A DNA stretch of 61,789 nt from NCBI GenBank assembly GCA_017940415.1, contig JAGAYR010000038.1, positions 1 to 61,789 of the forward strand, written 5' to 3'. Below the pieces are notes generated by a model. The model was not told the DNA's origin. It worked only from the letters and a program-made list of their open reading frames with translations, and searched no databases. This document shows positions 1-61,789 of the stretch, in pieces. The position numbers were made by a program, and so were the translations under genes. Numbering within the stretch: the stretch's first letter is position 1; each line of letters starts with the position of its first letter. The stretch is from Lachnospiraceae bacterium (GTDB lineage Bacteria > Bacillota > Clostridia > Lachnospirales > Lachnospiraceae).

Positions 1-127
1 AAGAGTTTGCCTACAGCTTCCTTCAGATTCCACCTCGCGGTAAACACCCTTGCTGTTCAGCTATACACTTCCTCGTTGCCTAGGCGTGTTCGGGACTTAC
101 ACCCGTTAGAGCGCGCCCATGGCGCGC
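1..127 (-). mobile_element. Group II intron, 5' end (domain I), cut by window edge
   Basis: Read on the minus strand, this stretch opens with a GC-rich helix (GCGCGCC, loop ATG, GGCGCGC), then an ACGGGTG...GTCCCG hairpin, then a run of short helices including CCGCGAGGTGG and an AATCTGAAGGAAGC segment. This order resembles the start of domain I in bacterial group II introns, recalled from memory rather than searched. No protein is encoded here; the intron-encoded reverse transcriptase would lie beyond base 1. The expected GUGYG 5' splice sequence is not clean: a GTTTGCGCG-like start is seen. The position just after a Rho-independent terminator is typical of terminator-targeting introns. A degenerate fragment is possible. 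Confidence 0.6.
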
Positions 128-162
128 AAACAAAAACAGGACGGCGTCTGAAACGCCGCCCT
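128..162 (-). terminator. Rho-independent terminator of the first sugar-transport cluster
   Basis: On the minus strand AGGGCGGCGT pairs with ACGCCGTCCT (one G-U pair) across a 5-base loop, followed by GTTTTTGTTT. It lies 27 bases past the stop codon of the binding-protein gene and directly before the intron-like sequence. Confidence 0.9.
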
Positions 163-188
163 GCTATTTTCAATTTGTACTAAATTGA

Positions 189-1718
189 TTATTTAGCGTT
201 AGCTTCCTCAACGAAAGTATTCCACTGAGTAGTTGCTTCTTCGATAGCTGCAGACATATCGTTTACAGTACCTTCAGCAACGTTAACGCCTACGTGATGT
301 CTGAACTGAGGTCCGATATCAACGTTAGCAACAGACTCAGCAGGCTCATAGCCGCCGGTTCTGACAATTCTTACGATAGACTCGTCAACTGCTCTGGTGT
401 CATCGAAGTTAGCATAGAAGCTTGCTTTGATTCCGTCAAGGCTGTTAATGAAATCTTCGTATCCGGGAGTATCCTGATAGAAGCAAAGATATGCGAATGC
501 ACAAGCAAATGCTTTATCAGCGTCATAGCATCCGGGGATGTAGTAAAGGTTATCCGAAGCATAAGAAGTGAAGTTGCTTCCTGCGGAAGGTCCTACAGGG
601 AAGGATACGAAACCAACTTCGTCTTCCATTGATCTGCCGTCCTCACCAACGCCTCTTACGTTGTCCTTCTCCCAAACCTGGCCAATGTAGAAAGCAGTGT
701 TTCCGGTAAGCCAATCGGTCTTGTAGAAGTCCCAAGCTGCGTCAGCGGGATAGTAAAGGTGAGCGTCATAAGTTGATACCATCTCCTGGAAGAAGTTGAG
801 AGCTTCTGCAGTATCAGCATCATCAAATGCTACTCTATATCCGCTTGCTTCATTCTTAATGAGTGATCCGCCGTTTGAAAGAACGAACTCTTCAACAGCG
901 TCATCGTAGTTACAGGTAAATCCGTATACATCAGGAGTACCGTCGTTATCGGTATCTCTCATAACCTTCTCGCAAAGCTCTTTCCAAGCGTCCCAAGTCC
1001 AGGTTCCGTTAGCCTGCATATCATAGATGCTCTCAGGATCGATACCTGCATCCTCGAGAACCTTCTTGTTGAAGTAGATTCCTTCACGAGCTTCAGGGAA
1101 TCCGTTGCTGGTAGCATACATGGTGTAGATGCTGTCGCCCTTCTTGAAGAACTCATCTACCTGGTTTCTGGTGAATACAGGCTCACTATTGAAATCAAGG
1201 CAGTCGATGGTAGCAAGGTCATACATAAGTCCGGACTGAACAGCGGTAGTAGCTGCAGCACACATACGTCCGGTGAACACATAATATCCGTCGTCTCCGC
1301 CGGAGGTTACGTAATCGGAGAACTGCTGGATGCAGTCTGTCCAAGTAAGCTCGTTGCCGGAGAAGTTCTTGGTCTCTTTAACAGTGAAGTTATAGGTCTC
1401 CTGGCACCACTCACGATAATCCCACATAGCTTCCTCGTAATCATTTACGGGATCAGCAGGGGTATCAGCAGCCCACCAGTTGACGATCTCAACTTCTACT
1501 CCACCAAGGTCGATGGGGTTGCCATCAGCATCGGTGTAAACAGGATACTCACTTACAGGCTCTTCAACAGGAGCTTCGGTAGCGGGAGTATCGGTAGCAG
1601 GAGTATCGGTCTGAGCAGGCTCAACGCTTCCGGTGTTGCCCTGACATCCGGCCATTCCTGCGACCATTGCTGCAGTTGCGCCAACAGCAATAATCTGGTT
1701 TAAAAACTTTCTCTTCAT
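189..1718 (-). CDS. Carbohydrate ABC transporter substrate-binding lipoprotein
   Basis: This extracellular solute-binding protein would capture a sugar or oligosaccharide at the outer face of the membrane for the permeases encoded just upstream. The start at 1718 gives 509 residues, a classic lipoprotein signal with lipobox GMAGC (Cys25), and an AAAGGAGGA ribosome binding site; an in-frame start further upstream would spoil the signal. A Thr/Pro/Glu-rich linker (residues about 35-55) is followed by a family 1-type binding fold with sugar-contact-like Trp and Asp clusters. It is the last gene of the cluster but has its own promoter (1807-1836) and leader hairpin, which fits the usual need for excess binding protein. 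The substrate cannot be read from sequence. Confidence 0.9.
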   Translation of the reverse strand: MKRKFLNQIIAVGATAAMVAGMAGCQGNTGSVEPAQTDTPATDTPATEAPVEEPVSEYPVYTDADGNPIDLGGVEVEIVNWWAADTPADPVNDYEEAMWDYREWCQETYNFTVKETKNFSGNELTWTDCIQQFSDYVTSGGDDGYYVFTGRMCAAATTAVQSGLMYDLATIDCLDFNSEPVFTRNQVDEFFKKGDSIYTMYATSNGFPEAREGIYFNKKVLEDAGIDPESIYDMQANGTWTWDAWKELCEKVMRDTDNDGTPDVYGFTCNYDDAVEEFVLSNGGSLIKNEASGYRVAFDDADTAEALNFFQEMVSTYDAHLYYPADAAWDFYKTDWLTGNTAFYIGQVWEKDNVRGVGEDGRSMEDEVGFVSFPVGPSAGSNFTSYASDNLYYIPGCYDADKAFACAFAYLCFYQDTPGYEDFINSLDGIKASFYANFDDTRAVDESIVRIVRTGGYEPAESVANVDIGPQFRHHVGVNVAEGTVNDMSAAIEEATTQWNTFVEEANAK

Positions 1719-1751
1719 AATCCTCCTTTTGACCCTAAAGGTCTGATAAAA

Positions 1752-1786
1752 AATATATATTTCCCGCATTATTGCGGATATATATC
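1752..1786 (-). other. Stable hairpin in the leader of the binding-protein mRNA
   Basis: TGCGG with a flanking TATATAT arm pairs with a matching CCGCA and ATATATAT arm around a short loop, between the promoter at 1807-1836 and the ribosome binding site of the gene starting at 1718. There is no T-tract typical of a terminator directly after it. It may stabilise or process the mRNA; this is inference. Confidence 0.5.
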
Positions 1787-1806
1787 GGGCTTAAAACCCA
1801 CGAACA

Positions 1807-1836
1807 ATTATACCACATTTGCTCGCGGAATGTCCA
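1807..1836 (-). promoter_or_regulatory. Sigma-A-type promoter for the substrate-binding protein
   Basis: On the minus strand a -35 box TGGACA (1831-1836) is followed by an 18-base spacer and a perfect TATAAT -10 box (1807-1812) preceded by TGG, giving an extended -10. It lies in the 122-base gap between the permease gene and the binding-protein gene, so the latter can be transcribed alone. Confidence 0.75.
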
Positions 1837-1840
1837 ATTA

Positions 1841-2863
1841 TTACATCTTGATACCTGTTGATGAAAGGCTCTCTACAAAGCCCTTCTGAGCAAAGAGATA
1901 CAGGATGATAAGAGGTAAAATGATCATCAACGTACCGGTTGAAAGAATACAGTTTGAATATGCAACAGATACTGTTGACTGTACACCGGTCTGACTGGCA
2001 ATATACGTTGAAAGGTCATCAGCTATGGATGAAAGTGCAGTACTTACCAGTTTAAGATTTCCAAGGAACATTCTTGAGTAGAAACCATCAGTCCACTGCC
2101 ATACAAAAGAGAACAAGAAACATGATGTAAGGATGGGCTTAGCATCGGGAAGCATAATGATGATGAAGGTCTTAAGTGTTCCTGCTCCATCAACATAAGC
2201 TGCCTCTTCAAGCTCTTTGGGAATATTTCTGAAGAACTGTCTTATAAGGTAGATATAAAGACCATTCTTAAGTCCCATACATCCGGCACTCATCAAATAG
2301 TAAGGAAGTATCGATCCTCTCAGATTGATCGTATCCCCCTTGATCAATTTGAAAATTCCCATCACGTCGAAAAACTTAAAGTGAAGATAAAGGGAAGTGG
2401 ACATGATCTGCGGAGGAATGATGATCATAAGAAGAACACATCCGAACCAGAGCTTCTTAAGAGGAAATTCATATCTTGCAAATCCATATCCTACAAGAGT
2501 ACAAACCGCAACCTGAAGTAATCCGATGGTAAGTGAAGTGAAAAACGAATTCTTAATAGCAGTCTTGTAACTCATAAGTTTGGCCGCAAGCTGGTAATTC
2601 TCGGTAGTGAAATGAGCCGGGATGTTTATGACAACAGGGTCATAAAGATCGCCCTCAGTCATGAAGCTTACGGAAATCTTATTGAGGATAGGCTGAATTA
2701 TCATGAAGCAGAGTCCGAATAAAAGAATGAAACGGACGATGCTTATGAATGTATTCATAGCAACCTTCTTCTTTTTCAGAGCAGACATCTTGGGTTTGTT
2801 CTTAGACTTTTTCTTAACCATGCCCGTATCTGCAGGAGCACTCATCACCGCAGTATTACTCAT
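1841..2863 (-). CDS. Carbohydrate ABC transporter permease, MalG-type
   Basis: This is one half of a CUT1 sugar-import channel. After a basic cytoplasmic N-terminus (residues 1-30) about six membrane segments can be seen. The coupling helix with the EAA motif (EEAAYVDGAG, near residues 216-225) marks the inner-membrane-component family that docks on an ATPase. It overlaps the preceding permease by 8 bases and has an AGGAGGG ribosome binding site, so the two are translationally linked. No ATPase gene is present in the cluster; a shared MsmX-like ATPase elsewhere in the genome is the usual solution in Firmicutes. Confidence in the family is high; the substrate is unknown. Confidence 0.92.
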   Translation of the reverse strand: MSNTAVMSAPADTGMVKKKSKNKPKMSALKKKKVAMNTFISIVRFILLFGLCFMIIQPILNKISVSFMTEGDLYDPVVINIPAHFTTENYQLAAKLMSYKTAIKNSFFTSLTIGLLQVAVCTLVGYGFARYEFPLKKLWFGCVLLMIIIPPQIMSTSLYLHFKFFDVMGIFKLIKGDTINLRGSILPYYLMSAGCMGLKNGLYIYLIRQFFRNIPKELEEAAYVDGAGTLKTFIIIMLPDAKPILTSCFLFSFVWQWTDGFYSRMFLGNLKLVSTALSSIADDLSTYIASQTGVQSTVSVAYSNCILSTGTLMIILPLIILYLFAQKGFVESLSSTGIKM

Positions 2864-3767
2864 AATAATAAACCCTCCTGGAAATCAAGAACGAGCTAAT
2901 GGCTAGGAATATTATCGTCAGCAGGAAATAACACCATGCCATTGCGGAAGACAGACCGTAGTTCAACTGATCAACCATCGTATCGGTAATCTTGGTCATG
3001 ACTTCGTTATCGGATCTCATACAGAAATCTACTATCGTGTAAACCCAGTTTACTAAGAATATAGAGCTTACCATGGGGAAGGTAACCTTCCAAAGGCTTT
3101 CCCATGCGGTACAACCCTCGATAGATGCTGCTTCGTACATGCTCTTGGGAATAGTCTGGAGTCCTGACAGGAAAACGATGATCTGTATTCCGGATGCAAG
3201 AGCTATGTCGTAAATGTTATCGATCAGTTCAAAGACTGTCTCATATGCTCTGGTACCGACTCCTGCGGTTCTGAGGATGCTTTCGAGAACTGCGGTTACG
3301 CTTACGTTGTTCATCGAATCCTCAACAGTCGCATGCATCTGTGCGATGACGGAGTTATCGGTTTCAAGTCCGAGAATAACACCACTCGACAGAATAACGG
3401 GAAGGAAGAATATAGCTCTTACCAATGCTCTTCCATGGAATTCCTGATTCAGTATCAGTGAAACGAAGAAAGCAAATACCATTATCGCGAGTGAGTATAC
3501 GATCATCCTGGTAAAGCCTTCCACAAGCAGTCTTGAATAATCGGGGTCCACTCTGAATGCATACTTATAATTGTAAATACCGTTTCTGATCATCTCAAAC
3601 GAACCGGCACCTACCTGCACGTCACAGAAACTCATATAGAGTGACTGGAACATAGGCTTTACCATAAAGAGTAAAAAGCCGATTATGAAGGGGGAAATGA
3701 ACAGGTAACCTGTCACAGCCCTTCTTTTTTCAAGTCCGCTAACTTTTCCGTTTAATTTCTTCTTCAT
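2856..3767 (-). CDS. Sugar ABC transporter permease, MalF-type
   Basis: This is the partner channel subunit of the permease encoded at 1841-2863. It has the MalF-like N-terminus (YLFISPFIIGFLLFM, first membrane helix), a long extracellular loop after helix 1 that carries the NYKY...DPDYSRLLVEG segment, and a variant EAA loop (MYEAASIEGCTAWE) in the cytoplasm. About six membrane helices are visible over 303 residues, normal for the family. The ribosome binding site is GGAG, 8 bases before the ATG. It follows the DUF5696 gene by 21 bases in the same transcript. Confidence 0.9.
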   Translation of the reverse strand: MKKKLNGKVSGLEKRRAVTGYLFISPFIIGFLLFMVKPMFQSLYMSFCDVQVGAGSFEMIRNGIYNYKYAFRVDPDYSRLLVEGFTRMIVYSLAIMVFAFFVSLILNQEFHGRALVRAIFFLPVILSSGVILGLETDNSVIAQMHATVEDSMNNVSVTAVLESILRTAGVGTRAYETVFELIDNIYDIALASGIQIIVFLSGLQTIPKSMYEAASIEGCTAWESLWKVTFPMVSSIFLVNWVYTIVDFCMRSDNEVMTKITDTMVDQLNYGLSSAMAWCYFLLTIIFLAISSFLISRRVYYYE

Positions 3768-3788
3768 ATCCGGGTCTCCGTATCGCCC

Positions 3789-6386
3789 TTATTTCACAAC
3801 CTTATAATCTCTTGCCGGAACTGTTATTCCATTATAGGAATAATCGGTATATCCGTAGTTCACATATACTTTTGTTCCGTCTGCATATTCGGTAACGGAA
3901 ACATACTCTGAAAGATTGTCATGGCCGGTCATTTCCTGATTGAAGGTATGGCCGAGCTCATTATTGTATCTGGTATATGTCTCAACCAATCTGTCATGAA
4001 CTGCAGCATAGCTGCTTCCGTAATACTGAGGATAAAGAGTCTTCTGAAGTGTTTCGGGATCTTCATCCATAATGCTGTAGCAAAGACCTGCACCATACTC
4101 TGCAGAAGCAAGTATCTCATCGGTTTCGCTGCCACAGATATTTACAGGCATTCCGGTGTAATTGATATATCCATGAAGAGCAAGCTCATAGAAAGGAATA
4201 AACTCGTCTATAATGGTATACTCACTTCCCTTAAGATCCATGTGGGTGATCACATCACTGTAAACCGCCGCATAGATATTTCCGGAATTGATCATTATAA
4301 ATCCGCCGTTATCCTTGATCTCTTTGAGAACGTTGCTCTGATCGATCAAAGCCTGCTGTCTTGAATAAGGATCTTTGCGATAGAAGTCACTTGCAAGATC
4401 TGTTCCGATATCCTGGAAGGATGCTCCGGTTGCTCCGTACTTATCATTAACCTTCACAAGATTTCTCATCATTTTGAGGATAAGCTGTTCGTGAAGAAGA
4501 TAATGCTCATCGAGATCATCTCTGTCACCGTAAGTGATCTGGCTGAAAGGATACAGCTTGCAAAGCTCTCTGCTTATGAATCTTGATGAATCTCTGTAAG
4601 CGAAGAATCCGTCGAAGATATTTGAGTTATATGCGTACTCGGTAATACCGTCAAGATAGATCTGATTACCCTGAGATGTTACAGTAGCACACAGATTCTT
4701 AAGATCACTTCCGGATCCGAGTGACCAGATTGTATCGACATCCTTGAGGTACTGCTGCTCAACGCCTCCGTTACACCAACCGGTCATCTTGACAATCATA
4801 TTATCGATGCCTTCGGAATCAAGCTGAGTCGCTACATTTGCAGCTTCCTTATAAGTGGTAAGCTCAAGAGGTCTTGAAACAGGCATTCCGAGAATCTGCT
4901 TAACTTTGTCAACCGCACCTACTACCTCGATGACACAAGGTGCTGCGGTGTCATTGTTCATGACCAGATATCCCTCCGCATTCTTAATGAGATATGCCTG
5001 ATATGCCTTAGCCATATCGATGTAACTTCCGGAGTTGATGAAAGTATATCTCTGTGACATTACTTCATCGGGAAGTTCTTCCTGGAATGCGAAGATTCGG
5101 CTGTTTGAAATGGAACCTACATCAAACTCTTCTCTTTCAATTACACCATACTCGGCATTGACATTGTTGTAGCTGTTGAAACGTCCTGAAATATCCGCCT
5201 CGATCGCAGCGTATGCGGAACCGCCTTCAACGTTACATATAAATGAATCGTTTCCGTTTGAAATACCGAACGTTGAGAATACGGTGCTGGTACTGTGTAC
5301 AAGTGCATCTCTGGCATGTGCCATGTCCCAACCGTATACATTAGCGTAATAAACACTCTGTGCTGTCTTACCGTTGTTGAAATTTATAAGAGCGCCGCTT
5401 CCTTCGGGAACAAGGAGGAAACCTTCATCATCCATACCACCCGCACCGAAGAAAGGAAGCACATCGACTGCGAGGATAGGACGCTCCTTGGGATATTCCA
5501 TGGTTGAGTAAGGAACTTCAACTATGAGATCTCCACCGTCAAGTCTGTAGGTAACATCAATGTTGTAAACTGCATTGCTACCCTGCTCTTCGGAAGAAAC
5601 AAGTTCCTTATCTTCAAGAAACTCTTCATAAGTATATCCGGCAGACTCTTCAAAAATGGTCTGAAGTTTTCCTTTGATGGAATCTGTTGCGGTGTCACGA
5701 AGAACATACAGAGGCCCGTCGGCAAGAGCAGGATAAGCTTCAAGGAGTGCTTCGGGATCATCTTTTCTGCCAAGGTCATTAAGGTCGTACTTTTTGTAGT
5801 ACTGCTTGACCATATTAAGGTCACCCTGGCTGAGGTTTGCGAAATATCCTTCCATGCGCTCTACGGTACATACGGGAGGGATAACAAATTCCTTCTGAAC
5901 CTTACCGATTGAATAGTGAACGGTGATGGACTCTCCGTCTGTCTCAACATCATATGTCTGATTCTTGATGCTGTAATCGTAGTTATTATACGAAACCTCG
6001 GAACCAATCTCATTAGCATAGATAACGTTCAGAGTACATCTGATACGTCCCTTCTCGGAACTCATTGCTATCGCATCGTCATCCACATCATCGGGTACTG
6101 CTGTCCATACCTTGCCTGATGACTTAACAAGAAGAGTGAAATACGTGGTGTTGGGATCAAAAGTAAACTTCAGATCACTGTTTTCAAGCACCATCTCTCT
6201 TCCGTCTCCGGCATAAGCATGAACGGGTATGATCTGTTCCTCTTCTTCTTTGTTCTGGTAGTTGACTACAAAAAAGATAAGTCCGCCTATGATGAGAGCA
6301 AATATTCCGGGTGCAATCAGAGCCTTGAGGTTCTTGATGATCGCATTCTTTGTTTCTTGCTTTTGTTCTGCACTTCTTTTTCTCAT
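3789..6386 (-). CDS. DUF5696-type membrane-anchored protein of sugar ABC clusters
   Basis: This 865-residue protein has a basic N-terminus, one membrane anchor (about residues 25-47, IAPGIFALIIGGLIFFVVNY) and a very large extracellular part. It starts with a beta-rich region that resembles a glycan-binding sandwich (residues 75-330) and continues into a region with aromatic and acidic residues such as LDGITEYAYNSN and QDIGTDLASDFYR, which could be a barrel-like domain. I match it to DUF5696 proteins from memory of similar clusters in Lachnospiraceae and Paenibacillus. No enzyme activity is known to me. Its place between two permease pairs suggests it presents or processes the imported glycan at the cell surface; this is inference. 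Confidence 0.7.
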   Translation of the reverse strand: MRKRSAEQKQETKNAIIKNLKALIAPGIFALIIGGLIFFVVNYQNKEEEEQIIPVHAYAGDGREMVLENSDLKFTFDPNTTYFTLLVKSSGKVWTAVPDDVDDDAIAMSSEKGRIRCTLNVIYANEIGSEVSYNNYDYSIKNQTYDVETDGESITVHYSIGKVQKEFVIPPVCTVERMEGYFANLSQGDLNMVKQYYKKYDLNDLGRKDDPEALLEAYPALADGPLYVLRDTATDSIKGKLQTIFEESAGYTYEEFLEDKELVSSEEQGSNAVYNIDVTYRLDGGDLIVEVPYSTMEYPKERPILAVDVLPFFGAGGMDDEGFLLVPEGSGALINFNNGKTAQSVYYANVYGWDMAHARDALVHSTSTVFSTFGISNGNDSFICNVEGGSAYAAIEADISGRFNSYNNVNAEYGVIEREEFDVGSISNSRIFAFQEELPDEVMSQRYTFINSGSYIDMAKAYQAYLIKNAEGYLVMNNDTAAPCVIEVVGAVDKVKQILGMPVSRPLELTTYKEAANVATQLDSEGIDNMIVKMTGWCNGGVEQQYLKDVDTIWSLGSGSDLKNLCATVTSQGNQIYLDGITEYAYNSNIFDGFFAYRDSSRFISRELCKLYPFSQITYGDRDDLDEHYLLHEQLILKMMRNLVKVNDKYGATGASFQDIGTDLASDFYRKDPYSRQQALIDQSNVLKEIKDNGGFIMINSGNIYAAVYSDVITHMDLKGSEYTIIDEFIPFYELALHGYINYTGMPVNICGSETDEILASAEYGAGLCYSIMDEDPETLQKTLYPQYYGSSYAAVHDRLVETYTRYNNELGHTFNQEMTGHDNLSEYVSVTEYADGTKVYVNYGYTDYSYNGITVPARDYKVVK

Positions 6387-6416
6387 AACATCTCCGGTAT
6401 GACTATATTTATGGAA

Positions 6417-7112
6417 CTACATCCTAAACATAAATTCTCTGTAAAGTGAATAGAAATATCCGATACCCTGAGTGATCATACTGAAGAAAAGCATAAGTAT
6501 GAATACCATGACCAGCATTGCAAATAATGAGAAGATCAGGAACAGGATATTTTTGAATCCGGAGAACTCATGGATCTGGCCCATCGCTGAGACCAGAAGA
6601 GCTCCGCACCATACTAACGAGATTACAGAAAGCACTGTGTAGAACTGTGCTTCGCTGGTAGTAAGTCCATTAGAAAGAATCATCAGAGGCACCTGCATTA
6701 CCGGGTAAGGGGTAAGCGCATAACAAGTACCGATGTAAACCTGACCGAGTTTTCCTTTGCCGTCAAAGAGAGTTGTCGTAGCCCAATTTCCTACTACAAA
6801 CAATGCAAGCGGGAAAAGAATACTGGCGATATATAACCACACATTCAAATCTTCCCAATATACGGTCTGGATTACGAAACTGGTATATTTCAGATTAAGA
6901 AGTCTTACCAGTACCGTAGCGATCAGTATTGTATTTGCTGCCGCATAGGTTCCTCTCTTCTCATGGGTAAGATCCCAAAAACCGTCGAGGGGATGGGTCA
7001 GACAATAAAGGGAGAATTTAAGTGAATCCCAATATTTTTCATTGAATGTATTCTTGAACCATCCGAAGATTCCTGAAACTATGCTTTTTTCTTTTGCTTC
7101 TGTCTTTGCCAT
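6417..7112 (-). CDS. YIP1-family multi-pass membrane protein
   Basis: The 231-residue protein has a short amphipathic N-terminus, then the YIP1-like motif around LTHPLDGFWDLTHEKRGT (residues 38-55) and five to six membrane helices ending at about residue 220. YIP1-domain proteins occur in many bacterial carbohydrate-uptake clusters but have no settled role. It sits 31 bases before the DUF5696 gene and 26 bases after the NHL gene, within one transcript. The upstream ribosome binding site is weak (AAGAGA), which suggests translation coupled to the gene before it. Confidence 0.75.
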   Translation of the reverse strand: MAKTEAKEKSIVSGIFGWFKNTFNEKYWDSLKFSLYCLTHPLDGFWDLTHEKRGTYAAANTILIATVLVRLLNLKYTSFVIQTVYWEDLNVWLYIASILFPLALFVVGNWATTTLFDGKGKLGQVYIGTCYALTPYPVMQVPLMILSNGLTTSEAQFYTVLSVISLVWCGALLVSAMGQIHEFSGFKNILFLIFSLFAMLVMVFILMLFFSMITQGIGYFYSLYREFMFRM

Positions 7113-7138
7113 AGTCTGTTCTCTTAATAGCCTAAGTG

Positions 7139-8794
7139 TTATCTGTTGCCGCTGCTAAGCTTTGCAAGCTTACGAGCTTCTTTCTTGGCTTTTTCTCTTT
7201 CTTTGAATTCCTGACGCTGCTTCTTGTGATATTCTCTTATCTCAGCCCTGGTCATATTGTCCTCGGGATCAGGGAATCTGAAAACATCGGATGTAGCTAT
7301 CTCTATCTGCATATTTCTGTACTTCTCTATTCCGAGAGGAACTAGGAAGACGAGAAGCAGGATAAGTACTGTCAGGAACAAGTGACTCTGAACCCATTCC
7401 TTACGGTATTCCTTGAAGGCCTTGGAATAGTTTTCATCATCATATTTAAGTTCAAAATATCTCATTGCCTCCTTGTACTGCTTCTGTCTAAGGAGGGAAC
7501 GACCGATTCCGATATATGCAAGATCGTAGTTACCGTCTACATCAAGCACTCTCTGCCATGATGCTCCGGAAGCCTCATACTCGCCGCGGTCAAACTGGTC
7601 GATGGCATTGAATATATCCTTACCGAAATCACTGAGTACAAAATAAGTAATTGAACAGTCGGCCTGATCGAGAACAAGGAGATCATATCCCATATGATCT
7701 ATTCCGACGGGACGTCTGAAATATCCGTCCATGTTACCGTTTCCGCCGAATGCGAAGACCATACGTCCCTGATCGTCATATCCGAAGAGTCGTCCACGGT
7801 TTCTGTCAAGACATACATAAATGTCATTGGTAAATGCTGTAACATCCGAGAAACTTGAAGGTCCTGAGTATCCGCCCGCGGAACCCCAGTAGATATCACC
7901 TACGTTGACCCAGTTTCCGTTATTAACAAGAATATTATTTCCGAGAAGGTTAAGTCGTCTTACGGCGTCAACCTTAAGGTCATCGATTGCCTGAGCATCA
8001 GATGCGGGAACGCTGGCGTAGATAAATCCCTCATAGTCCATGTAGATATTACTGTACTCTGTGGGAACATCTACGGGCATACGGTCTATCTGTTCCTGAG
8101 TTGCAAACTTCTTCCAAATATAATCAAGCATATCGTAAGCTGCCTTGGTAGCTCCGATGAAGCCAGCGAAAGTACCGTCTGCTTCGTACTTGAGAAGACC
8201 TTTGTTGATGCCGTCGGAGATGCAATAAACTCTTTCTGCGGAATCGACTACAACCTTATTGGGAAGGAAGATGGTATCTGCGGAAAGTGCACTGTCAACG
8301 GGAAGGACAAACTCCATAAGAAAGTTAAGATTAGGATCAACCTTGACAATACGGTTATTGCCCTTATCAGCAATGAAGAGATTTCCATCCTCGGATATAG
8401 CGATATCCGTAGGTCCACTAAGTTCGGAAGCTCCGGGAGCGAACTTGATGGATTTAATCTCTGATTCATATACAAGTCCCTGCTGTTCATCCTTGGCAAG
8501 GACTACAATTCGGTTATTACCTGTGTCGCAGATATATACCCTGTCATCCGTTGCGTAGATACCGCTGGGATTATTAAGTCTTACATCAAGTCCAAGTTCG
8601 GAAGATGTAAATACTCTATATACCTCATATACATCGGGGGTATCCTGAACATCTCCCCAATAATCATAAATGTAGGTATAGCTTCTGTGCTCCATAGCAT
8701 CCGAATGCATCGGAACGCTCGATACCCCGATCATTGTTGCAGCGAGGATCGCACCTATTCTTTTGATTTGTAAGTTTAAGGGCTTTTTCATCAT
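7139..8794 (-). CDS. Secreted NHL-repeat beta-propeller with TPR and C-terminal membrane helix
   Basis: A signal peptide (residues 1-33) leads into a propeller with clear NHL blades, for example VYICDTGNNRIVVL and LFIADKGNNRIVKVD (about residues 105-175), and weaker blades to about residue 385. A TPR-like pair follows (YIGIGRSLLRQKQYKEAMRY, about 430-460), then a single membrane helix (about 482-500) and a basic coiled cytoplasmic tail rich in Glu/Lys. The protein is thus anchored with its propeller outside. NHL propellers bind proteins, glycans or RNA; which applies here is unknown. The gene starts 2 bases after the stop of the permease gene before it. It may be a scaffold for the importer; that is inference. 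Confidence 0.8.
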   Translation of the reverse strand: MMKKPLNLQIKRIGAILAATMIGVSSVPMHSDAMEHRSYTYIYDYWGDVQDTPDVYEVYRVFTSSELGLDVRLNNPSGIYATDDRVYICDTGNNRIVVLAKDEQQGLVYESEIKSIKFAPGASELSGPTDIAISEDGNLFIADKGNNRIVKVDPNLNFLMEFVLPVDSALSADTIFLPNKVVVDSAERVYCISDGINKGLLKYEADGTFAGFIGATKAAYDMLDYIWKKFATQEQIDRMPVDVPTEYSNIYMDYEGFIYASVPASDAQAIDDLKVDAVRRLNLLGNNILVNNGNWVNVGDIYWGSAGGYSGPSSFSDVTAFTNDIYVCLDRNRGRLFGYDDQGRMVFAFGGNGNMDGYFRRPVGIDHMGYDLLVLDQADCSITYFVLSDFGKDIFNAIDQFDRGEYEASGASWQRVLDVDGNYDLAYIGIGRSLLRQKQYKEAMRYFELKYDDENYSKAFKEYRKEWVQSHLFLTVLILLLVFLVPLGIEKYRNMQIEIATSDVFRFPDPEDNMTRAEIREYHKKQRQEFKEREKAKKEARKLAKLSSGNR

Positions 8795-8796
8795 TC

Positions 8797-9915
8797 TTAA
8801 TCCTTAAGTCCGGATGAAGCCATTGTTTCGAGGATCTGGCTCTCCGAGAATATGAATATTGCTATAGGTACTATCATCAGAACGACAAGTACGGCTGCCG
8901 CTTCACCTGTTCTTGCAATACCGCCGGCCTGAATCTGCTGCATTGCGAAGGGAAGTGTTTTCATTTCCTCGGAATAGATAACCGTTGAAGCCTTGTTGTT
9001 CCAAAGTGACTGAACCGAGAAAATGATAAGTGTCAGCCATGCGGGCTTGACGTTCGGCATTACGATCTTAGTGAATACGGTCCACTCTGTTGCACCGTCG
9101 ATCTTCGCTGCTTCAATCAGTGAAGTGGGGAGACCTTCCATGAACTGCTTCATAAGGAAGAGGCCCATAGGGAATGCGAATGCGGGAATGATTATCGCCC
9201 AATATGTATCGATCATATGGAGCTTACTCATAATGATGTAGTTGGGAATACCGGTAACATATCCGGTGAACATCATTGCTACGGTAACAAGCTTGAAGAA
9301 TGTCTTTCCGCCGGGGAAGTCATACTTAGCAAGAACGAATGCTGCCATGGATGCAACAACAAGATGTCCAAAGGTTCCCAAACCTGTAATGAATACGGTG
9401 TTGAACAGATATCTTGAAAATGATACCCATGACTTGCCGAGAGTTACAAACAGATCCGAGAAGTTATCAAGCGTCGGATTCTGAGCAAATATCCTGGGAG
9501 GGAATTTGAACAGCTCATCGAGAGGCTTGAGTGCAGACTCTACTGCGTAGATGATGGGGAAGAACATGATGATCGCAACTACAACCAGGAAGAAATACAG
9601 GAAAATATCTCCTGCAATACTTCTGTTGGGTTTACGACGCTTGATAAGAGGCTTGTGATACACCTCTTCCTCTGCTTCCTTCTTCTTAGACTTTTTGTTC
9701 TTCTTAACGGAAGCTTTCTCTTTGGGAGTGGGATTCAAAGTTTTTGCTGCTTCCTCTTCCACATTCCCGACTGACTCGAGTTTTGAAAGAGCCTCGTCCT
9801 CAGCATTAAATGCCTCTGCCTCAGCGGTTTCTACCGCATCGGTATTGACGATCTCCTGTTCTTCCGCAAGTGTATTCTGATTTTCAGTTGTGTTGTTTTT
9901 ATTCATATCGGACAT
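8797..9915 (-). CDS. Carbohydrate ABC transporter permease, MalG-type, with long acidic-basic N-terminal tail
   Basis: This is the second MalG-like subunit of the cluster. The membrane part begins at about residue 100 and includes the EAA motif (LIEAAKIDGATEW, about residue 266) and six helices. Unusually, about 95 cytoplasmic residues precede it: an acidic stretch (residues 8-65) and then a Lys-rich stretch with KKNKKSKKK. The role of the tail is unknown; it could contact the ATPase or ribosome-membrane machinery. It starts 1 base after the stop of the gene before it. An internal ATG three codons in is an alternative start, since no strong ribosome binding site decides between them. Confidence 0.88.
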   Translation of the reverse strand: MSDMNKNNTTENQNTLAEEQEIVNTDAVETAEAEAFNAEDEALSKLESVGNVEEEAAKTLNPTPKEKASVKKNKKSKKKEAEEEVYHKPLIKRRKPNRSIAGDIFLYFFLVVVAIIMFFPIIYAVESALKPLDELFKFPPRIFAQNPTLDNFSDLFVTLGKSWVSFSRYLFNTVFITGLGTFGHLVVASMAAFVLAKYDFPGGKTFFKLVTVAMMFTGYVTGIPNYIIMSKLHMIDTYWAIIIPAFAFPMGLFLMKQFMEGLPTSLIEAAKIDGATEWTVFTKIVMPNVKPAWLTLIIFSVQSLWNNKASTVIYSEEMKTLPFAMQQIQAGGIARTGEAAAVLVVLMIVPIAIFIFSESQILETMASSGLKD

Positions 9916-9916
9916 A

Positions 9917-10855
9917 TCAGGTACCTACCCTGCTGAGCATTGACTGTATTGCCTTGTTGCAGAGTATCATGATGAGGAAAAGGATAGTTGCTATTGAACA
10001 TGCATAACCCATCTCGAATCTGCTGAAACCATAGTCGAAAAGGTGAGTTACTATGGTTCTTGCTGCGTAGTCCGTGGAAGGATATCCGCAGAGCGTCATC
10101 GTGACCTCACAGACACTGAAGGCCTGGGTTATCGACATGACCGCACCGAACATGAGCATTGGCTTCATATTGGGAAGAGTGATGAACCAAAGCTCCTGCC
10201 ATCTGTTCTTGACGCCGTCCATATATCCTGCTTCGTACTGGGATTTATCAATACCCTGAAGACCTGCAACGAATGAAAGGAATCCTGCTCCGAGACTCAT
10301 CCAGAGGATGACCAGCATACATACGGGAAGCATATATCTGGGATCGATGAACCAAAGGATCGGAGTATCGATGATACCGGTGTTCATAAGGAATGCATTT
10401 ACGTATCCGTAAGCATCACCTCTGAAGAATACCGAGAAGATTACATAACAGTTACCTGCGATGGAAGGTGCGTAGAAAACAACAACCGCCACACTTCGCA
10501 CCCATCTCGGAAGCTCGTTGATCAGCCAGGCAAACAGGAAACTTCCCAGATATCCCAGAGGACCCGTTATGATTGCTATCATGAATGTATTCTTGATAGC
10601 CATCAGGAATATGTCATCCTCGAGGAAAAGTGAAATGTAATTCTGTAAACCTACAAATCTGGGTGCTTCCAGAATGTTGTAATATGTGAATCCGAATACG
10701 ATCGAAACCACGACGGGAAGTATGTAGAACATCGTGAAGATGATCGCATAGGGAGCGAGGAAGAGGTAGCAATTCCTGGAAAGTCTTGCTCTCTTGACCC
10801 CCACCCTGAAATTATGCTTTTTTACTTTGACGTAATCTTTTAAAAATTGTGACAT
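9917..10855 (-). CDS. Sugar ABC transporter permease, MalF-type
   Basis: This is the partner of the permease encoded at 8797-9915. The sequence LFLAPYAIIFTMFYILPVVV (about residues 33-52) is the first membrane helix, and the cytoplasmic coupling loop reads KSQYEAGYMDGVKN, a divergent EAA motif. About six helices fit the 312 residues. The gene begins 3 bases after the stop of the large binding protein and is separated by only 1 base from the next permease, so the three form a tight unit. No ATPase is encoded nearby. Confidence 0.9.
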   Translation of the reverse strand: MSQFLKDYVKVKKHNFRVGVKRARLSRNCYLFLAPYAIIFTMFYILPVVVSIVFGFTYYNILEAPRFVGLQNYISLFLEDDIFLMAIKNTFMIAIITGPLGYLGSFLFAWLINELPRWVRSVAVVVFYAPSIAGNCYVIFSVFFRGDAYGYVNAFLMNTGIIDTPILWFIDPRYMLPVCMLVILWMSLGAGFLSFVAGLQGIDKSQYEAGYMDGVKNRWQELWFITLPNMKPMLMFGAVMSITQAFSVCEVTMTLCGYPSTDYAARTIVTHLFDYGFSRFEMGYACSIATILFLIMILCNKAIQSMLSRVGT

Positions 10856-10858
10856 CTG

Positions 10859-13819
10859 TTACATCTCTCCGTATACAGGTAAGCCGAATTCTCGTCTCTT
10901 TCTGTCAATCTCATCATCGATAAGTATCGAATAATCGATGATTGTCTCACGGGCATCCGTCTTCTCGTTGATAACCTTTCTGCAGGCATTTGCGATATGA
11001 CGTCCGGTGTAATATCCGCCGGGAACCTCTCTGATACCTACAGTCGAATCCCACTGTTCATTGAGAACCTGAATATCGTTGTAGCTCCATGAGAGCTGTG
11101 AGAATGCGTCACGGTTTGCGGTGGCATATCTTGCGGATGATCCGAGGAGCGCCTCAATCTCACGTCCGAATCTTACCTGAGTATCAGGCTCGGCCCACCA
11201 CTTCATGAACTCCCAGGAGTTCTGCTTAACAATCTCATCATCGGTTGCGATCATCATGGTCGCGTTACCGGTTATGAAGTCCGATCTGTCAATGTAAGTA
11301 TTGCCGTTTTCATCTACTCTCTCGGTTCCGGGAATAACAGTGAAATCCCAAAGTCCCTTGATCTCGGGAGCGGATACCATCAGTGTGTTGTACTGAGAGT
11401 AGTTGCAGATTCCGATGGGCATCTCGCCTGAACGGAAACGGCTTACGAAATCGTAAATGGTAGGAAGACCATAGTCGTTAAAGTATCTGGTATAGTCATC
11501 GAATGCCTTAACGCCTGCTTCGGTATCTACCGTGGTCTTGTTTCCGACGTCATTGTACATATCTCCGCCATACTGGAACAGGAGCGTGAAGTACAGTGAA
11601 AGGTCGGGTGTATTGGATGCAACTGCGGTAGAAGCTGTTGCGGTAGTGCTGGATCCTGCTGCGGTGGGAATTCCTACCGAGAGATTGTTACCCTGAATGG
11701 TGGGAAGCATCTCGATAAGTTCCTTCCAGGTGTTGGGCGGCTGAAGTCCGAGTTCTTCAAGTACGTCCTTACGATAGAACATTACACAGAACTGCTGCTG
11801 CTCGGGAACTGCATAAATATGATCATCCAGTCTGTACTGCTCATATGAGCTTTCGGAATAGTGGCTGAGCACTTCTTCCCATCCTTCAAACTGGGTAATG
11901 TCTTCGGATGCATGTCTGAGTGCGTAGTTAACAGGCTGATCCGCACCGACGGAAAGAACTACGTCGGGTCCTCTTCCTGCAAGAACCGCATTCAAGAGCG
12001 CGTTGGGATCGACAATCTCTACGTTAACCTTGATTCCCGTTTCCGGAGTGAACGTATCATCGATCATAGTCTTAAGGATGGTACCCTGATCACGTCCTGT
12101 GGTAACCCATACCTTAATGGTATCTTCACGGCTGGAGCCTTCATAAACATTACCTACGGAGTTGTAGTCAACTATGAAGGAAGAAATGAAGCTCTTAACC
12201 TCGTGGATTGCTTTGTTCCAAAAGTGGGTCTTGTCAACGGGAGGCTCGGTTCCGGTTCCCGTGATGACAATGTAGTCAATATCCATCTTGGTCTCGCTAA
12301 GGTTGAGCATTGCGGTACCGAGTGCTGTGATATTGTCCTTAAAAGTAACGAACTCATGAGTGATCTTGCCGGGCTTTTCACAGAAACGCTCAAGCTGCTG
12401 GGCAACTGTCTGAGCAGATGCTATATTGGTTGCTTTCTGTCCGGTGAGTTCTACATACTCATCAACGATTCTGTAAAGTCTTCTGTACTCAAGTTCCATC
12501 GCATCCATAATTTCGGGATAGTTATCCTGGATACGGTAATCTCTGTACTGGTCGGGATTAGCTCCGGTGAATACGAGGATTCTTCTATAGATCTGGTTGA
12601 GTCTGTAAGTAGAATCTTCCAACTCCTCGATGATAGGTCCTACGCTGCCGAGAACCGATTCAATCCTGATTGTATGAGTGCCCTTGGTAAGGTAGAAATT
12701 GCAGACATTTCCGTTATCATCGGATACGCTGATGGATTCCCAGTCATTGCTGTAAGGAAAGTCAACAGTTTCTGCCTCTGCGAAAGGAATCTCTCCGTCA
12801 ATGTAAACGGCTCTTGCGGAGATCTGACCTCTCTGATAATTCTGACGGCCTTTTATCATAATGTTGTAATAGCCGTCTTCGGGAACTTCGAACTCCCACT
12901 CGATCCACTGGCCTGCAGATCTCCAGGACTCACCGCCGGTATAGTTAAGGACGGTATTGGTTACACTGTAAGGTCTGGTTGTGGGTGAAGCTCTGTCATA
13001 TTTTGCGTAAAGTGATGACTCGCTGCGGCAGGTTGAATCCTCACCCTGAATGATCTGGATGTAATCGGATCCGGCACCGTTATCGGCAGGTGCTGCAGCT
13101 ATGTAATCTGAATAAGAAACGGAATCTTTGACCGGCTCAAGAGAAAGAGCCCTGATGACCATAGGTTCGCTTTCTGCGCCGAATCCGATGGTCTGTGAAC
13201 CTTTTTCAAAATAGAAAGTGTAAGGATGCTGGATGTATCCCATGTCATCCCTTAAATATGAAGTCTGCCAGTCGAATATCTCAACCTGGGCAGGTCTTAT
13301 CTCGTTACCCTGGTTATCGGTTCTTACTTCACCGCCGTCAGTCCAGATACGTGAGAAAGTAAGGGTGCTGGCATCCGAGAAAGGAAGCTCACCGTTGATG
13401 TAGACGGCTCTCTCAGCCTGAACGCCTCTGGATTCGGGGATCAGATAGTCCATCTTGACGTAATAGTATCCGCTCTCGGGTACGTTAACATCAAAAGTTA
13501 CCACTGATTCGGTCTCGGTGTATAACGCCCTGGCCGCATCGTGGTAATCCGTAACTACCTCCGCCTCTCCGCTCTCGACGGTGTAGTTGAAGATATCAAT
13601 ATCTACCGTCTTATCGGGGCAGGAAGCTCCCTCATGTTCGAGCAGGTATCCGGTATAGGTCCCGGTCCTCTCGAGTCCGACTATGTCGGTGCTAAGATCG
13701 TAACCTGCATACTTCTCGTAGAAAGTCTCTTTCTCTCTAAGGTTGAGAAGAACGCATATACCTGCGAAAGCTCCGCAGAAAACAACTGTGCCTATAAATT
13801 TTTTAGTTCCGTTTTTCAT
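10859..13819 (-). CDS. Large membrane-anchored ABC substrate-binding protein with two N-terminal carbohydrate-binding-like domains
   Basis: From the ATG at 13819 the protein has 986 residues. An uncleaved-looking anchor without a lipobox (residues 6-27) is followed by two beta-sandwich domains similar to CBM6/CBM35 (about 45-235 and 250-390, each with the pattern V/I-P-E-x-G-Y-Y-x-V/I). A helical linker (about 400-520) and a MalE-like binding domain (about 545-960; IKVWVTTGRDQGT, GPDVVLSVG, PPNTWKELIEML) complete it. Ordinary binding proteins have 400-550 residues, so this one has gained glycan-binding modules. It is the first gene of the transcript. The ATG has no Shine-Dalgarno sequence and lies 7 bases after a TATAAT box, so it may be translated from a leaderless mRNA. 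A TTG at 13900 would add 27 unlikely residues. Confidence 0.82.
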   Translation of the reverse strand: MKNGTKKFIGTVVFCGAFAGICVLLNLREKETFYEKYAGYDLSTDIVGLERTGTYTGYLLEHEGASCPDKTVDIDIFNYTVESGEAEVVTDYHDAARALYTETESVVTFDVNVPESGYYYVKMDYLIPESRGVQAERAVYINGELPFSDASTLTFSRIWTDGGEVRTDNQGNEIRPAQVEIFDWQTSYLRDDMGYIQHPYTFYFEKGSQTIGFGAESEPMVIRALSLEPVKDSVSYSDYIAAAPADNGAGSDYIQIIQGEDSTCRSESSLYAKYDRASPTTRPYSVTNTVLNYTGGESWRSAGQWIEWEFEVPEDGYYNIMIKGRQNYQRGQISARAVYIDGEIPFAEAETVDFPYSNDWESISVSDDNGNVCNFYLTKGTHTIRIESVLGSVGPIIEELEDSTYRLNQIYRRILVFTGANPDQYRDYRIQDNYPEIMDAMELEYRRLYRIVDEYVELTGQKATNIASAQTVAQQLERFCEKPGKITHEFVTFKDNITALGTAMLNLSETKMDIDYIVITGTGTEPPVDKTHFWNKAIHEVKSFISSFIVDYNSVGNVYEGSSREDTIKVWVTTGRDQGTILKTMIDDTFTPETGIKVNVEIVDPNALLNAVLAGRGPDVVLSVGADQPVNYALRHASEDITQFEGWEEVLSHYSESSYEQYRLDDHIYAVPEQQQFCVMFYRKDVLEELGLQPPNTWKELIEMLPTIQGNNLSVGIPTAAGSSTTATASTAVASNTPDLSLYFTLLFQYGGDMYNDVGNKTTVDTEAGVKAFDDYTRYFNDYGLPTIYDFVSRFRSGEMPIGICNYSQYNTLMVSAPEIKGLWDFTVIPGTERVDENGNTYIDRSDFITGNATMMIATDDEIVKQNSWEFMKWWAEPDTQVRFGREIEALLGSSARYATANRDAFSQLSWSYNDIQVLNEQWDSTVGIREVPGGYYTGRHIANACRKVINEKTDARETIIDYSILIDDEIDRKRREFGLPVYGEM

Positions 13820-13826
13820 AGTGTTA

Positions 13827-13911
13827 ATTATATTGGATAATATGTTAAATAATCTAGTTAAATATTGCTTTTTCGGTATTGATTTTATGCAAAAAATCAA
13901 TGAATCGTCAA
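13827..13911 (-). promoter_or_regulatory. Promoter region of the sugar-transport cluster (two candidates)
   Basis: The first candidate is TTGACG (13906-13911), an 18-base spacer and TAAAAT (13882-13887). The second is a TATAAT (13827-13832) only 7 bases before the ATG at 13819, with no recognisable -35 box. Use of the second would give a leaderless transcript; the lack of any ribosome binding site before that ATG is compatible with it. The whole 150-base gap is very AT-rich. Confidence 0.55.
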
Positions 13912-13969
13912 TTACTTATAAAAGTTTTTGTGCAACATGTATGATTTTAACACGTTTTAACGTACAAGA

Positions 13970-14869
13970 CTATGGCTTTTTTAGCTTTATTTGACCATCC
14001 TCGTACGAAACCACCAAGCGGCCCGTCGCACCGCCCATTTTCTCGATAACATCGGCAGGTAGTTGCAGCCTTCCGGTCTTGTCCACAACCACGTACTCTT
14101 CCTGGGTTTCTTCGTTCCTCCAGTCCACTCCGGACTCCTTGAGTCTGTCCGCGTAGCTTTCCTTGAGTATCCTCTCGGAACTGATCCTTCCATCCCTTAT
14201 GGCAACAACCCTTCTGACTTTTCGTGAAAGTGCCAGATCGTGGGTTACTACCAGGATTGTCTGACCCGCTTCGTTAAGCTTGGTGAAGATCTCAAATATC
14301 TGATCTCCCGTCCTCTCGTCAACGGATCCCGTAGGCTCGTCCGCAAGAAGAAGTCCCGGTGAGTTTGCCAGTGCGATGGCTATTGCTATTCTCTGCTGCT
14401 CACCTCCGGAAAGAGTTCCCAGCCTGCTGAAACGGTGATCCTGCATTCCGACGGTTTCGAGAAGTTCCTCTGCTTTCTGCTTCTTTCTTTTCACACCGCT
14501 GAATCTCATCGGTATGCAGATATTGTCTATTGCAGTCAGGTACGGGAAAAGATTTCTTGCGTTGTTCTGCCATACGAATCCGACTGTTTCACGCTTATAC
14601 TTAACTCTCTCGCTCTCCGTCATCCTGAAGAGATTTTTACCGCCTACGAAAAGCTTTCCGGCACTGGGAATATCAAGACCTCCGATCATATTGAGGAAAG
14701 TAGATTTACCCGAACCCGAATTACCGATCAGTGCGGTGAACTCACCTTTTTCAACTTTAAGATCAAGTCCGGACAGCGCCAGAACCTCAGTCTCTTTGGT
14801 CTTGTAGATCTTGACCAGCCCTTCAGCATCTATCATATATTCGGGAGTTTTCAATTCTTCGTCAGCCAT
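13970..14869 (-). CDS. ABC transporter ATPase (MacB/LolD type) with C-terminal AbrB-like domain
   Basis: This ATPase would power the FtsX-type permease encoded at 15550-18357. It shows Walker A (GNSGSGKST, near residue 50), the signature LSGGEQQR, Walker B with LLLADEPTGS and the H-loop in VVTHDLAL. After about residue 240 it has an extra tail, VVVDKTGRLQLPADVIEKMG followed by a YEDGQIKLKKP strand, which looks like a SpoVT/AbrB swapped-hairpin DNA-binding unit. LolD-type ATPases usually end near 230 residues, so the tail is an addition. It overlaps the next upstream ATPase gene by 8 bases. Two ATPases for one permease imply a heterodimer. Confidence 0.88.
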   Translation of the reverse strand: MADEELKTPEYMIDAEGLVKIYKTKETEVLALSGLDLKVEKGEFTALIGNSGSGKSTFLNMIGGLDIPSAGKLFVGGKNLFRMTESERVKYKRETVGFVWQNNARNLFPYLTAIDNICIPMRFSGVKRKKQKAEELLETVGMQDHRFSRLGTLSGGEQQRIAIAIALANSPGLLLADEPTGSVDERTGDQIFEIFTKLNEAGQTILVVTHDLALSRKVRRVVAIRDGRISSERILKESYADRLKESGVDWRNEETQEEYVVVDKTGRLQLPADVIEKMGGATGRLVVSYEDGQIKLKKP

Positions 14870-15548
14870 CTGCTTTGCTCCCTTCTATACGTCCGTTTTT
14901 AAGCTCTATCAGCTGGTCGCCGGCACCCATAAGTCCTACATCATGGGTGGTCATGATTATCGTTACCTTCTCTTCTTCGGAAATTCTCTTAAAGAGTTTG
15001 GTAACCTCAACTGCCATCCCCGAATCCAGCTCAGCCGTAGGTTCATCCGCAAGAATTATTTTCGGATGATGGGCTATTGCTCTTGCGATCGCAACTCTCT
15101 GTTGTTCTCCTCCGGACATTTCCTGAGGCATGTGGGTCATTCTGTTGGAAAGTCCCACGATGGAGAGAACTTCGGCAGCTCTTCTTTCCCTGTTATCTCT
15201 GATGCCCGCCATTCGCATTGCAAATTCAACATTCTGAATGGCGTTCATGGAAGGAATAAGGCTTACGGACTGGAATACAAATCCCATTCTGCTCCTTCTC
15301 ATGTTCTCCCTGGATCTGCTGCTCATGCCGTGAAAAGAACTGCCGTCTATAAGTATCTGTCCCGAGGAAGGATCATCGAGGGCTCCGATAATATTCAGAA
15401 GAGTGGTCTTACCCGAACCCGATTTTCCTCTCAGGATGCACATGGTATCCGCTTCGATGGTTGCATTGATTCCTTTGAGAACCGATACTTTACCGCCGGG
15501 AGTCTGGAAATCCCTTGTGACATTTTTGATCTCAATAATTGATCCCAT
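14862..15548 (-). CDS. ABC transporter ATPase (MacB/LolD type)
   Basis: The 228-residue protein is a plain LolD/MacB-family ATPase: Walker A GKSGSGKTT (about residue 38), signature MSGGEQQRVAIARA, Walker B IILADEPTAELD and switch His in MTTHDVGL. It starts 1 base after the permease stop and overlaps the second ATPase gene by 8 bases. It most likely pairs with that ATPase under the FtsX-type permease, in an export or lipoprotein/peptide-handling complex. Confidence 0.92.
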   Translation of the reverse strand: MGSIIEIKNVTRDFQTPGGKVSVLKGINATIEADTMCILRGKSGSGKTTLLNIIGALDDPSSGQILIDGSSFHGMSSRSRENMRRSRMGFVFQSVSLIPSMNAIQNVEFAMRMAGIRDNRERRAAEVLSIVGLSNRMTHMPQEMSGGEQQRVAIARAIAHHPKIILADEPTAELDSGMAVEVTKLFKRISEEEKVTIIMTTHDVGLMGAGDQLIELKNGRIEGSKADG

Positions 15549-15549
15549 A

Positions 15550-18357
15550 TCACTCCTCCCCCAGTTTCAAAGCTCTTATCATGTTCTGTTTTCTGATTAT
15601 CAACGTAAGTACAAAGATACTTACTACCAGCATCAGTCCGATGGATGCGAAAAGCTTGATCATATCCGAACTGTCCCTGATCATCACAAGAGGAAGGATC
15701 TGTGCGGAAGATGAATAAGCCGTCTGAAGCATCGGAACATAGAGCGTATATGCTATAACACCGACGACCGCGCCTGCTGCCACAGAGTAGAGACCGCATA
15801 TAGCCTGCTCTATGGAAAGCATTGTTATCATTTCTCCGGAATGAAGTCCCATTGCCCTGAGTACACCCAGCATCATCTCTCTGGATTTAATGGAAAGAAC
15901 CCAGTAGATCAGATAGCCTGCGGCACACAGTATGAGCATTACGATAAAGCTCATGGTAAGTATTCCGTTCATTCCCTGTAAAAGAGGATCCTCAACCGTC
16001 TTCTCCAGATCCTTGCTTCTGTCAGAAAGATAAGTCAGAGGTGTTCCGCTCTTCTCAAGCCAGTCATAGAAAAATTCGTTGTCACCGTTTTCTCCGACTC
16101 CCATCCATACGTAATAGGGCTGAAGTCCGAATTTCTTTCTTATGAAAGAATAATTGGCAACTATCATATAATTATCCGTCTGGGTGATTTCACCCGCTGC
16201 GCTGAGTTCTCTCGTAACCGGCTTATATCCGGGCCAGTAATCGAAGAAACCTACAACCACAGCATCCGCGGATGAATTATTCTTGTCGTAAAAAGAAATC
16301 TTATCTCCTACAGCCACACCTTTGATATCCCTGAAATCCGAAGAAAGAAGAACTCCGGTAGGCGAAAGGGCAAGGTCATTTAAAAGCTGTCTGTAAGGAG
16401 TGTCCAGAAGAGAGCTGTCTACATTGGTAATAGTTCCGAACTCCTTGGTATGTATACCCATTATGGATACGGAATCTCTGGCACCCGCACCTGCTTTGAC
16501 ATAACCGTCTTCCAGATAGACTCTCGTATATCCGTCGCTGTACTTGGCAAACTCGGCGTAGTCCGTATATGCGGGCTCGATATAGGTAAGTTCAATGGTA
16601 GGATCGAAACGTCTGGTAGCACTGTTGTCGTACCATACTTCCCTGAACCTGATATCCGTTCCGTCTATATAGGAAGTATTCTGAAGCGAGTTCTCAAGGA
16701 TGGTCCTTGCGGAAACCGCATCAAACATTCCCAGGGCAACGGTCAGGATAACAAAGAGTGATATATACTGCTGGGATCTGGCACTTCTGATACTCTCAAG
16801 CATTGCAGCATATGATGCGGGCTTGAAATGTTTCTTGCCGAGGAAAAAGATAAATTTTACCAGCAGAGGTCTGAGACGAATGAGAAGCATTCCCGCACCC
16901 AGGATAAAAAGTGAGGACGAGAAATAAAGAAGGGGATCCAGAGCCTCTCCCTTAAGCGCACTCTCGAGCAGGTCATCCGTATGGTGAGAGAAATTATAGA
17001 ATCCGTACAAAGAAATCAGCAGGAAAAGAACATCCAGATAGAATCTCTCCCACAGAGGTTTCTTTTTCTTGGCTCCACCCCTCTTGGCACCCACAATGGA
17101 AAGTCTTGATGCAGGGATTGAAGGAAGCGTCATGATAAGCACGCAGACAAGTCCCGAAACAAGCGTGTATGCAAGTGCCTCGGAAGTAAAAGCAATATTC
17201 AGTTCGCGTCTGATGCCGAATTCAAGGAATGAGCTTGCGCTTCCCAGTCCTCTTGTGACAGCCATTCCTATGGGAACGCCAATCACCGCGGCAACCACGG
17301 ATATAAGCACACTCTGCAGCAGATACAGCAGGAAGATCTGCATTGATGATGCGCCGCGGCTCTTATACATGGAAATCTCATTTTCTTCCATGGAATAGAG
17401 CTGTCCGGAGATCATCAGGATAAATGCTACAAGGAGCAACAAAAGAGGAATCTCGAGAAGAAGAAGTGAAACGGAGATCCTGCGTCTCATACTTTCGTGT
17501 GATTCAAGTACGTCCATAAAATCAGGACGCTTGGTAAGGCCGCCGTAGGTTCCGTTCAGATAGCCGGTTGTAGCTGCGGTGATTTCTCCCGCCTGAGCAG
17601 CATTTACGGTTTCATATTCAAACTGTGTATAGATCTCCGCGTTGATGGGGAACTTGGAACGCTGAGGATTATATACGAAGTATTCAAGAAACGCATCATA
17701 CTGAACAAAAAGGGCACTGGTGAAGAATTTTGAGCCTTCCTGCCAATAAACTTCGGTGGGATCGGTTATATCAAAAACTCCTACCAGTTTAAGACGAATG
17801 GGCTGAGAACCCTTTGCGGAAATAGCCTGTATCGTAAACACATCTCCGATGATCATTGATGACGAAAGGAATGCCTGCTCACTTACAATGACATCAAGTG
17901 TATTGTCGGAAGGATCGGTATCTTCCCAAAGAGTACCGTCGACAATAGTTATATGATCTTCTATTTCGGACATAGCGGAAGCTTTAAGAGAAAACTCATA
18001 GTCATCTCCTCTGGACAGATCCGGTACCGCCGCATTGTTTATAGTCGAATAATAATAGACCGTATTGTGCTCGGGGACTCCGACCTGAGAATATACAGAC
18101 CTGACACCCTGAACGTATGAATCAAGCGCATTAGTGTTGCCGCTCTTACCGAACTGGAAGAAAAACCTCATCTGCATCGGCCAGTTGCCGGTCTCGGTCA
18201 TATATTCTTCGAACTGATCGTCAAGCATTCTGTCCAGTACCGCGGTTCTGTACATAGGGAAGCTGACAGCGGACGCAAAGAGAAGCACGGCTCCCAGAAG
18301 GAGGCATGCAAACATCCACTTCTTATTCCTGATCTTTTGTAATTCAAGTAAGAGCAT
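15550..18357 (-). CDS. FtsX-like ABC permease with two FtsX domains
   Basis: The 935-residue membrane protein has an N-terminal helix (about 15-32), a large extracellular domain (about 40-285), a first FtsX core of several helices (about 290-500), a second extracellular domain (about 560-780) and a second FtsX core (about 800-925, including MLILCAAGYLIYWVL and MLVVSIFVLTLIIR). This is the MacB/LolC mechanotransmission type that moves hydrophobic or peptide substrates outward, duplicated as in BceB-like permeases. The stop overlaps the start region of its neighbour by one base with the adaptor gene at 18357, so the operon order is adaptor, adaptor, permease, ATPase, ATPase. Confidence 0.9.
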   Translation of the reverse strand: MLLLELQKIRNKKWMFACLLLGAVLLFASAVSFPMYRTAVLDRMLDDQFEEYMTETGNWPMQMRFFFQFGKSGNTNALDSYVQGVRSVYSQVGVPEHNTVYYYSTINNAAVPDLSRGDDYEFSLKASAMSEIEDHITIVDGTLWEDTDPSDNTLDVIVSEQAFLSSSMIIGDVFTIQAISAKGSQPIRLKLVGVFDITDPTEVYWQEGSKFFTSALFVQYDAFLEYFVYNPQRSKFPINAEIYTQFEYETVNAAQAGEITAATTGYLNGTYGGLTKRPDFMDVLESHESMRRRISVSLLLLEIPLLLLLVAFILMISGQLYSMEENEISMYKSRGASSMQIFLLYLLQSVLISVVAAVIGVPIGMAVTRGLGSASSFLEFGIRRELNIAFTSEALAYTLVSGLVCVLIMTLPSIPASRLSIVGAKRGGAKKKKPLWERFYLDVLFLLISLYGFYNFSHHTDDLLESALKGEALDPLLYFSSSLFILGAGMLLIRLRPLLVKFIFFLGKKHFKPASYAAMLESIRSARSQQYISLFVILTVALGMFDAVSARTILENSLQNTSYIDGTDIRFREVWYDNSATRRFDPTIELTYIEPAYTDYAEFAKYSDGYTRVYLEDGYVKAGAGARDSVSIMGIHTKEFGTITNVDSSLLDTPYRQLLNDLALSPTGVLLSSDFRDIKGVAVGDKISFYDKNNSSADAVVVGFFDYWPGYKPVTRELSAAGEITQTDNYMIVANYSFIRKKFGLQPYYVWMGVGENGDNEFFYDWLEKSGTPLTYLSDRSKDLEKTVEDPLLQGMNGILTMSFIVMLILCAAGYLIYWVLSIKSREMMLGVLRAMGLHSGEMITMLSIEQAICGLYSVAAGAVVGVIAYTLYVPMLQTAYSSSAQILPLVMIRDSSDMIKLFASIGLMLVVSIFVLTLIIRKQNMIRALKLGEE

Positions 18358-20555
18358 CAGTAAACTACCACCATTCCTTCTTCCAGACCTTCAGCGGCCC
18401 AAATGTATGCCACATTATCTATCATTACGCTCTTGGTGGGATTTGCACCGCCTGCGATAAATCCGATCTTAACGTACTTTTCTCCGTCAAAAACAGTGAC
18501 GTAAGCCTGATCGTTTGAGAAAGTAACTGCCTTTGCGGGAACAAGCACAACATCAGTTTCGTACTCCAGATATCCTGTCAGCTTATATGACTGCTTTGCG
18601 GGAGCATTTGCGGCTTCCTGCTGAAGAAGCCATTCCTCATAAGGGTTCTGGGGAACTATGGTATATCCGTTTGGAATCTCCGCAGAGATCTCGGCATTGG
18701 GATCGTGCGCTCCGCCCGGAAGAGTAACGCCTACAGGCATTACGAATACCCTGTCGGTTGCAAGGTCTGAACTTATGGGGCCGAAAGATACGCTTGATAC
18801 CGTGGCAGGGAACTGAATGGTTTCGCCGGTATTAGGATCGTTATACTCACCAATAAGGTCCATTCCGTACATGAGGATCTTGGATTCATTCATTGCATAC
18901 AGATACTCGGCAGAATCTGCGGCAACGGTTGCGATAAGCTCATTGGCCTTAAGGACCGCTCCGTCGGAAAGTTCAGTGATGTATCCCACAACGCCGTCAC
19001 AGGGTGCATAAAACGCGGTTACGGAATAACTTGCCTGAATCTCCTGTATCTGCTCCGAAACAGACTGAATCTGTCTGTCGAGAGTCGAAACCGCGTTCTT
19101 CATCTTCTCCTGAACATCTTTGTCGAGATAATAGGTAGAAGGATCGTCATATGCTGCCTGGGCTCTGTCTCTTCTTTCTCCCAGTCTGGTAAGTTTCAGA
19201 GTCAGTTCTTCGAGTATGACGGAATTCTCCGCAACCGAGACATAAGCTATAACATCGCCTCTCTTTACCCTCTGTCCCTTTGTAACGTTCTTGAGAGTCA
19301 GAGTAACGGTTCCGTATTTTACATTGTTGGAAATATTGGTGATATCGGGATAGTACAGATAACCCGTACCTTCATACTTAATATAGAAATCGCCTCTTGA
19401 AAGAGTTGCGATATTTTCCGGTGCTTCAGTATAGGTGTCGAGAAGAAGCACATCTCCTTCGTTTATTCCGGATACGACTTCGGTAAATACTCCGTCAGTC
19501 ATTCCTTTGGTGATGTATGCTTTATCTCCGGAAACAAGACTTACGTAATATCCGCCCTCATCTCTGTGGATTGCAAGATTCGAAACAGACAGAACATCTT
19601 CCTTTCTGTCTTTAACAAGCACAATGTTTGCCTTCTGTCCGACTTTTACTGCGCCTTCGGGATCTTCGAAACGAAATACGGAATAAACCTCGCTTCCCGA
19701 AGCCTTAAGAGCGCTGTATTCCGCGCTCGAATAAGGAACATGAGTGATCTCATATCTCTTACCGTCAATTATCGCATAATATTCCTTGGCATTTTCAAAA
19801 TCACGAGCATTCCTGTACTCTGCAAGAATATTCAGACTGTGACCATCGGTAACCGCAGATACATTGGTTCCTTCGGAAATAAGCGTTCCGGGATTTACGG
19901 CAGCAACCGCAACAACAGTACCGTTCATGTAGGATCTGACAAGCCTTCTTGCCTGATTCTCCGCAATCCTGTTAAGAAGTGTATTATAATGCGCAACATC
20001 AAGGTTATATACCATGTCATTATCGTTGATGGTATATTCCAGAAGCTCTTTATCAAAAAGCGCCTTCTGAACGATAATCTGCATATAAGGGCTGTTCGGG
20101 AGATTTTCATCATCTCTTGCTTCGATAAAATAATTCAGCTCCCTGAGTTTGATCTCATTGACCCTTCTGCTCTCCGCATAGGAAACAATGAGTTCATCAA
20201 GAGAATTCCTTACAGATCTCTCCTGATCGTAATAATCTTTCATGTCGCCGGAAAAGAGAACGCTTCCGCTAGTGACTCTCTGTCCGGGGAAATAACCTAT
20301 ATCGGCAGCTTTCATTCCGATAGCGGCAGGATATTCGGTGATAATGGGAAAAACTCCCCCGTCCAAAACATCATAATCATAGAGTGTACGCCTGCATACC
20401 GTTTCGGTAACATTGGCGGATGATACGGGATCTATAAGTGCGATCTCTTCCTCCGGCTTTGCAGAGTTGCCGCAACCGCCCATGAGCATTACTGCAGAAA
20501 GCAGAAGTGCCAGTACTCTTTTTGACTTCTTAAATTGTCTTCCCGCCAAATGCAT
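18357..20555 (-). CDS. Lipoprotein adaptor of the export operon, HlyD/MacA-like
   Basis: A lipoprotein signal with lipobox LMGGC (Cys28) opens a 732-residue protein. It has beta-barrel/lipoyl-like halves either side of coiled-coil helices: a first set with KAADIGYFPGQRVTSGSVLF and helices at about 85-185, and a second set with KGQRVKRGDVIAYV and helices at about 430-510 (LDRQIQSVSEQIQEIQASY). The duplication makes it about twice the length of MacA. The start is the ATG at 20555, whose A is shared with the TGA of the gene before (TGATG). It would stand outside the membrane and join the permease to a substrate or a partner. Confidence 0.8.
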   Translation of the reverse strand: MHLAGRQFKKSKRVLALLLSAVMLMGGCGNSAKPEEEIALIDPVSSANVTETVCRRTLYDYDVLDGGVFPIITEYPAAIGMKAADIGYFPGQRVTSGSVLFSGDMKDYYDQERSVRNSLDELIVSYAESRRVNEIKLRELNYFIEARDDENLPNSPYMQIIVQKALFDKELLEYTINDNDMVYNLDVAHYNTLLNRIAENQARRLVRSYMNGTVVAVAAVNPGTLISEGTNVSAVTDGHSLNILAEYRNARDFENAKEYYAIIDGKRYEITHVPYSSAEYSALKASGSEVYSVFRFEDPEGAVKVGQKANIVLVKDRKEDVLSVSNLAIHRDEGGYYVSLVSGDKAYITKGMTDGVFTEVVSGINEGDVLLLDTYTEAPENIATLSRGDFYIKYEGTGYLYYPDITNISNNVKYGTVTLTLKNVTKGQRVKRGDVIAYVSVAENSVILEELTLKLTRLGERRDRAQAAYDDPSTYYLDKDVQEKMKNAVSTLDRQIQSVSEQIQEIQASYSVTAFYAPCDGVVGYITELSDGAVLKANELIATVAADSAEYLYAMNESKILMYGMDLIGEYNDPNTGETIQFPATVSSVSFGPISSDLATDRVFVMPVGVTLPGGAHDPNAEISAEIPNGYTIVPQNPYEEWLLQQEAANAPAKQSYKLTGYLEYETDVVLVPAKAVTFSNDQAYVTVFDGEKYVKIGFIAGGANPTKSVMIDNVAYIWAAEGLEEGMVVVY

Positions 20556-21670
20556 CAATAATTCACCGCCACTATCTCACCGGCTTCAAGTCCGGATATA
20601 ATCTCGATTCTCGTATCGCCTTCAAGGCCTGTCTGAACTTCCCTGTATCTTCTGTATCCGTCTTCATCGACGACATATACATATACCTTGTCTCCGGCTC
20701 TGTGAACCGCAGCCTTGGGAACACTCAATACGTTTTCTTTTTTACCAAGTTCCACGATTATGCTGCCGGTAGTATTTTCCGCGATTATCGCGGATGCCGA
20801 ATCGCCGGTAAGAATAAATCTGAGACCTTTACCATCATCGGTAAGTTCGGGGATTGCTTCGTACTCCGCAACGGAAGCTCCGTTTACATTGATCGTAACG
20901 GATTCCATTCCTTCCAGATACTGAACAGCGGAACTGTCTGTAGCATAGAAATACATATCGCCGGGATCTTTGATGGTGATCACGGTTCTGCCGATAACGG
21001 TCTGGGAACCCTGAAGCCCCTCCCTGACATATTCGACAATACCGTCCATACCGGCGTAGATATTGTGATCATTGTTGTTATTTTCCAGATTGTAGAGTTT
21101 GAGATTGCAGATGGTTATCTGATCTTCATAATCCTGAAGAGTGAAATAATACTTATCATCGATAGCCTGAAGTTTCTCCTCAAGCTTTTCTTTTTTCTCA
21201 TCGGTAATGGGAGTATCCATGGCGGCATCGAATCTGGCAACTGTTTTCTCATATTCGATCTGATGCTGGACCTGAAGAATAAGAAGATTGATACGTTCTA
21301 TCTGATAAAGGAGGTCTTCACGCTCCGCTTCGATATCGGTATCGGTCTCAAGAGTTATAAGAAGCTGGCCGGCTCTTACGGTTTCACCGGGAGTAACCAG
21401 CACGGAATCTATCTTGGCTCTTTCCACATCAAAAGAAAGATCCTGCGTGGCCGCAGTGCGGTATTTGACGCCTACGGATATAGTCGAAACAACATCGGTG
21501 TATTCCACGGGAAGATTTCCCGCAACATCCTCTTCCGTCTCCTCCGTAACCAGAAGAACGGGCTCGGATTCCTCATCGGAACGCGTGCATCCGTAAAGTG
21601 AAGTGGAAAGAACAGGTATCAAGCCAAAAAAGAGTACGCCAAATACGCGCACTCTTTTAAATTTATTCAT
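20555..21670 (-). CDS. Lipoprotein adaptor of the export operon, HlyD/MacA-like
   Basis: From the ATG at 21670 the protein has 371 residues, a lipoprotein signal ending SLYGC (Cys28), a lipoyl-like hairpin half (DSVLVTPGETVRAGQLLITL, about 85-105), a coiled-coil hairpin (about 115-190), the second lipoyl half (YAGMDGIVEYVREG) and a C-terminal barrel with SVPKAAVHRAGDKVYVYVV, as in MacA. An ATG at 21694 with a GGGAG ribosome binding site is an equally possible start and would add 8 residues. It is the first gene of the operon and has a good promoter. Confidence 0.85.
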   Translation of the reverse strand: MNKFKRVRVFGVLFFGLIPVLSTSLYGCTRSDEESEPVLLVTEETEEDVAGNLPVEYTDVVSTISVGVKYRTAATQDLSFDVERAKIDSVLVTPGETVRAGQLLITLETDTDIEAEREDLLYQIERINLLILQVQHQIEYEKTVARFDAAMDTPITDEKKEKLEEKLQAIDDKYYFTLQDYEDQITICNLKLYNLENNNNDHNIYAGMDGIVEYVREGLQGSQTVIGRTVITIKDPGDMYFYATDSSAVQYLEGMESVTINVNGASVAEYEAIPELTDDGKGLRFILTGDSASAIIAENTTGSIIVELGKKENVLSVPKAAVHRAGDKVYVYVVDEDGYRRYREVQTGLEGDTRIEIISGLEAGEIVAVNY

Positions 21671-21718
21671 TGTATTAACCCCGGATCTGATCATAAAACT
21701 AAGTACTCCCAGGGAATG

Positions 21719-21747
21719 ATGATACCTTTTTCAAGGGATTTGTTCAA
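21719..21747 (-). promoter_or_regulatory. Promoter of the MacAB/Lol-like export operon
   Basis: On the minus strand TTGAAC (21742-21747), a 17-base spacer and TATCAT (21719-21724) match a housekeeping promoter. Transcription would begin about 20 bases before the ATG at 21694. Confidence 0.75.
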
Positions 21748-21816
21748 TATGGATAATTGTTGTAAGCAAATATCGGACTAAATTGAGCAATTTTTCTTCT
21801 TGATAGCAAAAATTGG

Positions 21817-22248
21817 TCAATCTTTCTTCTTAAGTATGATTTTTGCCGCATATCTGCTTGCTTCAACCAGGGGCTTATAGTCAATATGCTTACCGTAATT
21901 GATTCTCCAGTCCATCCTGCGAAGACTGATATCCTGGACGGTTCCGAAATAGAACATAAGATCTTGAAGACGTTTTTTATTTTCTTCGGACACCTCGGAA
22001 CTGGAGATCAAAAGCTTTGATCCTGCTTTAACGACCCTGTTTAACAGGCAATTCTCGGTATACTCTTCGTATATGCATACCATCTGCCTCTTATATATGG
22101 ATCTGTCGCGCAGTGAAGCAGACACGTCCATTCTGCCTTTTATGGCAGTCTCCGTATCAACGCTCGTAACATAATCCTTGACCAGCCCGCGTTTGACCTG
22201 AAGGGTCAATCCGTCCGCCAGTGTTTTTGCGCATTCATCAAGGGTCAT
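21817..22248 (-). CDS. mcrC: Shortened McrC-like protein without nuclease domain
   Basis: The 143 residues match only the middle of McrC (roughly residues 40-185 of a 340-residue protein): LQVKRGLVKDYV, then IKGRMDVSASLRDRS and CIYEEYTENCLLNRVVKAG, which correspond to the conserved KGR..F/D...I and E..ENTLLN segments. The usual N-terminal NIYYML-type strand and the whole C-terminal PD-(D/E)XK nuclease are absent. The sequence after the stop, read in the same frame, meets another stop within 13 codons and shows no nuclease motif. The start overlaps the mcrB stop by 4 bases, so it is still translated with McrB. It may be a remnant of a decaying restriction system or a regulator of McrB. Confidence 0.8.
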   Translation of the reverse strand: MTLDECAKTLADGLTLQVKRGLVKDYVTSVDTETAIKGRMDVSASLRDRSIYKRQMVCIYEEYTENCLLNRVVKAGSKLLISSSEVSEENKKRLQDLMFYFGTVQDISLRRMDWRINYGKHIDYKPLVEASRYAAKIILKKKD

Positions 22249-24410
22249 ACTATCGAATTCCTCAGCTTCTCAGTCCACTCGGCAACGGTCTCGGGTGAAT
22301 CGAACCAGTACTCCTGAAGAAGGGGTACCATCTCATACTCAACGATGTTGCTGAGCATTTCATTATCCGCAGACTTCAGGTTCGAGAAATAGGAATGTCC
22401 TACGCAGAAACCTCCGCCCAGTGAAGGATCTTCGGTGATCGCCCGATTGAGATCCTTTACACAATTGATAAGGCTCTCGAAAGCAGGATTTCCGAAAGAT
22501 CTCATATACTCCTTGAAGCCGTCGGATTCGAATCCGGGCTTCATATCGAAGAATACGAATCTTCTTCTGAGAGCGTAGTCGATCATTGCGATACTTCTGT
22601 CGGCTGTATTCATAAGTCCGATGATATAGATATTTCTGGGAACGTTGAACTTCTCTCCCGAATACAGGAGCTGGAGTTCATTTCCTCTCTTATCGGGCTC
22701 GATGAGCATGAAGAGCTCACCGAAGATACGTGATACATTACCACGGTTGATCTCGTCGATGATGAAGAAATACTTGTTATCGGGATCTTCCTGAGCCATA
22801 CGGCAGAACTTGTAGAAAGCTCCGCGCTTGATGTCGAATCCGGTACCTTTTTCGGAAGGTCTGAATCCCTCGATGAAGTCCTCATAGTTATAGCTCTGGT
22901 GGAACTGGATCATCTCTACTCTCTCGGGATCCTTCTCGCCGATCATTGAGTATGCAAGACGCTTAGCGGTGAAAGTTTTACCTACACCGGGAGCACCCTG
23001 GATGATGATGTTCTTCTTATTTCTTACAAGTCTTACCAGTCTGTCATACTGGTCAGGCTGCATATAAACATCTTTTAAGAAATCTTCCTTGCCGTATTTG
23101 GGATAAGTAAGAGCGCTTCCGTCCTCGTTTCCTTCTTTTTCGAAACCGAAAAGAGAATTGAGCTTTAATACGTAGTCAGTATAAGGAGTGATGTCGGCAA
23201 GTACCTTGATTGCAGACTGAAGAGGAACATCCCATGCTCCGTTCTGTCCCCAGTCAACAAGTCTGAAGTGCTTGTAATCGTCATCGGGTGAATCATCATA
23301 GATATAGTCGGATGTTACGACGCCTCGGCCGAGGATCGTGTTGTCACCCTTTCTTACGAAGATGACATCTCCGGGCTTGATTCCGTTAACAAACTGCCAT
23401 GCGGAATATGAGGAATGCTTGAAGGGCTTGTTGGGGTCAATCTTAGCCATCATGGCCTGTCTGACCTCTTCCTGTGAATCATAAGCTCTGAGGTCTCCGA
23501 GAGCACCCCATCTGATAGCCATAATTCCCTTCTTATAGAACATATCCCATCTTTCGGAGAACTGACCGGGAGCATATATCCAATATCTGATGGTCTTTAC
23601 ATCCTCGTCGGGAAGACCTGTTCCCTTGGAATAATTCTCGCCGAGTCTGCTCTGTCTGGACTGATTCTCGCTAGCCTTCCATGCACAATAAACCAGTTCA
23701 GGAATGTTGCTGAAAGGAGCCTTTCCGTCATTGATAACCGCATAAATGACATCAAGGAGCTGGAAATAGCTTGTTGACGGAATGTCATCAACTATTTCGG
23801 GCATCTTAGCTACGTATTCTTCAGGAATATTACCGGACTTGTACAGGTACCAGATGGTAGAGTAATCAAGGGGAACAAAAATGTTGGGTGCGATCCAGTA
23901 AAGTCCCTTGGTGATCTTAATGTTACCGTTACCTTTAACCTTAAGGCAGATATCAAAAGCCTCTCCGAGAGTCTGACGGTTAAGGGGTGTAAGAGATGCG
24001 GTATAATTCATCGCGCACTCATAAAGATTCCAGAGACGGTCGATATCGTTCATATCTCTCTGGTCATTGAATCTGTAGAAAGTGGTATCCAGATCGTTGA
24101 GGACGGGAATTGCGGTGAAATCCGAAGGAACTTCGGCATCCTGAGTAAAACCGATACTCATCGCAAGCTGACCCATTATCTTCATTCTGGTCTCGGTAGG
24201 CATATTCAGACGGTTAAAAAGTCCGAATACGGTAAAGGGATCCAGATCGAAAAGTTCATTGTAAAGCTCCAGAATAGGCATGGTGACATTGGCTTTTGTA
24301 TAAGCCTTCTTAAGTCTGTCTACCAGTTCCCTTCTGTCATTCTTATATCTGGCAAGGGATCTTGCCATTTCCTGATAATAGCTTATCCAACCGAGATTAA
24401 TGCTGTCCAT
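22245..24410 (-). CDS. mcrB: McrB-like GTPase subunit of a modification-dependent restriction system
   Basis: This 721-residue AAA+ GTPase would translocate DNA and activate McrC after reading modified bases. A helical N-terminus (1-270) is followed by an EVE/PUA-like domain (about 276-400: YWIYAPGQFSERWDMFYKKG, KPGDVIFVRKG), which in related proteins reads modified cytosine. The motor has Walker A GAPGVGKT (472-479), Walker B FFIIDE (548-553) and the McrB signature MNTADRS (600-606), and an Arg pair RRRF after it. All motor residues look intact. A GGAGGG ribosome binding site precedes the ATG. The matching McrC is drastically short, so DNA cutting is doubtful unless a nuclease is supplied from elsewhere. 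Confidence 0.9.
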   Translation of the reverse strand: MDSINLGWISYYQEMARSLARYKNDRRELVDRLKKAYTKANVTMPILELYNELFDLDPFTVFGLFNRLNMPTETRMKIMGQLAMSIGFTQDAEVPSDFTAIPVLNDLDTTFYRFNDQRDMNDIDRLWNLYECAMNYTASLTPLNRQTLGEAFDICLKVKGNGNIKITKGLYWIAPNIFVPLDYSTIWYLYKSGNIPEEYVAKMPEIVDDIPSTSYFQLLDVIYAVINDGKAPFSNIPELVYCAWKASENQSRQSRLGENYSKGTGLPDEDVKTIRYWIYAPGQFSERWDMFYKKGIMAIRWGALGDLRAYDSQEEVRQAMMAKIDPNKPFKHSSYSAWQFVNGIKPGDVIFVRKGDNTILGRGVVTSDYIYDDSPDDDYKHFRLVDWGQNGAWDVPLQSAIKVLADITPYTDYVLKLNSLFGFEKEGNEDGSALTYPKYGKEDFLKDVYMQPDQYDRLVRLVRNKKNIIIQGAPGVGKTFTAKRLAYSMIGEKDPERVEMIQFHQSYNYEDFIEGFRPSEKGTGFDIKRGAFYKFCRMAQEDPDNKYFFIIDEINRGNVSRIFGELFMLIEPDKRGNELQLLYSGEKFNVPRNIYIIGLMNTADRSIAMIDYALRRRFVFFDMKPGFESDGFKEYMRSFGNPAFESLINCVKDLNRAITEDPSLGGGFCVGHSYFSNLKSADNEMLSNIVEYEMVPLLQEYWFDSPETVAEWTEKLRNSIV

Positions 24411-24445
24411 TTGAGGCCCTCCTCGAAATATTTCTTAACTCACTA

Positions 24446-24474
24446 AGTATATCATTTCCGGAACATGTTTTCAC
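24446..24474 (-). promoter_or_regulatory. Putative promoter of mcrB-mcrC
   Basis: On the minus strand GTGAAA (24469-24474), a 17-base spacer and TATACT (24446-24451) precede the mcrB start by about 35 bases. Confidence 0.55.
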
Positions 24475-24533
24475 TTGTTTTAAAATAAAACATCGTTCCT
24501 GAAATTGCCCGTTTTTTGCTATGATTTCAGAGG

Positions 24534-25604
24534 TCAATATACGACCCGGTTTCTGCCGGATTCCTTGCCCATATAGAGCTTGTCGTCCGCTTCTTTGATG
24601 GTCGCTTCCACATCCCCGCTGAAATCATATTCCGCCAGTCCGAAAGTCATTGTGACGCTTATCTTATTTCCGTCTACTTCAATAGGCTTTTCCATTATAT
24701 GTATGCGAAGCGATTCAATATCCGTAAGTGCATCGTCTCCATTCTTGCCGATGAAGATAAGCAGAAACTCCTCTCCGCCCCATCTGGTAAGGAAAGCCTG
24801 AGCTCCGCAGACCTCACGCATCGTATCGGCAATGGATTTCAAAACCTCATCACCCACATCATGTCCGTAGGTATCATTTACCTTCTTGAAGAAATCAATG
24901 TCACCCATGACCACTGTAACAGCCCCGAGATAAGATGAATTCTTGATTTCATCAAGCATCTCCAGGGCTCTTCTTCTGTTATGAAGGCCGGTAAGCTGAT
25001 CGGTATTTGCTTCCTTGACCAGCTTGTCATTGTATTTCATCAGCTTGCTCTCAGCCTCATTCTCACGATGGCTGAAGATATATGATATGGCTATTACGGA
25101 CAGGAAAACTGCGGCATTATTGGCCACATGTATATGTTTGTTGGAGATTTCGTCTATATACGCAAGCGAAGACATGGATCCGTACACGATAATAACAACG
25201 GATCTTGCCAGGAAGATAATGCCCGCCAAAGTGAACTTAAACAGATTACTGCCCAGATTGGAAAAAAAAATCAGCATCAGAACGATGAGAAAAAAATCCT
25301 GAAGTCCCCCGTTCCATCCGAAGCAGGGGATCATTCCAGCTATAAACACTATCATAAAGACCATGTACGCAAGAGTTGCAGGTCTTGTTTTCATTTTATA
25401 AGTCAGGAAAAATAAAACCGCACCGATAACAAAAGCACCGATGATAACATACGCGGAGCCTTTGATGTTGGAAATACCCGCGAAGAAAATATCCGCAATG
25501 AGAACAATTGCCTGAATAATATATAAGATACGAAGGGTAACTATCCCCTCACGGCTTTCATTTTCAAACGCTATGTCCTTGTTAATGAGACCAAACAGAC
25601 TCAT
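24534..25604 (-). CDS. Membrane-bound diguanylate cyclase (GGDEF)
   Basis: This 356-residue enzyme would make cyclic di-GMP from two GTP. Six predicted membrane helices (about residues 25-178) form a sensor of unknown ligand, and a short linker leads to the GGDEF domain (200-356) with TDQLTGLHNRR, the metal-binding DIDFFK (235-240) and the active site GGEEF (276-280). The allosteric RxxD site that would lie five residues before GGEEF is absent (GAQA), so product feedback inhibition is unlikely. The gene stands alone, with no clear partner. Confidence 0.93.
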   Translation of the reverse strand: MSLFGLINKDIAFENESREGIVTLRILYIIQAIVLIADIFFAGISNIKGSAYVIIGAFVIGAVLFFLTYKMKTRPATLAYMVFMIVFIAGMIPCFGWNGGLQDFFLIVLMLIFFSNLGSNLFKFTLAGIIFLARSVVIIVYGSMSSLAYIDEISNKHIHVANNAAVFLSVIAISYIFSHRENEAESKLMKYNDKLVKEANTDQLTGLHNRRRALEMLDEIKNSSYLGAVTVVMGDIDFFKKVNDTYGHDVGDEVLKSIADTMREVCGAQAFLTRWGGEEFLLIFIGKNGDDALTDIESLRIHIMEKPIEVDGNKISVTMTFGLAEYDFSGDVEATIKEADDKLYMGKESGRNRVVY

Positions 25605-25700
25605 TTAATGTCCCCCGACACCGGTTTTATACCCTTGCCTGTAAATTTTCCTACTTTTTAGGTGAACTGTAAAGGGTAAAAAGGCAACAGTATGGGGATA

Positions 25701-27314
25701 TTATTGCTTACATAAAGAACTGAAAAATGCTCCCACAAATATGGCGGGTGAGTTCCAGTAAATGGCTATCTCATTGGTGTCCGCGGAGGGAAGTTCATCC
25801 AGAAAAGCCTTTGCAGGAGGCACATTTGCCAGCCTTTCCTTATTCTGAGGGAAGTTCATGCGGTTATTGGGGCCTCCCGATATAAGGCCGGGAACAGGTT
25901 CCGTGATACCATCAGATCCCGAAGGTCTGTGATGGATGTTCATTACTCTTCTCTCACCAAAGCCGGTTACAAAGCTGATATCAAGCGCATTTAATCCAAG
26001 TGCGTAGTTCCACTGAAGAAGAGCTGCGGATCTGAAAGAACTGTCGCCGGTGAGCAGCTCATACATTATAAGGCTCATGGCATTACCCATGATGGGAAGA
26101 ATGCTTCCCCATATATAACGGTCTGCGGGAAGTGCGGTTCCGTAACCGGAATTTCCGGAAATCTCCGCTATCTTTTTGCAGGTATCGATAAACTTCTCTT
26201 TCAGACCGGTATAGAGCACGCTTCCGCCCTTTTCACCGATTTCAAAAAGACAACAGATCGCACCCAGGCCGCTTACATCGGCCCATCCGTATGACCAGAG
26301 ATTCATATCATCGGAATAGTACTTCTCGGCAGAGTTTTTATATTTCTCATCACCTGTCGCCGCGTAAAGCTCACAGGAAGCCCAAAAAAGTTCATCGGTC
26401 ACATTCCTGTCACCGTACATTCCGGTCCTTACTCCCTCGGGATTTACAAATGGAATAAACTCCGGATTATTCTCAAGCCACTCATAGGCCTTCACAGCTT
26501 CATCCAGCATTTTGTCCGAGAATTCTTTATCGATATCCGCATATACTCTTGATGCCAGAGCCAGGCATGCGCTTGCGGCCGCAGTGGCACAGTGTGACAC
26601 GGGCATAAGATACTCCTGCTCTTTATCATCCTGAGGCATTATGAAGGGAGCAAAATGATCCTTGGTAAGCTTGTGATAAAATGCGCCGTCTTCCCTTTGC
26701 ATCTTAAGAAGCCATTCAAGTTCATACCTTGCTTCATTCAATATATCTGCCACACCGTTTCCGGATTCGGGAATGTTAAGTTCTTCGGAACATCCTTTGC
26801 CGCACAAAAGGTACGCATAGAGCATATGCGCTACGGTAACCGCACCGGGGCCCACATATTTACCGTAATCTCCGGCATCATGCCATCCTCCGATAACATA
26901 TTTTTTAACTTCTTTATTATCCCATTCAAGTGCGGGAGCGGTATGACATGCAGGATGCTTGTAAATACCCGCATGCTTTTCCTCCAGTTCGCATCCGCAG
27001 CGTTGGAAATATAAACCTTTAATGAGAGCGTTCGTAACTTCCTGCCAGGGATCTTTTTCAACCTTCAGCTTCCTGCTCTCTTCTCCGCTCCTGATCAAGT
27101 ACTCTCCGGCAGGAATGATACCCAGATCCATTACCTTAACGTTATCGGCAGATGCTTCATCTAAAGGAAGTTCACCCGTCTCTATTTGTTTAATGACGTT
27201 TCCCTTCGAGTCGGATACCGTAACGGTGCCTGCTTCAAGAACCGCCACCTGTACGGGCAGAGACTCTGCATAGCCTGTCTGATTGGAACGGATAGATGAT
27301 AAAGATTCAGACAT
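25701..27314 (-). CDS. Intracellular GH9 glucanase / cellodextrinase
   Basis: From the ATG at 27314 the protein has 537 residues and no signal peptide, so it acts in the cytoplasm on imported cello-oligosaccharides. An Ig-like N-terminal domain (about 1-85, with IRSNQTGYAES) precedes the (alpha/alpha)6 barrel. Catalytic residues are visible: the base in GGWHDAGDYGKY (Asp146/Asp149) and the acid Glu515 in TNEIAIYWNSP. The family motifs FVTGFGERRVMNIHHRPSGS and GGPNN are present. An upstream extension of 49 codons is open but has no plausible start and overlaps the YczE gene. It follows that gene by 16 bases. Confidence 0.93.
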   Translation of the reverse strand: MSESLSSIRSNQTGYAESLPVQVAVLEAGTVTVSDSKGNVIKQIETGELPLDEASADNVKVMDLGIIPAGEYLIRSGEESRKLKVEKDPWQEVTNALIKGLYFQRCGCELEEKHAGIYKHPACHTAPALEWDNKEVKKYVIGGWHDAGDYGKYVGPGAVTVAHMLYAYLLCGKGCSEELNIPESGNGVADILNEARYELEWLLKMQREDGAFYHKLTKDHFAPFIMPQDDKEQEYLMPVSHCATAAASACLALASRVYADIDKEFSDKMLDEAVKAYEWLENNPEFIPFVNPEGVRTGMYGDRNVTDELFWASCELYAATGDEKYKNSAEKYYSDDMNLWSYGWADVSGLGAICCLFEIGEKGGSVLYTGLKEKFIDTCKKIAEISGNSGYGTALPADRYIWGSILPIMGNAMSLIMYELLTGDSSFRSAALLQWNYALGLNALDISFVTGFGERRVMNIHHRPSGSDGITEPVPGLISGGPNNRMNFPQNKERLANVPPAKAFLDELPSADTNEIAIYWNSPAIFVGAFFSSLCKQ

Positions 27315-27330
27315 ATAAAACCTCGTAAAT

Positions 27331-28032
27331 TTATTCTTTGGAATTTTCTGATGCAGATTCCTTACTGCTCTTTCCCAGCACGGGTCTTGCCACATGTACA
27401 TTGAAAAACTCAATGAGAGGTCCCATGAAAAATGCGGTGATGATGGTTCCAACACCTGCAATGGTTGGAATCTGAGAAATCTTCCCCCCCGCGATCACGA
27501 AAAGAATACATCCGATGATAACACATACAAGATCCGTTATGATCCTGACATATTGAAATTTTCCCTTTTTCCAGGTGTTGACGATAATGAGTGCCACTGC
27601 ATCGTAAGTGGAAACACCAAGGTCAGCAGTCATATAAAACGCAGAGCCGAAACAGATAATGACAACACCGACTATCAGGCAGATAACTCTTACCGGCATT
27701 GAAGGATCAACGATCACGGTCTGAAGGAATTCATAAGTAAACTGTGTGATATATCCCAGAAGGAACAGATTAATGAATGTTGCAATACCGATATAATGCC
27801 TGTCAAAAACAAGAGCAAATACAAGCATCACGGCGTTGGTGATCACATAAAGCGTTCCGAAACCGATAGGAATCGCCGCATCAAGTCCCGCCATAAATGA
27901 CTGGAACGGATCAACGCCAAGTGCGGCTATCTTAAAGATACCTACACTTATGGCACATATGATAACTCCGAAAAGTGACATCCCTATTCTTTTGTTACTG
28001 ATCTCTGTTTTGAAATTAAATGTTTTCTTCAT
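27331..28032 (-). CDS. YczE/YitT-type membrane protein
   Basis: The 233-residue protein has five to six membrane helices and the family features: an early GVDPFQSFMAGL loop and a repeated-half motif ADLGVSTYDAVALII. YczE-type proteins are of uncertain function; some act in export or in assembly of large synthases. It precedes the GH9 gene by 16 bases and overlaps the end of the broken metallo-hydrolase gene by 17 bases, so the three once formed one transcript. A role in cellodextrin or related transport would be a guess. Confidence 0.8.
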   Translation of the reverse strand: MKKTFNFKTEISNKRIGMSLFGVIICAISVGIFKIAALGVDPFQSFMAGLDAAIPIGFGTLYVITNAVMLVFALVFDRHYIGIATFINLFLLGYITQFTYEFLQTVIVDPSMPVRVICLIVGVVIICFGSAFYMTADLGVSTYDAVALIIVNTWKKGKFQYVRIITDLVCVIIGCILFVIAGGKISQIPTIAGVGTIITAFFMGPLIEFFNVHVARPVLGKSSKESASENSKE

Positions 28033-28816
28033 TTTTTCTCAGCTCTATTTTCTGCATCACTTTAGGAACAAGGCACTGCACTCTGTCTTTGTATTTGACA
28101 TTTACATAATCCTCGAAAAGCTTGGGATCTTCGCTGTTATCCGCAAACATATCCCAGTGTCCCGGAATGACAAGCTCAGTGCCGCATTCACCCGCAAGAT
28201 CCGCCGCTTCCTGATAAGTCATATTGCCGATGGTATCAGCAGCATAGCGTTTGGCATCACGTCCGTTTATGGGAAGCAACTGGACATCTATCTTACCAAA
28301 GCGTCTCAGCTTAAGCAGCATTCCTTCATATCTGAGAGTATCTCCCGCATGATGAATCCTGAATCCGCCAACTTCTATAATGTACTGAAGGCAGGGATAT
28401 TCCCATGTTGAAGGATCGCGGTCCAGAAATTCATGAGCCGCAGCAATGGCATGTATCCTGATATCTCCTATCTCACATACTTCATCGTCATTCATTCCGA
28501 GTGCGTATTCGGGTTTTACTCAGTCCGCGAGAACTGCTTTCCTGCATTTCTTCGGAAAAATAAATCTGGCATCCGGATTGGTCTTTGCCCATATCTTCCA
28601 TGCCTCATGATCTATATGATCGAGATGATCGTGGGTACCGATAAAGATATCAACATCCTTAAGTTCCTTTGCCGGGATTGGTGCGGGAGTCTGTCTTGTT
28701 TTCAGGGGACTTGCATAATAATCGATCACTATGGTCTTATCCCCTGCCTTGATCATAAGGCCCATCTGACCCAGCCAATATAAATCAAGTTTTTTCATCT
28801 CGTGAAGTTTGTCCAT
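28016..28816 (-). pseudogene. MBL-fold metallo-hydrolase (UlaG-like) interrupted by in-frame TGA
   Basis: Two open stretches lie in one and the same frame. The first, from the ATG at 28816 (GAGGA ribosome binding site), codes for YWLGQMGLMI and the metal motif THDHLDH. It ends with TGA at 28520-28522. The second resumes straight after with VKPEYALGMNDDEV and goes on to AAHEF, the conserved HHAGD and IPGHWDMF, ending at 28016. No base is lost or gained, so a single substitution (for example from TGG or GGA) explains it. The homologues are L-ascorbate-6-phosphate lactonase-like hydrolases of about 265 residues, and the joined length fits. A sequencing error or readthrough cannot be excluded. 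Confidence 0.85.
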
Positions 28817-28903
28817 ACTCTGTCCTCATACTCGGGAAGGCCGTTCTTCTCCTTACCCAGAGCTATACTTTCCATCAAAGTTTCCGATATTAGGATGATA
28901 AAA

Positions 28904-28946
28904 CAAAAAAAAGAGCAATTCTTCCGATAAATTGGAATAATTGCCC
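28904..28946 (-). terminator. Terminator after the homocysteine/iron operon
   Basis: On the minus strand GGGCAATT-A-TTCC pairs with GGAA-G-AATTGCTC across an 8-base loop and is followed by eight T. It lies just past the stop of the ATPase gene at 28958 and closes the run of genes that begins at 36258. Confidence 0.88.
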
Positions 28947-28957
28947 CATTTTTTGAC

Positions 28958-29716
28958 CTATACGGTTATCAGATAATCACCTTCGTCATCGGAAAATCGT
29001 TTGATCCCGACTCCGAAAACATCGGTGATAATGCCGCTTGATATGATTTGCTTGGGAGTCCCCTCCGCTGCTATCTTACGGTCCTTCATGACTATGATCC
29101 TGTCTGCGATCTCAAGTGCCGTGGAAAGTTCGTGCAAAACCAACACAACCGTTTTCCCCTCATTCCTGAGTCCGGAATAGATTTCCGTTATCTTCTTTCT
29201 GCTCGGCTGGTCAAGATACGTTGCCGGTTCATCCGCTATTATCGTATCGCTCTGTTGAGCCAGCTGCATGGCGATAAAAGCTCTTTGCCTTACGCCTCCC
29301 GATAATGTATCCACGCCGGCTGACGAATACTCATCAACTCCCGTTTTGATCATTGCATCGTTAACAATTTTCTTATCTTCTTCTCCGCTTCTTCTGGAAA
29401 AGCCAAGATATGGAAACCTGCCGTGTGATACAAGAGTCTTTACCGGAATAGAAGGAATCACGGAATGAACCTGAGGCAAAAAAGAAAGTCTCTTAGCCCT
29501 TTCCTTGGGCGGAAGCGACAGGTAATCTTCTCCGTTTAAAATGATCTCACCGCCCGTTACTTTACTGCTTCCGTTTAAAGTCTGCAAAAGCGTAGTCTTA
29601 CCGCAGGCGTTTGGTCCTATCAGAACCGTCAGCTTACCTGTTTCAATTTTTAAGCTGATGTCTTCAAGAAGTGTAATACCGTTTTTGGATACGGTAATGT
29701 TTTTAAATTCAAGCAT
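28958..29716 (-). CDS. FecE/BtuD-type ABC transporter ATPase
   Basis: The 252-residue ATPase energises the FecCD-type permease encoded just upstream. It has Walker A GPNACGKTT (about residue 36), the signature LSGGVRQRAFIAMQLA, Walker B TIIADEPATYLD and the switch His in VLHELSTA. The family imports iron-siderophores, haem or cobamides. Its start overlaps the permease stop by 8 bases. The placement at the end of a sulfite-reduction and siroheme operon suggests supply of iron or a tetrapyrrole for the sulfite reductase; this is inference. Confidence 0.92.
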   Translation of the reverse strand: MLEFKNITVSKNGITLLEDISLKIETGKLTVLIGPNACGKTTLLQTLNGSSKVTGGEIILNGEDYLSLPPKERAKRLSFLPQVHSVIPSIPVKTLVSHGRFPYLGFSRRSGEEDKKIVNDAMIKTGVDEYSSAGVDTLSGGVRQRAFIAMQLAQQSDTIIADEPATYLDQPSRKKITEIYSGLRNEGKTVVLVLHELSTALEIADRIIVMKDRKIAAEGTPKQIISSGIITDVFGVGIKRFSDDEGDYLITV

Positions 29717-30725
29717 TTAATCTGCGGCCTCCTTTCTTAATGACAAGAAGGTACATGAAGAAAGGTCCGCCGATGAAGGACATAATAATACCCGTTGGAA
29801 TCTCATAAGGTGAAAACAAAACCCTTGCAAGAAGATCGCATATCATTACAAATGATGCACCGAGCAGGATGCTGCAGGGAATAAGAAGCTTTGCATCATT
29901 CCCGAAAAGCCTTCTGCATATGTGAGGAACGATAAGTCCGACAAATCCAAGAACTCCCGCATAGCTTACCACGCATCCCGCAAGAATACTTGATACGATC
30001 ATCAGGATAAATCTGACAAGCGAAACCCTCATTCCCAAGGATGCCGCCACATCATCCCCAAGCCCCAGAATGTTCAAGGGCCCTGCCAGAAAAAGTGTGA
30101 CAAGTGCCGCAATCACAATAAGGATTCCGGGAACGGTGATATCTCTTACGGATACACCGGATAGTGATCCTATCAGAAAGGAATTGATATTTAATGCAAT
30201 ATCCGTATCCAGGGTTTTGATCAGATTGATACCTGCGGAAAGAAAGCTCGATACCGTGATACCCGCAAGAATTATGGTAATGCGGGAAGTGTCTGCAAAA
30301 TAAGCAAGTGCAAAGATCGTAAGAGTTGCAAAAAGCGCTCCTCCGAAAGCAAAAACAGGCTGAAGCCATACTTTACCCGGAAAGAATGCAAGTGCGAGCA
30401 TTACGAAAAATCCGGCACCGGAACCCACGCCTATGGTATTGGAGCTTGCCAGAGCATTGTTCATCACTCCCTGCAGGATCACTCCGGCTGCGGAAAGCCC
30501 GGCGCCCGCAAGAAGTCCCGCGATAACTCTGGGCAAACGCACATCCCTTATTATTGTGGTTGATACGGGCGAGATATCCGGTGAGAAAAAAGCTCCAAGT
30601 ACATCACGTACGGAGACCTTAACGCTTCCGAATGAAAGAGACGCCAAAAAAGCGATCACCAAGAATATGATCAATCCCGTAACGAGCATGATTTTTTTAT
30701 CACCTTTTTTCTTATAAGTCTTCAT
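29709..30725 (-). CDS. FecCD-family ABC permease
   Basis: The 338-residue protein shows the hallmarks of the FecCD/BtuC family: RLPRVIAGLLAGAGLSAAGV (about residues 47-66), GVGSGAGFFVMLALAFFPG, and YAGVLGFVGLIVPHICRRLFG near residue 255, with about ten membrane helices. It forms a homodimeric channel for a metal chelate or corrinoid together with the ATPase at 28958-29716 and the lipoprotein at 31325-32347. It overlaps the end of the precorrin-2 dehydrogenase gene by 14 bases, so these genes are translated together. Confidence 0.93.
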   Translation of the reverse strand: MKTYKKKGDKKIMLVTGLIIFLVIAFLASLSFGSVKVSVRDVLGAFFSPDISPVSTTIIRDVRLPRVIAGLLAGAGLSAAGVILQGVMNNALASSNTIGVGSGAGFFVMLALAFFPGKVWLQPVFAFGGALFATLTIFALAYFADTSRITIILAGITVSSFLSAGINLIKTLDTDIALNINSFLIGSLSGVSVRDITVPGILIVIAALVTLFLAGPLNILGLGDDVAASLGMRVSLVRFILMIVSSILAGCVVSYAGVLGFVGLIVPHICRRLFGNDAKLLIPCSILLGASFVMICDLLARVLFSPYEIPTGIIMSFIGGPFFMYLLVIKKGGRRLNA

Positions 30726-31323
30726 TCAATAATCTTTCCGTTTCTTCCCGGGATAAAATTCTTTTTTCTCTGAATGCCATATCAGCTGCCTGCTTCAGAA
30801 TGCGATGCCTTTTATGTGAGTCTTCTATCCTGCTTCGGACCACAGGCCTTAAATCATCCAGAAAATCAAGTATCTCCTCAATGTTATCCGGTATCAGTTC
30901 TTCAATCTGTTTCCGAATGGTAATTGCTGCCTGAGGACTTGCACCGGAACTGGATACTCCTATTACAAGCTTATCTTTTCTTATGACGGAAGGAAAAATG
31001 AAATCACATTTATCTTTTCTGTCCACCACATTTACCGGAATCTTATAATTCCTGCAAAGTTCATACACTTCGTCATCAATATCCGGATTACCCGTTGCCG
31101 ATACTACAAAATCAGCGCCGGACAGATCTTCCGGTGCGTATCTTTTGAGGATACATTTCACTTCGGGATTATCGGAGATCTCTCTTTTTATCTCCGGTGC
31201 AATGACAGTGATGCCGGCCCCCAGCCCCGAAAGCTTTTCTATCTTTTCGAGGGCGATATTTCCGCCGCCGATGATCACTATCTTTTTGTTATCCAGTTCA
31301 TGGAAAAGCGGGAAGTAAGCCAT
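30712..31323 (-). CDS. Precorrin-2 dehydrogenase (CysG N-terminal / Met8-like)
   Basis: The enzyme oxidises precorrin-2 to sirohydrochlorin with NAD and may also insert iron, giving siroheme. From the ATG at 31323 it has 203 residues with the dinucleotide-binding IIGGGNIALEKIEKLSGLG (residues 16-34), VSATGNPDIDDEVYELC, NVVDRKDKCDFIFPSVI and the GVSSSGASPQAA segment. The ATG follows the stop of the binding-lipoprotein gene by 1 base. The uroporphyrinogen methyltransferase and chelatase partners are not in the window. The product is the cofactor of the sulfite reductase at 34135-35007, which explains the position. Confidence 0.88.
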   Translation of the reverse strand: MAYFPLFHELDNKKIVIIGGGNIALEKIEKLSGLGAGITVIAPEIKREISDNPEVKCILKRYAPEDLSGADFVVSATGNPDIDDEVYELCRNYKIPVNVVDRKDKCDFIFPSVIRKDKLVIGVSSSGASPQAAITIRKQIEELIPDNIEEILDFLDDLRPVVRSRIEDSHKRHRILKQAADMAFREKRILSREETERLLNEDL

Positions 31324-31324
31324 A

Positions 31325-32347
31325 TCATTCTCCGTACAAAATGTCGTAAAGTTTTTGGTAAGCTTCTGCCCATCTTGCATTAGGCTTGGAATTATACAGT
31401 TCTTTTTCCAGCACATAATAATGACCGTTCTGAACTGCTGACAGCTGCGCCCAGGCAGGATTATTGATGAGGAGATCTTCTACGTTTGCAAGAGCAGCTT
31501 CCTTATCCTCACCCTGAGTTGTCACAAAGATGTAATCGGGATCTGCAGCTACAATAGCTTCAAGACTGAGATCGTCAAGTATCGCAGAATCAGAATCCGC
31601 TATATTGATGCATCCAAGATCTGCAAGAATCTCACCGCCTACCGTTCCTTCACTGCCCTTTGCCTTAACAGAGCTTGCCGCCGCACGGATAAAAAGTACC
31701 GTGGGATTAGTATCGGGAACAGCTGCTTTGATATCATCTATCTGCCCGGCGATCTGTGTTCCGTACAGATCAAATAAATCTTTTCTTCCCGTAATATCGG
31801 TAAGGATATCAAGCACTCCAAGATAATCGTCAAAATTCGATACCTCAAAATACGCAACATTAAGTCCGGCTGTTTCAAATGTATCAAGAAGTTCCACCTG
31901 TGCATCGGTTCCGGCACTGGCGATCACAAAATCAGGCTGAAGTGCAATAAGAGCTTCCACATTTGGCTCTAGCATTTTACCCAGGTCTGCGGTTCCTTCC
32001 GCAAGATTGTAGCTTTTGAATGCATCACTTACCGCGCCGCTTACTTCTCCACCTGCGAGTGTCCACATATCACAGAAGCTTCCGATAAGTACGGCAACAT
32101 TTTCCGTGCTGCTTACCGTAACCTCTCTTCCGAGAGCATCGATAAATACATACTCCGAAGTCTCTGCCACTTCTGCATCCTCTACAGTCGCCGGCTCTGC
32201 AGCTGACGTAATCTCAACATCGGATGAGATAAGGTTCTCTGAAACTTCAGTATTTTCCGAGCTACGGTCATTTCCGGATGCACATCCTGCTATCAGGAAA
32301 AGAGAAGTAAGTATTGCTATGGATTTTGTTAAAGTAGCTTTTTTCAT
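31325..32347 (-). CDS. FepB/BtuF-type substrate-binding lipoprotein
   Basis: The 340-residue lipoprotein has lipobox LIAGC (Cys22), a Ser/Glu-rich spacer (24-62) and a class III binding fold with the typical DALGREVTV start, EALIALQPDFVIAS, a long backbone helix at about 180-200 and SLEAIVAADPDYIFV. It would deliver an iron chelate, haem-like or corrinoid ligand to the FecCD permease. The upstream ribosome binding site is weak. It sits between the JAMM protease gene (18 bases before) and the precorrin-2 dehydrogenase gene. Confidence 0.9.
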   Translation of the reverse strand: MKKATLTKSIAILTSLFLIAGCASGNDRSSENTEVSENLISSDVEITSAAEPATVEDAEVAETSEYVFIDALGREVTVSSTENVAVLIGSFCDMWTLAGGEVSGAVSDAFKSYNLAEGTADLGKMLEPNVEALIALQPDFVIASAGTDAQVELLDTFETAGLNVAYFEVSNFDDYLGVLDILTDITGRKDLFDLYGTQIAGQIDDIKAAVPDTNPTVLFIRAAASSVKAKGSEGTVGGEILADLGCINIADSDSAILDDLSLEAIVAADPDYIFVTTQGEDKEAALANVEDLLINNPAWAQLSAVQNGHYYVLEKELYNSKPNARWAEAYQKLYDILYGE

Positions 32348-32365
32348 AAATCTGTAAAATCACTT

Positions 32366-32797
32366 TCAATAATAGTATTTCCCGGATATGATCCTGAGAT
32401 CTTCCTTGGATACTTTACCATCCTCTACATGAAAAGAATTCAGCACGGGATTTTCCGCCATAAGTGACAGGATAAAATAGCTTGCATTCTTGTCATAAGA
32501 AAGTCTGATATCTTCCTCGGAAGGTCTTGAAGGAGATTCGGGATGGGAATGCCAGTTACCCAGAGGCTTAAGAGAGTTTGCTCTCATATCCTTTACCGCA
32601 TCAAGCTGCTCTTTGGGATCAAGGGTAAAGTGATCGTCAGAGTGATCCACATTTGTAAGGAAATATACTTTCTTTACAAGCTTTCCTTCCTCCGTTTCTT
32701 CACCTGCGATAAGTCCGCAGGCTTCTTCGGGTAAATGCTCTCTTGCATTTTTTACGATATCGTCATATAAGCGATAATCAATTCTTACGATTGCCAT
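32366..32797 (-). CDS. JAMM/Mov34 metalloprotease acting on the sulfur carrier
   Basis: From the ATG at 32797 (AGGAGA ribosome binding site) the 143-residue protein carries a complete JAMM zinc site: Glu24/25 in PEEACGL and the exact spacing His83-x-His85-x7-Ser93-x2-Asp96. Proteins of this family next to ThiS- and ThiF-like genes trim a precursor tail from the carrier and release the amino acid from carrier-thioester or peptide adducts (Mec in Mycobacterium, HcyD in Wolinella). Here it would expose Gly-Gly on the carrier encoded at 33629-33835 and free homocysteine. It follows the E1-like gene by 16 bases. Confidence 0.9.
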   Translation of the reverse strand: MAIVRIDYRLYDDIVKNAREHLPEEACGLIAGEETEEGKLVKKVYFLTNVDHSDDHFTLDPKEQLDAVKDMRANSLKPLGNWHSHPESPSRPSEEDIRLSYDKNASYFILSLMAENPVLNSFHVEDGKVSKEDLRIISGKYYY

Positions 32798-32813
32798 TTT
32801 GTCTCCTGAATCA

Positions 32814-33629
32814 TTATGCATGTGACTTAAGTTCACATGCCGGCTGCTCATAATCGATGGGCTTAAGTATGGTGGGATGGTCTCCGCATACCTCACAGTT
32901 ATGGGTATCCTTAGGAAGCTTTATCTTATGGAATTCCATGGTAAGCGCATCGTATGTAAGGAGATATCCGGTAAGAAGATCACCTACTCCGATGATGTAT
33001 TTTATGGCTTCCATTGCCTGAAGGCTTCCGATAACTCCGCCCATTGCTCCGATAACGCCTGCCTGCTTACAGGTAGGAACCGCATCCTTCGGAGGCGGAT
33101 TCTTGAATACACATCTGTAACATGGTCCCTGTCCGGGAACATAGGTCATGAGCTGACCCTTGAATCTGATGATACCTGCGTGTGAGAAGGGTTTCTTTTC
33201 AAGAACGCATGCATCGTTTATCAGAAACTTTGCGGGGAAATTGTCGGTTCCGTCGATGATAAAGTCATAATCGCGGATCAGCTGCTGAATATTATCGGAA
33301 TATACGAACTCTCTGTAGGTAGTAACCTCTACATCGGGGTTCATTGCATTCATTGTTTCCTTGGCCGACTGAACCTTTGCTTTACCAACATCAGCAGTCT
33401 GGTGAATGATCTGTCTCTGAAGGTTTGAAAGGTCTACGGCATCGGCATCTACTATACCGATATGTCCTACGCCTGCTGCCGCAAGATACATTGCAGCGGG
33501 AGCTCCGAGGCCGCCGGCACCGATTATAAGTACCTTGGCATTAAGGAGCTTCTTCTGTCCTTTTGCTCCGACTTCCTTAAGAATGATATGTCTGGAATAT
33601 CTCTCAAGCTGCTCGTCAGTAAGTGCCAT
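32814..33629 (-). CDS. ThiF/MoeB/HesA-like carrier-activating enzyme (HcyF-like)
   Basis: The E1-like enzyme adenylates the C-terminal glycine of the ThiS-like carrier so that sulfide can form a thiocarboxylate. The 271 residues include the N-terminal RYSRHIILKEVG, the nucleotide loop GAGGLGAP (37-44), the Arg finger region DLSNLQRQ (67-72) and the zinc pairs Cys170/Cys173 and Cys245/Cys248. Cys187 in PTCKQAGVIG corresponds to the catalytic cysteine position. The ATG at 33629 shares its A with the TGA of the carrier gene, and the ribosome binding site GGGAGG is made from the carrier's Gly codons. An ATG two codons earlier is too close to that site. Confidence 0.9.
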   Translation of the reverse strand: MALTDEQLERYSRHIILKEVGAKGQKKLLNAKVLIIGAGGLGAPAAMYLAAAGVGHIGIVDADAVDLSNLQRQIIHQTADVGKAKVQSAKETMNAMNPDVEVTTYREFVYSDNIQQLIRDYDFIIDGTDNFPAKFLINDACVLEKKPFSHAGIIRFKGQLMTYVPGQGPCYRCVFKNPPPKDAVPTCKQAGVIGAMGGVIGSLQAMEAIKYIIGVGDLLTGYLLTYDALTMEFHKIKLPKDTHNCEVCGDHPTILKPIDYEQPACELKSHA

Positions 33630-33835
33630 CAGCATCCACCTCCCATGAAATAAAGGAACTCAACATTGTCTCCGTCCTTAAGAACGGTGGATTCCTTCTT
33701 ATCTGCCTCAACGAATTCCTCGTTGACAGATACGGTCACATACTCGGGCATCTCAACATTCTCTGCGGCAAGAAGCTCGGGAAGAGTAAGTCCGTCTTTG
33801 TATTCTTTCTTTTCACCTGCTACTGTAATGATCAT
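33629..33835 (-). CDS. ThiS/MoaD-like sulfur carrier protein with Gly-Gly-Gly-Cys tail (HcyS-like)
   Basis: This 68-residue ubiquitin-fold protein starts MIITVAGEKKEYKDGLTLPE and ends YFMGGGC. In thiamine and Moco carriers the protein ends at Gly-Gly; here the last residue is Cys68 after Gly65-67. A residue beyond the glycines means the tail must be clipped before activation, and the JAMM protease gene two genes downstream supplies that function. No thiamine genes (thiG, thiH, thiE) are near, so sulfur delivery for homocysteine is the better reading. It lies 33 bases after the TusA-like gene. Confidence 0.88.
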   Translation of the reverse strand: MIITVAGEKKEYKDGLTLPELLAAENVEMPEYVTVSVNEEFVEADKKESTVLKDGDNVEFLYFMGGGC

Positions 33836-33868
33836 TTTTTCATTCTCCTAAATCTGTATTTGTCCGGA

Positions 33869-34114
33869 TCAGTCTCCGGCCTTCTTAACATAGAGGGTAT
33901 AGGTTCCGTCACCGTTATCATCGAGTTTGAGGATCTGATGTCCTTCGTCTTTGATGGAACGGGGCACATTTTGAACGGGCTCTCCGTCATTCATTCTGAT
34001 GGCAAGAATCTGTCCGTCATCAAGTTCATCAAGTGTTACCTTAGCCTTTACAAAAGTTAAAGGGCAAACCTTATCGGTTATATCAACCGATTCATCAAAT
34101 GCTATATCTGCCAT
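33869..34114 (-). CDS. TusA/SirA-like sulfur-transfer protein
   Basis: The 81-residue protein has the TusA fold: a leading strand with the CP motif VCPLTFVKAKV (Cys17), the LDELDDGQILAIRMNDGE segment and NVPRSIKDEGHQIL. Cys17 can carry a persulfide. The start at 34114 is chosen because GGAAGG lies 8 bases before it, while the two upstream in-frame starts sit on top of that site. Between the sulfite reductase and the carrier genes it may shuttle reduced sulfur to the carrier-activating enzyme. Confidence 0.85.
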   Translation of the reverse strand: MADIAFDESVDITDKVCPLTFVKAKVTLDELDDGQILAIRMNDGEPVQNVPRSIKDEGHQILKLDDNGDGTYTLYVKKAGD

Positions 34115-34134
34115 ATTCATCACCTTCCTTAGTG

Positions 34135-35007
34135 TTATTTACCTTCGTAAGCCGCTTGGATTTCTTTTCTGAACTCCTCTTCTCCTACTCTCTGAAGAGT
34201 CTTTCTGAATCTTTCTCCCGCATTTGCATGCTTGTCGAAAAAGTCGATTGCAGCATCCGCAACTCTGAAGAGTGTTTCTTTATCTTTAATGATGGGAACG
34301 ATCTGCTCACCCTTGTATATCTGGTTTCCGAAAAGTCCTCCGAAAGAAACGATATATCCGGGTTCATGATCCCATGCATCTGTGGGGCAGCTCTTTACGC
34401 AGCGTCCACAGTTATTACACTTCGATGTATCAAGTACAACCTTGCCGTTTTCTTCAAGTGATAATGCGCCTTCCCTGCAAGCCTTGATACAAACTCCGCA
34501 GGAGATGCAGCTCTCGGGCTTGTAATCGATGATGTATCCGCCCTTAACACCCAGGTCGTTTTCCTCACTCTTAAGGCAGTTGTTCATGCAGCCCGTAACT
34601 CCGAATTTGAATTTATGAGGAAGCTCTCTTCCAAAATATCTCTCATCAAATTCCTTGGCCAGTTCGTAACTGTCGATACATCCGCTGGGACATATTGCCG
34701 AGCCCTGACAGGCTGTGACGGTTCTTACTCTGGGACCGCACACACCGGGTTTAACTCCCCCCTCAAGAAGTTTAGCCCTGACCTCTTCGATGTCATTGAA
34801 GCCTATAAAAGGAATCTCAACACCCTGCCTGGAGGTCATATGAACATAACCTTTACCATACTTCTCAGCGACCTCCGCGATGGTCTTGATATTCTCTGCG
34901 GTAAGGTTACCGCCTACAACAGCGAGTCTCAGTGAAAAGAAACCCTTCTGCTTCTGCCTCATGAATCCGCCTTTTTTCAGTGACGAATAATCGATCTGTT
35001 CTGCCAT
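34135..35007 (-). CDS. Siroheme sulfite reductase with two [4Fe-4S] ferredoxin clusters
   Basis: The 290-residue enzyme is the compact, AsrC-like type and would reduce sulfite to sulfide in the cytoplasm. A half-domain with HMTSRQGVEIPF (56-67) binds substrate. The siroheme-[4Fe-4S] cysteines are Cys100, Cys106, Cys140 and Cys144 (CQGSAIC and CMNNC). Two ferredoxin motifs follow inside the same chain, Cys167/170/173/177 and Cys197/200/203/207, so electrons can enter from ferredoxin without a flavoprotein subunit. A GGAGGAAG ribosome binding site precedes the ATG. It is 9 bases after metY. Confidence 0.92.
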   Translation of the reverse strand: MAEQIDYSSLKKGGFMRQKQKGFFSLRLAVVGGNLTAENIKTIAEVAEKYGKGYVHMTSRQGVEIPFIGFNDIEEVRAKLLEGGVKPGVCGPRVRTVTACQGSAICPSGCIDSYELAKEFDERYFGRELPHKFKFGVTGCMNNCLKSEENDLGVKGGYIIDYKPESCISCGVCIKACREGALSLEENGKVVLDTSKCNNCGRCVKSCPTDAWDHEPGYIVSFGGLFGNQIYKGEQIVPIIKDKETLFRVADAAIDFFDKHANAGERFRKTLQRVGEEEFRKEIQAAYEGK

Positions 35008-35016
35008 TTCTTCCTC

Positions 35017-36258
35017 CTATGCTTCAAGGCCGATTGCCCTGAATGCTTTATCAAAATCATCTTTGAGATCTTGTATATCTTCTATTCCTACACTTATTCT
35101 GATCAGATCATCAAACACTCCGGCATCTTCTTTTTGCTTCTCGGTTGAATGAAGACTTATTGTCGAAGATGGATGAAGCACAAGTGTCTTGGTATCACCT
35201 ATGTTTGATAATCTGTAAGCCAGTTCCAGCTCATCAAGAAGCTTAAAGGCACTTTCTTTGGATCCCACACGGATAGTAACTATTGCTCCGTATCCTCCTT
35301 TTAAAAGCTTGCCTCCAATGTCATGCCATTTACTTGACTTAAGGCCTGGATAATTGACCGTTATCTGCGGATATCTTTTTTCAAGATATTCAGCCAGCTT
35401 CCCGGCGTTGGTACATTGGCGCTCCATACGCAGTCCCAATGTCTCCAATCCTATCTGATTCAAGTAAGCTGTCTGAGGTGCCATACAGGCTCCCGCATTT
35501 CTGAAAAGTCCGGCACGGAGCTTTGCAAGATATGCATAAGGTCCGAACTTGATGTAATCCTTCAGGATGGGGAATTTATCTTTGTTCCATTTGAACTTAC
35601 CGCTGTCTGTCAGAACCCCTCCGATGGCATTGCTGCTTCCGTTTATATATTTCGATGTGGAGTTTATTACTATGTCCGCACCGTGTTCGAAAACCTTCAC
35701 CAGATACGGTGTTGCTACCGTGTTATCGATGATAAGAGGTATGCCGTGAGCATGTGCTATCTTGGCAAGTTCATCAATGTCCGTAACATCCAGACAGGGA
35801 TTTCCGATTGTCTCCGCATACAGGAGTTTTGTTTTCTCTGTAATGGCATTTTCTATCTGCTCAAAATTGTTGTTCTCGATATATGTGGTCTTTATACCGA
35901 ACGCTTCCAGATCCCTGAAGAAATCTATCGTTCCTCCGTAGAGACTTGAGCTTGATACGATCTCGTCTCCGCTTTCCAGGATATTGGTCAGTGCACAGAA
36001 GATTGCAGACATTCCGGATGAGGTTGCCACGCTTCCGACTCCGCCTTCAAGTTTGGTTATCCTGTTCTCAAAGGCTGTTACCGTAGGATTCGCAACCCTG
36101 GTATAACAGTAACCCGGTGTCTTTCCTCCGAAAATTCCTTCAAGATCCTCTGCGCTTTGCTGGTAAAATGCGCTGGTCTGATATATCGGAGTCAGGGTGG
36201 ATCCGTATTTTTCTTTTTTATCTACTCCGCCGTGGAGAAGTGCTGTGTTGAAATTCAT
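35017..36258 (-). CDS. metY: O-acetylhomoserine sulfhydrylase (PLP enzyme, MetY)
   Basis: The 413-residue PLP enzyme replaces the acetyl group of O-acetylhomoserine with sulfur. Family marks are YGSTLTPIYQTSAFYQQS, GYCYTRVANPTV (49-60), ATSSGMSAI (78-86), the PLP lysine Lys203 in NSTSKYINGSS and LVLHPSSTISL. In the thiocarboxylate pathway MetY uses the carrier protein as sulfur donor; with free sulfide it works alone. It is first in the run of genes that ends at 28958 and has a CGGAGG ribosome binding site. The 119-base gap upstream holds a terminator and a short TTCCGAA/TTCGGAA hairpin. Confidence 0.92.
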   Translation of the reverse strand: MNFNTALLHGGVDKKEKYGSTLTPIYQTSAFYQQSAEDLEGIFGGKTPGYCYTRVANPTVTAFENRITKLEGGVGSVATSSGMSAIFCALTNILESGDEIVSSSSLYGGTIDFFRDLEAFGIKTTYIENNNFEQIENAITEKTKLLYAETIGNPCLDVTDIDELAKIAHAHGIPLIIDNTVATPYLVKVFEHGADIVINSTSKYINGSSNAIGGVLTDSGKFKWNKDKFPILKDYIKFGPYAYLAKLRAGLFRNAGACMAPQTAYLNQIGLETLGLRMERQCTNAGKLAEYLEKRYPQITVNYPGLKSSKWHDIGGKLLKGGYGAIVTIRVGSKESAFKLLDELELAYRLSNIGDTKTLVLHPSSTISLHSTEKQKEDAGVFDDLIRISVGIEDIQDLKDDFDKAFRAIGLEA

Positions 36259-36339
36259 CTTGTACCTCCGATAAGGGTTTCCCCTGACACTGTTAAGGAT
36301 ACAGATATTCCGAAGATTTCGGAAATACTTATAAAATAG

Positions 36340-36370
36340 AGCCGGCTATAGGCTATAGCTATAACCGGCT
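36340..36370 (-). terminator. Hairpin terminator between the uptake and homocysteine gene sets
   Basis: AGCCGG(C)TATAG pairs with CTATA(A)CCGGCT. The T-rich flank on the minus strand is CTATTTTATAA, on the plus strand TTTTTCT. It ends transcripts from the arylsulfotransferase gene, probably with some readthrough into metY. Confidence 0.7.
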
Positions 36371-36377
36371 TTTTCTA

Positions 36378-37889
36378 TTATTTGTTTTTCTCAAGTTCGC
36401 TCTTGTGAACGGACAGGACGCAGAAATCAAGACGCTTGTCTTCTTTCTTATCATCCTTCTTAGGACCGCCGCTCATTCCGGTAACGCTGGCACCGTCGGG
36501 ATCCACACCGTCGATGGTTGTTACCTTACCGGTTCCCGCACCCTTTGATGCTCCGGGAACACGGAAAGTCTCTACGTTGAGAGGCTCGATTGAAGTCTCA
36601 ACAGGCTTTTCAACCTGAGGAATCCACTCATAGGGAACACGATATGCACGGTATACCATGTTCATGGAAACCTTTCCTGCGATGGTCTTGAAATAGGGAT
36701 TAATATATTCCCAGACTATCTCATGGTCGGGTGTTACCTCTATAAGTCTTCCATCGGATCCTTCAGTGATCAGAGTATTTCCGTTGGGAAGTCTCTGTGC
36801 CGAGCTGATGTACGAGCTGTAGAACTTGGACGCATCCGTAAAAAGAAGGAAGCCTGCTTCAAGAGGTGTGTACTGCCACTTGATCTCAAGAGTGATGGGA
36901 TCAAACTCCAGAACTCTTGAATAATCTCTGTGGGCATTGTTGTTGCCGGTTACGGATGAAGGGTTGGGAGTTCCGTATCCGCCCTCTCCTCCGTTATCGA
37001 ATACCAGGAGATTACCTTCTCCGGGAAGTCCCTTGGGGATCATGTGGAAATGATGCTGTCCGATGATCCATCCAAGCTTTCTGAGCTCCTTGGTCTTGGA
37101 AAAGTCAGGTCCGATCTGCCATACGATCTCGCCTGTCTTCTTGCTTACGATGGCAAGGATATTTGCGTTTCTTGCATCGAAGATCAGGTTATCGGGATGG
37201 AATCTCTCATCACCTGCGTCATACCACTTGTTGGGACCGAGTACGGATACGCAGTTAACATGTAACCAGTCTCCGCCTGCTTCTCCGTGTACTCCGGGGT
37301 TTCTTGCAAGAGTGTTCTTGGCAGCTTCGTCAAAATCGAATTCCTCGAAATGATCGCTTGCTCTCCAGCTCCAGAGAATGTTTCCCTCCCAGTCTACTTC
37401 GATGAATTTATCATCGATGAGTTCTTTGTCACTGATCGCGGGGTTGGTAACATTCTCGTGAACGAGAAGAATGGTGTTTCCGCCTTCCGTCTTGGGCTCT
37501 CCGCCGGGATAATAATATCCTACGGTGTTACCCTCTCTTTGGAAATCATGGTGCTGTCTTGCCTGCCAGCGCGGCTCGAAGCCCTCATCCTCGATATATT
37601 CCGTGTGGTCGAATTTCCATACGATATTTCCGTCCCAGTCTACCTGAACCAGATCCAGCTGATCCTGATATGCCTTCTTGGACTCTCTTCTGCCGGTTGT
37701 TCCGAGAACATATCCGCCGGGAAGGATCTTGTTGGGGAAGCCGCCGAGGCCGGCCCAGAGATTAACTTCGTTACCGTTCATATCGATAAGAAGTGCACCC
37801 TTTACTGTAGGGAATACGGTATAACCGCTCCATGTTTTTTCTTTGTCGAACTGTAAAACTCCTGTGGGAAATACGCTGGGATAGCCCAT
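36378..37889 (-). CDS. Arylsulfotransferase-like (ASST) beta-propeller protein, cytoplasmic
   Basis: The 503-residue protein has repeated propeller blades of the type VDWDGNIVWKFDH, VDWEGNILWSWRA, KTGEIVWQIGPDF and PDHEIVWEYINPY, with conserved His in RQHHDFQREGN, WLHVNCVS and IIGQHHFHMIP, the last being the likely sulfo-accepting histidine. ASST enzymes move sulfate groups from aryl sulfate esters to phenols. The known ones are mostly exported, but no signal peptide is seen here. The C-terminal tail (about 430-503) is Gly/Lys/Asp-rich and looks disordered. It follows the binding-lipoprotein gene by 27 bases, so its substrate is probably what that importer brings in. Confidence 0.78.
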   Translation of the reverse strand: MGYPSVFPTGVLQFDKEKTWSGYTVFPTVKGALLIDMNGNEVNLWAGLGGFPNKILPGGYVLGTTGRRESKKAYQDQLDLVQVDWDGNIVWKFDHTEYIEDEGFEPRWQARQHHDFQREGNTVGYYYPGGEPKTEGGNTILLVHENVTNPAISDKELIDDKFIEVDWEGNILWSWRASDHFEEFDFDEAAKNTLARNPGVHGEAGGDWLHVNCVSVLGPNKWYDAGDERFHPDNLIFDARNANILAIVSKKTGEIVWQIGPDFSKTKELRKLGWIIGQHHFHMIPKGLPGEGNLLVFDNGGEGGYGTPNPSSVTGNNNAHRDYSRVLEFDPITLEIKWQYTPLEAGFLLFTDASKFYSSYISSAQRLPNGNTLITEGSDGRLIEVTPDHEIVWEYINPYFKTIAGKVSMNMVYRAYRVPYEWIPQVEKPVETSIEPLNVETFRVPGASKGAGTGKVTTIDGVDPDGASVTGMSGGPKKDDKKEDKRLDFCVLSVHKSELEKNK

Positions 37890-37916
37890 TGCCTTCTCCT
37901 TTCTGAACTAAAAAAC

Positions 37917-39014
37917 TTAATCAAGATTAACGGTTACTGCTTCGGGGAAAGCGATGTTTGCGGGTCTTGCATCATAGAACTCGGTTACCTGATAATCGGT
38001 CTCGAATCTTCCTGCGCCGTATGCCCACTGCTCGATCTCCTGAAGATGTGCTGCGGAGTCTGCATTAAGTCCGTGCTGGAATACTCTGTTGGTCCAGTTG
38101 GATTTGAAATCCTCGGGGATGAGGGAAAGCTTTTCTCCGAGATAATCAGCTGTCTCATCAAGGTTATTGTTGATGAAGTCGATGGTCTCGTCTACAGCAA
38201 GAAGGTACTGTGCAAGAGCATCGGTATGCTCTGAGATAAATCCTTCAGTGGAAAGAAGATATGCGGTGGTGCTGATTCCGATCTCATCTGCGGTTGCAAC
38301 CTTAACCCATCCGAGTTCCTCAAAACGTGTTGCGGTGGAACCTGATGCGAAATATGCAGAAGCACCTCCTGAGCTTGCCACTGCGAGAGCGGTCTGTGTC
38401 GAATCAACTGCTACGATGTTCTGCTTATCGTAATCAAATCCGAGATACTCAATGGATCTTGCAATGTAATAGTCAACCACGGTACCGGTGGTGGTTACGA
38501 AGCCCTTGCTTCCGTCAAGTGAACTGATGTCATCTGCATATTCGGGAGCCACATAGAGTCCTCCGACTCTGTCACCCTGAGGTGCGCCGAGATCCGAGAA
38601 GATCTTAAGATCAGTTACTCCGTAGGTATTCCCGAGACGGTTAACCGTTGCATAGTCAGCCATGTTTCCGATATCAGCGGTTCCGTTTACGATTGCATCG
38701 ATGGTTGCGATTCCATATACATACTCGGTGATCTCAACTTCAAGTCCGTACTTTTCAAAGATTCCCTGCCACTGACCTACTTCATCAATGTACTGGTCAA
38801 GTCCGCCGGTCATAACTGCGAGACGAAGAAAGGTCTTCTCTGCGGGTGCATCTGCAGGTGCTCCTGCAGCATCGAGTGATACGGTGTCACTGGTTACATC
38901 AGCTTCCCGGGAAGGCTGAGATCCGGTATTACCCGATCCTGTATTTCCGCATCCTGCAAGAGATGCTGCTGTCAAAATTCCTGCTGTTAATAAACCGATC
39001 AATTTCTTTTTCAT
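37917..39014 (-). CDS. SsuA/TauA-like substrate-binding lipoprotein (sulfonate or sulfate ester)
   Basis: From the ATG at 39014 (GAGGAA ribosome binding site) the 365-residue protein has lipobox SLAGC (Cys22), a Ser/Asp-rich spacer and a two-domain NMT1/SsuA-like fold: FLRLAVMTGGLDQYIDE, IFEKYGLEVEITEYVYG, NGTADIGNMADYATVN and GSKGFVTTTGTVVDYY. Proteins of this class bind sulfonates, sulfate esters, nitrate or thiamine precursors. Its place between an SsuC-like permease and the arylsulfotransferase favours an organosulfur ligand. The open frame upstream of Met is not coding, since it overlaps the permease gene out of frame. Confidence 0.85.
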   Translation of the reverse strand: MKKKLIGLLTAGILTAASLAGCGNTGSGNTGSQPSREADVTSDTVSLDAAGAPADAPAEKTFLRLAVMTGGLDQYIDEVGQWQGIFEKYGLEVEITEYVYGIATIDAIVNGTADIGNMADYATVNRLGNTYGVTDLKIFSDLGAPQGDRVGGLYVAPEYADDISSLDGSKGFVTTTGTVVDYYIARSIEYLGFDYDKQNIVAVDSTQTALAVASSGGASAYFASGSTATRFEELGWVKVATADEIGISTTAYLLSTEGFISEHTDALAQYLLAVDETIDFINNNLDETADYLGEKLSLIPEDFKSNWTNRVFQHGLNADSAAHLQEIEQWAYGAGRFETDYQVTEFYDARPANIAFPEAVTVNLD

Positions 39015-39055
39015 AATTTTTTCCTCACTTTCACTTATTCGATCATCTCGAATAT

Positions 39056-39826
39056 TTATTTCACTCCAAAATGTTTCAGAGTTTTTTTGCCTATAAAATA
39101 AAGCAGTCTGTCGAGTACAAATCCTATAAGAGCCAGGGTAAAGATTCCTGCAAATGCCCAAGCTGTCTTGTAATACATTCTCGAACTCTGGATCAGATAT
39201 CCCAGTCCGTCTCCTCCTACCAGCATCTCAGCTGCGATAACGCAGATGATGCTTGATCCCAGTCCGAGTCTTACACCGGTGAAGATGTTGGGTACAGCCG
39301 AAGGAACTATTACCGTAAAGAAAACTCTTAACTTTCCCGCACCCATACAGGATGCTGCTTCTATAAGGGATTTATCTGCGGTAACAACCCCTGCAATGGT
39401 ATTTACGAATATGGGGAAGAATGCCGCGTACAGGATAAGTGCAACCTTTGATTTATCATCAACTCCGAACCAGATAAGAAACATTGAAGTAAGTGCGATG
39501 GCGGGAATGAATCTGAAAAGACTCAGTACCGGTTCTACAAGAAGTCTTACGGGTTTGAAATGTCCGGTCACAAGTCCGATCGGTACACCGAAAAGTATTG
39601 CAAGTCCCCATCCTTTTCCTATTCTCCTAAGGGAAGCAATGATGTCTGCTCCAAGTGTTCCATCCTTAATTATCTTAAGAAGCGCATTCCAGGTTTCTAT
39701 GGGTGACGGGAAGAATATCTCGTCGTAGTTGTAACCTACAAGACTCCATGCAGCGAATACTATGATCCAGGAGATGATACCGATCTTGAAGATCCTCTCC
39801 ACTATGCTGATTTCTTTCTTTTCCAT
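39056..39826 (-). CDS. SsuC/TauC-like ABC permease
   Basis: The 256-residue membrane protein has six helices and the family loops SLRRIGKGWGLAILFGVPIG (about 64-83), RFIPAIALTSMFLIWFG and the EAA-type LIEAASCMGAGKLRVFFTVI (about 154-173). It forms the homodimeric channel for the SsuA-like lipoprotein and the CysA-like ATPase. A good AAAGGAGA ribosome binding site precedes the ATG, 12 bases after the ATPase gene. Confidence 0.9.
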   Translation of the reverse strand: MEKKEISIVERIFKIGIISWIIVFAAWSLVGYNYDEIFFPSPIETWNALLKIIKDGTLGADIIASLRRIGKGWGLAILFGVPIGLVTGHFKPVRLLVEPVLSLFRFIPAIALTSMFLIWFGVDDKSKVALILYAAFFPIFVNTIAGVVTADKSLIEAASCMGAGKLRVFFTVIVPSAVPNIFTGVRLGLGSSIICVIAAEMLVGGDGLGYLIQSSRMYYKTAWAFAGIFTLALIGFVLDRLLYFIGKKTLKHFGVK

Positions 39827-39838
39827 AACTCGTCTCCT

Positions 39839-40900
39839 TTAGATGAAGTAGGTATTCGAATCATCGAGCGAGCTGTTCTTAACCAGATAAGTTTCTTCTC
39901 CGCGGATGATGTAGATCATGTTGATAAGTGCTTTTACTTTGTCTCCGGACTTAAGAGGACCGTTTACAAGAGGTGAACTTGCTTTGATCCTAAGTCCGTC
40001 TATATCGAGAATGACTTCAAAGCTGTCTCCTCTGAAAATGCTCTGTTCTACGGTAGCTTCTTCGTATGAAGGATCGTTGCCTTTGGGTGAATCTGCGGTG
40101 AGGAGTTCTACGAATTCAGGTCTGATGATTGCTTCGGTTCCCTCTCCCTCATCCTTAAAGCCCTTTAGTCTGTCATATTCTTTCAGTACGCTGGACTTTC
40201 CGATGAACTTAGCTGTGAAGGAAGTCTTCGGATGAAGGTAAATGTCTACGGGATCTCCAACCTGTTCAACCTTTCCTTCGTTTGTGATTACGATCTCATC
40301 CGCAACCTCGATTGCTTCGTCCTGATCGTGTGTTACGAAGATGCTTGTTATACCGATCTTATCGATTGTTCTTCTCAGCCAGGTTCGAAGTTCCTGTCTT
40401 ACCTTTGCATCTATCGCAGCGAAGGGCTCATCGAGAAGAAGAAGTTCGGGCTCGGGAGCAAGTGCTCTGGCAAGAGCGATTCTCTGTCTCTGTCCGCCGG
40501 AGAGCTGGTCGGGATATCTTTTCTCAAGGCCGGGAAGACTTACCAGATCAAGAAGTTCTGTAACTCTCTTTTTGATATATTCTTTATCCTTACCCGCAAC
40601 TTTGAGTCCGTATGCTATGTTGTCGTATACCGTAAGGTAAGGAAACAATGCGTAATTCTGAAATACGAATCCGACCCCTCTCTGACTGGGTGAAAGATCG
40701 TTTACAAGTTTTCCGTTTATGTAGATATCTCCGGAATCCTGTTTCTCAAGTCCCGCTATCATTCTGAGGATGGTAGTCTTACCGCTTCCGCTGGGTCCGA
40801 GAAGTCCGATGAGCTTTCCTTTTTCGATTTCGAAGCTTACATCTTTGGATGCCTGTGTATCTCCGAATGTTTTGTTTATGTTTTTGAGCTGTACATACAT
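39839..40900 (-). CDS. CysA-like ABC transporter ATPase with C-terminal TOBE-type domain
   Basis: The 353-residue ATPase has Walker A GPSGSGKTT (about 35-43), the signature LSGGQRQRIALARALA, Walker B LLLLDEPFAAID and switch His in VTHDQDEA. After residue 235 there is a regulatory domain (IIRPEFVELL, RGDSFEVILDIDGLRIKASS) as in the sulfate/molybdate ATPase CysA, whereas SsuB and TauB proteins stop near 255 residues. So a CysA-type engine is paired with an SsuC-type channel. It is first in its operon. Confidence 0.9.
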   Translation of the reverse strand: MYVQLKNINKTFGDTQASKDVSFEIEKGKLIGLLGPSGSGKTTILRMIAGLEKQDSGDIYINGKLVNDLSPSQRGVGFVFQNYALFPYLTVYDNIAYGLKVAGKDKEYIKKRVTELLDLVSLPGLEKRYPDQLSGGQRQRIALARALAPEPELLLLDEPFAAIDAKVRQELRTWLRRTIDKIGITSIFVTHDQDEAIEVADEIVITNEGKVEQVGDPVDIYLHPKTSFTAKFIGKSSVLKEYDRLKGFKDEGEGTEAIIRPEFVELLTADSPKGNDPSYEEATVEQSIFRGDSFEVILDIDGLRIKASSPLVNGPLKSGDKVKALINMIYIIRGEETYLVKNSSLDDSNTYFI

Positions 40901-40950
40901 TTGCTTTACCTCTCGGTTACGCCGTTTGTTTGTTGTTCTTGAAATGCATT

Positions 40951-41003
40951 CTATAATGCGGGGTTTAGTTTGGCTAATACAGGTATCTTATAGTCTGTTA
41001 TAG
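40951..41003 (-). promoter_or_regulatory. Upstream region of the organosulfur importer with repeated CTATAA
   Basis: On the minus strand two direct CTATAA copies 10 bases apart (40998-41003 and 40988-40993) are followed by one inverted copy (40951-40956). One may be a -10 box, but no convincing -35 box is seen. The spacing of one helical turn suits a regulator site. The evidence is weak. Confidence 0.3.
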
Positions 41004-41025
41004 GAAGAACCTATTGCAAAAAGAC

Positions 41026-41060
41026 CACAAAAAAATCCGGCAGGATAACCTGCCGGATTT
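41026..41060 (-). terminator. Strong Rho-independent terminator after the GT-C-like gene
   Basis: On the minus strand a perfect 12-base stem (AAATCCGGCAGG with CCTGCCGGATTT, loop TTAT) is followed by a run of seven T. It lies 17 bases past the stop of the gene at 41078. Confidence 0.95.
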
Positions 41061-41077
41061 AACTTCGCTATATAATT

Positions 41078-42814
41078 CTATCCCCACTTACTGTAGTCCG
41101 GATCTTTCCATTCAAGATCGTTTTGCAGATACCACAGATATTCACCCGTTGCGGTTCCAAGTCTCAAGGTATTATCAAGGAACCTTGAAGGGATGATATA
41201 AAGAAGCACTCCCAGTAAAAGTGCAATGACCGTAAATCTTATGCTGCGGCTTTTCTTAATTCCGTAAGATGCGATCTCGTTTATCGTCTCGCCGTATCCC
41301 TTAAGAGCATAAGGGAATATCGCAATGAAATACGGAAGTACATAATGACATTTTGCTTCGAAGATCAAATGGTATATGAATCCGCCAAGGAAGATAACAA
41401 ACAGATCTCCTTCTTCAAGGCAGGCACGAATCTTCTTTTTCTTCCATATCCAGAACAGCCTGAGCACAAGTCCGAAATACAGACATGACTGTGCGATATC
41501 CATGATGATATACAAAACGGTATTTACCACTCCGCCGTTATATAATATATCTTTCCAGGTATATGAAAGCGTTCCGTAAAGATTTCTGATGCTGGTATTC
41601 GTAAAGCACTGCATCGCAGGTTCGGTCCACATGGATGCTACTTTCCTTGCAAAGAATCTCAAGCCGTATTCGTGGTCTGATGCAAATACATCAAGGCGTT
41701 CTTCTATGATCTCATTATATCTTTCTTCTACTCTCGGTAAGTCATCCGCATATTCTTTGTACACAGATGTGTTGATGTCGTTGAACCATCCGGGGGCAAC
41801 GGAACTTTCGGATATTCCCAGAGCCACATATCCTCTCATACCGATTCCCGCATCAGGACGTGCACAGGCCGTGTGATCAAAGTATGTTCTGATTCCGCCA
41901 AGCACACCGTATGTACATAAAACAAGCAGAATCAAAACAGTAATATATCTTAATCTTCCTTCTTTTCTGCGAAGCATTCTTACGAAAAGCATAAGAGCCG
42001 CTGCGATGACAATAAGAACTCCGTTGTATTTAAACACAGGCCCCAGTGACAGGAAGATTATCGCCCATGCTGCATCTGTTTTCTTGCCTGTCTTATCAAA
42101 TCGGATAAGTTTATAGATTCCCCAGATACCGAATGCAATCTGCCATAAGAATCCGTAGACGAACGTTATCTGTCCCCACATCTGAAGAGAGAGAGTCGCT
42201 GCGATATATGTTGCATAACCCATGGACTTTCCGAAGTATTCCTTAGCCACCTTGGCAAGTCCGATGTTTACTATAATAAGTACAAAAACATTTACATACT
42301 GAAATACAAAAACGCCCTCATCACCCATGAGTGCGAAGGGGATCATGAGAAGTACCATTCCGTTCTGGAAAGGGAACATATCCATGTACTGCCCTGTCTG
42401 CCACTCTGTGAAATTACCTGCAAGGAAATCTTTAGCGACCAGGAAGACTTTGTACTGATCGTATATGGGAAGAAGATGGGTGGTCTTAACGATGATGCAT
42501 CCCATCGCCGCAAAAAGAACCGTCAATATTACACAGATATTCTTGAGAATACGCTCGCATCTTGCCGTGTTACCCCAATACCTTTTGCGCTTCTTATATA
42601 CAGCAGAAATAATAAAAAGAAGTATCAGAATGCCGATAACCATTCCCGGTCCTACATCCTTGATGAAAAAAACATGCTCATCTTCATAAGCCATTATGGC
42701 GGTAACACAGGAGCTGAGATAAAACAGCCATGCGGCTATGACAGCGGTAAATATAAACACCACCGCTCCGCCTGCAGAATATATGAATTTTGCGATTTTT
42801 TCTCCTCTTCGCAT
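41078..42814 (-). CDS. Polytopic membrane protein, GT-C glycosyltransferase-like
   Basis: Twelve or more membrane helices span 578 residues. An extracellular loop after helix 3 (YDQYKVFLVAKDFLAGNFTE) and a later loop around residues 320-410 (GMRGYVALGISESSVAPGWF) resemble lipid-phosphate-sugar-dependent glycosyltransferases, but the usual Asp-Asp/Glu pair after helix 1 is only suggested by YEDEHVFF. The ATG at 42814 has AAAAGGA 5 bases before it; a TTG 5 codons upstream, overlapping the previous stop, is the alternative. It is the last gene before a strong terminator. Its neighbours do not reveal an acceptor. Confidence 0.6.
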   Translation of the reverse strand: MRRGEKIAKFIYSAGGAVVFIFTAVIAAWLFYLSSCVTAIMAYEDEHVFFIKDVGPGMVIGILILLFIISAVYKKRKRYWGNTARCERILKNICVILTVLFAAMGCIIVKTTHLLPIYDQYKVFLVAKDFLAGNFTEWQTGQYMDMFPFQNGMVLLMIPFALMGDEGVFVFQYVNVFVLIIVNIGLAKVAKEYFGKSMGYATYIAATLSLQMWGQITFVYGFLWQIAFGIWGIYKLIRFDKTGKKTDAAWAIIFLSLGPVFKYNGVLIVIAAALMLFVRMLRRKEGRLRYITVLILLVLCTYGVLGGIRTYFDHTACARPDAGIGMRGYVALGISESSVAPGWFNDINTSVYKEYADDLPRVEERYNEIIEERLDVFASDHEYGLRFFARKVASMWTEPAMQCFTNTSIRNLYGTLSYTWKDILYNGGVVNTVLYIIMDIAQSCLYFGLVLRLFWIWKKKKIRACLEEGDLFVIFLGGFIYHLIFEAKCHYVLPYFIAIFPYALKGYGETINEIASYGIKKSRSIRFTVIALLLGVLLYIIPSRFLDNTLRLGTATGEYLWYLQNDLEWKDPDYSKWG

Positions 42815-42825
42815 AAAAATCCTTT

Positions 42826-43719
42826 TCAAAACAGATCCAGACTGCTGTCCAGATATACTTCCTCTCTTACTTTAAGCCTGTATTCGGGTTTTGTCATGTA
42901 GTATAACAGCATTTCAAAAACCACCGCGCTTCCCAGGCTCCTGCCTTCTATCTTAAAATGTCTGAACCCTGCGGGAGCATAGATTTTCCTGATATCATCG
43001 GTTCCGATAAATGAAGGATTCTCCATGGCGTCGGAAAATCTGTATCCTCTGCCTGCCAAAGGTGAAGTACAAATATGATCTTCGCAGTCTTCTCCCAGGC
43101 TCTTCCTGCTTACATTCTCGTAACAGCTTTTCCTGTCACTGCATCCGATACTGCAGCATTCATTACACAGAAATTCCACCTTGGCTTTCTGTTCTTCTGT
43201 CAGGCTGTTTAGCCTGTCCAGTTTTTTATTCAGTCTGAAATCAGGAACAACATATTTATATTCGGGCCTGTTTAGTTCATCTTCAAACCGGTCAAAACTT
43301 GTGATCACCTTGGTGGTCGAAGAGACAAAATAAAAGTCCGGATACTTCTTATGAATGTGATCAAGCAACAGATCCGAATAAACGATCACACCGTTTTGCA
43401 CTTTGCCGCTCTTTTCAAAAAGAGAACAAAGCCTGTTACACTTCTTATCATTCAGATGCTTTTCGGTGATAAGTGAATTACTGAAAGTAAGCCGCGTAGA
43501 AATGTCATATTCTCTCATGAGTTCCGCGACTTTAACGGGATCCGCATCACCGAATCCTACCCGTCCGCCTCCCCAGATACAGTCAGCAGGTGCTCCGTAG
43601 ATCGAACCTATTTCACACCACTCATAAAAGTATTCCCTATGCTCATTAAAAAGCTTCAGGAATACTTTATAGAATTCGTAGAATTCAAATAATCCGGGAA
43701 GGTGGTAGCAGATTTTCAT
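42826..43719 (-). CDS. U32-peptidase-like conserved protein with Cys cluster
   Basis: The 297-residue protein has no transmembrane segment. It ends with FRHFKIEGRSLGSAVVFEML, a segment like the strand FKIEGR in U32-family proteins, and has a cysteine cluster CNECCSIGCSDRKSC (about 190-204), reminiscent of the U32 Fe-S or Zn cysteines. I read it as a divergent U32-like TIM barrel; the activity is unknown. The ATG at 43719 shares its first base with the TGA of the preceding gene (TGATG). It overlaps no downstream ATG start but ends 12 bases before the next gene. Confidence 0.5.
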   Translation of the reverse strand: MKICYHLPGLFEFYEFYKVFLKLFNEHREYFYEWCEIGSIYGAPADCIWGGGRVGFGDADPVKVAELMREYDISTRLTFSNSLITEKHLNDKKCNRLCSLFEKSGKVQNGVIVYSDLLLDHIHKKYPDFYFVSSTTKVITSFDRFEDELNRPEYKYVVPDFRLNKKLDRLNSLTEEQKAKVEFLCNECCSIGCSDRKSCYENVSRKSLGEDCEDHICTSPLAGRGYRFSDAMENPSFIGTDDIRKIYAPAGFRHFKIEGRSLGSAVVFEMLLYYMTKPEYRLKVREEVYLDSSLDLF

Positions 43720-43949
43720 CACATATACCCGCAGCCGTTTCTTTCGGGAGCTTCTATTCCGGATTCATAACGGGCTTTGAATTCCATGTTTATATCACGG
43801 ATCTCTTTCTTACCGTCGATATATTCCTGATACATCTCAGCAAGACCTGCCATGCATCCGTCACAGCTTCCGTTTATGTTACCGATGGACTCCGCAACAA
43901 TCTGTTCTCTTTCTTCACGTGTGGTATCTTTGATCAAAATTGAATTCAT
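43719..43949 (-). CDS. Small cysteine-containing protein of unknown function
   Basis: The 76-residue protein has a Cys pair in GSCDGCMAGLAEMYQEYIDG (about 27-46), a predicted helix after it and a conserved-looking C-terminus RNGCGYM. I recall similar short proteins in Lachnospiraceae with unhelpful names, and no function. The three cysteines could bind a metal. It overlaps the methyltransferase gene by 4 bases (ATGA) and the U32-like gene by 1, so the three are co-translated. Confidence 0.75.
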   Translation of the reverse strand: MNSILIKDTTREEREQIVAESIGNINGSCDGCMAGLAEMYQEYIDGKKEIRDINMEFKARYESGIEAPERNGCGYM

Positions 43950-44689
43950 GCTTTCCTCGATGCTCTTATAAGCAGAAAATCAGGTTTATGGAACAGATCT
44001 CTTTGATCCGGATATTTCTCCAGAATCTCTTCCGTGGGGAGGGGTTCAATCATCTTCTCAATGGTAAGTCCGCCCTCCACTATGGTATTTACGATGGTCG
44101 AAAACATTCTGTGATACTTCTTTACATTATCGACGAACCATACTGATTCACGCTCACCTTCGATTCCGTAATTGCTTAAGTTCGCATAGATCTTTTTTCC
44201 ATTCTCATCCCTTGTCCATCTCTCACCCGATGAAAAAGTGGTATTGATGGGATTCTCCTGAGAATAGACAAATACTCCGCCGGGATTAAGGAGATTATAA
44301 ATATTTTTGATAAGTCCGGTGAAGTCCTCGACATAATGAATTGCAAGTGAGCTTACCACCACATCAAACTTCCCGTCTATCTTGTCCAGATCCTCCATTG
44401 GCATATTCAGATAAGTGATAGCAGGATCACTGTTTTCAGCCTTGGCTACTTCCAGCATTTTTTCCGAAATATCAATACCAACCACCTTCACAGCACCCTT
44501 TTCGATAAATCCCTTGCAGTGTTCACCGAAGCCGCATCCGAGGTCAAGTACTGCCTTTCCCTTCATATCGGGAAGCAGTGAAAACAATGCGGGAATCTCG
44601 AAGAGATTGTTGGCATTACTTTCTTTTTTCCTTAATTCCTTGTAGCCCTCAAAGAAGACCACGTTGTCATAGATGTTTTGTTTTGCCAT
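43946..44689 (-). CDS. Class I SAM-dependent methyltransferase
   Basis: The 247-residue enzyme has motif I VLDLGCGFGEHCKGF (about 47-61), the acidic VVGIDIS after strand 2, MPMEDLD and DVVVSSLAIHYVEDF (motif IV). The C-terminal part (VYSQENPINTTF, HRMFSTIVNTIVEGG) resembles small-molecule methyltransferases of the UbiE/BioC type. The acceptor is not identifiable. It has a GGAGGG ribosome binding site and leads an overlapping three-gene run with the small Cys protein and the U32-like protein. Confidence 0.88.
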   Translation of the reverse strand: MAKQNIYDNVVFFEGYKELRKKESNANNLFEIPALFSLLPDMKGKAVLDLGCGFGEHCKGFIEKGAVKVVGIDISEKMLEVAKAENSDPAITYLNMPMEDLDKIDGKFDVVVSSLAIHYVEDFTGLIKNIYNLLNPGGVFVYSQENPINTTFSSGERWTRDENGKKIYANLSNYGIEGERESVWFVDNVKKYHRMFSTIVNTIVEGGLTIEKMIEPLPTEEILEKYPDQRDLFHKPDFLLIRASRKA

Positions 44690-44712
44690 TTTAATCCCTC
44701 CGATCTTTTAAA

Positions 44713-45537
44713 TCATAAAGTACTTATATGTTTCCTTCGAGAATAATCCCCGATAAAAAATCCCACTGCGACCACAAGAATTATGAACGCAGACAGAATA
44801 TCCCATACGTCGATGACCGGTTCACCGATCATTCCGGACAAAGTTATATTGACGATAAGTGTAAAGGGAACTGCCATAAGTGCTGAAATACCTGCCGCAA
44901 ACAGTTTCCTGTCCTTGAATTTCCTGAAGAGCAGATATACCGCCCACATAAAAAGGAGTGAGATGGTTGCCATGACGGCACCGATCACCATAACCGCTCT
45001 GTTGTCCACCGCAAGTCCCAGGACCACCAGATACGGGAATATAAAAACAGTTATTGATATAAGGGAAACCAAAATTCCCTTTTTTCCAAGCAGGATAAGG
45101 GGGAATGAGATTACCCATGCAAAAAGAATTGATGCCAATGTGATCTTGGACCAGGAAACGGTCCCGGATGTGGCGATATCACAGATGCAGCAAACCAGTG
45201 CCGCAATGATCATTGTAATGGAATATACGATGGAGATCACCGTATTCTTTTTAAGGTTATTTTCGTCTTTTCTCTTAAATTCGATCAGATTTTCGCTGAC
45301 CTTCTCTTCGTAGTTACTGTTCATTTCGATCCTTTCTCCGCTTAAGAGTTCGTTGACCGTAATGCCCAATATCTCGCAGAGTTCCAACATGATGGAAGAA
45401 TCGGGCATGCTTTTACCCGTTTCCCATTTTGAAACAGCCCTGTCGGTAATGTTTAATTTCTCCGCCAATTGAACCTGGGTCAAACCTTTCTCTTTTCTAC
45501 AGCCGGCAATAAATTTTCCGATTTCAACTTGATTCAC
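44713..45537 (-). CDS. XRE-family transcriptional regulator with membrane domain
   Basis: The protein starts with GTG (ribosome binding site GGAGG, 8 bases before). Residues 5-62 form a classic XRE helix-turn-helix (RKEKGLTQVQLAEKLNITDR, then AVSKWETGKSMPD). After a linker, six membrane helices (about 98-265) follow. Such membrane-tethered XRE regulators are common in Firmicutes and often control their own operon in response to envelope or ligand signals. The next gene, 23 bases downstream, is a methyltransferase. A perfect palindrome at 45582-45595 lies in its upstream region. Confidence 0.88.
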   Translation of the reverse strand: MNQVEIGKFIAGCRKEKGLTQVQLAEKLNITDRAVSKWETGKSMPDSSIMLELCEILGITVNELLSGERIEMNSNYEEKVSENLIEFKRKDENNLKKNTVISIVYSITMIIAALVCCICDIATSGTVSWSKITLASILFAWVISFPLILLGKKGILVSLISITVFIFPYLVVLGLAVDNRAVMVIGAVMATISLLFMWAVYLLFRKFKDRKLFAAGISALMAVPFTLIVNITLSGMIGEPVIDVWDILSAFIILVVAVGFFIGDYSRRKHISTL

Positions 45538-45581
45538 GAAATTTGCCTCCTTTCAGGCAATACTTTATGGCCGTGACCCCG

Positions 45582-45595
45582 GTTTGTATACAAAC
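45582..45595. promoter_or_regulatory. Perfect 14-base palindrome, possible operator
   Basis: GTTTGTATACAAAC is its own reverse complement and lies 45 bases before the GTG start of the XRE regulator. It could be the regulator's own operator. No clear promoter boxes were placed around it. Confidence 0.45.
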
Positions 45596-45673
45596 TGTCG
45601 GTAGAAATAGCGGTATCAACCGCCGGTAGAGTCAGGATTTACACGAAACATCCTATATTATATCAAAAAAAGA

Positions 45674-45704
45674 CGAAAAAAAGGCCCCGAATAATCGAGG
45701 CCTT
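45674..45704 (-). terminator. Rho-independent terminator of fba
   Basis: On the minus strand AAGGCCTCGA pairs with TCGGGGCCTT across TTAT and is followed by seven T, 24 bases past the fba stop. Confidence 0.93.
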
Positions 45705-45728
45705 AGTTTCATACAGTTGTTTCGTTTA

Positions 45729-46697
45729 TCAGATCTTGTGATCGGATCCGAGAACGTTAACGATCTTGTGAGCAACCATATCCTTAACAGCCTGACGAGC
45801 GGGCTTGAGATACTGACGAGGATCGAAGTGATCGGGATGCTCTACGAAATACTTACGGATGTTAGCAGTCATTGCAAGACGGATATCGGAGTCGATATTA
45901 ATCTTACATACAGCAAGCTTAGCAGCCTCACGAAGCTGATCTTCGGGGATACCGATAGCATCAGGCATGTTTCCGCCGTACTGGTTAACCATCTTAACGA
46001 ATTCCTGAGGAACTGAAGATGATCCGTGAAGAACGATAGGGAATCCGGGAAGTCTCTTGATGCACTCCTCGAGAACGTCGAAACGAAGCGGAGGGGGAAC
46101 AAGGATGCCGTCAGCGTTTCTGGTGCACTGAGCAGCGGTGAATTTATAAGCGCCGTGGCTGGTTCCGATAGCGATAGCAAGGGAGTCGCATCCGGTTCTG
46201 TCTACGAACTCTTCTACTTCTTCGGGTCTGGTGTAAGCTTCCTTACCTGCCTCAACCTGAACCTCATCCTCGATACCTGCAAGAGTTCCGAGCTCAGCCT
46301 CAACTACTACGCCGTGATCGTGAGCATACTCAACTACCTGCTTGGTAAGAGCGATGTTGTCCTCGAAAGACTTTGAAGAAGCGTCGATCATAACGGAAGT
46401 GAATCCGCCATCGATACAGGACTTGCAAAGCTCGAAGCTGTCGCCGTGATCAAGGTGAAGAGCGATGGGAATCTGAGGATTCTCAATAACTGCTGCCTCA
46501 ACCATCTTTACAAGATAGGTGTGGTTAGCATAAGCTCTAGCTCCCTTGGAAACCTGAAGGATAACAGGGCTCTCAAGCTCTCCAGCAGCTTCGGTGATAC
46601 CCTGTACGATCTCCATGTTGTTGACGTTGAAAGCACCGACTGCGTATCCGCCGTCATAAGCTTTCTTGAACATCTCTTTCGTTGTTACCAATGCCAT
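45729..46697 (-). CDS. fba: Class II fructose-1,6-bisphosphate aldolase
   Basis: The zinc-dependent aldolase of glycolysis and gluconeogenesis is shown by GAFNVNNMEIVQGI, the zinc-binding ALHLDHGDSFE (His/Asp pair), EAELGTLAGIED, AIGTSHGAYKF and LHGSSSVPQEF, over 322 residues. Codon use is strongly biased toward a few codons, as expected for an abundant enzyme. An AAGGAGG site and a good promoter precede it, and it has its own terminator, so it is monocistronic. Confidence 0.97.
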   Translation of the reverse strand: MALVTTKEMFKKAYDGGYAVGAFNVNNMEIVQGITEAAGELESPVILQVSKGARAYANHTYLVKMVEAAVIENPQIPIALHLDHGDSFELCKSCIDGGFTSVMIDASSKSFEDNIALTKQVVEYAHDHGVVVEAELGTLAGIEDEVQVEAGKEAYTRPEEVEEFVDRTGCDSLAIAIGTSHGAYKFTAAQCTRNADGILVPPPLRFDVLEECIKRLPGFPIVLHGSSSVPQEFVKMVNQYGGNMPDAIGIPEDQLREAAKLAVCKINIDSDIRLAMTANIRKYFVEHPDHFDPRQYLKPARQAVKDMVAHKIVNVLGSDHKI

Positions 46698-46751
46698 AAC
46701 GAAAAACCTCCTTAAAAATGTATGGGTTTACGAAAAGACTCGCATGAATTA

Positions 46752-46780
46752 ATAATAATTTGTTGAGGGTTTTAAGTCAA
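46752..46780 (-). promoter_or_regulatory. Promoter of fba
   Basis: On the minus strand TTGACT (46775-46780), a 17-base spacer and TATTAT (46752-46757) give a strong housekeeping promoter about 50 bases before the start codon. Just upstream, GGCT-AAAA-AGCC followed by TTTATTTTATT (46783-46800) may be a weak terminator for the thioesterase gene. Confidence 0.8.
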
Positions 46781-46849
46781 TAAAATAAAGGCTTTTTAGC
46801 CATTATTTAAGCCTGTTTTCAGGACGTTATGTAAACCAAGATGACACTG

Positions 46850-47266
46850 TCACCCAATCAGATTTTCTATAGTCTCATACAGCTCCGGAAAGTCCTGTTT
46901 CATCCTCACCGGTCTGCCTTCCCTATTCAGAAAAGCATGCATGGAAGTGGCGGTAAAGACCACCGCTCCATCTTCATTTCTCATCTCATATGCAAACTTG
47001 AGCTTAACTCCGTTAAACTCCTTAACGCTCGCCATGATCGTTATCTTATCCGAAAACGTGGTAGTCTTCTTAAAATCACAGCTCAGATTAAGGACCGGAG
47101 AGATAATGCCCGACTCTTCAAGCCTTGCATAATCCCATCCTATCTGTGACAGGAAATCAACCCTGGCTTCTTCCATCCACCTGATATAGTTGGAATGGTG
47201 GGTTATTCCCATCTTATCGGTCTCATAATACTGGACCGTATGTACGTATTCTTTTATCTCTTCCAT
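46850..47266 (-). CDS. Acyl-CoA thioesterase, YbgC/4HBT type
   Basis: The 138-residue hot-dog-fold protein has the YbgC/4HBT motif YYETDKMGITHHSNYIRWME (residues 14-33), with the catalytic Asp17 and the GITHHSNY loop, followed by the long helix. It hydrolyses acyl-CoA or acyl-carrier thioesters; the chain is unknown. It starts 15 bases after the LUD gene, so the LUD protein, the thioesterase and perhaps the FeS sensor share a transcript. Confidence 0.88.
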   Translation of the reverse strand: MEEIKEYVHTVQYYETDKMGITHHSNYIRWMEEARVDFLSQIGWDYARLEESGIISPVLNLSCDFKKTTTFSDKITIMASVKEFNGVKLKFAYEMRNEDGAVVFTATSMHAFLNREGRPVRMKQDFPELYETIENLIG

Positions 47267-47281
47267 CGTAAATAACTCTCC

Positions 47282-47911
47282 TCAGAATCCCAAAGAATCA
47301 TTTACAAGGATAACATGGATCCTGCCTTCGTGTCTTGAATATCTGGTGATAAGGAACTGACAGCAGATGGTATCGGGAGATTTGCAGTTCATGCATGATC
47401 CCGTTTTGGTGCAAGGAGTATTAAGTCCGAAACGCTGGGCATTAATGGGAGCTGCCACGTTTCTGGCTCTCTTCATGGCAGTGTCCACATCGGGACATAC
47501 CTTGTTCATTCCGACGATCACAAGGACATGCTTAGGCCCCTGAGCAATTGCGGATACCCTGTTGGAGTTGCCGTCAATGTTGACCATTACTCCGTCTTCC
47601 GTCATGGCATTCGCTGATGTCAAAAAGAAATCGGCATCGTAAGCCGCAAGCATTGCAGCCCTCTTATCCTCTGCATTATCTCTGTCAATAAAATTATAGT
47701 CACCCTCCTTGAGAGCTTCCACAAGTCCAATCTCATGTGCGCTCATGGCACCGCCCATGGTAACCGAAGACTTCTCGGGAATCAGCTCCAGCGCAAGTCT
47801 CAAAGCATCCTCCCTGTTATCGGCGTAATATCCTTTCATATTACGGGATTCCAGCCCCTTGATAACCTTCTGTGCAAGCAGTCGGTTTCTTTTTTCGATA
47901 TTTTCGTTCAT
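47282..47911 (-). CDS. LUD-domain (LutC/YkgG-like) protein
   Basis: From the ATG at 47911 (GGAGGT site, 5 bases before) the 209-residue protein has the LUD fold: SSVTMGGAMSAHEIGLVEAL, the Asp in DADFFLTSANAMTEDGVMVN and GPKHVLVIVGMNKV. Near the end a cysteine cluster CTKTGSCMNCKSPDTICC suggests metal or Fe-S binding. LUD proteins work in lactate utilisation or as Fe-S-linked electron handling factors. No lutA or lutB is adjacent; the next gene upstream is the hydrogenase-like c-di-GMP sensor, 27 bases away. Confidence 0.85.
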   Translation of the reverse strand: MNENIEKRNRLLAQKVIKGLESRNMKGYYADNREDALRLALELIPEKSSVTMGGAMSAHEIGLVEALKEGDYNFIDRDNAEDKRAAMLAAYDADFFLTSANAMTEDGVMVNIDGNSNRVSAIAQGPKHVLVIVGMNKVCPDVDTAMKRARNVAAPINAQRFGLNTPCTKTGSCMNCKSPDTICCQFLITRYSRHEGRIHVILVNDSLGF

Positions 47912-47938
47912 AAGTACCTCCACACATCCCCTACACGA

Positions 47939-50533
47939 TCAATTTACACCCGGCACGAAACGGATCGCCTCATCCGCAGACAAAGGTTTACTGAAATAGT
48001 AACCCTGAATGGTATCAGCGCCGAATTCCCTGAGACGAGTATACTGCCATTTCTCCTCTACACCTTCGATGGTCATCTCTTTATCCAGATGATGTACAAG
48101 TCTGATAACGTCATTGATGAACGCATCTTTTCCGTCTATCAGATAATTGTCTACCAGAGACTTATCCAGCTTGATGGTATCAACCGGTATATATGTCAGA
48201 TAACCAAGAGACGAATAACCCGTTCCGAAATCGTCCATGAGAAGCCTTATTCCAAGCTCTTTAAATCTCCTGAACAACGATTCAACCTGTGAGGAACGGT
48301 CAAGGAAGATTCCCTCCGTGATCTCCACCTCTACATACTTCGAAGGAATGTCATACTTCTTAAGCAGCTCTTCCAGATAATCAACATATCCTGTATCACT
48401 TAACTGATTACTGGAGAAGTTGACCGATACAGGATGAAGTTCATATCCTGCATCTCTCCACTCGGCCAGCTGACGGATAACAAGCTCGGTGGTCATGCGT
48501 CCGATACGCCATATCCATCCGTGTTTTTCCGCGATGGGTATGAATTTGGCCGGACCGAATCCCGGCTCTTTCATTCTGATAAGTGCCTCAAATCCGCAGA
48601 GTTTAACGGACTGCGCATCAACCTTGGGCTGATAGACCAGATAGAAACCGTCATTTTCAAATGCATCGACTATCTTCTCACGGATCAGCTTCTCTTCCCT
48701 TGCCTTCTCCTGAAGTATCTCACTGTAGAAAACAGTACGGTCATATCCGAGCTTCTTGGCTTCACGCATGGCTTCCTCGGCATGATTGATATTCTCTTCC
48801 GTGCTGAGACTGCCGTCGGAATTAGATACACCGAGACATGCAGATAACTGAAGCTCTATACTTCCCAGACGGAAAGGCTGTTCAAAGACACCTCGTATCA
48901 TATCCAGGAATGGATGTTTCTCCGTCATAGGTTCGGGCAATGCGATCAGATATTCATCACCGCCATACCTTGCAAGAAGCCAGCCTTTATCCTTGGCAAG
49001 CTGAAGCAGTCCCACAGCCGCATTCATCAGGATCTGGTCTGCAAGCTCATGTCCGTATGTGGAATTGATTCCCTTGAAGCCGTCAATATCTGCCATAACA
49101 AAGGAAGCATTTTTCCAATAGTCGGCATTAATGATAAGAAGATCCATGGCATAAGATCTGTTGTAGATGCCGAGAAGCTCATCATGCTGAGCATTGTATA
49201 TAAGGCTCTTATGCTCGGTTTCTATTGCATTCTTCAGATAGTGAACACAGTTATCACGACTGTTGAATCCGTTAAAGATAGCCGTCGCCATATCCTTACA
49301 GGTGTTGTATCCGCAGGATCCGCAATTGATGCAGCGTGATTCGGGAGTTGCCTTATCCATGGTAAGGAAAATATTATCAAGTTCATCTTCGTTAGGAATC
49401 TTGATAGCACACTTAGAGGAAAGATCCGTGTAGCTGCGCATATAATCGGACAACTGAAGATTCGCAAACTGCTCATTAAGTTTTTCAAGACGCTGCTCGG
49501 GAAGAAGCGACTTGGACATTGCAGTGTCACCGTCTTCTTTTTTCAGACCCTCACGTATCTTCAGGAGATTAAAGAGGGCCTTGTCCGTGGATGCAAGCTC
49601 GGGCTCGGTTCCGGTACCACACAGGCACCCGTCCTTGCAGTTAAGTGCGTCGATAAACAGGAAAGGATTATCCTTGCCGGTCAGGAACGAGGACTGCTTC
49701 CTGAGATATTCATACATCTGCTTCTCGCCTTCGATCTGGCGGATAAAAGCACCGTCTCCCATGAACCACTTCACATGCTCTTTAAGGCCGCCGGGCATGG
49801 GGTAAATGGAACCGAGACCGTACTCGATCTCGTCATTTACGGACTCTCCGTAGATCGAACGCTCTCTGACAACCTTCATGAGATGACTGAAGGTGACATT
49901 GTAATCAACAAGGCCCGAATTCTCCGGATCGTCTATCTCTAGTTTCTTGGCAATACAGGGACTTATGAAAGCAAAACGGTCCGTAATGCCCATTTCTTTT
50001 CTCGCATAAATAGCCGCACACATAAGCGGACTCTGCACAGGGAAAAGCTTGGGAAGAAGTTCGGGGAGATATTTTTCGATATAAGTAACGACTGCGGGAC
50101 AGGGCTGTGAAATACCGCCCGTAAAGCCGTTCTCTTTGATATATTTGATATAACCCCAGGTGGAGATGTCGGCTCCGAAGGCAACATTAATGATGTGCCT
50201 TACACCAAGAGCCTTAAGGCCGCCGAGTACTTTCTCATATTCATCGGGGTAATTTGCACGAAATGAAGGTGCCACCAGAATCGAGATTTCTTTTCCCGAT
50301 GCCAGGTCATCCAAAAATGCATCGGTATCATCACAGAACTCTCTTGCACCGTGTTCACAAACATCAAAACAAGCGCCACATCCCACACATTTTGAAGGAT
50401 CGACGTTTATTCTGGAATTTCCGGTCTTCTCGGAATTAGCAGAAATGCAGGCTCCCATTGCACTGCATACGGCAATGCACTTGTTACAGCCTACGCATTT
50501 TTCATTTGTATAGACCAGACCTTTAGTCATCAT
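47939..50533 (-). CDS. Fe-S/[FeFe]-hydrogenase-like sensor fused to GGDEF and EAL domains
   Basis: The 864-residue protein joins a redox or H2 sensor to c-di-GMP turnover. Two ferredoxin motifs (Cys13/16/19/23 and Cys49/52/55/59) precede an H-cluster-like domain (about 80-330) with the three cysteine sites SQPCPAVV (Cys145), ISPCIAKK (Cys193) and NCKDGCLCGTG (Cys299, Cys303). A further Fe-S motif follows (Cys401/404/407/412), then GGDEF (about 440-605; GGDEY at 524-528) and EAL (about 615-860; EAL 649-651, DDFG 767-770, EGVE 823-826), all with catalytic residues in place. L1 lacks one cysteine of catalytic hydrogenases, as in sensory group C. No Shine-Dalgarno site is seen before the ATG. Confidence 0.92.
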   Translation of the reverse strand: MMTKGLVYTNEKCVGCNKCIAVCSAMGACISANSEKTGNSRINVDPSKCVGCGACFDVCEHGAREFCDDTDAFLDDLASGKEISILVAPSFRANYPDEYEKVLGGLKALGVRHIINVAFGADISTWGYIKYIKENGFTGGISQPCPAVVTYIEKYLPELLPKLFPVQSPLMCAAIYARKEMGITDRFAFISPCIAKKLEIDDPENSGLVDYNVTFSHLMKVVRERSIYGESVNDEIEYGLGSIYPMPGGLKEHVKWFMGDGAFIRQIEGEKQMYEYLRKQSSFLTGKDNPFLFIDALNCKDGCLCGTGTEPELASTDKALFNLLKIREGLKKEDGDTAMSKSLLPEQRLEKLNEQFANLQLSDYMRSYTDLSSKCAIKIPNEDELDNIFLTMDKATPESRCINCGSCGYNTCKDMATAIFNGFNSRDNCVHYLKNAIETEHKSLIYNAQHDELLGIYNRSYAMDLLIINADYWKNASFVMADIDGFKGINSTYGHELADQILMNAAVGLLQLAKDKGWLLARYGGDEYLIALPEPMTEKHPFLDMIRGVFEQPFRLGSIELQLSACLGVSNSDGSLSTEENINHAEEAMREAKKLGYDRTVFYSEILQEKAREEKLIREKIVDAFENDGFYLVYQPKVDAQSVKLCGFEALIRMKEPGFGPAKFIPIAEKHGWIWRIGRMTTELVIRQLAEWRDAGYELHPVSVNFSSNQLSDTGYVDYLEELLKKYDIPSKYVEVEITEGIFLDRSSQVESLFRRFKELGIRLLMDDFGTGYSSLGYLTYIPVDTIKLDKSLVDNYLIDGKDAFINDVIRLVHHLDKEMTIEGVEEKWQYTRLREFGADTIQGYYFSKPLSADEAIRFVPGVN

Positions 50534-50556
50534 AAGTAACAGTGAAACCTATTTGT

Positions 50557-50584
50557 GGAAAACATTTTTCCGAAGCTAATTATA
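50557..50584 (-). promoter_or_regulatory. -10 box and leader hairpin of the hydrogenase-like sensor gene
   Basis: A TATAAT (50579-50584) with a TT before it but no good -35 box is followed by a small hairpin GGAAAA-ATG-TTTTCC (50557-50571). The rest of the leader to the ATG at 50533 has no ribosome binding site. Confidence 0.45.
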
Positions 50585-50600
50585 ACTCATATATTCACAT

Positions 50601-50640
50601 AAAAAAATAAGGATAGGAATTTCTCCCTCCTTATTTTTTT
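50601..50640. terminator. Bidirectional hairpin terminator
   Basis: AAAAAAATAAGGA and TCCTTATTTTTTT flank a 14-base loop, so runs of T follow the stem on both strands. On the minus strand it closes the transcript of the HAD gene and the lipoprotein remnant. Confidence 0.8.
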
Positions 50641-50851
50641 ATAAAATCCATCGTATCGGTCCATGCTCTGCTCAAAACGCATCTCGGTGTAGCCCCCGTT
50701 AAACATATAGTCCAAGCAATCCGCATATACAAGATCAAATCCCTTCTTCACAGCCGGTGCAGATCATAGCAAACACTAAAAGAAGCGATGCCATGATAAG
50801 CGCAAAGTGTTTTTTCCTGCCGGACCGGGTATTGTTTTCTTTTCCGTTCAT
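50641..50851 (-). pseudogene. Remnant of a small lipoprotein gene, frame-broken
   Basis: From the ATG at 50851 (GGGTGG site) 38 codons give a basic start, a hydrophobic segment (FALIMASLLLVFAMICTGC) with a proper lipobox, then EEGI and TGA at 50735-50737. Straight after, a different frame continues with FDLVYADCLDYMFNGGY and MRFEQSMDRYDGFYKKI, ending in the terminator region. This looks like a lipoprotein whose signal and body are now in different frames, with most of the body deleted. The 339-base gap 50534-50872 holds this remnant, the terminator and the leader of the sensor gene. Confidence 0.65.
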
Positions 50852-50872
50852 AATAAATCCACCCAAGTATAT

Positions 50873-51547
50873 TTATATGTACTTGAAAATATCCATCTGT
50901 TTATCGGCACGATCAAATTCATCAAGTATAGCGCAGGGAATGTGAGGTTCATAAGCCATGTGATGAAACCAGGTACACTGCACCGGATGCATTCCCGCAT
51001 CCCTTGCCGCATAAAGTTCCCTCGATCCGCCGTCTCCCACATACATACATTCATCTGCCTTTAATCCAAGCCGGTCCGTCATGCGCGAGAACATTTCGGG
51101 ATTGGGTTTACAGATCCCCTGTTCGTACGAGATAAGCGCTGCGTCAAAATAGGGAAAAAGCCTGCTTTCTCTTATAAAATCCCTTTCATCCGAAAAGGTA
51201 TTTGTAATAAGACCGATCTTAAGATTTCTTTTCTTCAGTTCATCCAGCATCTCAAAGGTTGCATCCGGAATGCCGTTAAAAGTATCCGTAAGGCTGTCTA
51301 TTCTTCCCTGTGCCGCAAGTTTTACTTTTTCTTCCGTAAATACCCCGAGCTTTTTGAGAACAACCTCAAGTCCTTCTTCGATGGTATATGTTCCGATGCT
51401 TCTGGCATCTTCGATGGTATGCCATTCTTTTCTGAAAAGAACCGGATCCGCCCCCACATCAGCAGCTATATGTTCGCCGAAATACGTTCTCCCTTCGAAC
51501 AGAGAAACCAGTGTTTCAAACATATCAAAGATCACTGCTTTAATCAT
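50873..51547 (-). CDS. HAD-family hydrolase
   Basis: The 224-residue phosphatase-like protein has motif I FDMFETL (Asp8 and the unusual Phe-Glu in place of the common DGT), motif II LITNTFS, a lysine in CKPNPEMFSRM and motif III/IV YVGDGGSRELYAA. The cap (about 20-95) is helical, as in subfamily IA (haloacid dehalogenase and phosphoglycolate phosphatase). The substrate is unknown. It is 16 bases after the DNA methyltransferase gene. Confidence 0.88.
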   Translation of the reverse strand: MIKAVIFDMFETLVSLFEGRTYFGEHIAADVGADPVLFRKEWHTIEDARSIGTYTIEEGLEVVLKKLGVFTEEKVKLAAQGRIDSLTDTFNGIPDATFEMLDELKKRNLKIGLITNTFSDERDFIRESRLFPYFDAALISYEQGICKPNPEMFSRMTDRLGLKADECMYVGDGGSRELYAARDAGMHPVQCTWFHHMAYEPHIPCAILDEFDRADKQMDIFKYI

Positions 51548-51563
51548 TTCGCATTCCTTTCGA

Positions 51564-52469
51564 TCATTTCAAGCCTTCAAGTTTACTTACGGTAACACCG
51601 CACGCCTTTTCCGATATATCACATCCGATGAAACGCCTGCCCAGCTTCTTGGACACAACCGCAGTCGTTCCTCCGCCCAGGAAGAAATCCGCAACCAAGT
51701 CACCCGGATCCGTGACAATGCGGATGATCCTGTCCAGAACGCCTTCGGGTTTAGGAGTATCGTATGCATCCGCGGTATCGGTTCTGGTATATGTATCAAG
51801 CATCTCGGGTTCATTCCAAAGATTGCCTACGGGTATTACATTTGAAAAACGATAAGGAAGACCGTTTATCAGCTGAACCTCACCGGCTTTTATCATATCC
51901 TCAAACTGTGCGGGACTTATAAGCCAGTGCTTATTCATACTCTTAAGGTCTATCTTCTCTTCTCCGAAGAAACGTACATCTCCCCTGCCCTCAAGAACAC
52001 CGTTTTCAAAAAGAGGAACTATGCGCTTACTTTCCCCACGAAGTTCGTGGAAAACAAAACTCTTATGATCCTTCACATAGTACAGAATGATATCAACCTG
52101 TGAATCGAAGTTTGCAAAGAATCCTCTTTCTTTGCTGTGCTGACGATAAATCCTGTTTCTGAAACAATTCGTTCCGAATATCTCATCCATCAGGATTCTC
52201 ATATATGAATCCATGCGCCAGTTGCAATGAATGAAAATACTTCCGTTTTCGGCAAGTACTCTTTTCATCTCGGTGATTCTGGGTCTGTACCACTCCATAG
52301 CTTCTTCGGGATTTCCCAGATCATCCGAATAATCATCAAACACTTTTCCTGTGTTATAGAGAATATCGCAATATATCAGATTTATTGAATTCTCGGGAAG
52401 ACTCTTAAGAAGCTCAAGGTTATCCTGATTATGGATCTGTATATCATCTTTGGAATAATAAAGACTCAT
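51564..52469 (-). CDS. Orphan DNA methyltransferase (N6-adenine/N4-cytosine type) with atypical motif IV
   Basis: The 301-residue protein has the beta-class order, with catalytic motif IV first and the SAM motif I near the C-terminus: ADFFLGGGTTAVVSKKLG, then RRFIGCDIS. Motif IV reads CDILYNTG instead of the usual DPPY, so both prolines are missing although Asp and Tyr remain. A subfamily with this motif may exist, but I cannot confirm it here. The target-recognition region is roughly residues 110-220. No restriction enzyme is next to it. It overlaps the nucleotidase gene by 26 bases. Confidence 0.83.
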   Translation of the reverse strand: MSLYYSKDDIQIHNQDNLELLKSLPENSINLIYCDILYNTGKVFDDYSDDLGNPEEAMEWYRPRITEMKRVLAENGSIFIHCNWRMDSYMRILMDEIFGTNCFRNRIYRQHSKERGFFANFDSQVDIILYYVKDHKSFVFHELRGESKRIVPLFENGVLEGRGDVRFFGEEKIDLKSMNKHWLISPAQFEDMIKAGEVQLINGLPYRFSNVIPVGNLWNEPEMLDTYTRTDTADAYDTPKPEGVLDRIIRIVTDPGDLVADFFLGGGTTAVVSKKLGRRFIGCDISEKACGVTVSKLEGLK

Positions 52470-53052
52470 TTCGTATCATCTCCCAATCATTGCATCTCTT
52501 ATAGTTATCTCCCGGAAGCTTTTCGTTTCGATTCCAGGGGCGGTCGTAGACCATTATCCTCAGGTCCGGAAGATGGTCAAAAAATTTAAATGCATGAGGT
52601 GAATCTTCAACCGCAAAGTCAAAATGCATCTTGTAATAATCATCAAGCTTAAGTGAAAACTCACTGTTTTTAATGAAGCTGTCACGTCCGTACTTATCGA
52701 GACAATAAAGTTTCACTCGTTCCAATCCGTGACGATCAAGCCACTGCCTTGACGGTTCATATGCGCTGTAGGGTCTTCCCGTGATGATAGAAACATCATG
52801 TCCCTCATCGATCCATCCGTTCACCGTATCCGAAGCACCCGGCGTTTCTTCATATGCCAAAAGAACTTCAGGTTTATGAGCCTCGGTCATCATGTACACA
52901 TACTGGTCTTCTGTCAGTGAAAATGATTTCTGAAGATTGAAAAAGTTTATATTTTCGTATGGGACATTTGTGCCGAAAAGCTTCGCGGCTAGTCCCGAAA
53001 AATGTCTTGCCGTCTCGCACAGGCAGTCATCAAAATCAACGTAAATATTCAT
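52444..53052 (-). CDS. HAD-type 5'(3')-nucleotidase-like protein
   Basis: The 202-residue protein has the nucleotidase motif I VDFDDCLCET (Asp6 and Asp8), motif II ITGRPYSA and motif III/IV KLDDYYKMHFDFAVEDSPH, with a small helical cap. This is the deoxyribonucleotidase (NT5C-like) pattern, which removes phosphate from nucleoside monophosphates. It overlaps the DNA methyltransferase gene by 26 bases and follows the SAM methyltransferase gene by 4 bases. Confidence 0.78.
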   Translation of the reverse strand: MNIYVDFDDCLCETARHFSGLAAKLFGTNVPYENINFFNLQKSFSLTEDQYVYMMTEAHKPEVLLAYEETPGASDTVNGWIDEGHDVSIITGRPYSAYEPSRQWLDRHGLERVKLYCLDKYGRDSFIKNSEFSLKLDDYYKMHFDFAVEDSPHAFKFFDHLPDLRIMVYDRPWNRNEKLPGDNYKRCNDWEMIRNESLLFQR

Positions 53053-53056
53053 ACCT

Positions 53057-53776
53057 TTAATTCTTTCTAAAGATCAAATGATTAAAGAAAGCGATTCTTT
53101 TATACTCATCCATACGGCTCGCCTTGAGTTCGAGTTCAAGCATGTTTTCGAACCAATCCTCCGTATACTTGATCTCGTTGTTTTTGGACAATCCGAAAAA
53201 TGCTCTTATCCCAAATACATCTTCCGGAGTCATTTCACCGGAAAACAGATCCGTAAGAAATTCATTGGGATAAACATCCCTGTTTCCGAACATGCTGTCC
53301 TCTTTCTCTCCGCGGAGAAGATCAAGTGCTGCCCCCGGATCATCACCGAATACAGCACTTGCCATGGCTCTTCCGAAAACATTGTGCTTAATGACCGACA
53401 ATCTTCCACCCGGCTTTAATACTCTGCAAAGTTCCTTAAGGATTGCCGCCTTGTCATCCACATACTCCAAAACGTTATGACAGATGACTACATCAAATGT
53501 GTTATCTTCGATCTCCGACAGATACTCTATTCCCTTTGTGATCAGATTGTAAGCCCCATCAAACCTTACGCTGTACATCTCTTCATTAGGTTCAACGCTC
53601 GTCACATCGTGGTTCTCCGCGTAATGCTTTGAAGTAATGCAAAAGCCCGCACCGAAATCCAAAATGTTTAATCTCTTATCCGAAGGCAAAACAAGCTGGT
53701 CAAAGATCTGTTCATAAAACATTTTGCCCCAGGGCTCTTCAACCATTTTTCTGTAGCTGGAAATAGAACCTGACAT
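53057..53776 (-). CDS. Class I SAM-dependent methyltransferase
   Basis: The 239-residue protein has motif I ILDFGAGFCITSKHYAE (about 38-54), SVEPNEEMY after strand 2, DVVICHNVLEYVDDKA and the VLKPGGRLSVIKHN of motif VI. The substrate is unknown; the C-terminal half with RAFFGLSKNNEIKYTEDW is not diagnostic. It is one of three small-molecule methyltransferases in the window. Confidence 0.88.
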   Translation of the reverse strand: MSGSISSYRKMVEEPWGKMFYEQIFDQLVLPSDKRLNILDFGAGFCITSKHYAENHDVTSVEPNEEMYSVRFDGAYNLITKGIEYLSEIEDNTFDVVICHNVLEYVDDKAAILKELCRVLKPGGRLSVIKHNVFGRAMASAVFGDDPGAALDLLRGEKEDSMFGNRDVYPNEFLTDLFSGEMTPEDVFGIRAFFGLSKNNEIKYTEDWFENMLELELKASRMDEYKRIAFFNHLIFRKN

Positions 53777-53815
53777 AATAACTCCTTAGTTTAGAAAATT
53801 TTTTCTCCGCAATAC

Positions 53816-54382
53816 TTAAGCTTTCGCTCTGAAATCGCCAATCTTACCCAGCATCTTTCCAAGGCTGTGATATTTTCCCGAATATACGACGGGATCAAAC
53901 AAGGTAAGGTCCACATCAAATGTATCTTCACAATTTACATTTTCATCCATCTGGATATTTCTGATTGGGCAGAAAAAAGTAGTGGATTCTCCGGTCTCAA
54001 CGGACCTTGCAACTTCGCATTCATATACCCAGGGGCTTTCATCCAGAGTAGGAACATCAAGAACCTCACCGCATCCCACTCCGTATTCAAGCTCGTCTTT
54101 ATTGCCGTCCTTCGCATGCTTGGTTCCGAAATAATCCATAAGAGGAAGCATGGAAGTATTGACCAGATTCGCACTAAACTTTCCGTCACGGATGACGTTT
54201 TGTTTTGTCCTCTTGGATCCGAACATACTGATGACCAGCATGTATTCGTTACCTCCTTCACAGGTTGCGCTCACCCAGGTGATAGGGGCAAAATTATACG
54301 ATCCGTCCTCGTTGTATGTTCCGATGATAAAAGACGGCTGCACGCACATGGAAAATTTAGTTTCTACCGATTTCCTTTTCAT
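53816..54382 (-). CDS. Flavin reductase-like protein (FMN-binding)
   Basis: The 188-residue protein has the flavin-reductase-like split barrel with NFAPITWVSATCEGGNEYML, SKRTKQNVIRDGKFSANLV and WVYECEVARSVETG. It probably binds FMN and passes electrons from NAD(P)H or another donor. The ATG at 54382 is chosen because GAGGG lies 5 bases before it; a TTG 4 codons earlier overlaps the previous stop. The upstream neighbour is a P-loop kinase gene. Confidence 0.85.
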   Translation of the reverse strand: MKRKSVETKFSMCVQPSFIIGTYNEDGSYNFAPITWVSATCEGGNEYMLVISMFGSKRTKQNVIRDGKFSANLVNTSMLPLMDYFGTKHAKDGNKDELEYGVGCGEVLDVPTLDESPWVYECEVARSVETGESTTFFCPIRNIQMDENVNCEDTFDVDLTLFDPVVYSGKYHSLGKMLGKIGDFRAKA

Positions 54383-54390
54383 AAGGGCCC

Positions 54391-54909
54391 TCAAAGCAAA
54401 GATTCTATAGTCTTAATGTAATCGGAATCTATCAATGTGATCTTCTCTCCGCTTTCCGTAAAACCTTTGATAAATTCTCTGTTATCCGACTTAACACTTT
54501 CTATCGAATAGTCAGGATCCTGAATCCTTTTTTCAATCTCGGATTCACGACCTACAATATCTTCAAAATGTTTCTCTATGTATTTATCCGTCATAGCAAG
54601 ACATATGAATCTGATATCCGATAAATACTCTTCCTCAAAATCCTTACGCCAATCGAAGGGGATGTAACATCCTTCAACGATCAGATTCTGTTTATTTTCA
54701 ATCGCAGTCTTTACCATCTCGCGGACAATGGGCCAGAGATAATCTGTAAGCTTATCATCATCCATGGGAGTAAGATCCGTATTGCCGCTTCGGATAAGTC
54801 CCATCTTCAGATGATCTATGGACAGGTAGGGATATTTATATTTCTCCAGCATCTTCTGTGACAGAACTGTTTTACCCGTATGTGATGCTCCCGTTATCAG
54901 GATTACCAT
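54391..54909 (-). CDS. P-loop kinase-like protein
   Basis: The 172-residue protein has Walker A GASHTGKT (residues 7-14), a substrate-like segment LSIDHLKMGL, NLIVEGCYIPFDW and a lid-like helix region (about 105-140). It looks like a small-molecule or nucleotide kinase of the adenylate-kinase fold. The acceptor is unknown. It is followed by the flavin reductase gene and preceded by a second kinase gene 29 bases away. Confidence 0.75.
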   Translation of the reverse strand: MVILITGASHTGKTVLSQKMLEKYKYPYLSIDHLKMGLIRSGNTDLTPMDDDKLTDYLWPIVREMVKTAIENKQNLIVEGCYIPFDWRKDFEEEYLSDIRFICLAMTDKYIEKHFEDIVGRESEIEKRIQDPDYSIESVKSDNREFIKGFTESGEKITLIDSDYIKTIESLL

Positions 54910-54938
54910 CTTTAGTTCCTTTCAAAATACAACCGCTT

Positions 54939-55436
54939 TTATCCGTTACAAACTCTTGAATAGATCTCGTTTACGATCTGATCCTTGCTCATATCTTCCG
55001 TGATGGTCGTTTCTTTGATCAGATCAAGATAGTCCTTTTCTTTCCACCACTCACGCATCTCATCCGCACCAAACTCATTACTCTTGGCTCTGGTCTGATG
55101 ACGCCTTACGGTTTCTTCAAATGGAATATCAAAATAATACGCATATATATCGGAACCGTACAATTTGGTTGCAGCCTCAAACAGTTCACGATACCAGTCT
55201 GCGATAAAGATGCCTTCCATTATAACCACCTCGCAGTGCTCGCTTCCATACTCCAGCATCTGCCTGATCAAAGGAAGCGCGGGAGGATCTATCCCGTCCC
55301 TCGCTTTTAACACATCCCTTCTGATCATATCCTGAGAAAGTACCATGGTATTTCGCCCGAACAATTCCTGCAAAGCTTTGGCCACGGTTGTTTTACCGCT
55401 TCCCGAATTACCGCGAAGCATTATCAATTTATGCAT
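54939..55436 (-). CDS. P-loop kinase (zeta-toxin/AAA-type kinase-like)
   Basis: From the ATG at 55436 (GAGG site, 7 bases before) the 165-residue protein has Walker A GNSGSGKTT (about 9-17), LSQDMIRRDVL, EVVIMEGIFIADWYRE and a lid with RRHQTRAKSNEFG. Uncharacterised kinases of this shape are common in Firmicutes. There is no antitoxin gene beside it, so a toxin role is unlikely. The gene diverges from the plus-strand gene at 55525; an extended -10 (TGTTAAAAT) lies in the 88-base gap. Confidence 0.78.
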   Translation of the reverse strand: MHKLIMLRGNSGSGKTTVAKALQELFGRNTMVLSQDMIRRDVLKARDGIDPPALPLIRQMLEYGSEHCEVVIMEGIFIADWYRELFEAATKLYGSDIYAYYFDIPFEETVRRHQTRAKSNEFGADEMREWWKEKDYLDLIKETTITEDMSKDQIVNEIYSRVCNG

Positions 55437-55512
55437 TTTCACACCTCACAAATTCATTTTCCATTTTAACATAATCAATCTTCAAAAAAGACTCTCAGGG
55501 CAAATTTCATAG

Positions 55513-55518
55513 TATAAT
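55513..55518 (+). promoter_or_regulatory. TATAAT box immediately before a start codon (possible leaderless mRNA)
   Basis: TATAAT lies only 6 bases before the ATG at 55525 and there is no Shine-Dalgarno sequence between them. The upstream -35 region is poor. Transcription would start at or near the A of the ATG. Confidence 0.5.
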
Positions 55519-55524
55519 ACATGT

Positions 55525-56685
55525 ATGAAACCCGTGGTAAAAGCAAAACAACAGCATAACAGGAACAGAAAATTCCCGGTAACGGTTGTGTTTATGTCCG
55601 GATTAATCATCGCTGGAATCCTGCTGTCTTCGATCAGGGCATGGGCTGATTTTTATACGGATCATATATATACGCTCCTTCGAGATCCTGTTTCCCGTCT
55701 CACTGAAATGATACCTTTTCCTCTGGGTGAGGTTATGATGTATCTCGGAGCAATTCTTATCGTTCTTGCACTGCTCCTTCTTATTCTTCTGATCTTCCTT
55801 AGAAAAAAGAAAACTTATAAAGCCTTTGTGTTAGGTTATTTAAAAAGCCTGGTTCTTATCTCTTTAACCATGCTGCTGATATATACATATCAATGGCTTA
55901 CTCCCTATCGGGGTTCCGTATTGGGAAATGCTCTGCAGTCGGATCGTGAATATACAATCGATGAACTCCGCATCCTGTATATATACTTGGTGGATCATAT
56001 AAACGAAGAATGCGTGAACGTTCCCAGAGATGAGGACGGAAATGTCAGCTATGACACAAAAGAAACTTCGGAACAAAAAGTCGGAATCGCAATGAACGGG
56101 ATTTCGGAAGAATTTCCCAGACTATCAGGGTATTATCCCACAATAAAAGCAGCCTTGTGCTCCGATGTACTGGATTGGATGTATATCGGCGGATACACTT
56201 ATCCCTACACTCTTGAGACTACATACAACAAATACATTAACGTATTATACTTCCCGTCCCTGTATTCCCACGAATGCTCCCACCATATGGGATATTATAA
56301 AGAACACGAAGCAAATTTCCTCAGCTACCTTGCTCTTGCAAACAGTGATGATCCTGTGCTCCGTTATTCCGGATACTATTATGTATTCAGATTTATTGAT
56401 GATGCATATTATAAGTCATGCCTTGCTTCAGACGGGGCAGACGCCTACTATGAATTTGCTAAAGAGCATCCTATCGATCCGCAGGTCTATACGGATGTGA
56501 TCCACGCCCAAGACATGGCATATGAACTCTACCTTCAGGACGAACATATACTTGAAGATTATGCTGACGAAGCAGAAGAGATATCGGATGTGGGCTGGAA
56601 TACCCAGGCACAGATTCTGCAGGAATACAACTATGACGGCGTGGTACTTCTGATGCTTCAGTATTACGACGGAAAGCTATACTAA
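55525..56685 (+). CDS. DUF3810-type membrane protein with HExxH motif
   Basis: This is the only clear gene on the plus strand. Three membrane helices (about 20-36, 68-92 and 105-122) precede a large extracellular domain. The metalloprotease-like motif SHECSHHMGYYKEHEANF (about residues 250-267) contains HECSH plus a downstream Glu in EHEAN, as in the DUF3810 family. No enzyme activity is established for that family. It is separated from the minus-strand MFS gene by 16 bases, with which it shares a hairpin terminator, and its promoter gives an apparent leaderless start. Confidence 0.8.
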   Translation: MKPVVKAKQQHNRNRKFPVTVVFMSGLIIAGILLSSIRAWADFYTDHIYTLLRDPVSRLTEMIPFPLGEVMMYLGAILIVLALLLLILLIFLRKKKTYKAFVLGYLKSLVLISLTMLLIYTYQWLTPYRGSVLGNALQSDREYTIDELRILYIYLVDHINEECVNVPRDEDGNVSYDTKETSEQKVGIAMNGISEEFPRLSGYYPTIKAALCSDVLDWMYIGGYTYPYTLETTYNKYINVLYFPSLYSHECSHHMGYYKEHEANFLSYLALANSDDPVLRYSGYYYVFRFIDDAYYKSCLASDGADAYYEFAKEHPIDPQVYTDVIHAQDMAYELYLQDEHILEDYADEAEEISDVGWNTQAQILQEYNYDGVVLLMLQYYDGKLY

Positions 56686-56689
56686 CACA

Positions 56690-56718
56690 AAAGCAGTCGG
56701 ATCAAATCCGGCTGCTTT
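56690..56718. terminator. Convergent terminator between the DUF3810 and MFS genes
   Basis: AAAGCAGTCGGAT pairs with ATCCGGCTGCTTT across CAA. The T-rich flank is TTTCTTTGTT on the plus strand; on the minus strand the stop codon of the MFS gene falls in the loop and the flank is TTTTGTG. Confidence 0.75.
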
Positions 56719-57895
56719 CTTTGTTCACAGATGCTATAGTGAGTATTATCAGCATCACAATAAGCACTACAGGGAAAATAAGTCCGACTCCCATTCCCGC
56801 ACGAATATCATCTCCCGCATACTGAGTGACTCTTCCTACGACTGCGGGACCTATACTTCCGCCCAGGTCACCTGCCATTGCAAGAAGTGCAAACATTGCG
56901 GTGCCTCCGGCGGGAAATTTCTTGGAAGAAATGCTTATTGTCCCCGGCCACATTATGCCGACGGAAAATCCGCATAATACGCACCCTATCAATCCGATAA
57001 CAGGATTTGATGATAAGGATGCCATCAGGTAGCAGACCACGCAAAGCGCTCCCGAGCCCAGCATAAATTTCGAAAGATCAAGTTTCTCTCCATATTTTCC
57101 GTATATAACACGGCTGATTCCCATGGTAACAGCAAACATACATGGTCCCATAAGATCACCGAGTGCCTTGGATAATCCCAGTGCAGCCTCGGCATATGCG
57201 GATGCCCACTGCGCCATGGAAAGTTCCGATGCGCCTGCACATACCATCAGTATTATTGAGACCCAGAAAACAGGATTCTTTCCAAGCTTTCTTATACCCA
57301 TTCCCTGTCCCTCTTCCACAATGGGTACTATGGGACATGTTGCAAAGTTATAGATATTCACCGCAGGGACCAAAGCCCAGATAACTGCCAGCCATCTCCA
57401 GCTGTCCATACCAAACAAAGCAAAAAACAAAGTCGAGATCAAAATAGTCCCCACACATCCCCAGCAATAAAACGAATGCAAGAGACTCATGGTAGCTTCT
57501 TTATTTTCAAAAGGACACGCCTCAATGATCGGACTTACCAAAACTTCTATAAGTCCGCATCCCACTGCATATACCGTTACGCTTATCAGTATTCCGGCAA
57601 AGGCATTGGGAAGAAGATCCGGCAGAAATGCAAGTCCGATAAGTCCTGCCGCAGAGCACACTTCAGATACAACTATTGAAACCCTGTATCCTATCCTGTC
57701 CACAAACTTTGCGCAGAAAAGATCGATCAAGAGCTGTGTAAAGAAATAGACCGTGGATATCAGAGCAATGTTTCCGAGAGAAATCCCGTAGTCCTTGTGA
57801 AACTTAAGAAATAACAACGGAGCAAAATTCGCTGCGATTGCCTGAGTTATAAAGCCCAGATAACATGCTGTTTTTGTTTTGCGGTAATTTGGCAT
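56702..57895 (-). CDS. Major facilitator superfamily transporter
   Basis: The 397-residue carrier has twelve membrane helices, the loop 2-3 motif KFVDRIGYRVSIVVSE (about 62-77) and the repeat YGEKLDLSKFMLG after helix 8. The sequence GLIEVLVSPIIEACPFENKE recalls FucP-like sugar or related carriers. The substrate is unknown. It is 22 bases after the methyltransferase gene, so both are probably in one transcript. Confidence 0.88.
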   Translation of the reverse strand: MPNYRKTKTACYLGFITQAIAANFAPLLFLKFHKDYGISLGNIALISTVYFFTQLLIDLFCAKFVDRIGYRVSIVVSEVCSAAGLIGLAFLPDLLPNAFAGILISVTVYAVGCGLIEVLVSPIIEACPFENKEATMSLLHSFYCWGCVGTILISTLFFALFGMDSWRWLAVIWALVPAVNIYNFATCPIVPIVEEGQGMGIRKLGKNPVFWVSIILMVCAGASELSMAQWASAYAEAALGLSKALGDLMGPCMFAVTMGISRVIYGKYGEKLDLSKFMLGSGALCVVCYLMASLSSNPVIGLIGCVLCGFSVGIMWPGTISISSKKFPAGGTAMFALLAMAGDLGGSIGPAVVGRVTQYAGDDIRAGMGVGLIFPVVLIVMLIILTIASVNKESSRI

Positions 57896-57917
57896 AAAGC
57901 CCCTCTGTATGCTTGTT

Positions 57918-58706
57918 TTATTTTTTTACATCCAATACTGCTATTGAGACATAATGTTTGACCAGAAACTTTTCGGATGCATTTTCCTCAAGCATCTTCA
58001 TATGTTCATCGTCCCACTTAGCGATCGTTTCAGGTGACATCGATGCGCCTACACCTCTGCAGGCACGCATTCTTCCGTGCCACCCTTCCCTTGTAAAGGG
58101 AATATCGACTCTAAACTCTTCTCTTGATCTCAGATCAAAGTACTCAAGATATCTGTCCGGAACCAATACCGGATGAACCGTATCCCCGCAGCCCGTCCAT
58201 GTGGGATTATATTTAAGGATTATCTCCTCGCTCTTTCCGGCGATTTCATCTTCAAAGGGAAGCCATCCCATATACAGGATCAGAAACTTACCGCCGCTCT
58301 TAAGCATCTTTGCAAAATTAGGCGCTGTTATATCATGATCAAAATACCAAATGCACTGACAAGCAGTTATCACATCAAATGTATTATCCGGAAAAGAAAC
58401 CTCTTCTGATCTCGATGTAAAAAACTCGATATCCATTCCGGCTTCCTCAGCAAGCCTCTTAGCCTGCTCAATCTGATTCTCGGCTATATCCGCTCCCGTC
58501 CAGTTTGCTCCGTATTTATACATGTTTCTGGGAAGCACACCCGTACCCGTTCCAAGATCAAGAACATTCTGGCCGTCCTTGCACAGTCCCAGATTCAGGA
58601 TGTAATCATAAAACTCCTGAGGATATATGTCTCTGAACTTGGCGTAATCCTCGGAAGTCTTACCCCAGTCAAATGCCTTATCCGCATCAATTCCTTTAAC
58701 TACCAT
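57918..58706 (-). CDS. Class I SAM-dependent methyltransferase
   Basis: The 262-residue protein has motif I VLDLGTGTGVLPRNMYKYG (about 48-66), GADIAENQIEQAKRLAEE, FDVITACQCIWYFDHD and LKSGGKFLILYMGWLPFE. The C-terminus includes REGWHGRMRACRGVGASMS, a pattern seen in the ubiE-like group that methylates small molecules. A GGGAGG site lies 8 bases before the ATG. The acceptor is unknown. Confidence 0.88.
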   Translation of the reverse strand: MVVKGIDADKAFDWGKTSEDYAKFRDIYPQEFYDYILNLGLCKDGQNVLDLGTGTGVLPRNMYKYGANWTGADIAENQIEQAKRLAEEAGMDIEFFTSRSEEVSFPDNTFDVITACQCIWYFDHDITAPNFAKMLKSGGKFLILYMGWLPFEDEIAGKSEEIILKYNPTWTGCGDTVHPVLVPDRYLEYFDLRSREEFRVDIPFTREGWHGRMRACRGVGASMSPETIAKWDDEHMKMLEENASEKFLVKHYVSIAVLDVKK

Positions 58707-58829
58707 ATCTTTTCCTCCCTGATCAAAGTGTATTTACACTGTTTTATCACCGGGAAACTTATCAATAAATATATTCATAATATAATCACAAAACATCTTC
58801 ATAATCATACCACATGGGTAATTACGTGC

Positions 58830-58861
58830 AAAACAAAAAGAGGACTGCAATGCAGTCCTCT
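58830..58861 (-). terminator. Strong terminator after the coiled-coil gene
   Basis: On the minus strand AGAGGACTGC pairs perfectly with GCAGTCCTCT across ATT and is followed by TTTTTGTTTTG. It lies 19 bases past the stop at 58880. Confidence 0.95.
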
Positions 58862-58879
58862 CTATATGCGCATACAGAA

Positions 58880-59698
58880 TTATTTCAGTTCATCTACGGC
58901 AGCACCCTTTATCTCTTCTTCAATCAGTCCAAGCTTATTCAGCATCTGTTTAACCTGATCCTGAGCTTCGGTCACGGTAATCTTGGACGCACTTGCTGAA
59001 GATGCCTCCTCCAGAATCTCCTCAGTAAGATCTTCGTGATCCTCCTTCTTCTCCTTGGAGTTTTCGATTCTCTCTTCCAGCTCTTCCTTCTTTTCCTTGG
59101 CTTCCTTAGCCTGTTCCAGCTTCTCCTCAAGATCTTCTTCGATATGGCCGATGGCTTCCGTAGTCATTTCGCCTATTGCAGCATCCACAGCTGCATCCAT
59201 GACTTTATCACCCTCATCAAAAGCATTTCCGACCGGATTGGTTTTCAGCCTTTCTATTTTCGTACTGGTCAAAGTCTGATTGATGGCGTGCATTTCCTGC
59301 AAAGCAGCCTCAGCCTGTCTCTTATATTCAATAATAGCCTGACTATACGCTTCCCTGTCTGCATCAGATGCTTCATTCGGAAGTACTCTTTCTTCCATAT
59401 CCTTGATCTGAGACTTCAGATTACTAACTTCCATTTGAAGTTCTTTAAAGCGTTCTCTCTGCTCATCCATCATCTTGTCAGCTTCGCGTTCTCCCGCAAA
59501 AGCATTAGAGACAAGCTTCATAGCCTTTTTTCTGGCAGCCTGAGTCTTCTCTTCAAGAGGACTCATTTCGCCGCTTTTACTCATCTTACTGCCGGAAATA
59601 TTAATGAGAGTCTTTCTATTTCCCAATAATCCGTTGTTTACATTAGTTCCCGCTAACGGATTAACAATATTTACTTTATCTGCGTTGTTTACTTTCAT
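58880..59698 (-). CDS. Coiled-coil protein of unknown function
   Basis: From the ATG at 59698 (GGAGGT site) the 272-residue protein has an Asn-rich N-terminus (VNPLAGTNVNNGLLGNRK), a first coiled coil (about 50-150; KELQMEVSNLKSQIKDMEER) and a strongly charged second one (about 190-245, rich in Glu/Lys) and no membrane segment or signal. I do not recognise it. The N-terminus could be flexible, as in some flagellar or surface-layer helper proteins, but nothing around it supports that. It has its own strong terminator, so it is probably monocistronic. Confidence 0.8.
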   Translation of the reverse strand: MKVNNADKVNIVNPLAGTNVNNGLLGNRKTLINISGSKMSKSGEMSPLEEKTQAARKKAMKLVSNAFAGEREADKMMDEQRERFKELQMEVSNLKSQIKDMEERVLPNEASDADREAYSQAIIEYKRQAEAALQEMHAINQTLTSTKIERLKTNPVGNAFDEGDKVMDAAVDAAIGEMTTEAIGHIEEDLEEKLEQAKEAKEKKEELEERIENSKEKKEDHEDLTEEILEEASSASASKITVTEAQDQVKQMLNKLGLIEEEIKGAAVDELK

Positions 59699-59780
59699 AT
59701 AAGCACCTCCATGTGCAAAAAGATACATTTCAAGTATTATATCGGAGTGCTTTAGGAATTTCTTTAGTGTATGTAAAGAA

Positions 59781-59813
59781 TAAAAAAAGAAACTGCTCCA
59801 CAGAAACAGTTCC
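59781..59813 (-). terminator. Terminator after the nitrilase-family gene
   Basis: On the minus strand GGAACTG pairs with CAGTTTC (one G-U pair) across 11 bases and is followed by seven T. It lies about 106 bases past the stop at 59919, with nothing else recognised between. Confidence 0.75.
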
Positions 59814-59918
59814 TTAACTTTCACTTCAACTCGGCAAACTTTTGTTTGTCATTCGGCATTGTATTCCGGGATAACGCTCTATCGTTCATCCCGACAAATT
59901 TAAATTTGAGCATAACAT

Positions 59919-60656
59919 TCACATCATTACATAGAGTATACTTTCTTCCCCTGCCGGCGTTTGGTATTTGATCCTGCCATCCAGAAAATAAGTCGCTCCT
60001 CCTCTGGCTATCTCAAACCCTTCTCTGTCCATGCATACCGAATTCACATAGAACACACTATGGCCGAAGCGTGTTGCCTGCTCAGCATACTCATGTTTTA
60101 TGGTCTTATTCCATTCTTCGTAATTGAAATCTGTGTAAACCGGCCAGAGGACCACATCCGCGTTAAGTCTCTTCATCTGTTCAACATTCTCGTCATCCCA
60201 GAGATCCCCGCATAAACCGACAGCGAATTTCTTATCTTCAAACATGAATGTGTGAAACCCTGTTCCCTCCTTGTAATGCGAATCTGCCACCGGTTCTTTC
60301 CAGCCAATCGAAACCCTGCGGAAATTATCAAGAATCTCCCCATCCTTGCCCACAGTCAGCTGGCTGCTGAATAAACTGTCATCTGTTTTCTCGATATAGC
60401 CAAAGGATACAGCCACAGAGTATTCTTTGGCTGTTTTCCTTATTTCATCGATAACCGGATCATTCATTTTAACAGCGATGTTCTTATCACTGTCATAGTT
60501 CCATGACAGCGAATCAAAACCCTGTAAAAAAGTTTCCCCAAACAGGATAAGATCTACTTGCTTGTTCCCGTGATCTCGAATCACTGTTTTTATCTTTTCT
60601 TTGTTATATGCTATATCGCCGTTTTTAAACCCAACGGCAGCCAATGCAATCATCAT
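59919..60656 (-). CDS. Carbon-nitrogen hydrolase (nitrilase superfamily)
   Basis: The 245-residue enzyme has the Glu-Lys-Cys triad of the family: Glu41 in LFGETFLQG, a lysine at about 120 in RRVSIGWKEP and Cys149 in VGLCGDLWDDE. It would hydrolyse an amide or nitrile in the cytoplasm. The substrate is unknown. It begins after an arm of decayed sequence and ends before its own terminator. Confidence 0.88.
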   Translation of the reverse strand: MMIALAAVGFKNGDIAYNKEKIKTVIRDHGNKQVDLILFGETFLQGFDSLSWNYDSDKNIAVKMNDPVIDEIRKTAKEYSVAVSFGYIEKTDDSLFSSQLTVGKDGEILDNFRRVSIGWKEPVADSHYKEGTGFHTFMFEDKKFAVGLCGDLWDDENVEQMKRLNADVVLWPVYTDFNYEEWNKTIKHEYAEQATRFGHSVFYVNSVCMDREGFEIARGGATYFLDGRIKYQTPAGEESILYVMM

Positions 60657-60686
60657 ACTGATATTCCCTTTAATACTGTCCGGAAT

Positions 60687-60890
60687 TTAGACTTCTCTTC
60701 TCAATAGGATAAGATACTCTGTTGTGCCTTCCTCCAGTTATTTCTCTCCTGTTCTTATAAAACCATGTCTTTCATAAAAGCGTATCGCCTTTTCATTTTT
60801 CTCCAATGCCCAAAGGTGATCCGCATGATGCTTTTTAATAGCATATTCCAATAATTGAGAACCTATAGAAGCATTTTGATTATCTATGTC
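60687..60890 (-). pseudogene. GNAT acetyltransferase, C-terminal remnant
   Basis: On the minus strand one frame gives NASIGSQLLEYAIKKHHADH, WALEKNEKAIRFYERHGF and IRTGEK, then a TAA, then LEEGTTEYLILLRREV and a final TAA at 60687. These are the acetyl-CoA-binding and last strands of a GNAT protein. Its N-terminal half is missing and its 5' end now runs into the stop of the gene at 60880, which is in a different frame. An internal stop confirms decay. Nothing else is seen in 60657-60879. Confidence 0.85.
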
Positions 60891-61485
60891 TTAACCAATC
60901 ATCATAATATGTTTCTGTATAATCAAGTGTGTCTATATTTATAATTCCCTTACGCTCCTCAAGCACCGGAGTTGCTCCTCCAACAACATAGCTTATTCTC
61001 GCAAATTCAATATGCTTCTCATCCATTCTGTTATACTTATCGAATATTACTTGATTTCCCGATACAGCATATTCCTCAACAACTTCCGAACCAGCATATA
61101 CAACTACATAAGTATATGTAGGATAGAATCCGCCTTTGCCGGAGAATGGAAGCAAATAGATTTTATCTCCGTCACGATAACTCTGATGAATACAATCTAT
61201 TCTGCCATTTTTGTAGTTAACTATCTGAATCAATTCTTTATCAGATTTATATATTTCTAAATAGTTTTTACAATTTGTTCTTATCTTATCAGATTCTTTA
61301 ATCTTTTTATTCTTCTGTATGCTTTGTACGAAATAGCCCTGGAAGTAACCCACGAAAGGTATCTCTTTAGCCGATAAATAAGACTTATCATACCCGCATT
61401 CAAATACATCCTTATATTGAATCTTTTCATTGATTTCCTTGCAGTCTTTAACCAAGCTTGCAAAATCATAATCTTTTAAATTCAT
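60880..61485 (-). CDS. Hypothetical protein, AT-rich
   Basis: The 201-residue protein has no membrane segment or signal and no family I recognise. It is rich in Tyr, Lys, Asp and Ile, and its DNA is AT-richer than that of neighbouring genes, which hints at transfer. An alternation of charged strands (YVVVYAGSEVVEEYAVSGNQ) suggests a beta-rich fold like small immunity proteins, but no partner toxin is near. The ATG at 61485 is favoured by GGAG 9 bases before it; the GTG just upstream is an alternative. It has displaced the N-terminal half of a GNAT gene. Confidence 0.7.
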   Translation of the reverse strand: MNLKDYDFASLVKDCKEINEKIQYKDVFECGYDKSYLSAKEIPFVGYFQGYFVQSIQKNKKIKESDKIRTNCKNYLEIYKSDKELIQIVNYKNGRIDCIHQSYRDGDKIYLLPFSGKGGFYPTYTYVVVYAGSEVVEEYAVSGNQVIFDKYNRMDEKHIEFARISYVVGGATPVLEERKGIINIDTLDYTETYYDDWLRHR

Positions 61486-61532
61486 CACTGAATACTCCGA
61501 TTTGTTGTATTACATTGTATTCCGATTTAATG

Positions 61533-61789
61533 CTATATCACGTACTTCCTCATGGTCTGTGCCAGTAGCTCATCGTCTCCCATGGCAAGTATTTCTTCCT
61601 TATCAGCCCACTTATAGTCACAGGTCTCCCCTTCCTGGAGAATAACGCTTTCCCCTTGCAATACCGAGCCACCCGCAGTTGCTTCCCAGTACAAAGGATA
61701 AGCCTTACCGGGGGAACGTCTCATCAGCAGGTATTGGCCATCGACATGACGCACAAGTATTAAGACCACCATGTGATAAATCCCCTTGG
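61533..61789 (-). pseudogene. NUDIX hydrolase with deleted Nudix box, cut by window edge
   Basis: The frame runs in from beyond base 61789 (KGIYHMVVLILVRHVDGQYL at the edge) to RRSPGKAYPLYWEATAGGSV and LQGES. It then jumps to VILQEGETCDYKWADKEEI. In an intact protein the Nudix box (GX5EX7REUXEEXGU) and about 45 further residues would lie between them, so an in-frame deletion has removed the catalytic loop. An ATG at 61772 is internal to the conserved fold and probably not the true start. Confidence 0.75.

Follow-up and report, generated by a model that had tools for sequence, protein, structure and literature searches.

What sulfur source would supply a homocysteine pathway whose genes stand together without any gene for sulfate activation? 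The question is raised by a gene run in a Lachnospiraceae contig, within a window of 61.8 kb (the whole stretch of DNA analysed, 61,789 nucleotides). The preliminary description listed ten genes as one operon opening with metY. All ten lie on the minus strand between 28958 and 36258 in the order given there, and with the starts chosen here they are separated by gaps of 1–33 bases or overlap (HcyS/HcyF, SirC/FecCD, and FecCD/FecE). The ten genes thus stand, but not MetY as the first of them, since four more genes on the same strand precede it. The run begins at 40900, so the importer and the arylsulfotransferase-like gene (ASST) were missed; in full it spans about 12 kb, from 40900 to 28958:

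39839..40900, minus strand: ABC transporter ATPase, first gene of the run; TOBE match just below cut-off
39056..39826, minus strand: ABC permease, SaoP/TauC/SsuC-like; matches below NCBIfam cut-offs
37917..39014, minus strand: substrate-binding lipoprotein-like protein, weakly SsuA family (35 bits against a cut-off of 163.5); start at 39014 chosen in this analysis
36378..37889, minus strand: ASST, arylsulfotransferase-like beta-propeller of 503 aa; proposed sulfur-entry enzyme
36340..36370, minus strand: terminator-like hairpin in the ASST/MetY gap, possible boundary or attenuator; consensus match only
35017..36258, minus strand: MetY, O-acetylhomoserine sulfhydrylase family
34135..35007, minus strand: siroheme sulfite reductase (Sir), AsrC-like, with two 4Fe-4S stretches; TIGR02912 157 bits, below the cut-off of 324
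33869..34123, minus strand: TusA-like sulfur carrier; PF01206 67.5 bits
33629..33835, minus strand: HcyS, ThiS-like carrier with C-terminus GGGC
32814..33635, minus strand: HcyF, E1/MoeB-like adenylyltransferase without a rhodanese match
32366..32797, minus strand: HcyD, JAMM protease (Prok-JAB); start at 32797 inferred, open reading frame opens at 32896
31325..32347, minus strand: FepB/BtuF-class substrate-binding protein (Peripla_BP_2) with a lipoprotein-like N-terminus
30712..31323, minus strand: SirC, precorrin-2 dehydrogenase (CysG N-terminal); start inferred, open reading frame opens at 31416
29709..30725, minus strand: FecCD permease
28958..29716, minus strand: FecE-like ATPase

The labels HcyS, HcyF, and HcyD follow what we take to be the gene names of the Wolinella pathway. 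The gap between ASST and MetY measures 119 bases and holds the hairpin (36370-36340), so that a single transcript for both genes cannot be assumed; the hairpin may split the run at this point, although the scan, a consensus match only, found 17 such hairpins in the region against 10.7 expected. A promoter scan was uninformative (17 found, 20.3 expected), and an Rfam search of the window returned one match, an intron end.

The assignment of the carrier, activating enzyme, protease, and MetY to a Wolinella-type thiocarboxylate set is borne out. All 47 carrier C-termini listed extend 1–6 residues beyond GGG, as expected of a carrier that needs trimming by a JAMM protease, and the JAMM HxH...D motif is intact in the window HcyD (HSHPESPSRPSEED) and present in 36 of 37 sequences, the remaining one being a fragment. 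Carrier and E1 genes adjoin the JAMM gene in 35 of 36 neighbourhoods of JAMM relatives, an association that exceeds chance. In the window the E1-like enzyme, MetY, and Sir share one neighbourhood, Sir combining NIR_SIR domains with the two 4Fe-4S stretches, and a PF04204 homoserine acyltransferase match was found in 8/9 genomes in which ASST is linked to Hcy genes. A thiamine role for the carrier was rejected from the distribution of ThiG and ThiS in nine genomes: five encode full-length ThiG and a second ThiS elsewhere, and in the other four, the window's included, there is a single ThiS while ThiG gave no full-length match, so that no ThiG dependent on this carrier was found. HcyS is the only ThiS match in the window genome (G000, 84% complete).

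The Wolinella pathway reportedly includes a sulfite reductase as well. That protein-thiocarboxylate route to methionine in Wolinella succinogenes is credited to Krishnamoorthy and Begley (2011) in passages of later papers (PMC6271081, PMC6225789, PMC5764234). It resembles the window run in having a carrier with one or more residues past GG, an E1-like enzyme, a JAMM protease, MetY, and a sulfite reductase; the window differs in lacking sulfate activation genes and in carrying the front importer with ASST, TusA, and the siroheme/FepB module. Sulfite reductase and TusA had been presented as additions seen here, yet both already appear in neighbourhood 4e of Iyer et al. (2006), which is outlined in PMC1779556 as a conserved set of ThiS, JAB, E1, SirA/TusA, sulfite reductase, and O-acetylhomoserine sulfhydrylase. 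The window shares with it a ThiS/MoaD-like carrier, JAB, an E1 without rhodanese, SirA, sulfite reductase, O-acetylhomoserine sulfhydrylase, and an ABC transporter. Neighbourhood 4e contains PAPS reductase and ATP sulfurylase, neither of which is in the window run; conversely, the relevant section of that paper (PMC1779556) does not list ASST or FepB/Fec, and siroheme occurs nowhere in its text. We therefore consider the core gene set and the last steps to be of a known kind, and what is new to be the putative entry through ASST and thioredoxin.

At the far end of the run, SirC scores 140.3 bits on TIGR01470, above the cut-off of 62.3. The FepB-class protein reaches 72 bits on the IsdE profile (cut-off 299), and its PDB matches have iron-uptake and siderophore-binding proteins on top and BtuF lower. 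Near related Hcy loci, hem or SirC genes recur, as do FepB/FecCD genes together with SirC or CbiK (the FepB of L037, at 22%, was excluded from this count). This recurrence lends support to the proposed coupling to cofactor supply and to a predicted supply role for the FepB/FecCD/SirC module, whose imported substrate may be iron, a siroheme precursor, or a corrinoid. Titles and abstract openings in the literature yielded no paper on a link between siroheme and such an importer.

The key to the sulfur source may lie with ASST. The protein matches PF05935 above the cut-off, adopts the sulfotransferase propeller fold by prediction, finds its best solved-structure matches among sulfotransferases, and has no PF01507 (PAPS_reduct) match. 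It keeps the aligned active-site residues HHD, HxN, R, and QH: H279, H210-x-N212, and R240 of the window protein align with H352, H284-x-N286, and R302 of an uncharacterised Desulfosporosinus ASST (L187). In published excerpts the active-site histidine is H436 in the E. coli enzyme and H351 in DhAST, with HxN and Arg also involved. Propeller, PF05935, and the HHD/HxN/R/QH residues are thus common to the window protein and the PAPS-independent ASSTs of E. coli (3ELQ/3ETS), Desulfitobacterium (DhAST), and Streptomyces (Cpz4), the characterised enzymes being compared only indirectly, through L187. The window type is short, and its aligned range does not cover the N-terminal domain of the E. coli enzyme. 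The family catalyses sulfuryl transfer (as summarised in PMC13426309), and we propose the window ASST as a candidate sulfuryl-transfer enzyme. Accounts of known ASSTs, in the portions available, give hydroxyls and some amines as acceptors and do not report sulfite release.

Unlike known ASSTs, the window-type family is tied to thioredoxin, an importer, and sulfite reductase. A separate CxxC thioredoxin lies near ASST in 15/84 ASST loci and a fused one occurs in 5/84; Pfam confirmed all four fusions checked, and the fusions fall at three places on the ASST tree, with weak support. Of the 466 genes that lie no more than three genes from ASST, 15 encode thioredoxin; the 657 control genes contain one if thioredoxins beside TusA/HcyS are excluded (p 1.6e-5) and six if they are included (p 0.006). 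These are Fisher tests on 84 mutually related loci, and the p-values accordingly overstate the association. No thioredoxin lies within three genes in 64 of the 84 loci, and in the window none lies beside ASST or anywhere in the stretch. No cysteine is invariant across 17 aligned ASST rows, so reduction of a conserved disulfide in ASST does not explain the presence of thioredoxin. A literature search found no paper treating aryl-sulfate sulfotransferase and thioredoxin as one system.

Permeases are likewise concentrated around ASST (53/466 genes within three genes, 5/657 among controls), an importer-type gene lying that close in 60/84 loci and a permease alone in 52/84. The window ATPase is 75% identical to its counterpart in L037 and 74-92% in L107-L110 and L116; the substrate-binding protein had no PDB relative at E 0.01. 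L108, L110, and L116/L037 also have the order ABC-permease-SBP-(Trx)-ASST-MetY-Sir-TusA-(Trx)-HcyS-HcyF-HcyD, as do L086/L087/L109 with TrxR added, so that the whole set is present in Blautia sp. MSJ-9 (L109), where the thioredoxin next to ASST is of the CxHC type. L128 has a different ASST-Hcy arrangement, and in Olsenella (L139) and an actinobacterium (L146) ASST is divergent from the Hcy genes. Linkage is thus found in at least three lineages on the ASST tree, in Bacillota and Actinomycetota; not counted were L093 (weak matches of 22-33%), L138 (Sir at 27%), and L111 (where the region viewed lacks a full set). The closest ASST (L107, 96%) is not followed by Hcy genes, and a TrxR-Trx-ASST-importer unit occurs in Blautia hansenii (L129), which has no PF01507 match, and Eubacterium ramulus (L115).

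Other Hcy loci carry sulfate activation and reduction genes of the types AprA, AprB, CysD, and CysN, CysD being present at 13/37. The window genome has neither a PF01507 (CysD/CysH) nor a PF01747 (Sat) match at its 84% completeness. Among genomes with ASST near Hcy genes, of which G389, G662, and G673 are close kin, PF01507 is absent from 9/10 and PF01747 from all nine tested; the L128 genome combines linkage with a CysD-type match. Where ASST is not near Hcy genes, 3/4 genomes have a strong PF01507 match. The absence is not specific to ASST, since 11/30 Hcy genomes without ASST also lack a strong match (a count that omits G157, G251, and G278, which have weak matches only, among 39 JAMM-positive genomes).

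We hypothesize that the sulfonate/taurine-type importer would bring a sulfate ester inside, and that the active-site histidine of ASST would take its sulfuryl group and pass it to a thiol, most likely of a CxxC thioredoxin, whose second cysteine would free sulfite from the S-sulfonate by chemistry like that of PAPS reductase. ATP sulfurylase and APS/PAPS reductase would then not be needed. From family membership, Sir, its siroheme produced or finished by SirC, would reduce sulfite to sulfide, and FepB/FecCD/FecE would import iron or a tetrapyrrole. By homology, HcyD would cut HcyS after GGG, HcyF would adenylate it, sulfide would form the thiocarboxylate with the assistance of TusA, and MetY would move the sulfur onto O-acetylhomoserine, as is known in Wolinella. 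The steps from Sir and its siroheme supply through the HcyS thiocarboxylate to MetY are very probable as read from sequence. ASST as the point of sulfur entry is the somewhat favoured reading; that the run takes up organosulfur and turns its sulfur into homocysteine has about an even chance; thioredoxin as sulfuryl acceptor falls a little short of even; and the general proposal, that a thioredoxin-dependent ASST relative frees sulfite from imported sulfate esters without sulfate activation in anaerobes, is more tentative again.

Other readings of the run can be set against this one. A plain Hcy operon might live on environmental sulfite or sulfide, the importer and ASST forming an independent unit next to it that detoxifies phenols by sulfating or desulfating them. 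The hairpin between ASST and MetY fits such a division, as do the many importer-ASST units that stand alone, L107 included; the linkage across lineages of two phyla in differing gene orders, and the lack of sulfate activation in most linked genomes, make it unlikely. That lack (PF01507 in 9/10, PF01747 in 9/9) also speaks against ASST producing sulfate, as a sulfatase or transferase, for enzymes elsewhere to reduce, a reading to which we give very little probability even though sulfuryl transfer is the chemistry ascribed to the family (PMC13426309) and several ASST genomes have CysD-type matches.

The resemblance of the permease and binding protein to SaoP/TauC/SsuA families would suit import of a sulfonate (taurine or isethionate), cleaved to sulfite by another enzyme with ASST as an accessory, but the run contains no C-S lyase gene and importer-type genes keep close to ASST itself in 60/84 loci, leaving this reading a low probability. 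MetY might also use free sulfide, with the carrier-E1-JAMM set serving another product. Eight of the 36 JAMM-relative loci have no MetY beside the set, some of them at contig ends, and the best solved-structure match of MetY is 7kb0 (380 bits), ahead of 3ri6 (302 bits), which we take to be the Wolinella enzyme. Because 7kb0 scores higher, closeness to 3ri6 was dropped as an uninformative marker of carrier use. With MetY present in 28/36 neighbourhoods and ThiG unable to account for the carrier, free-sulfide use is very improbable.

If the proposed entry through ASST and a thiol is correct, sulfate activation would be dispensable for assimilating oxidised sulfur, gut anaerobes, commensals among them, could use host and dietary aryl sulfates for sulfur, and it would become clear what a large branch of the ASSTs does physiologically. 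A 2026 review describes the natural sulfuryl acceptors of most ASTs as unidentified and their roles as poorly understood, in the sections available (PMC13426309); the window locus and its relatives suggest that the role is sulfur acquisition and the likely acceptor thioredoxin. The likeness to PAPS/APS reductase with thioredoxin is one of mechanism only: in our proposal, too, a thiol would attack an activated sulfuryl group and sulfite would be set free. ASST belongs to an unrelated protein family, and its donor would be a sulfate ester. A parallel in architecture is offered by plant APR1, whose fused thioredoxin-like domain, as outlined in PMC6827007, the ASST-thioredoxin fusions resemble.

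The ten genes named in the preliminary description are all found in the window, and their family-level names are correct. The operon proposed for them is real, and its extent had been drawn too short: four same-strand genes precede MetY, encoding an ABC ATPase, a permease, a substrate-binding protein and an arylsulfotransferase-like protein (ASST). These four genes are separated by 12, 41 and 27 bases, and ASST by 119 bases from MetY. Features within the run and just before it are:
41060-41033, terminator-like hairpin after the gene upstream of the run
36378-37889 (-), ASST, a propeller protein (PF05935) and the proposed sulfur-entry enzyme
between ASST and MetY, second terminator-like hairpin

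The core of the operon (MetY, Sir, TusA and the Hcy genes for carrier HcyS, E1-like HcyF and JAMM protease HcyD) is already known and ordinary. The importer-ASST part makes the operon a new variant, one that would tie the poorly understood ASST family to sulfur assimilation, a link through which the family's role becomes testable. JAMM relatives occur in 39 of 295 genomes of the order (36 strong). Of 36 neighbourhoods of these relatives, from 35 genomes, 35 have carrier and E1 genes next to JAMM, and 28 show MetY in view. Carrier C-termini extend beyond GGG in 47/47 listed, a set that includes a few same or near-identical genomes and two second ThiS-like ORFs; such ORFs, ending GGGSC, lie 5-6 kb off the Hcy genes at L059:18462-18725 and L058:14079-14282. 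In four of the 36 (L062-L065), a protein of ~764 residues encoded next to the Hcy genes matches TusA; on reading, it looks like a fusion of TusA to a sulfite/nitrite reductase.

Importer and ASST occupy the place before MetY in the window, G041, G389, G662, L108, L109 and L110. L139 (Olsenella) and L146 (an actinobacterium), which come from MAGs or uncultured assemblies, carry ASST in divergent orientation to a row of substrate-binding protein, permease, ATPase, Sir, TusA, thioredoxin, HcyS, HcyF and HcyD. MetY is listed in L146, before Sir; automated annotation of that locus does not list HcyS, and a ThiS match is present in its genome. The L128 row reads TrxR-MetY-Sir-TusA-Trx-HcyS-HcyF-HcyD, followed by an AraC-like regulator, CysK, Trx, ASST and importer. 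The linked loci, with ASST near Hcy genes, fall in at least three lineages of an ASST tree made by a quick method with one support value. The nearest ASST relative (L107, 96%) has importer and ASST, and MetY-Hcy genes do not follow. An ORF of ~467-477 aa follows ASST in L103 (Cetobacterium), where it is annotated as an SLC13 family permease, and in loci such as L152 and L182.

Across 37 loci (the 36 neighbourhoods and the window), CysD is near Hcy genes in 13, mostly together with AprA, AprB and CysN; all four were named by reading sequences, with CysD also backed by PF01507 matches at the same places. PF01507, a profile that takes in both CysD and CysH, is missing in nine of ten linked genomes, which are not nine independent cases since G389, G662 and G673 are close kin; the exception is the genome of L128. 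The ATP sulfurylase domain PF01747 is missing in 9/9 tested, the linked genomes other than that of L128. PF01507 matches at E < 1e-30 in 22 of the 36 strong-JAMM genomes (window and G041 included). Six of the 36 carry ASST, counting a weak match in G241 as none: PF01507 is found in neither of the two linked genomes and in three of the four unlinked ones (G141, G166, G172, G187; ASST on another contig or >20 kb off). Among the 30 without ASST, it is present in 19 and missing in 11. Absence of PF01507 accompanies ASST linkage, yet is not confined to it. Further ASST genomes with strong PF01507 matches are G442, G520 and G585. A YeiH-like membrane protein (named by reading) accompanies the Hcy genes in L053, L055 and relatives; PF01507 is not matched in their genomes, G175 and G231, leaving the sulfur source of these loci unexplained.

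Thioredoxin recurs beside ASST. Removing sequences at least 97% alike reduced 98 ASST loci to 84, still not independent. In 15 of these a separate thioredoxin is encoded no more than three genes from ASST (CxxC in 15/15, CxHC in 12/15), and in five a thioredoxin is fused to ASST; Pfam confirmed PF00085 in all four fusions checked. Thioredoxin reductase-like proteins, counted with a loose profile, are weakly enriched near ASST (16/466 vs 7/657 control genes, p 0.009). We hypothesize that ASST would use a sulfate ester as activated donor and pass the sulfuryl group to the first thioredoxin cysteine, forming an S-sulfonate that the second cysteine would attack to release sulfite. S-sulfonate formation on a thioredoxin cysteine, followed by sulfite release by a second cysteine, is the chemistry of PAPS reductase. 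Such release by ASST and thioredoxin would explain the Sir linkage, the missing sulfate activation and the repeated thioredoxin fusions. Neither thioredoxin nor a thioredoxin reductase-like protein was found in the window. The sulfuryl acceptor may be a different one, for example TusA: every linked locus seen has it, and it might serve in the window, where thioredoxin is not adjacent.

The preliminary description had named dependence of thiG/thiH on this carrier as evidence against its reading. Use of the carrier by ThiG is not borne out in the nine genomes where ASST adjoins Hcy genes: five with full-length ThiG have a second ThiS elsewhere, and G000 (the window's genome), G041, G676 and G677 have one ThiS, with ThiG matches absent or weak and partial.

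FepB-FecCD, often with FecE, lies beside or within ~10 kb of Hcy genes at 36-65% identity in ten other loci (L048, L050, L052, L057, L060, L061, L108, L110, L139, L146). SirC adjoins FepB in L108 and L110, with FecCD-FecE on the opposite strand, and a CbiK-family chelatase (PF06180) sits between HcyD and FepB in the Olsenella-type bacteria (L139:2075-2857, L146:1867-2694). By reading, hem or cobA-hemD genes were named in Hcy loci L032-L036, L038, L046, L047, L051, L066 and L067, and SirC in L041 and L043; by eye, within stretches of up to 20 kb, no locus combines hem genes with a FepB-type importer. Import of a siroheme precursor by this importer is a lead only. A second sulfite reductase copy (71%) lies between HcyD and FepB at L110:16338-17207. 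In the window, two neighbouring ORFs at 28016-28816 (-) each match a different half of a single UlaG-like MBL-fold protein, apparently from a split gene, and the contig edge, at positions 1-44 (-), holds a partial group II intron structure.
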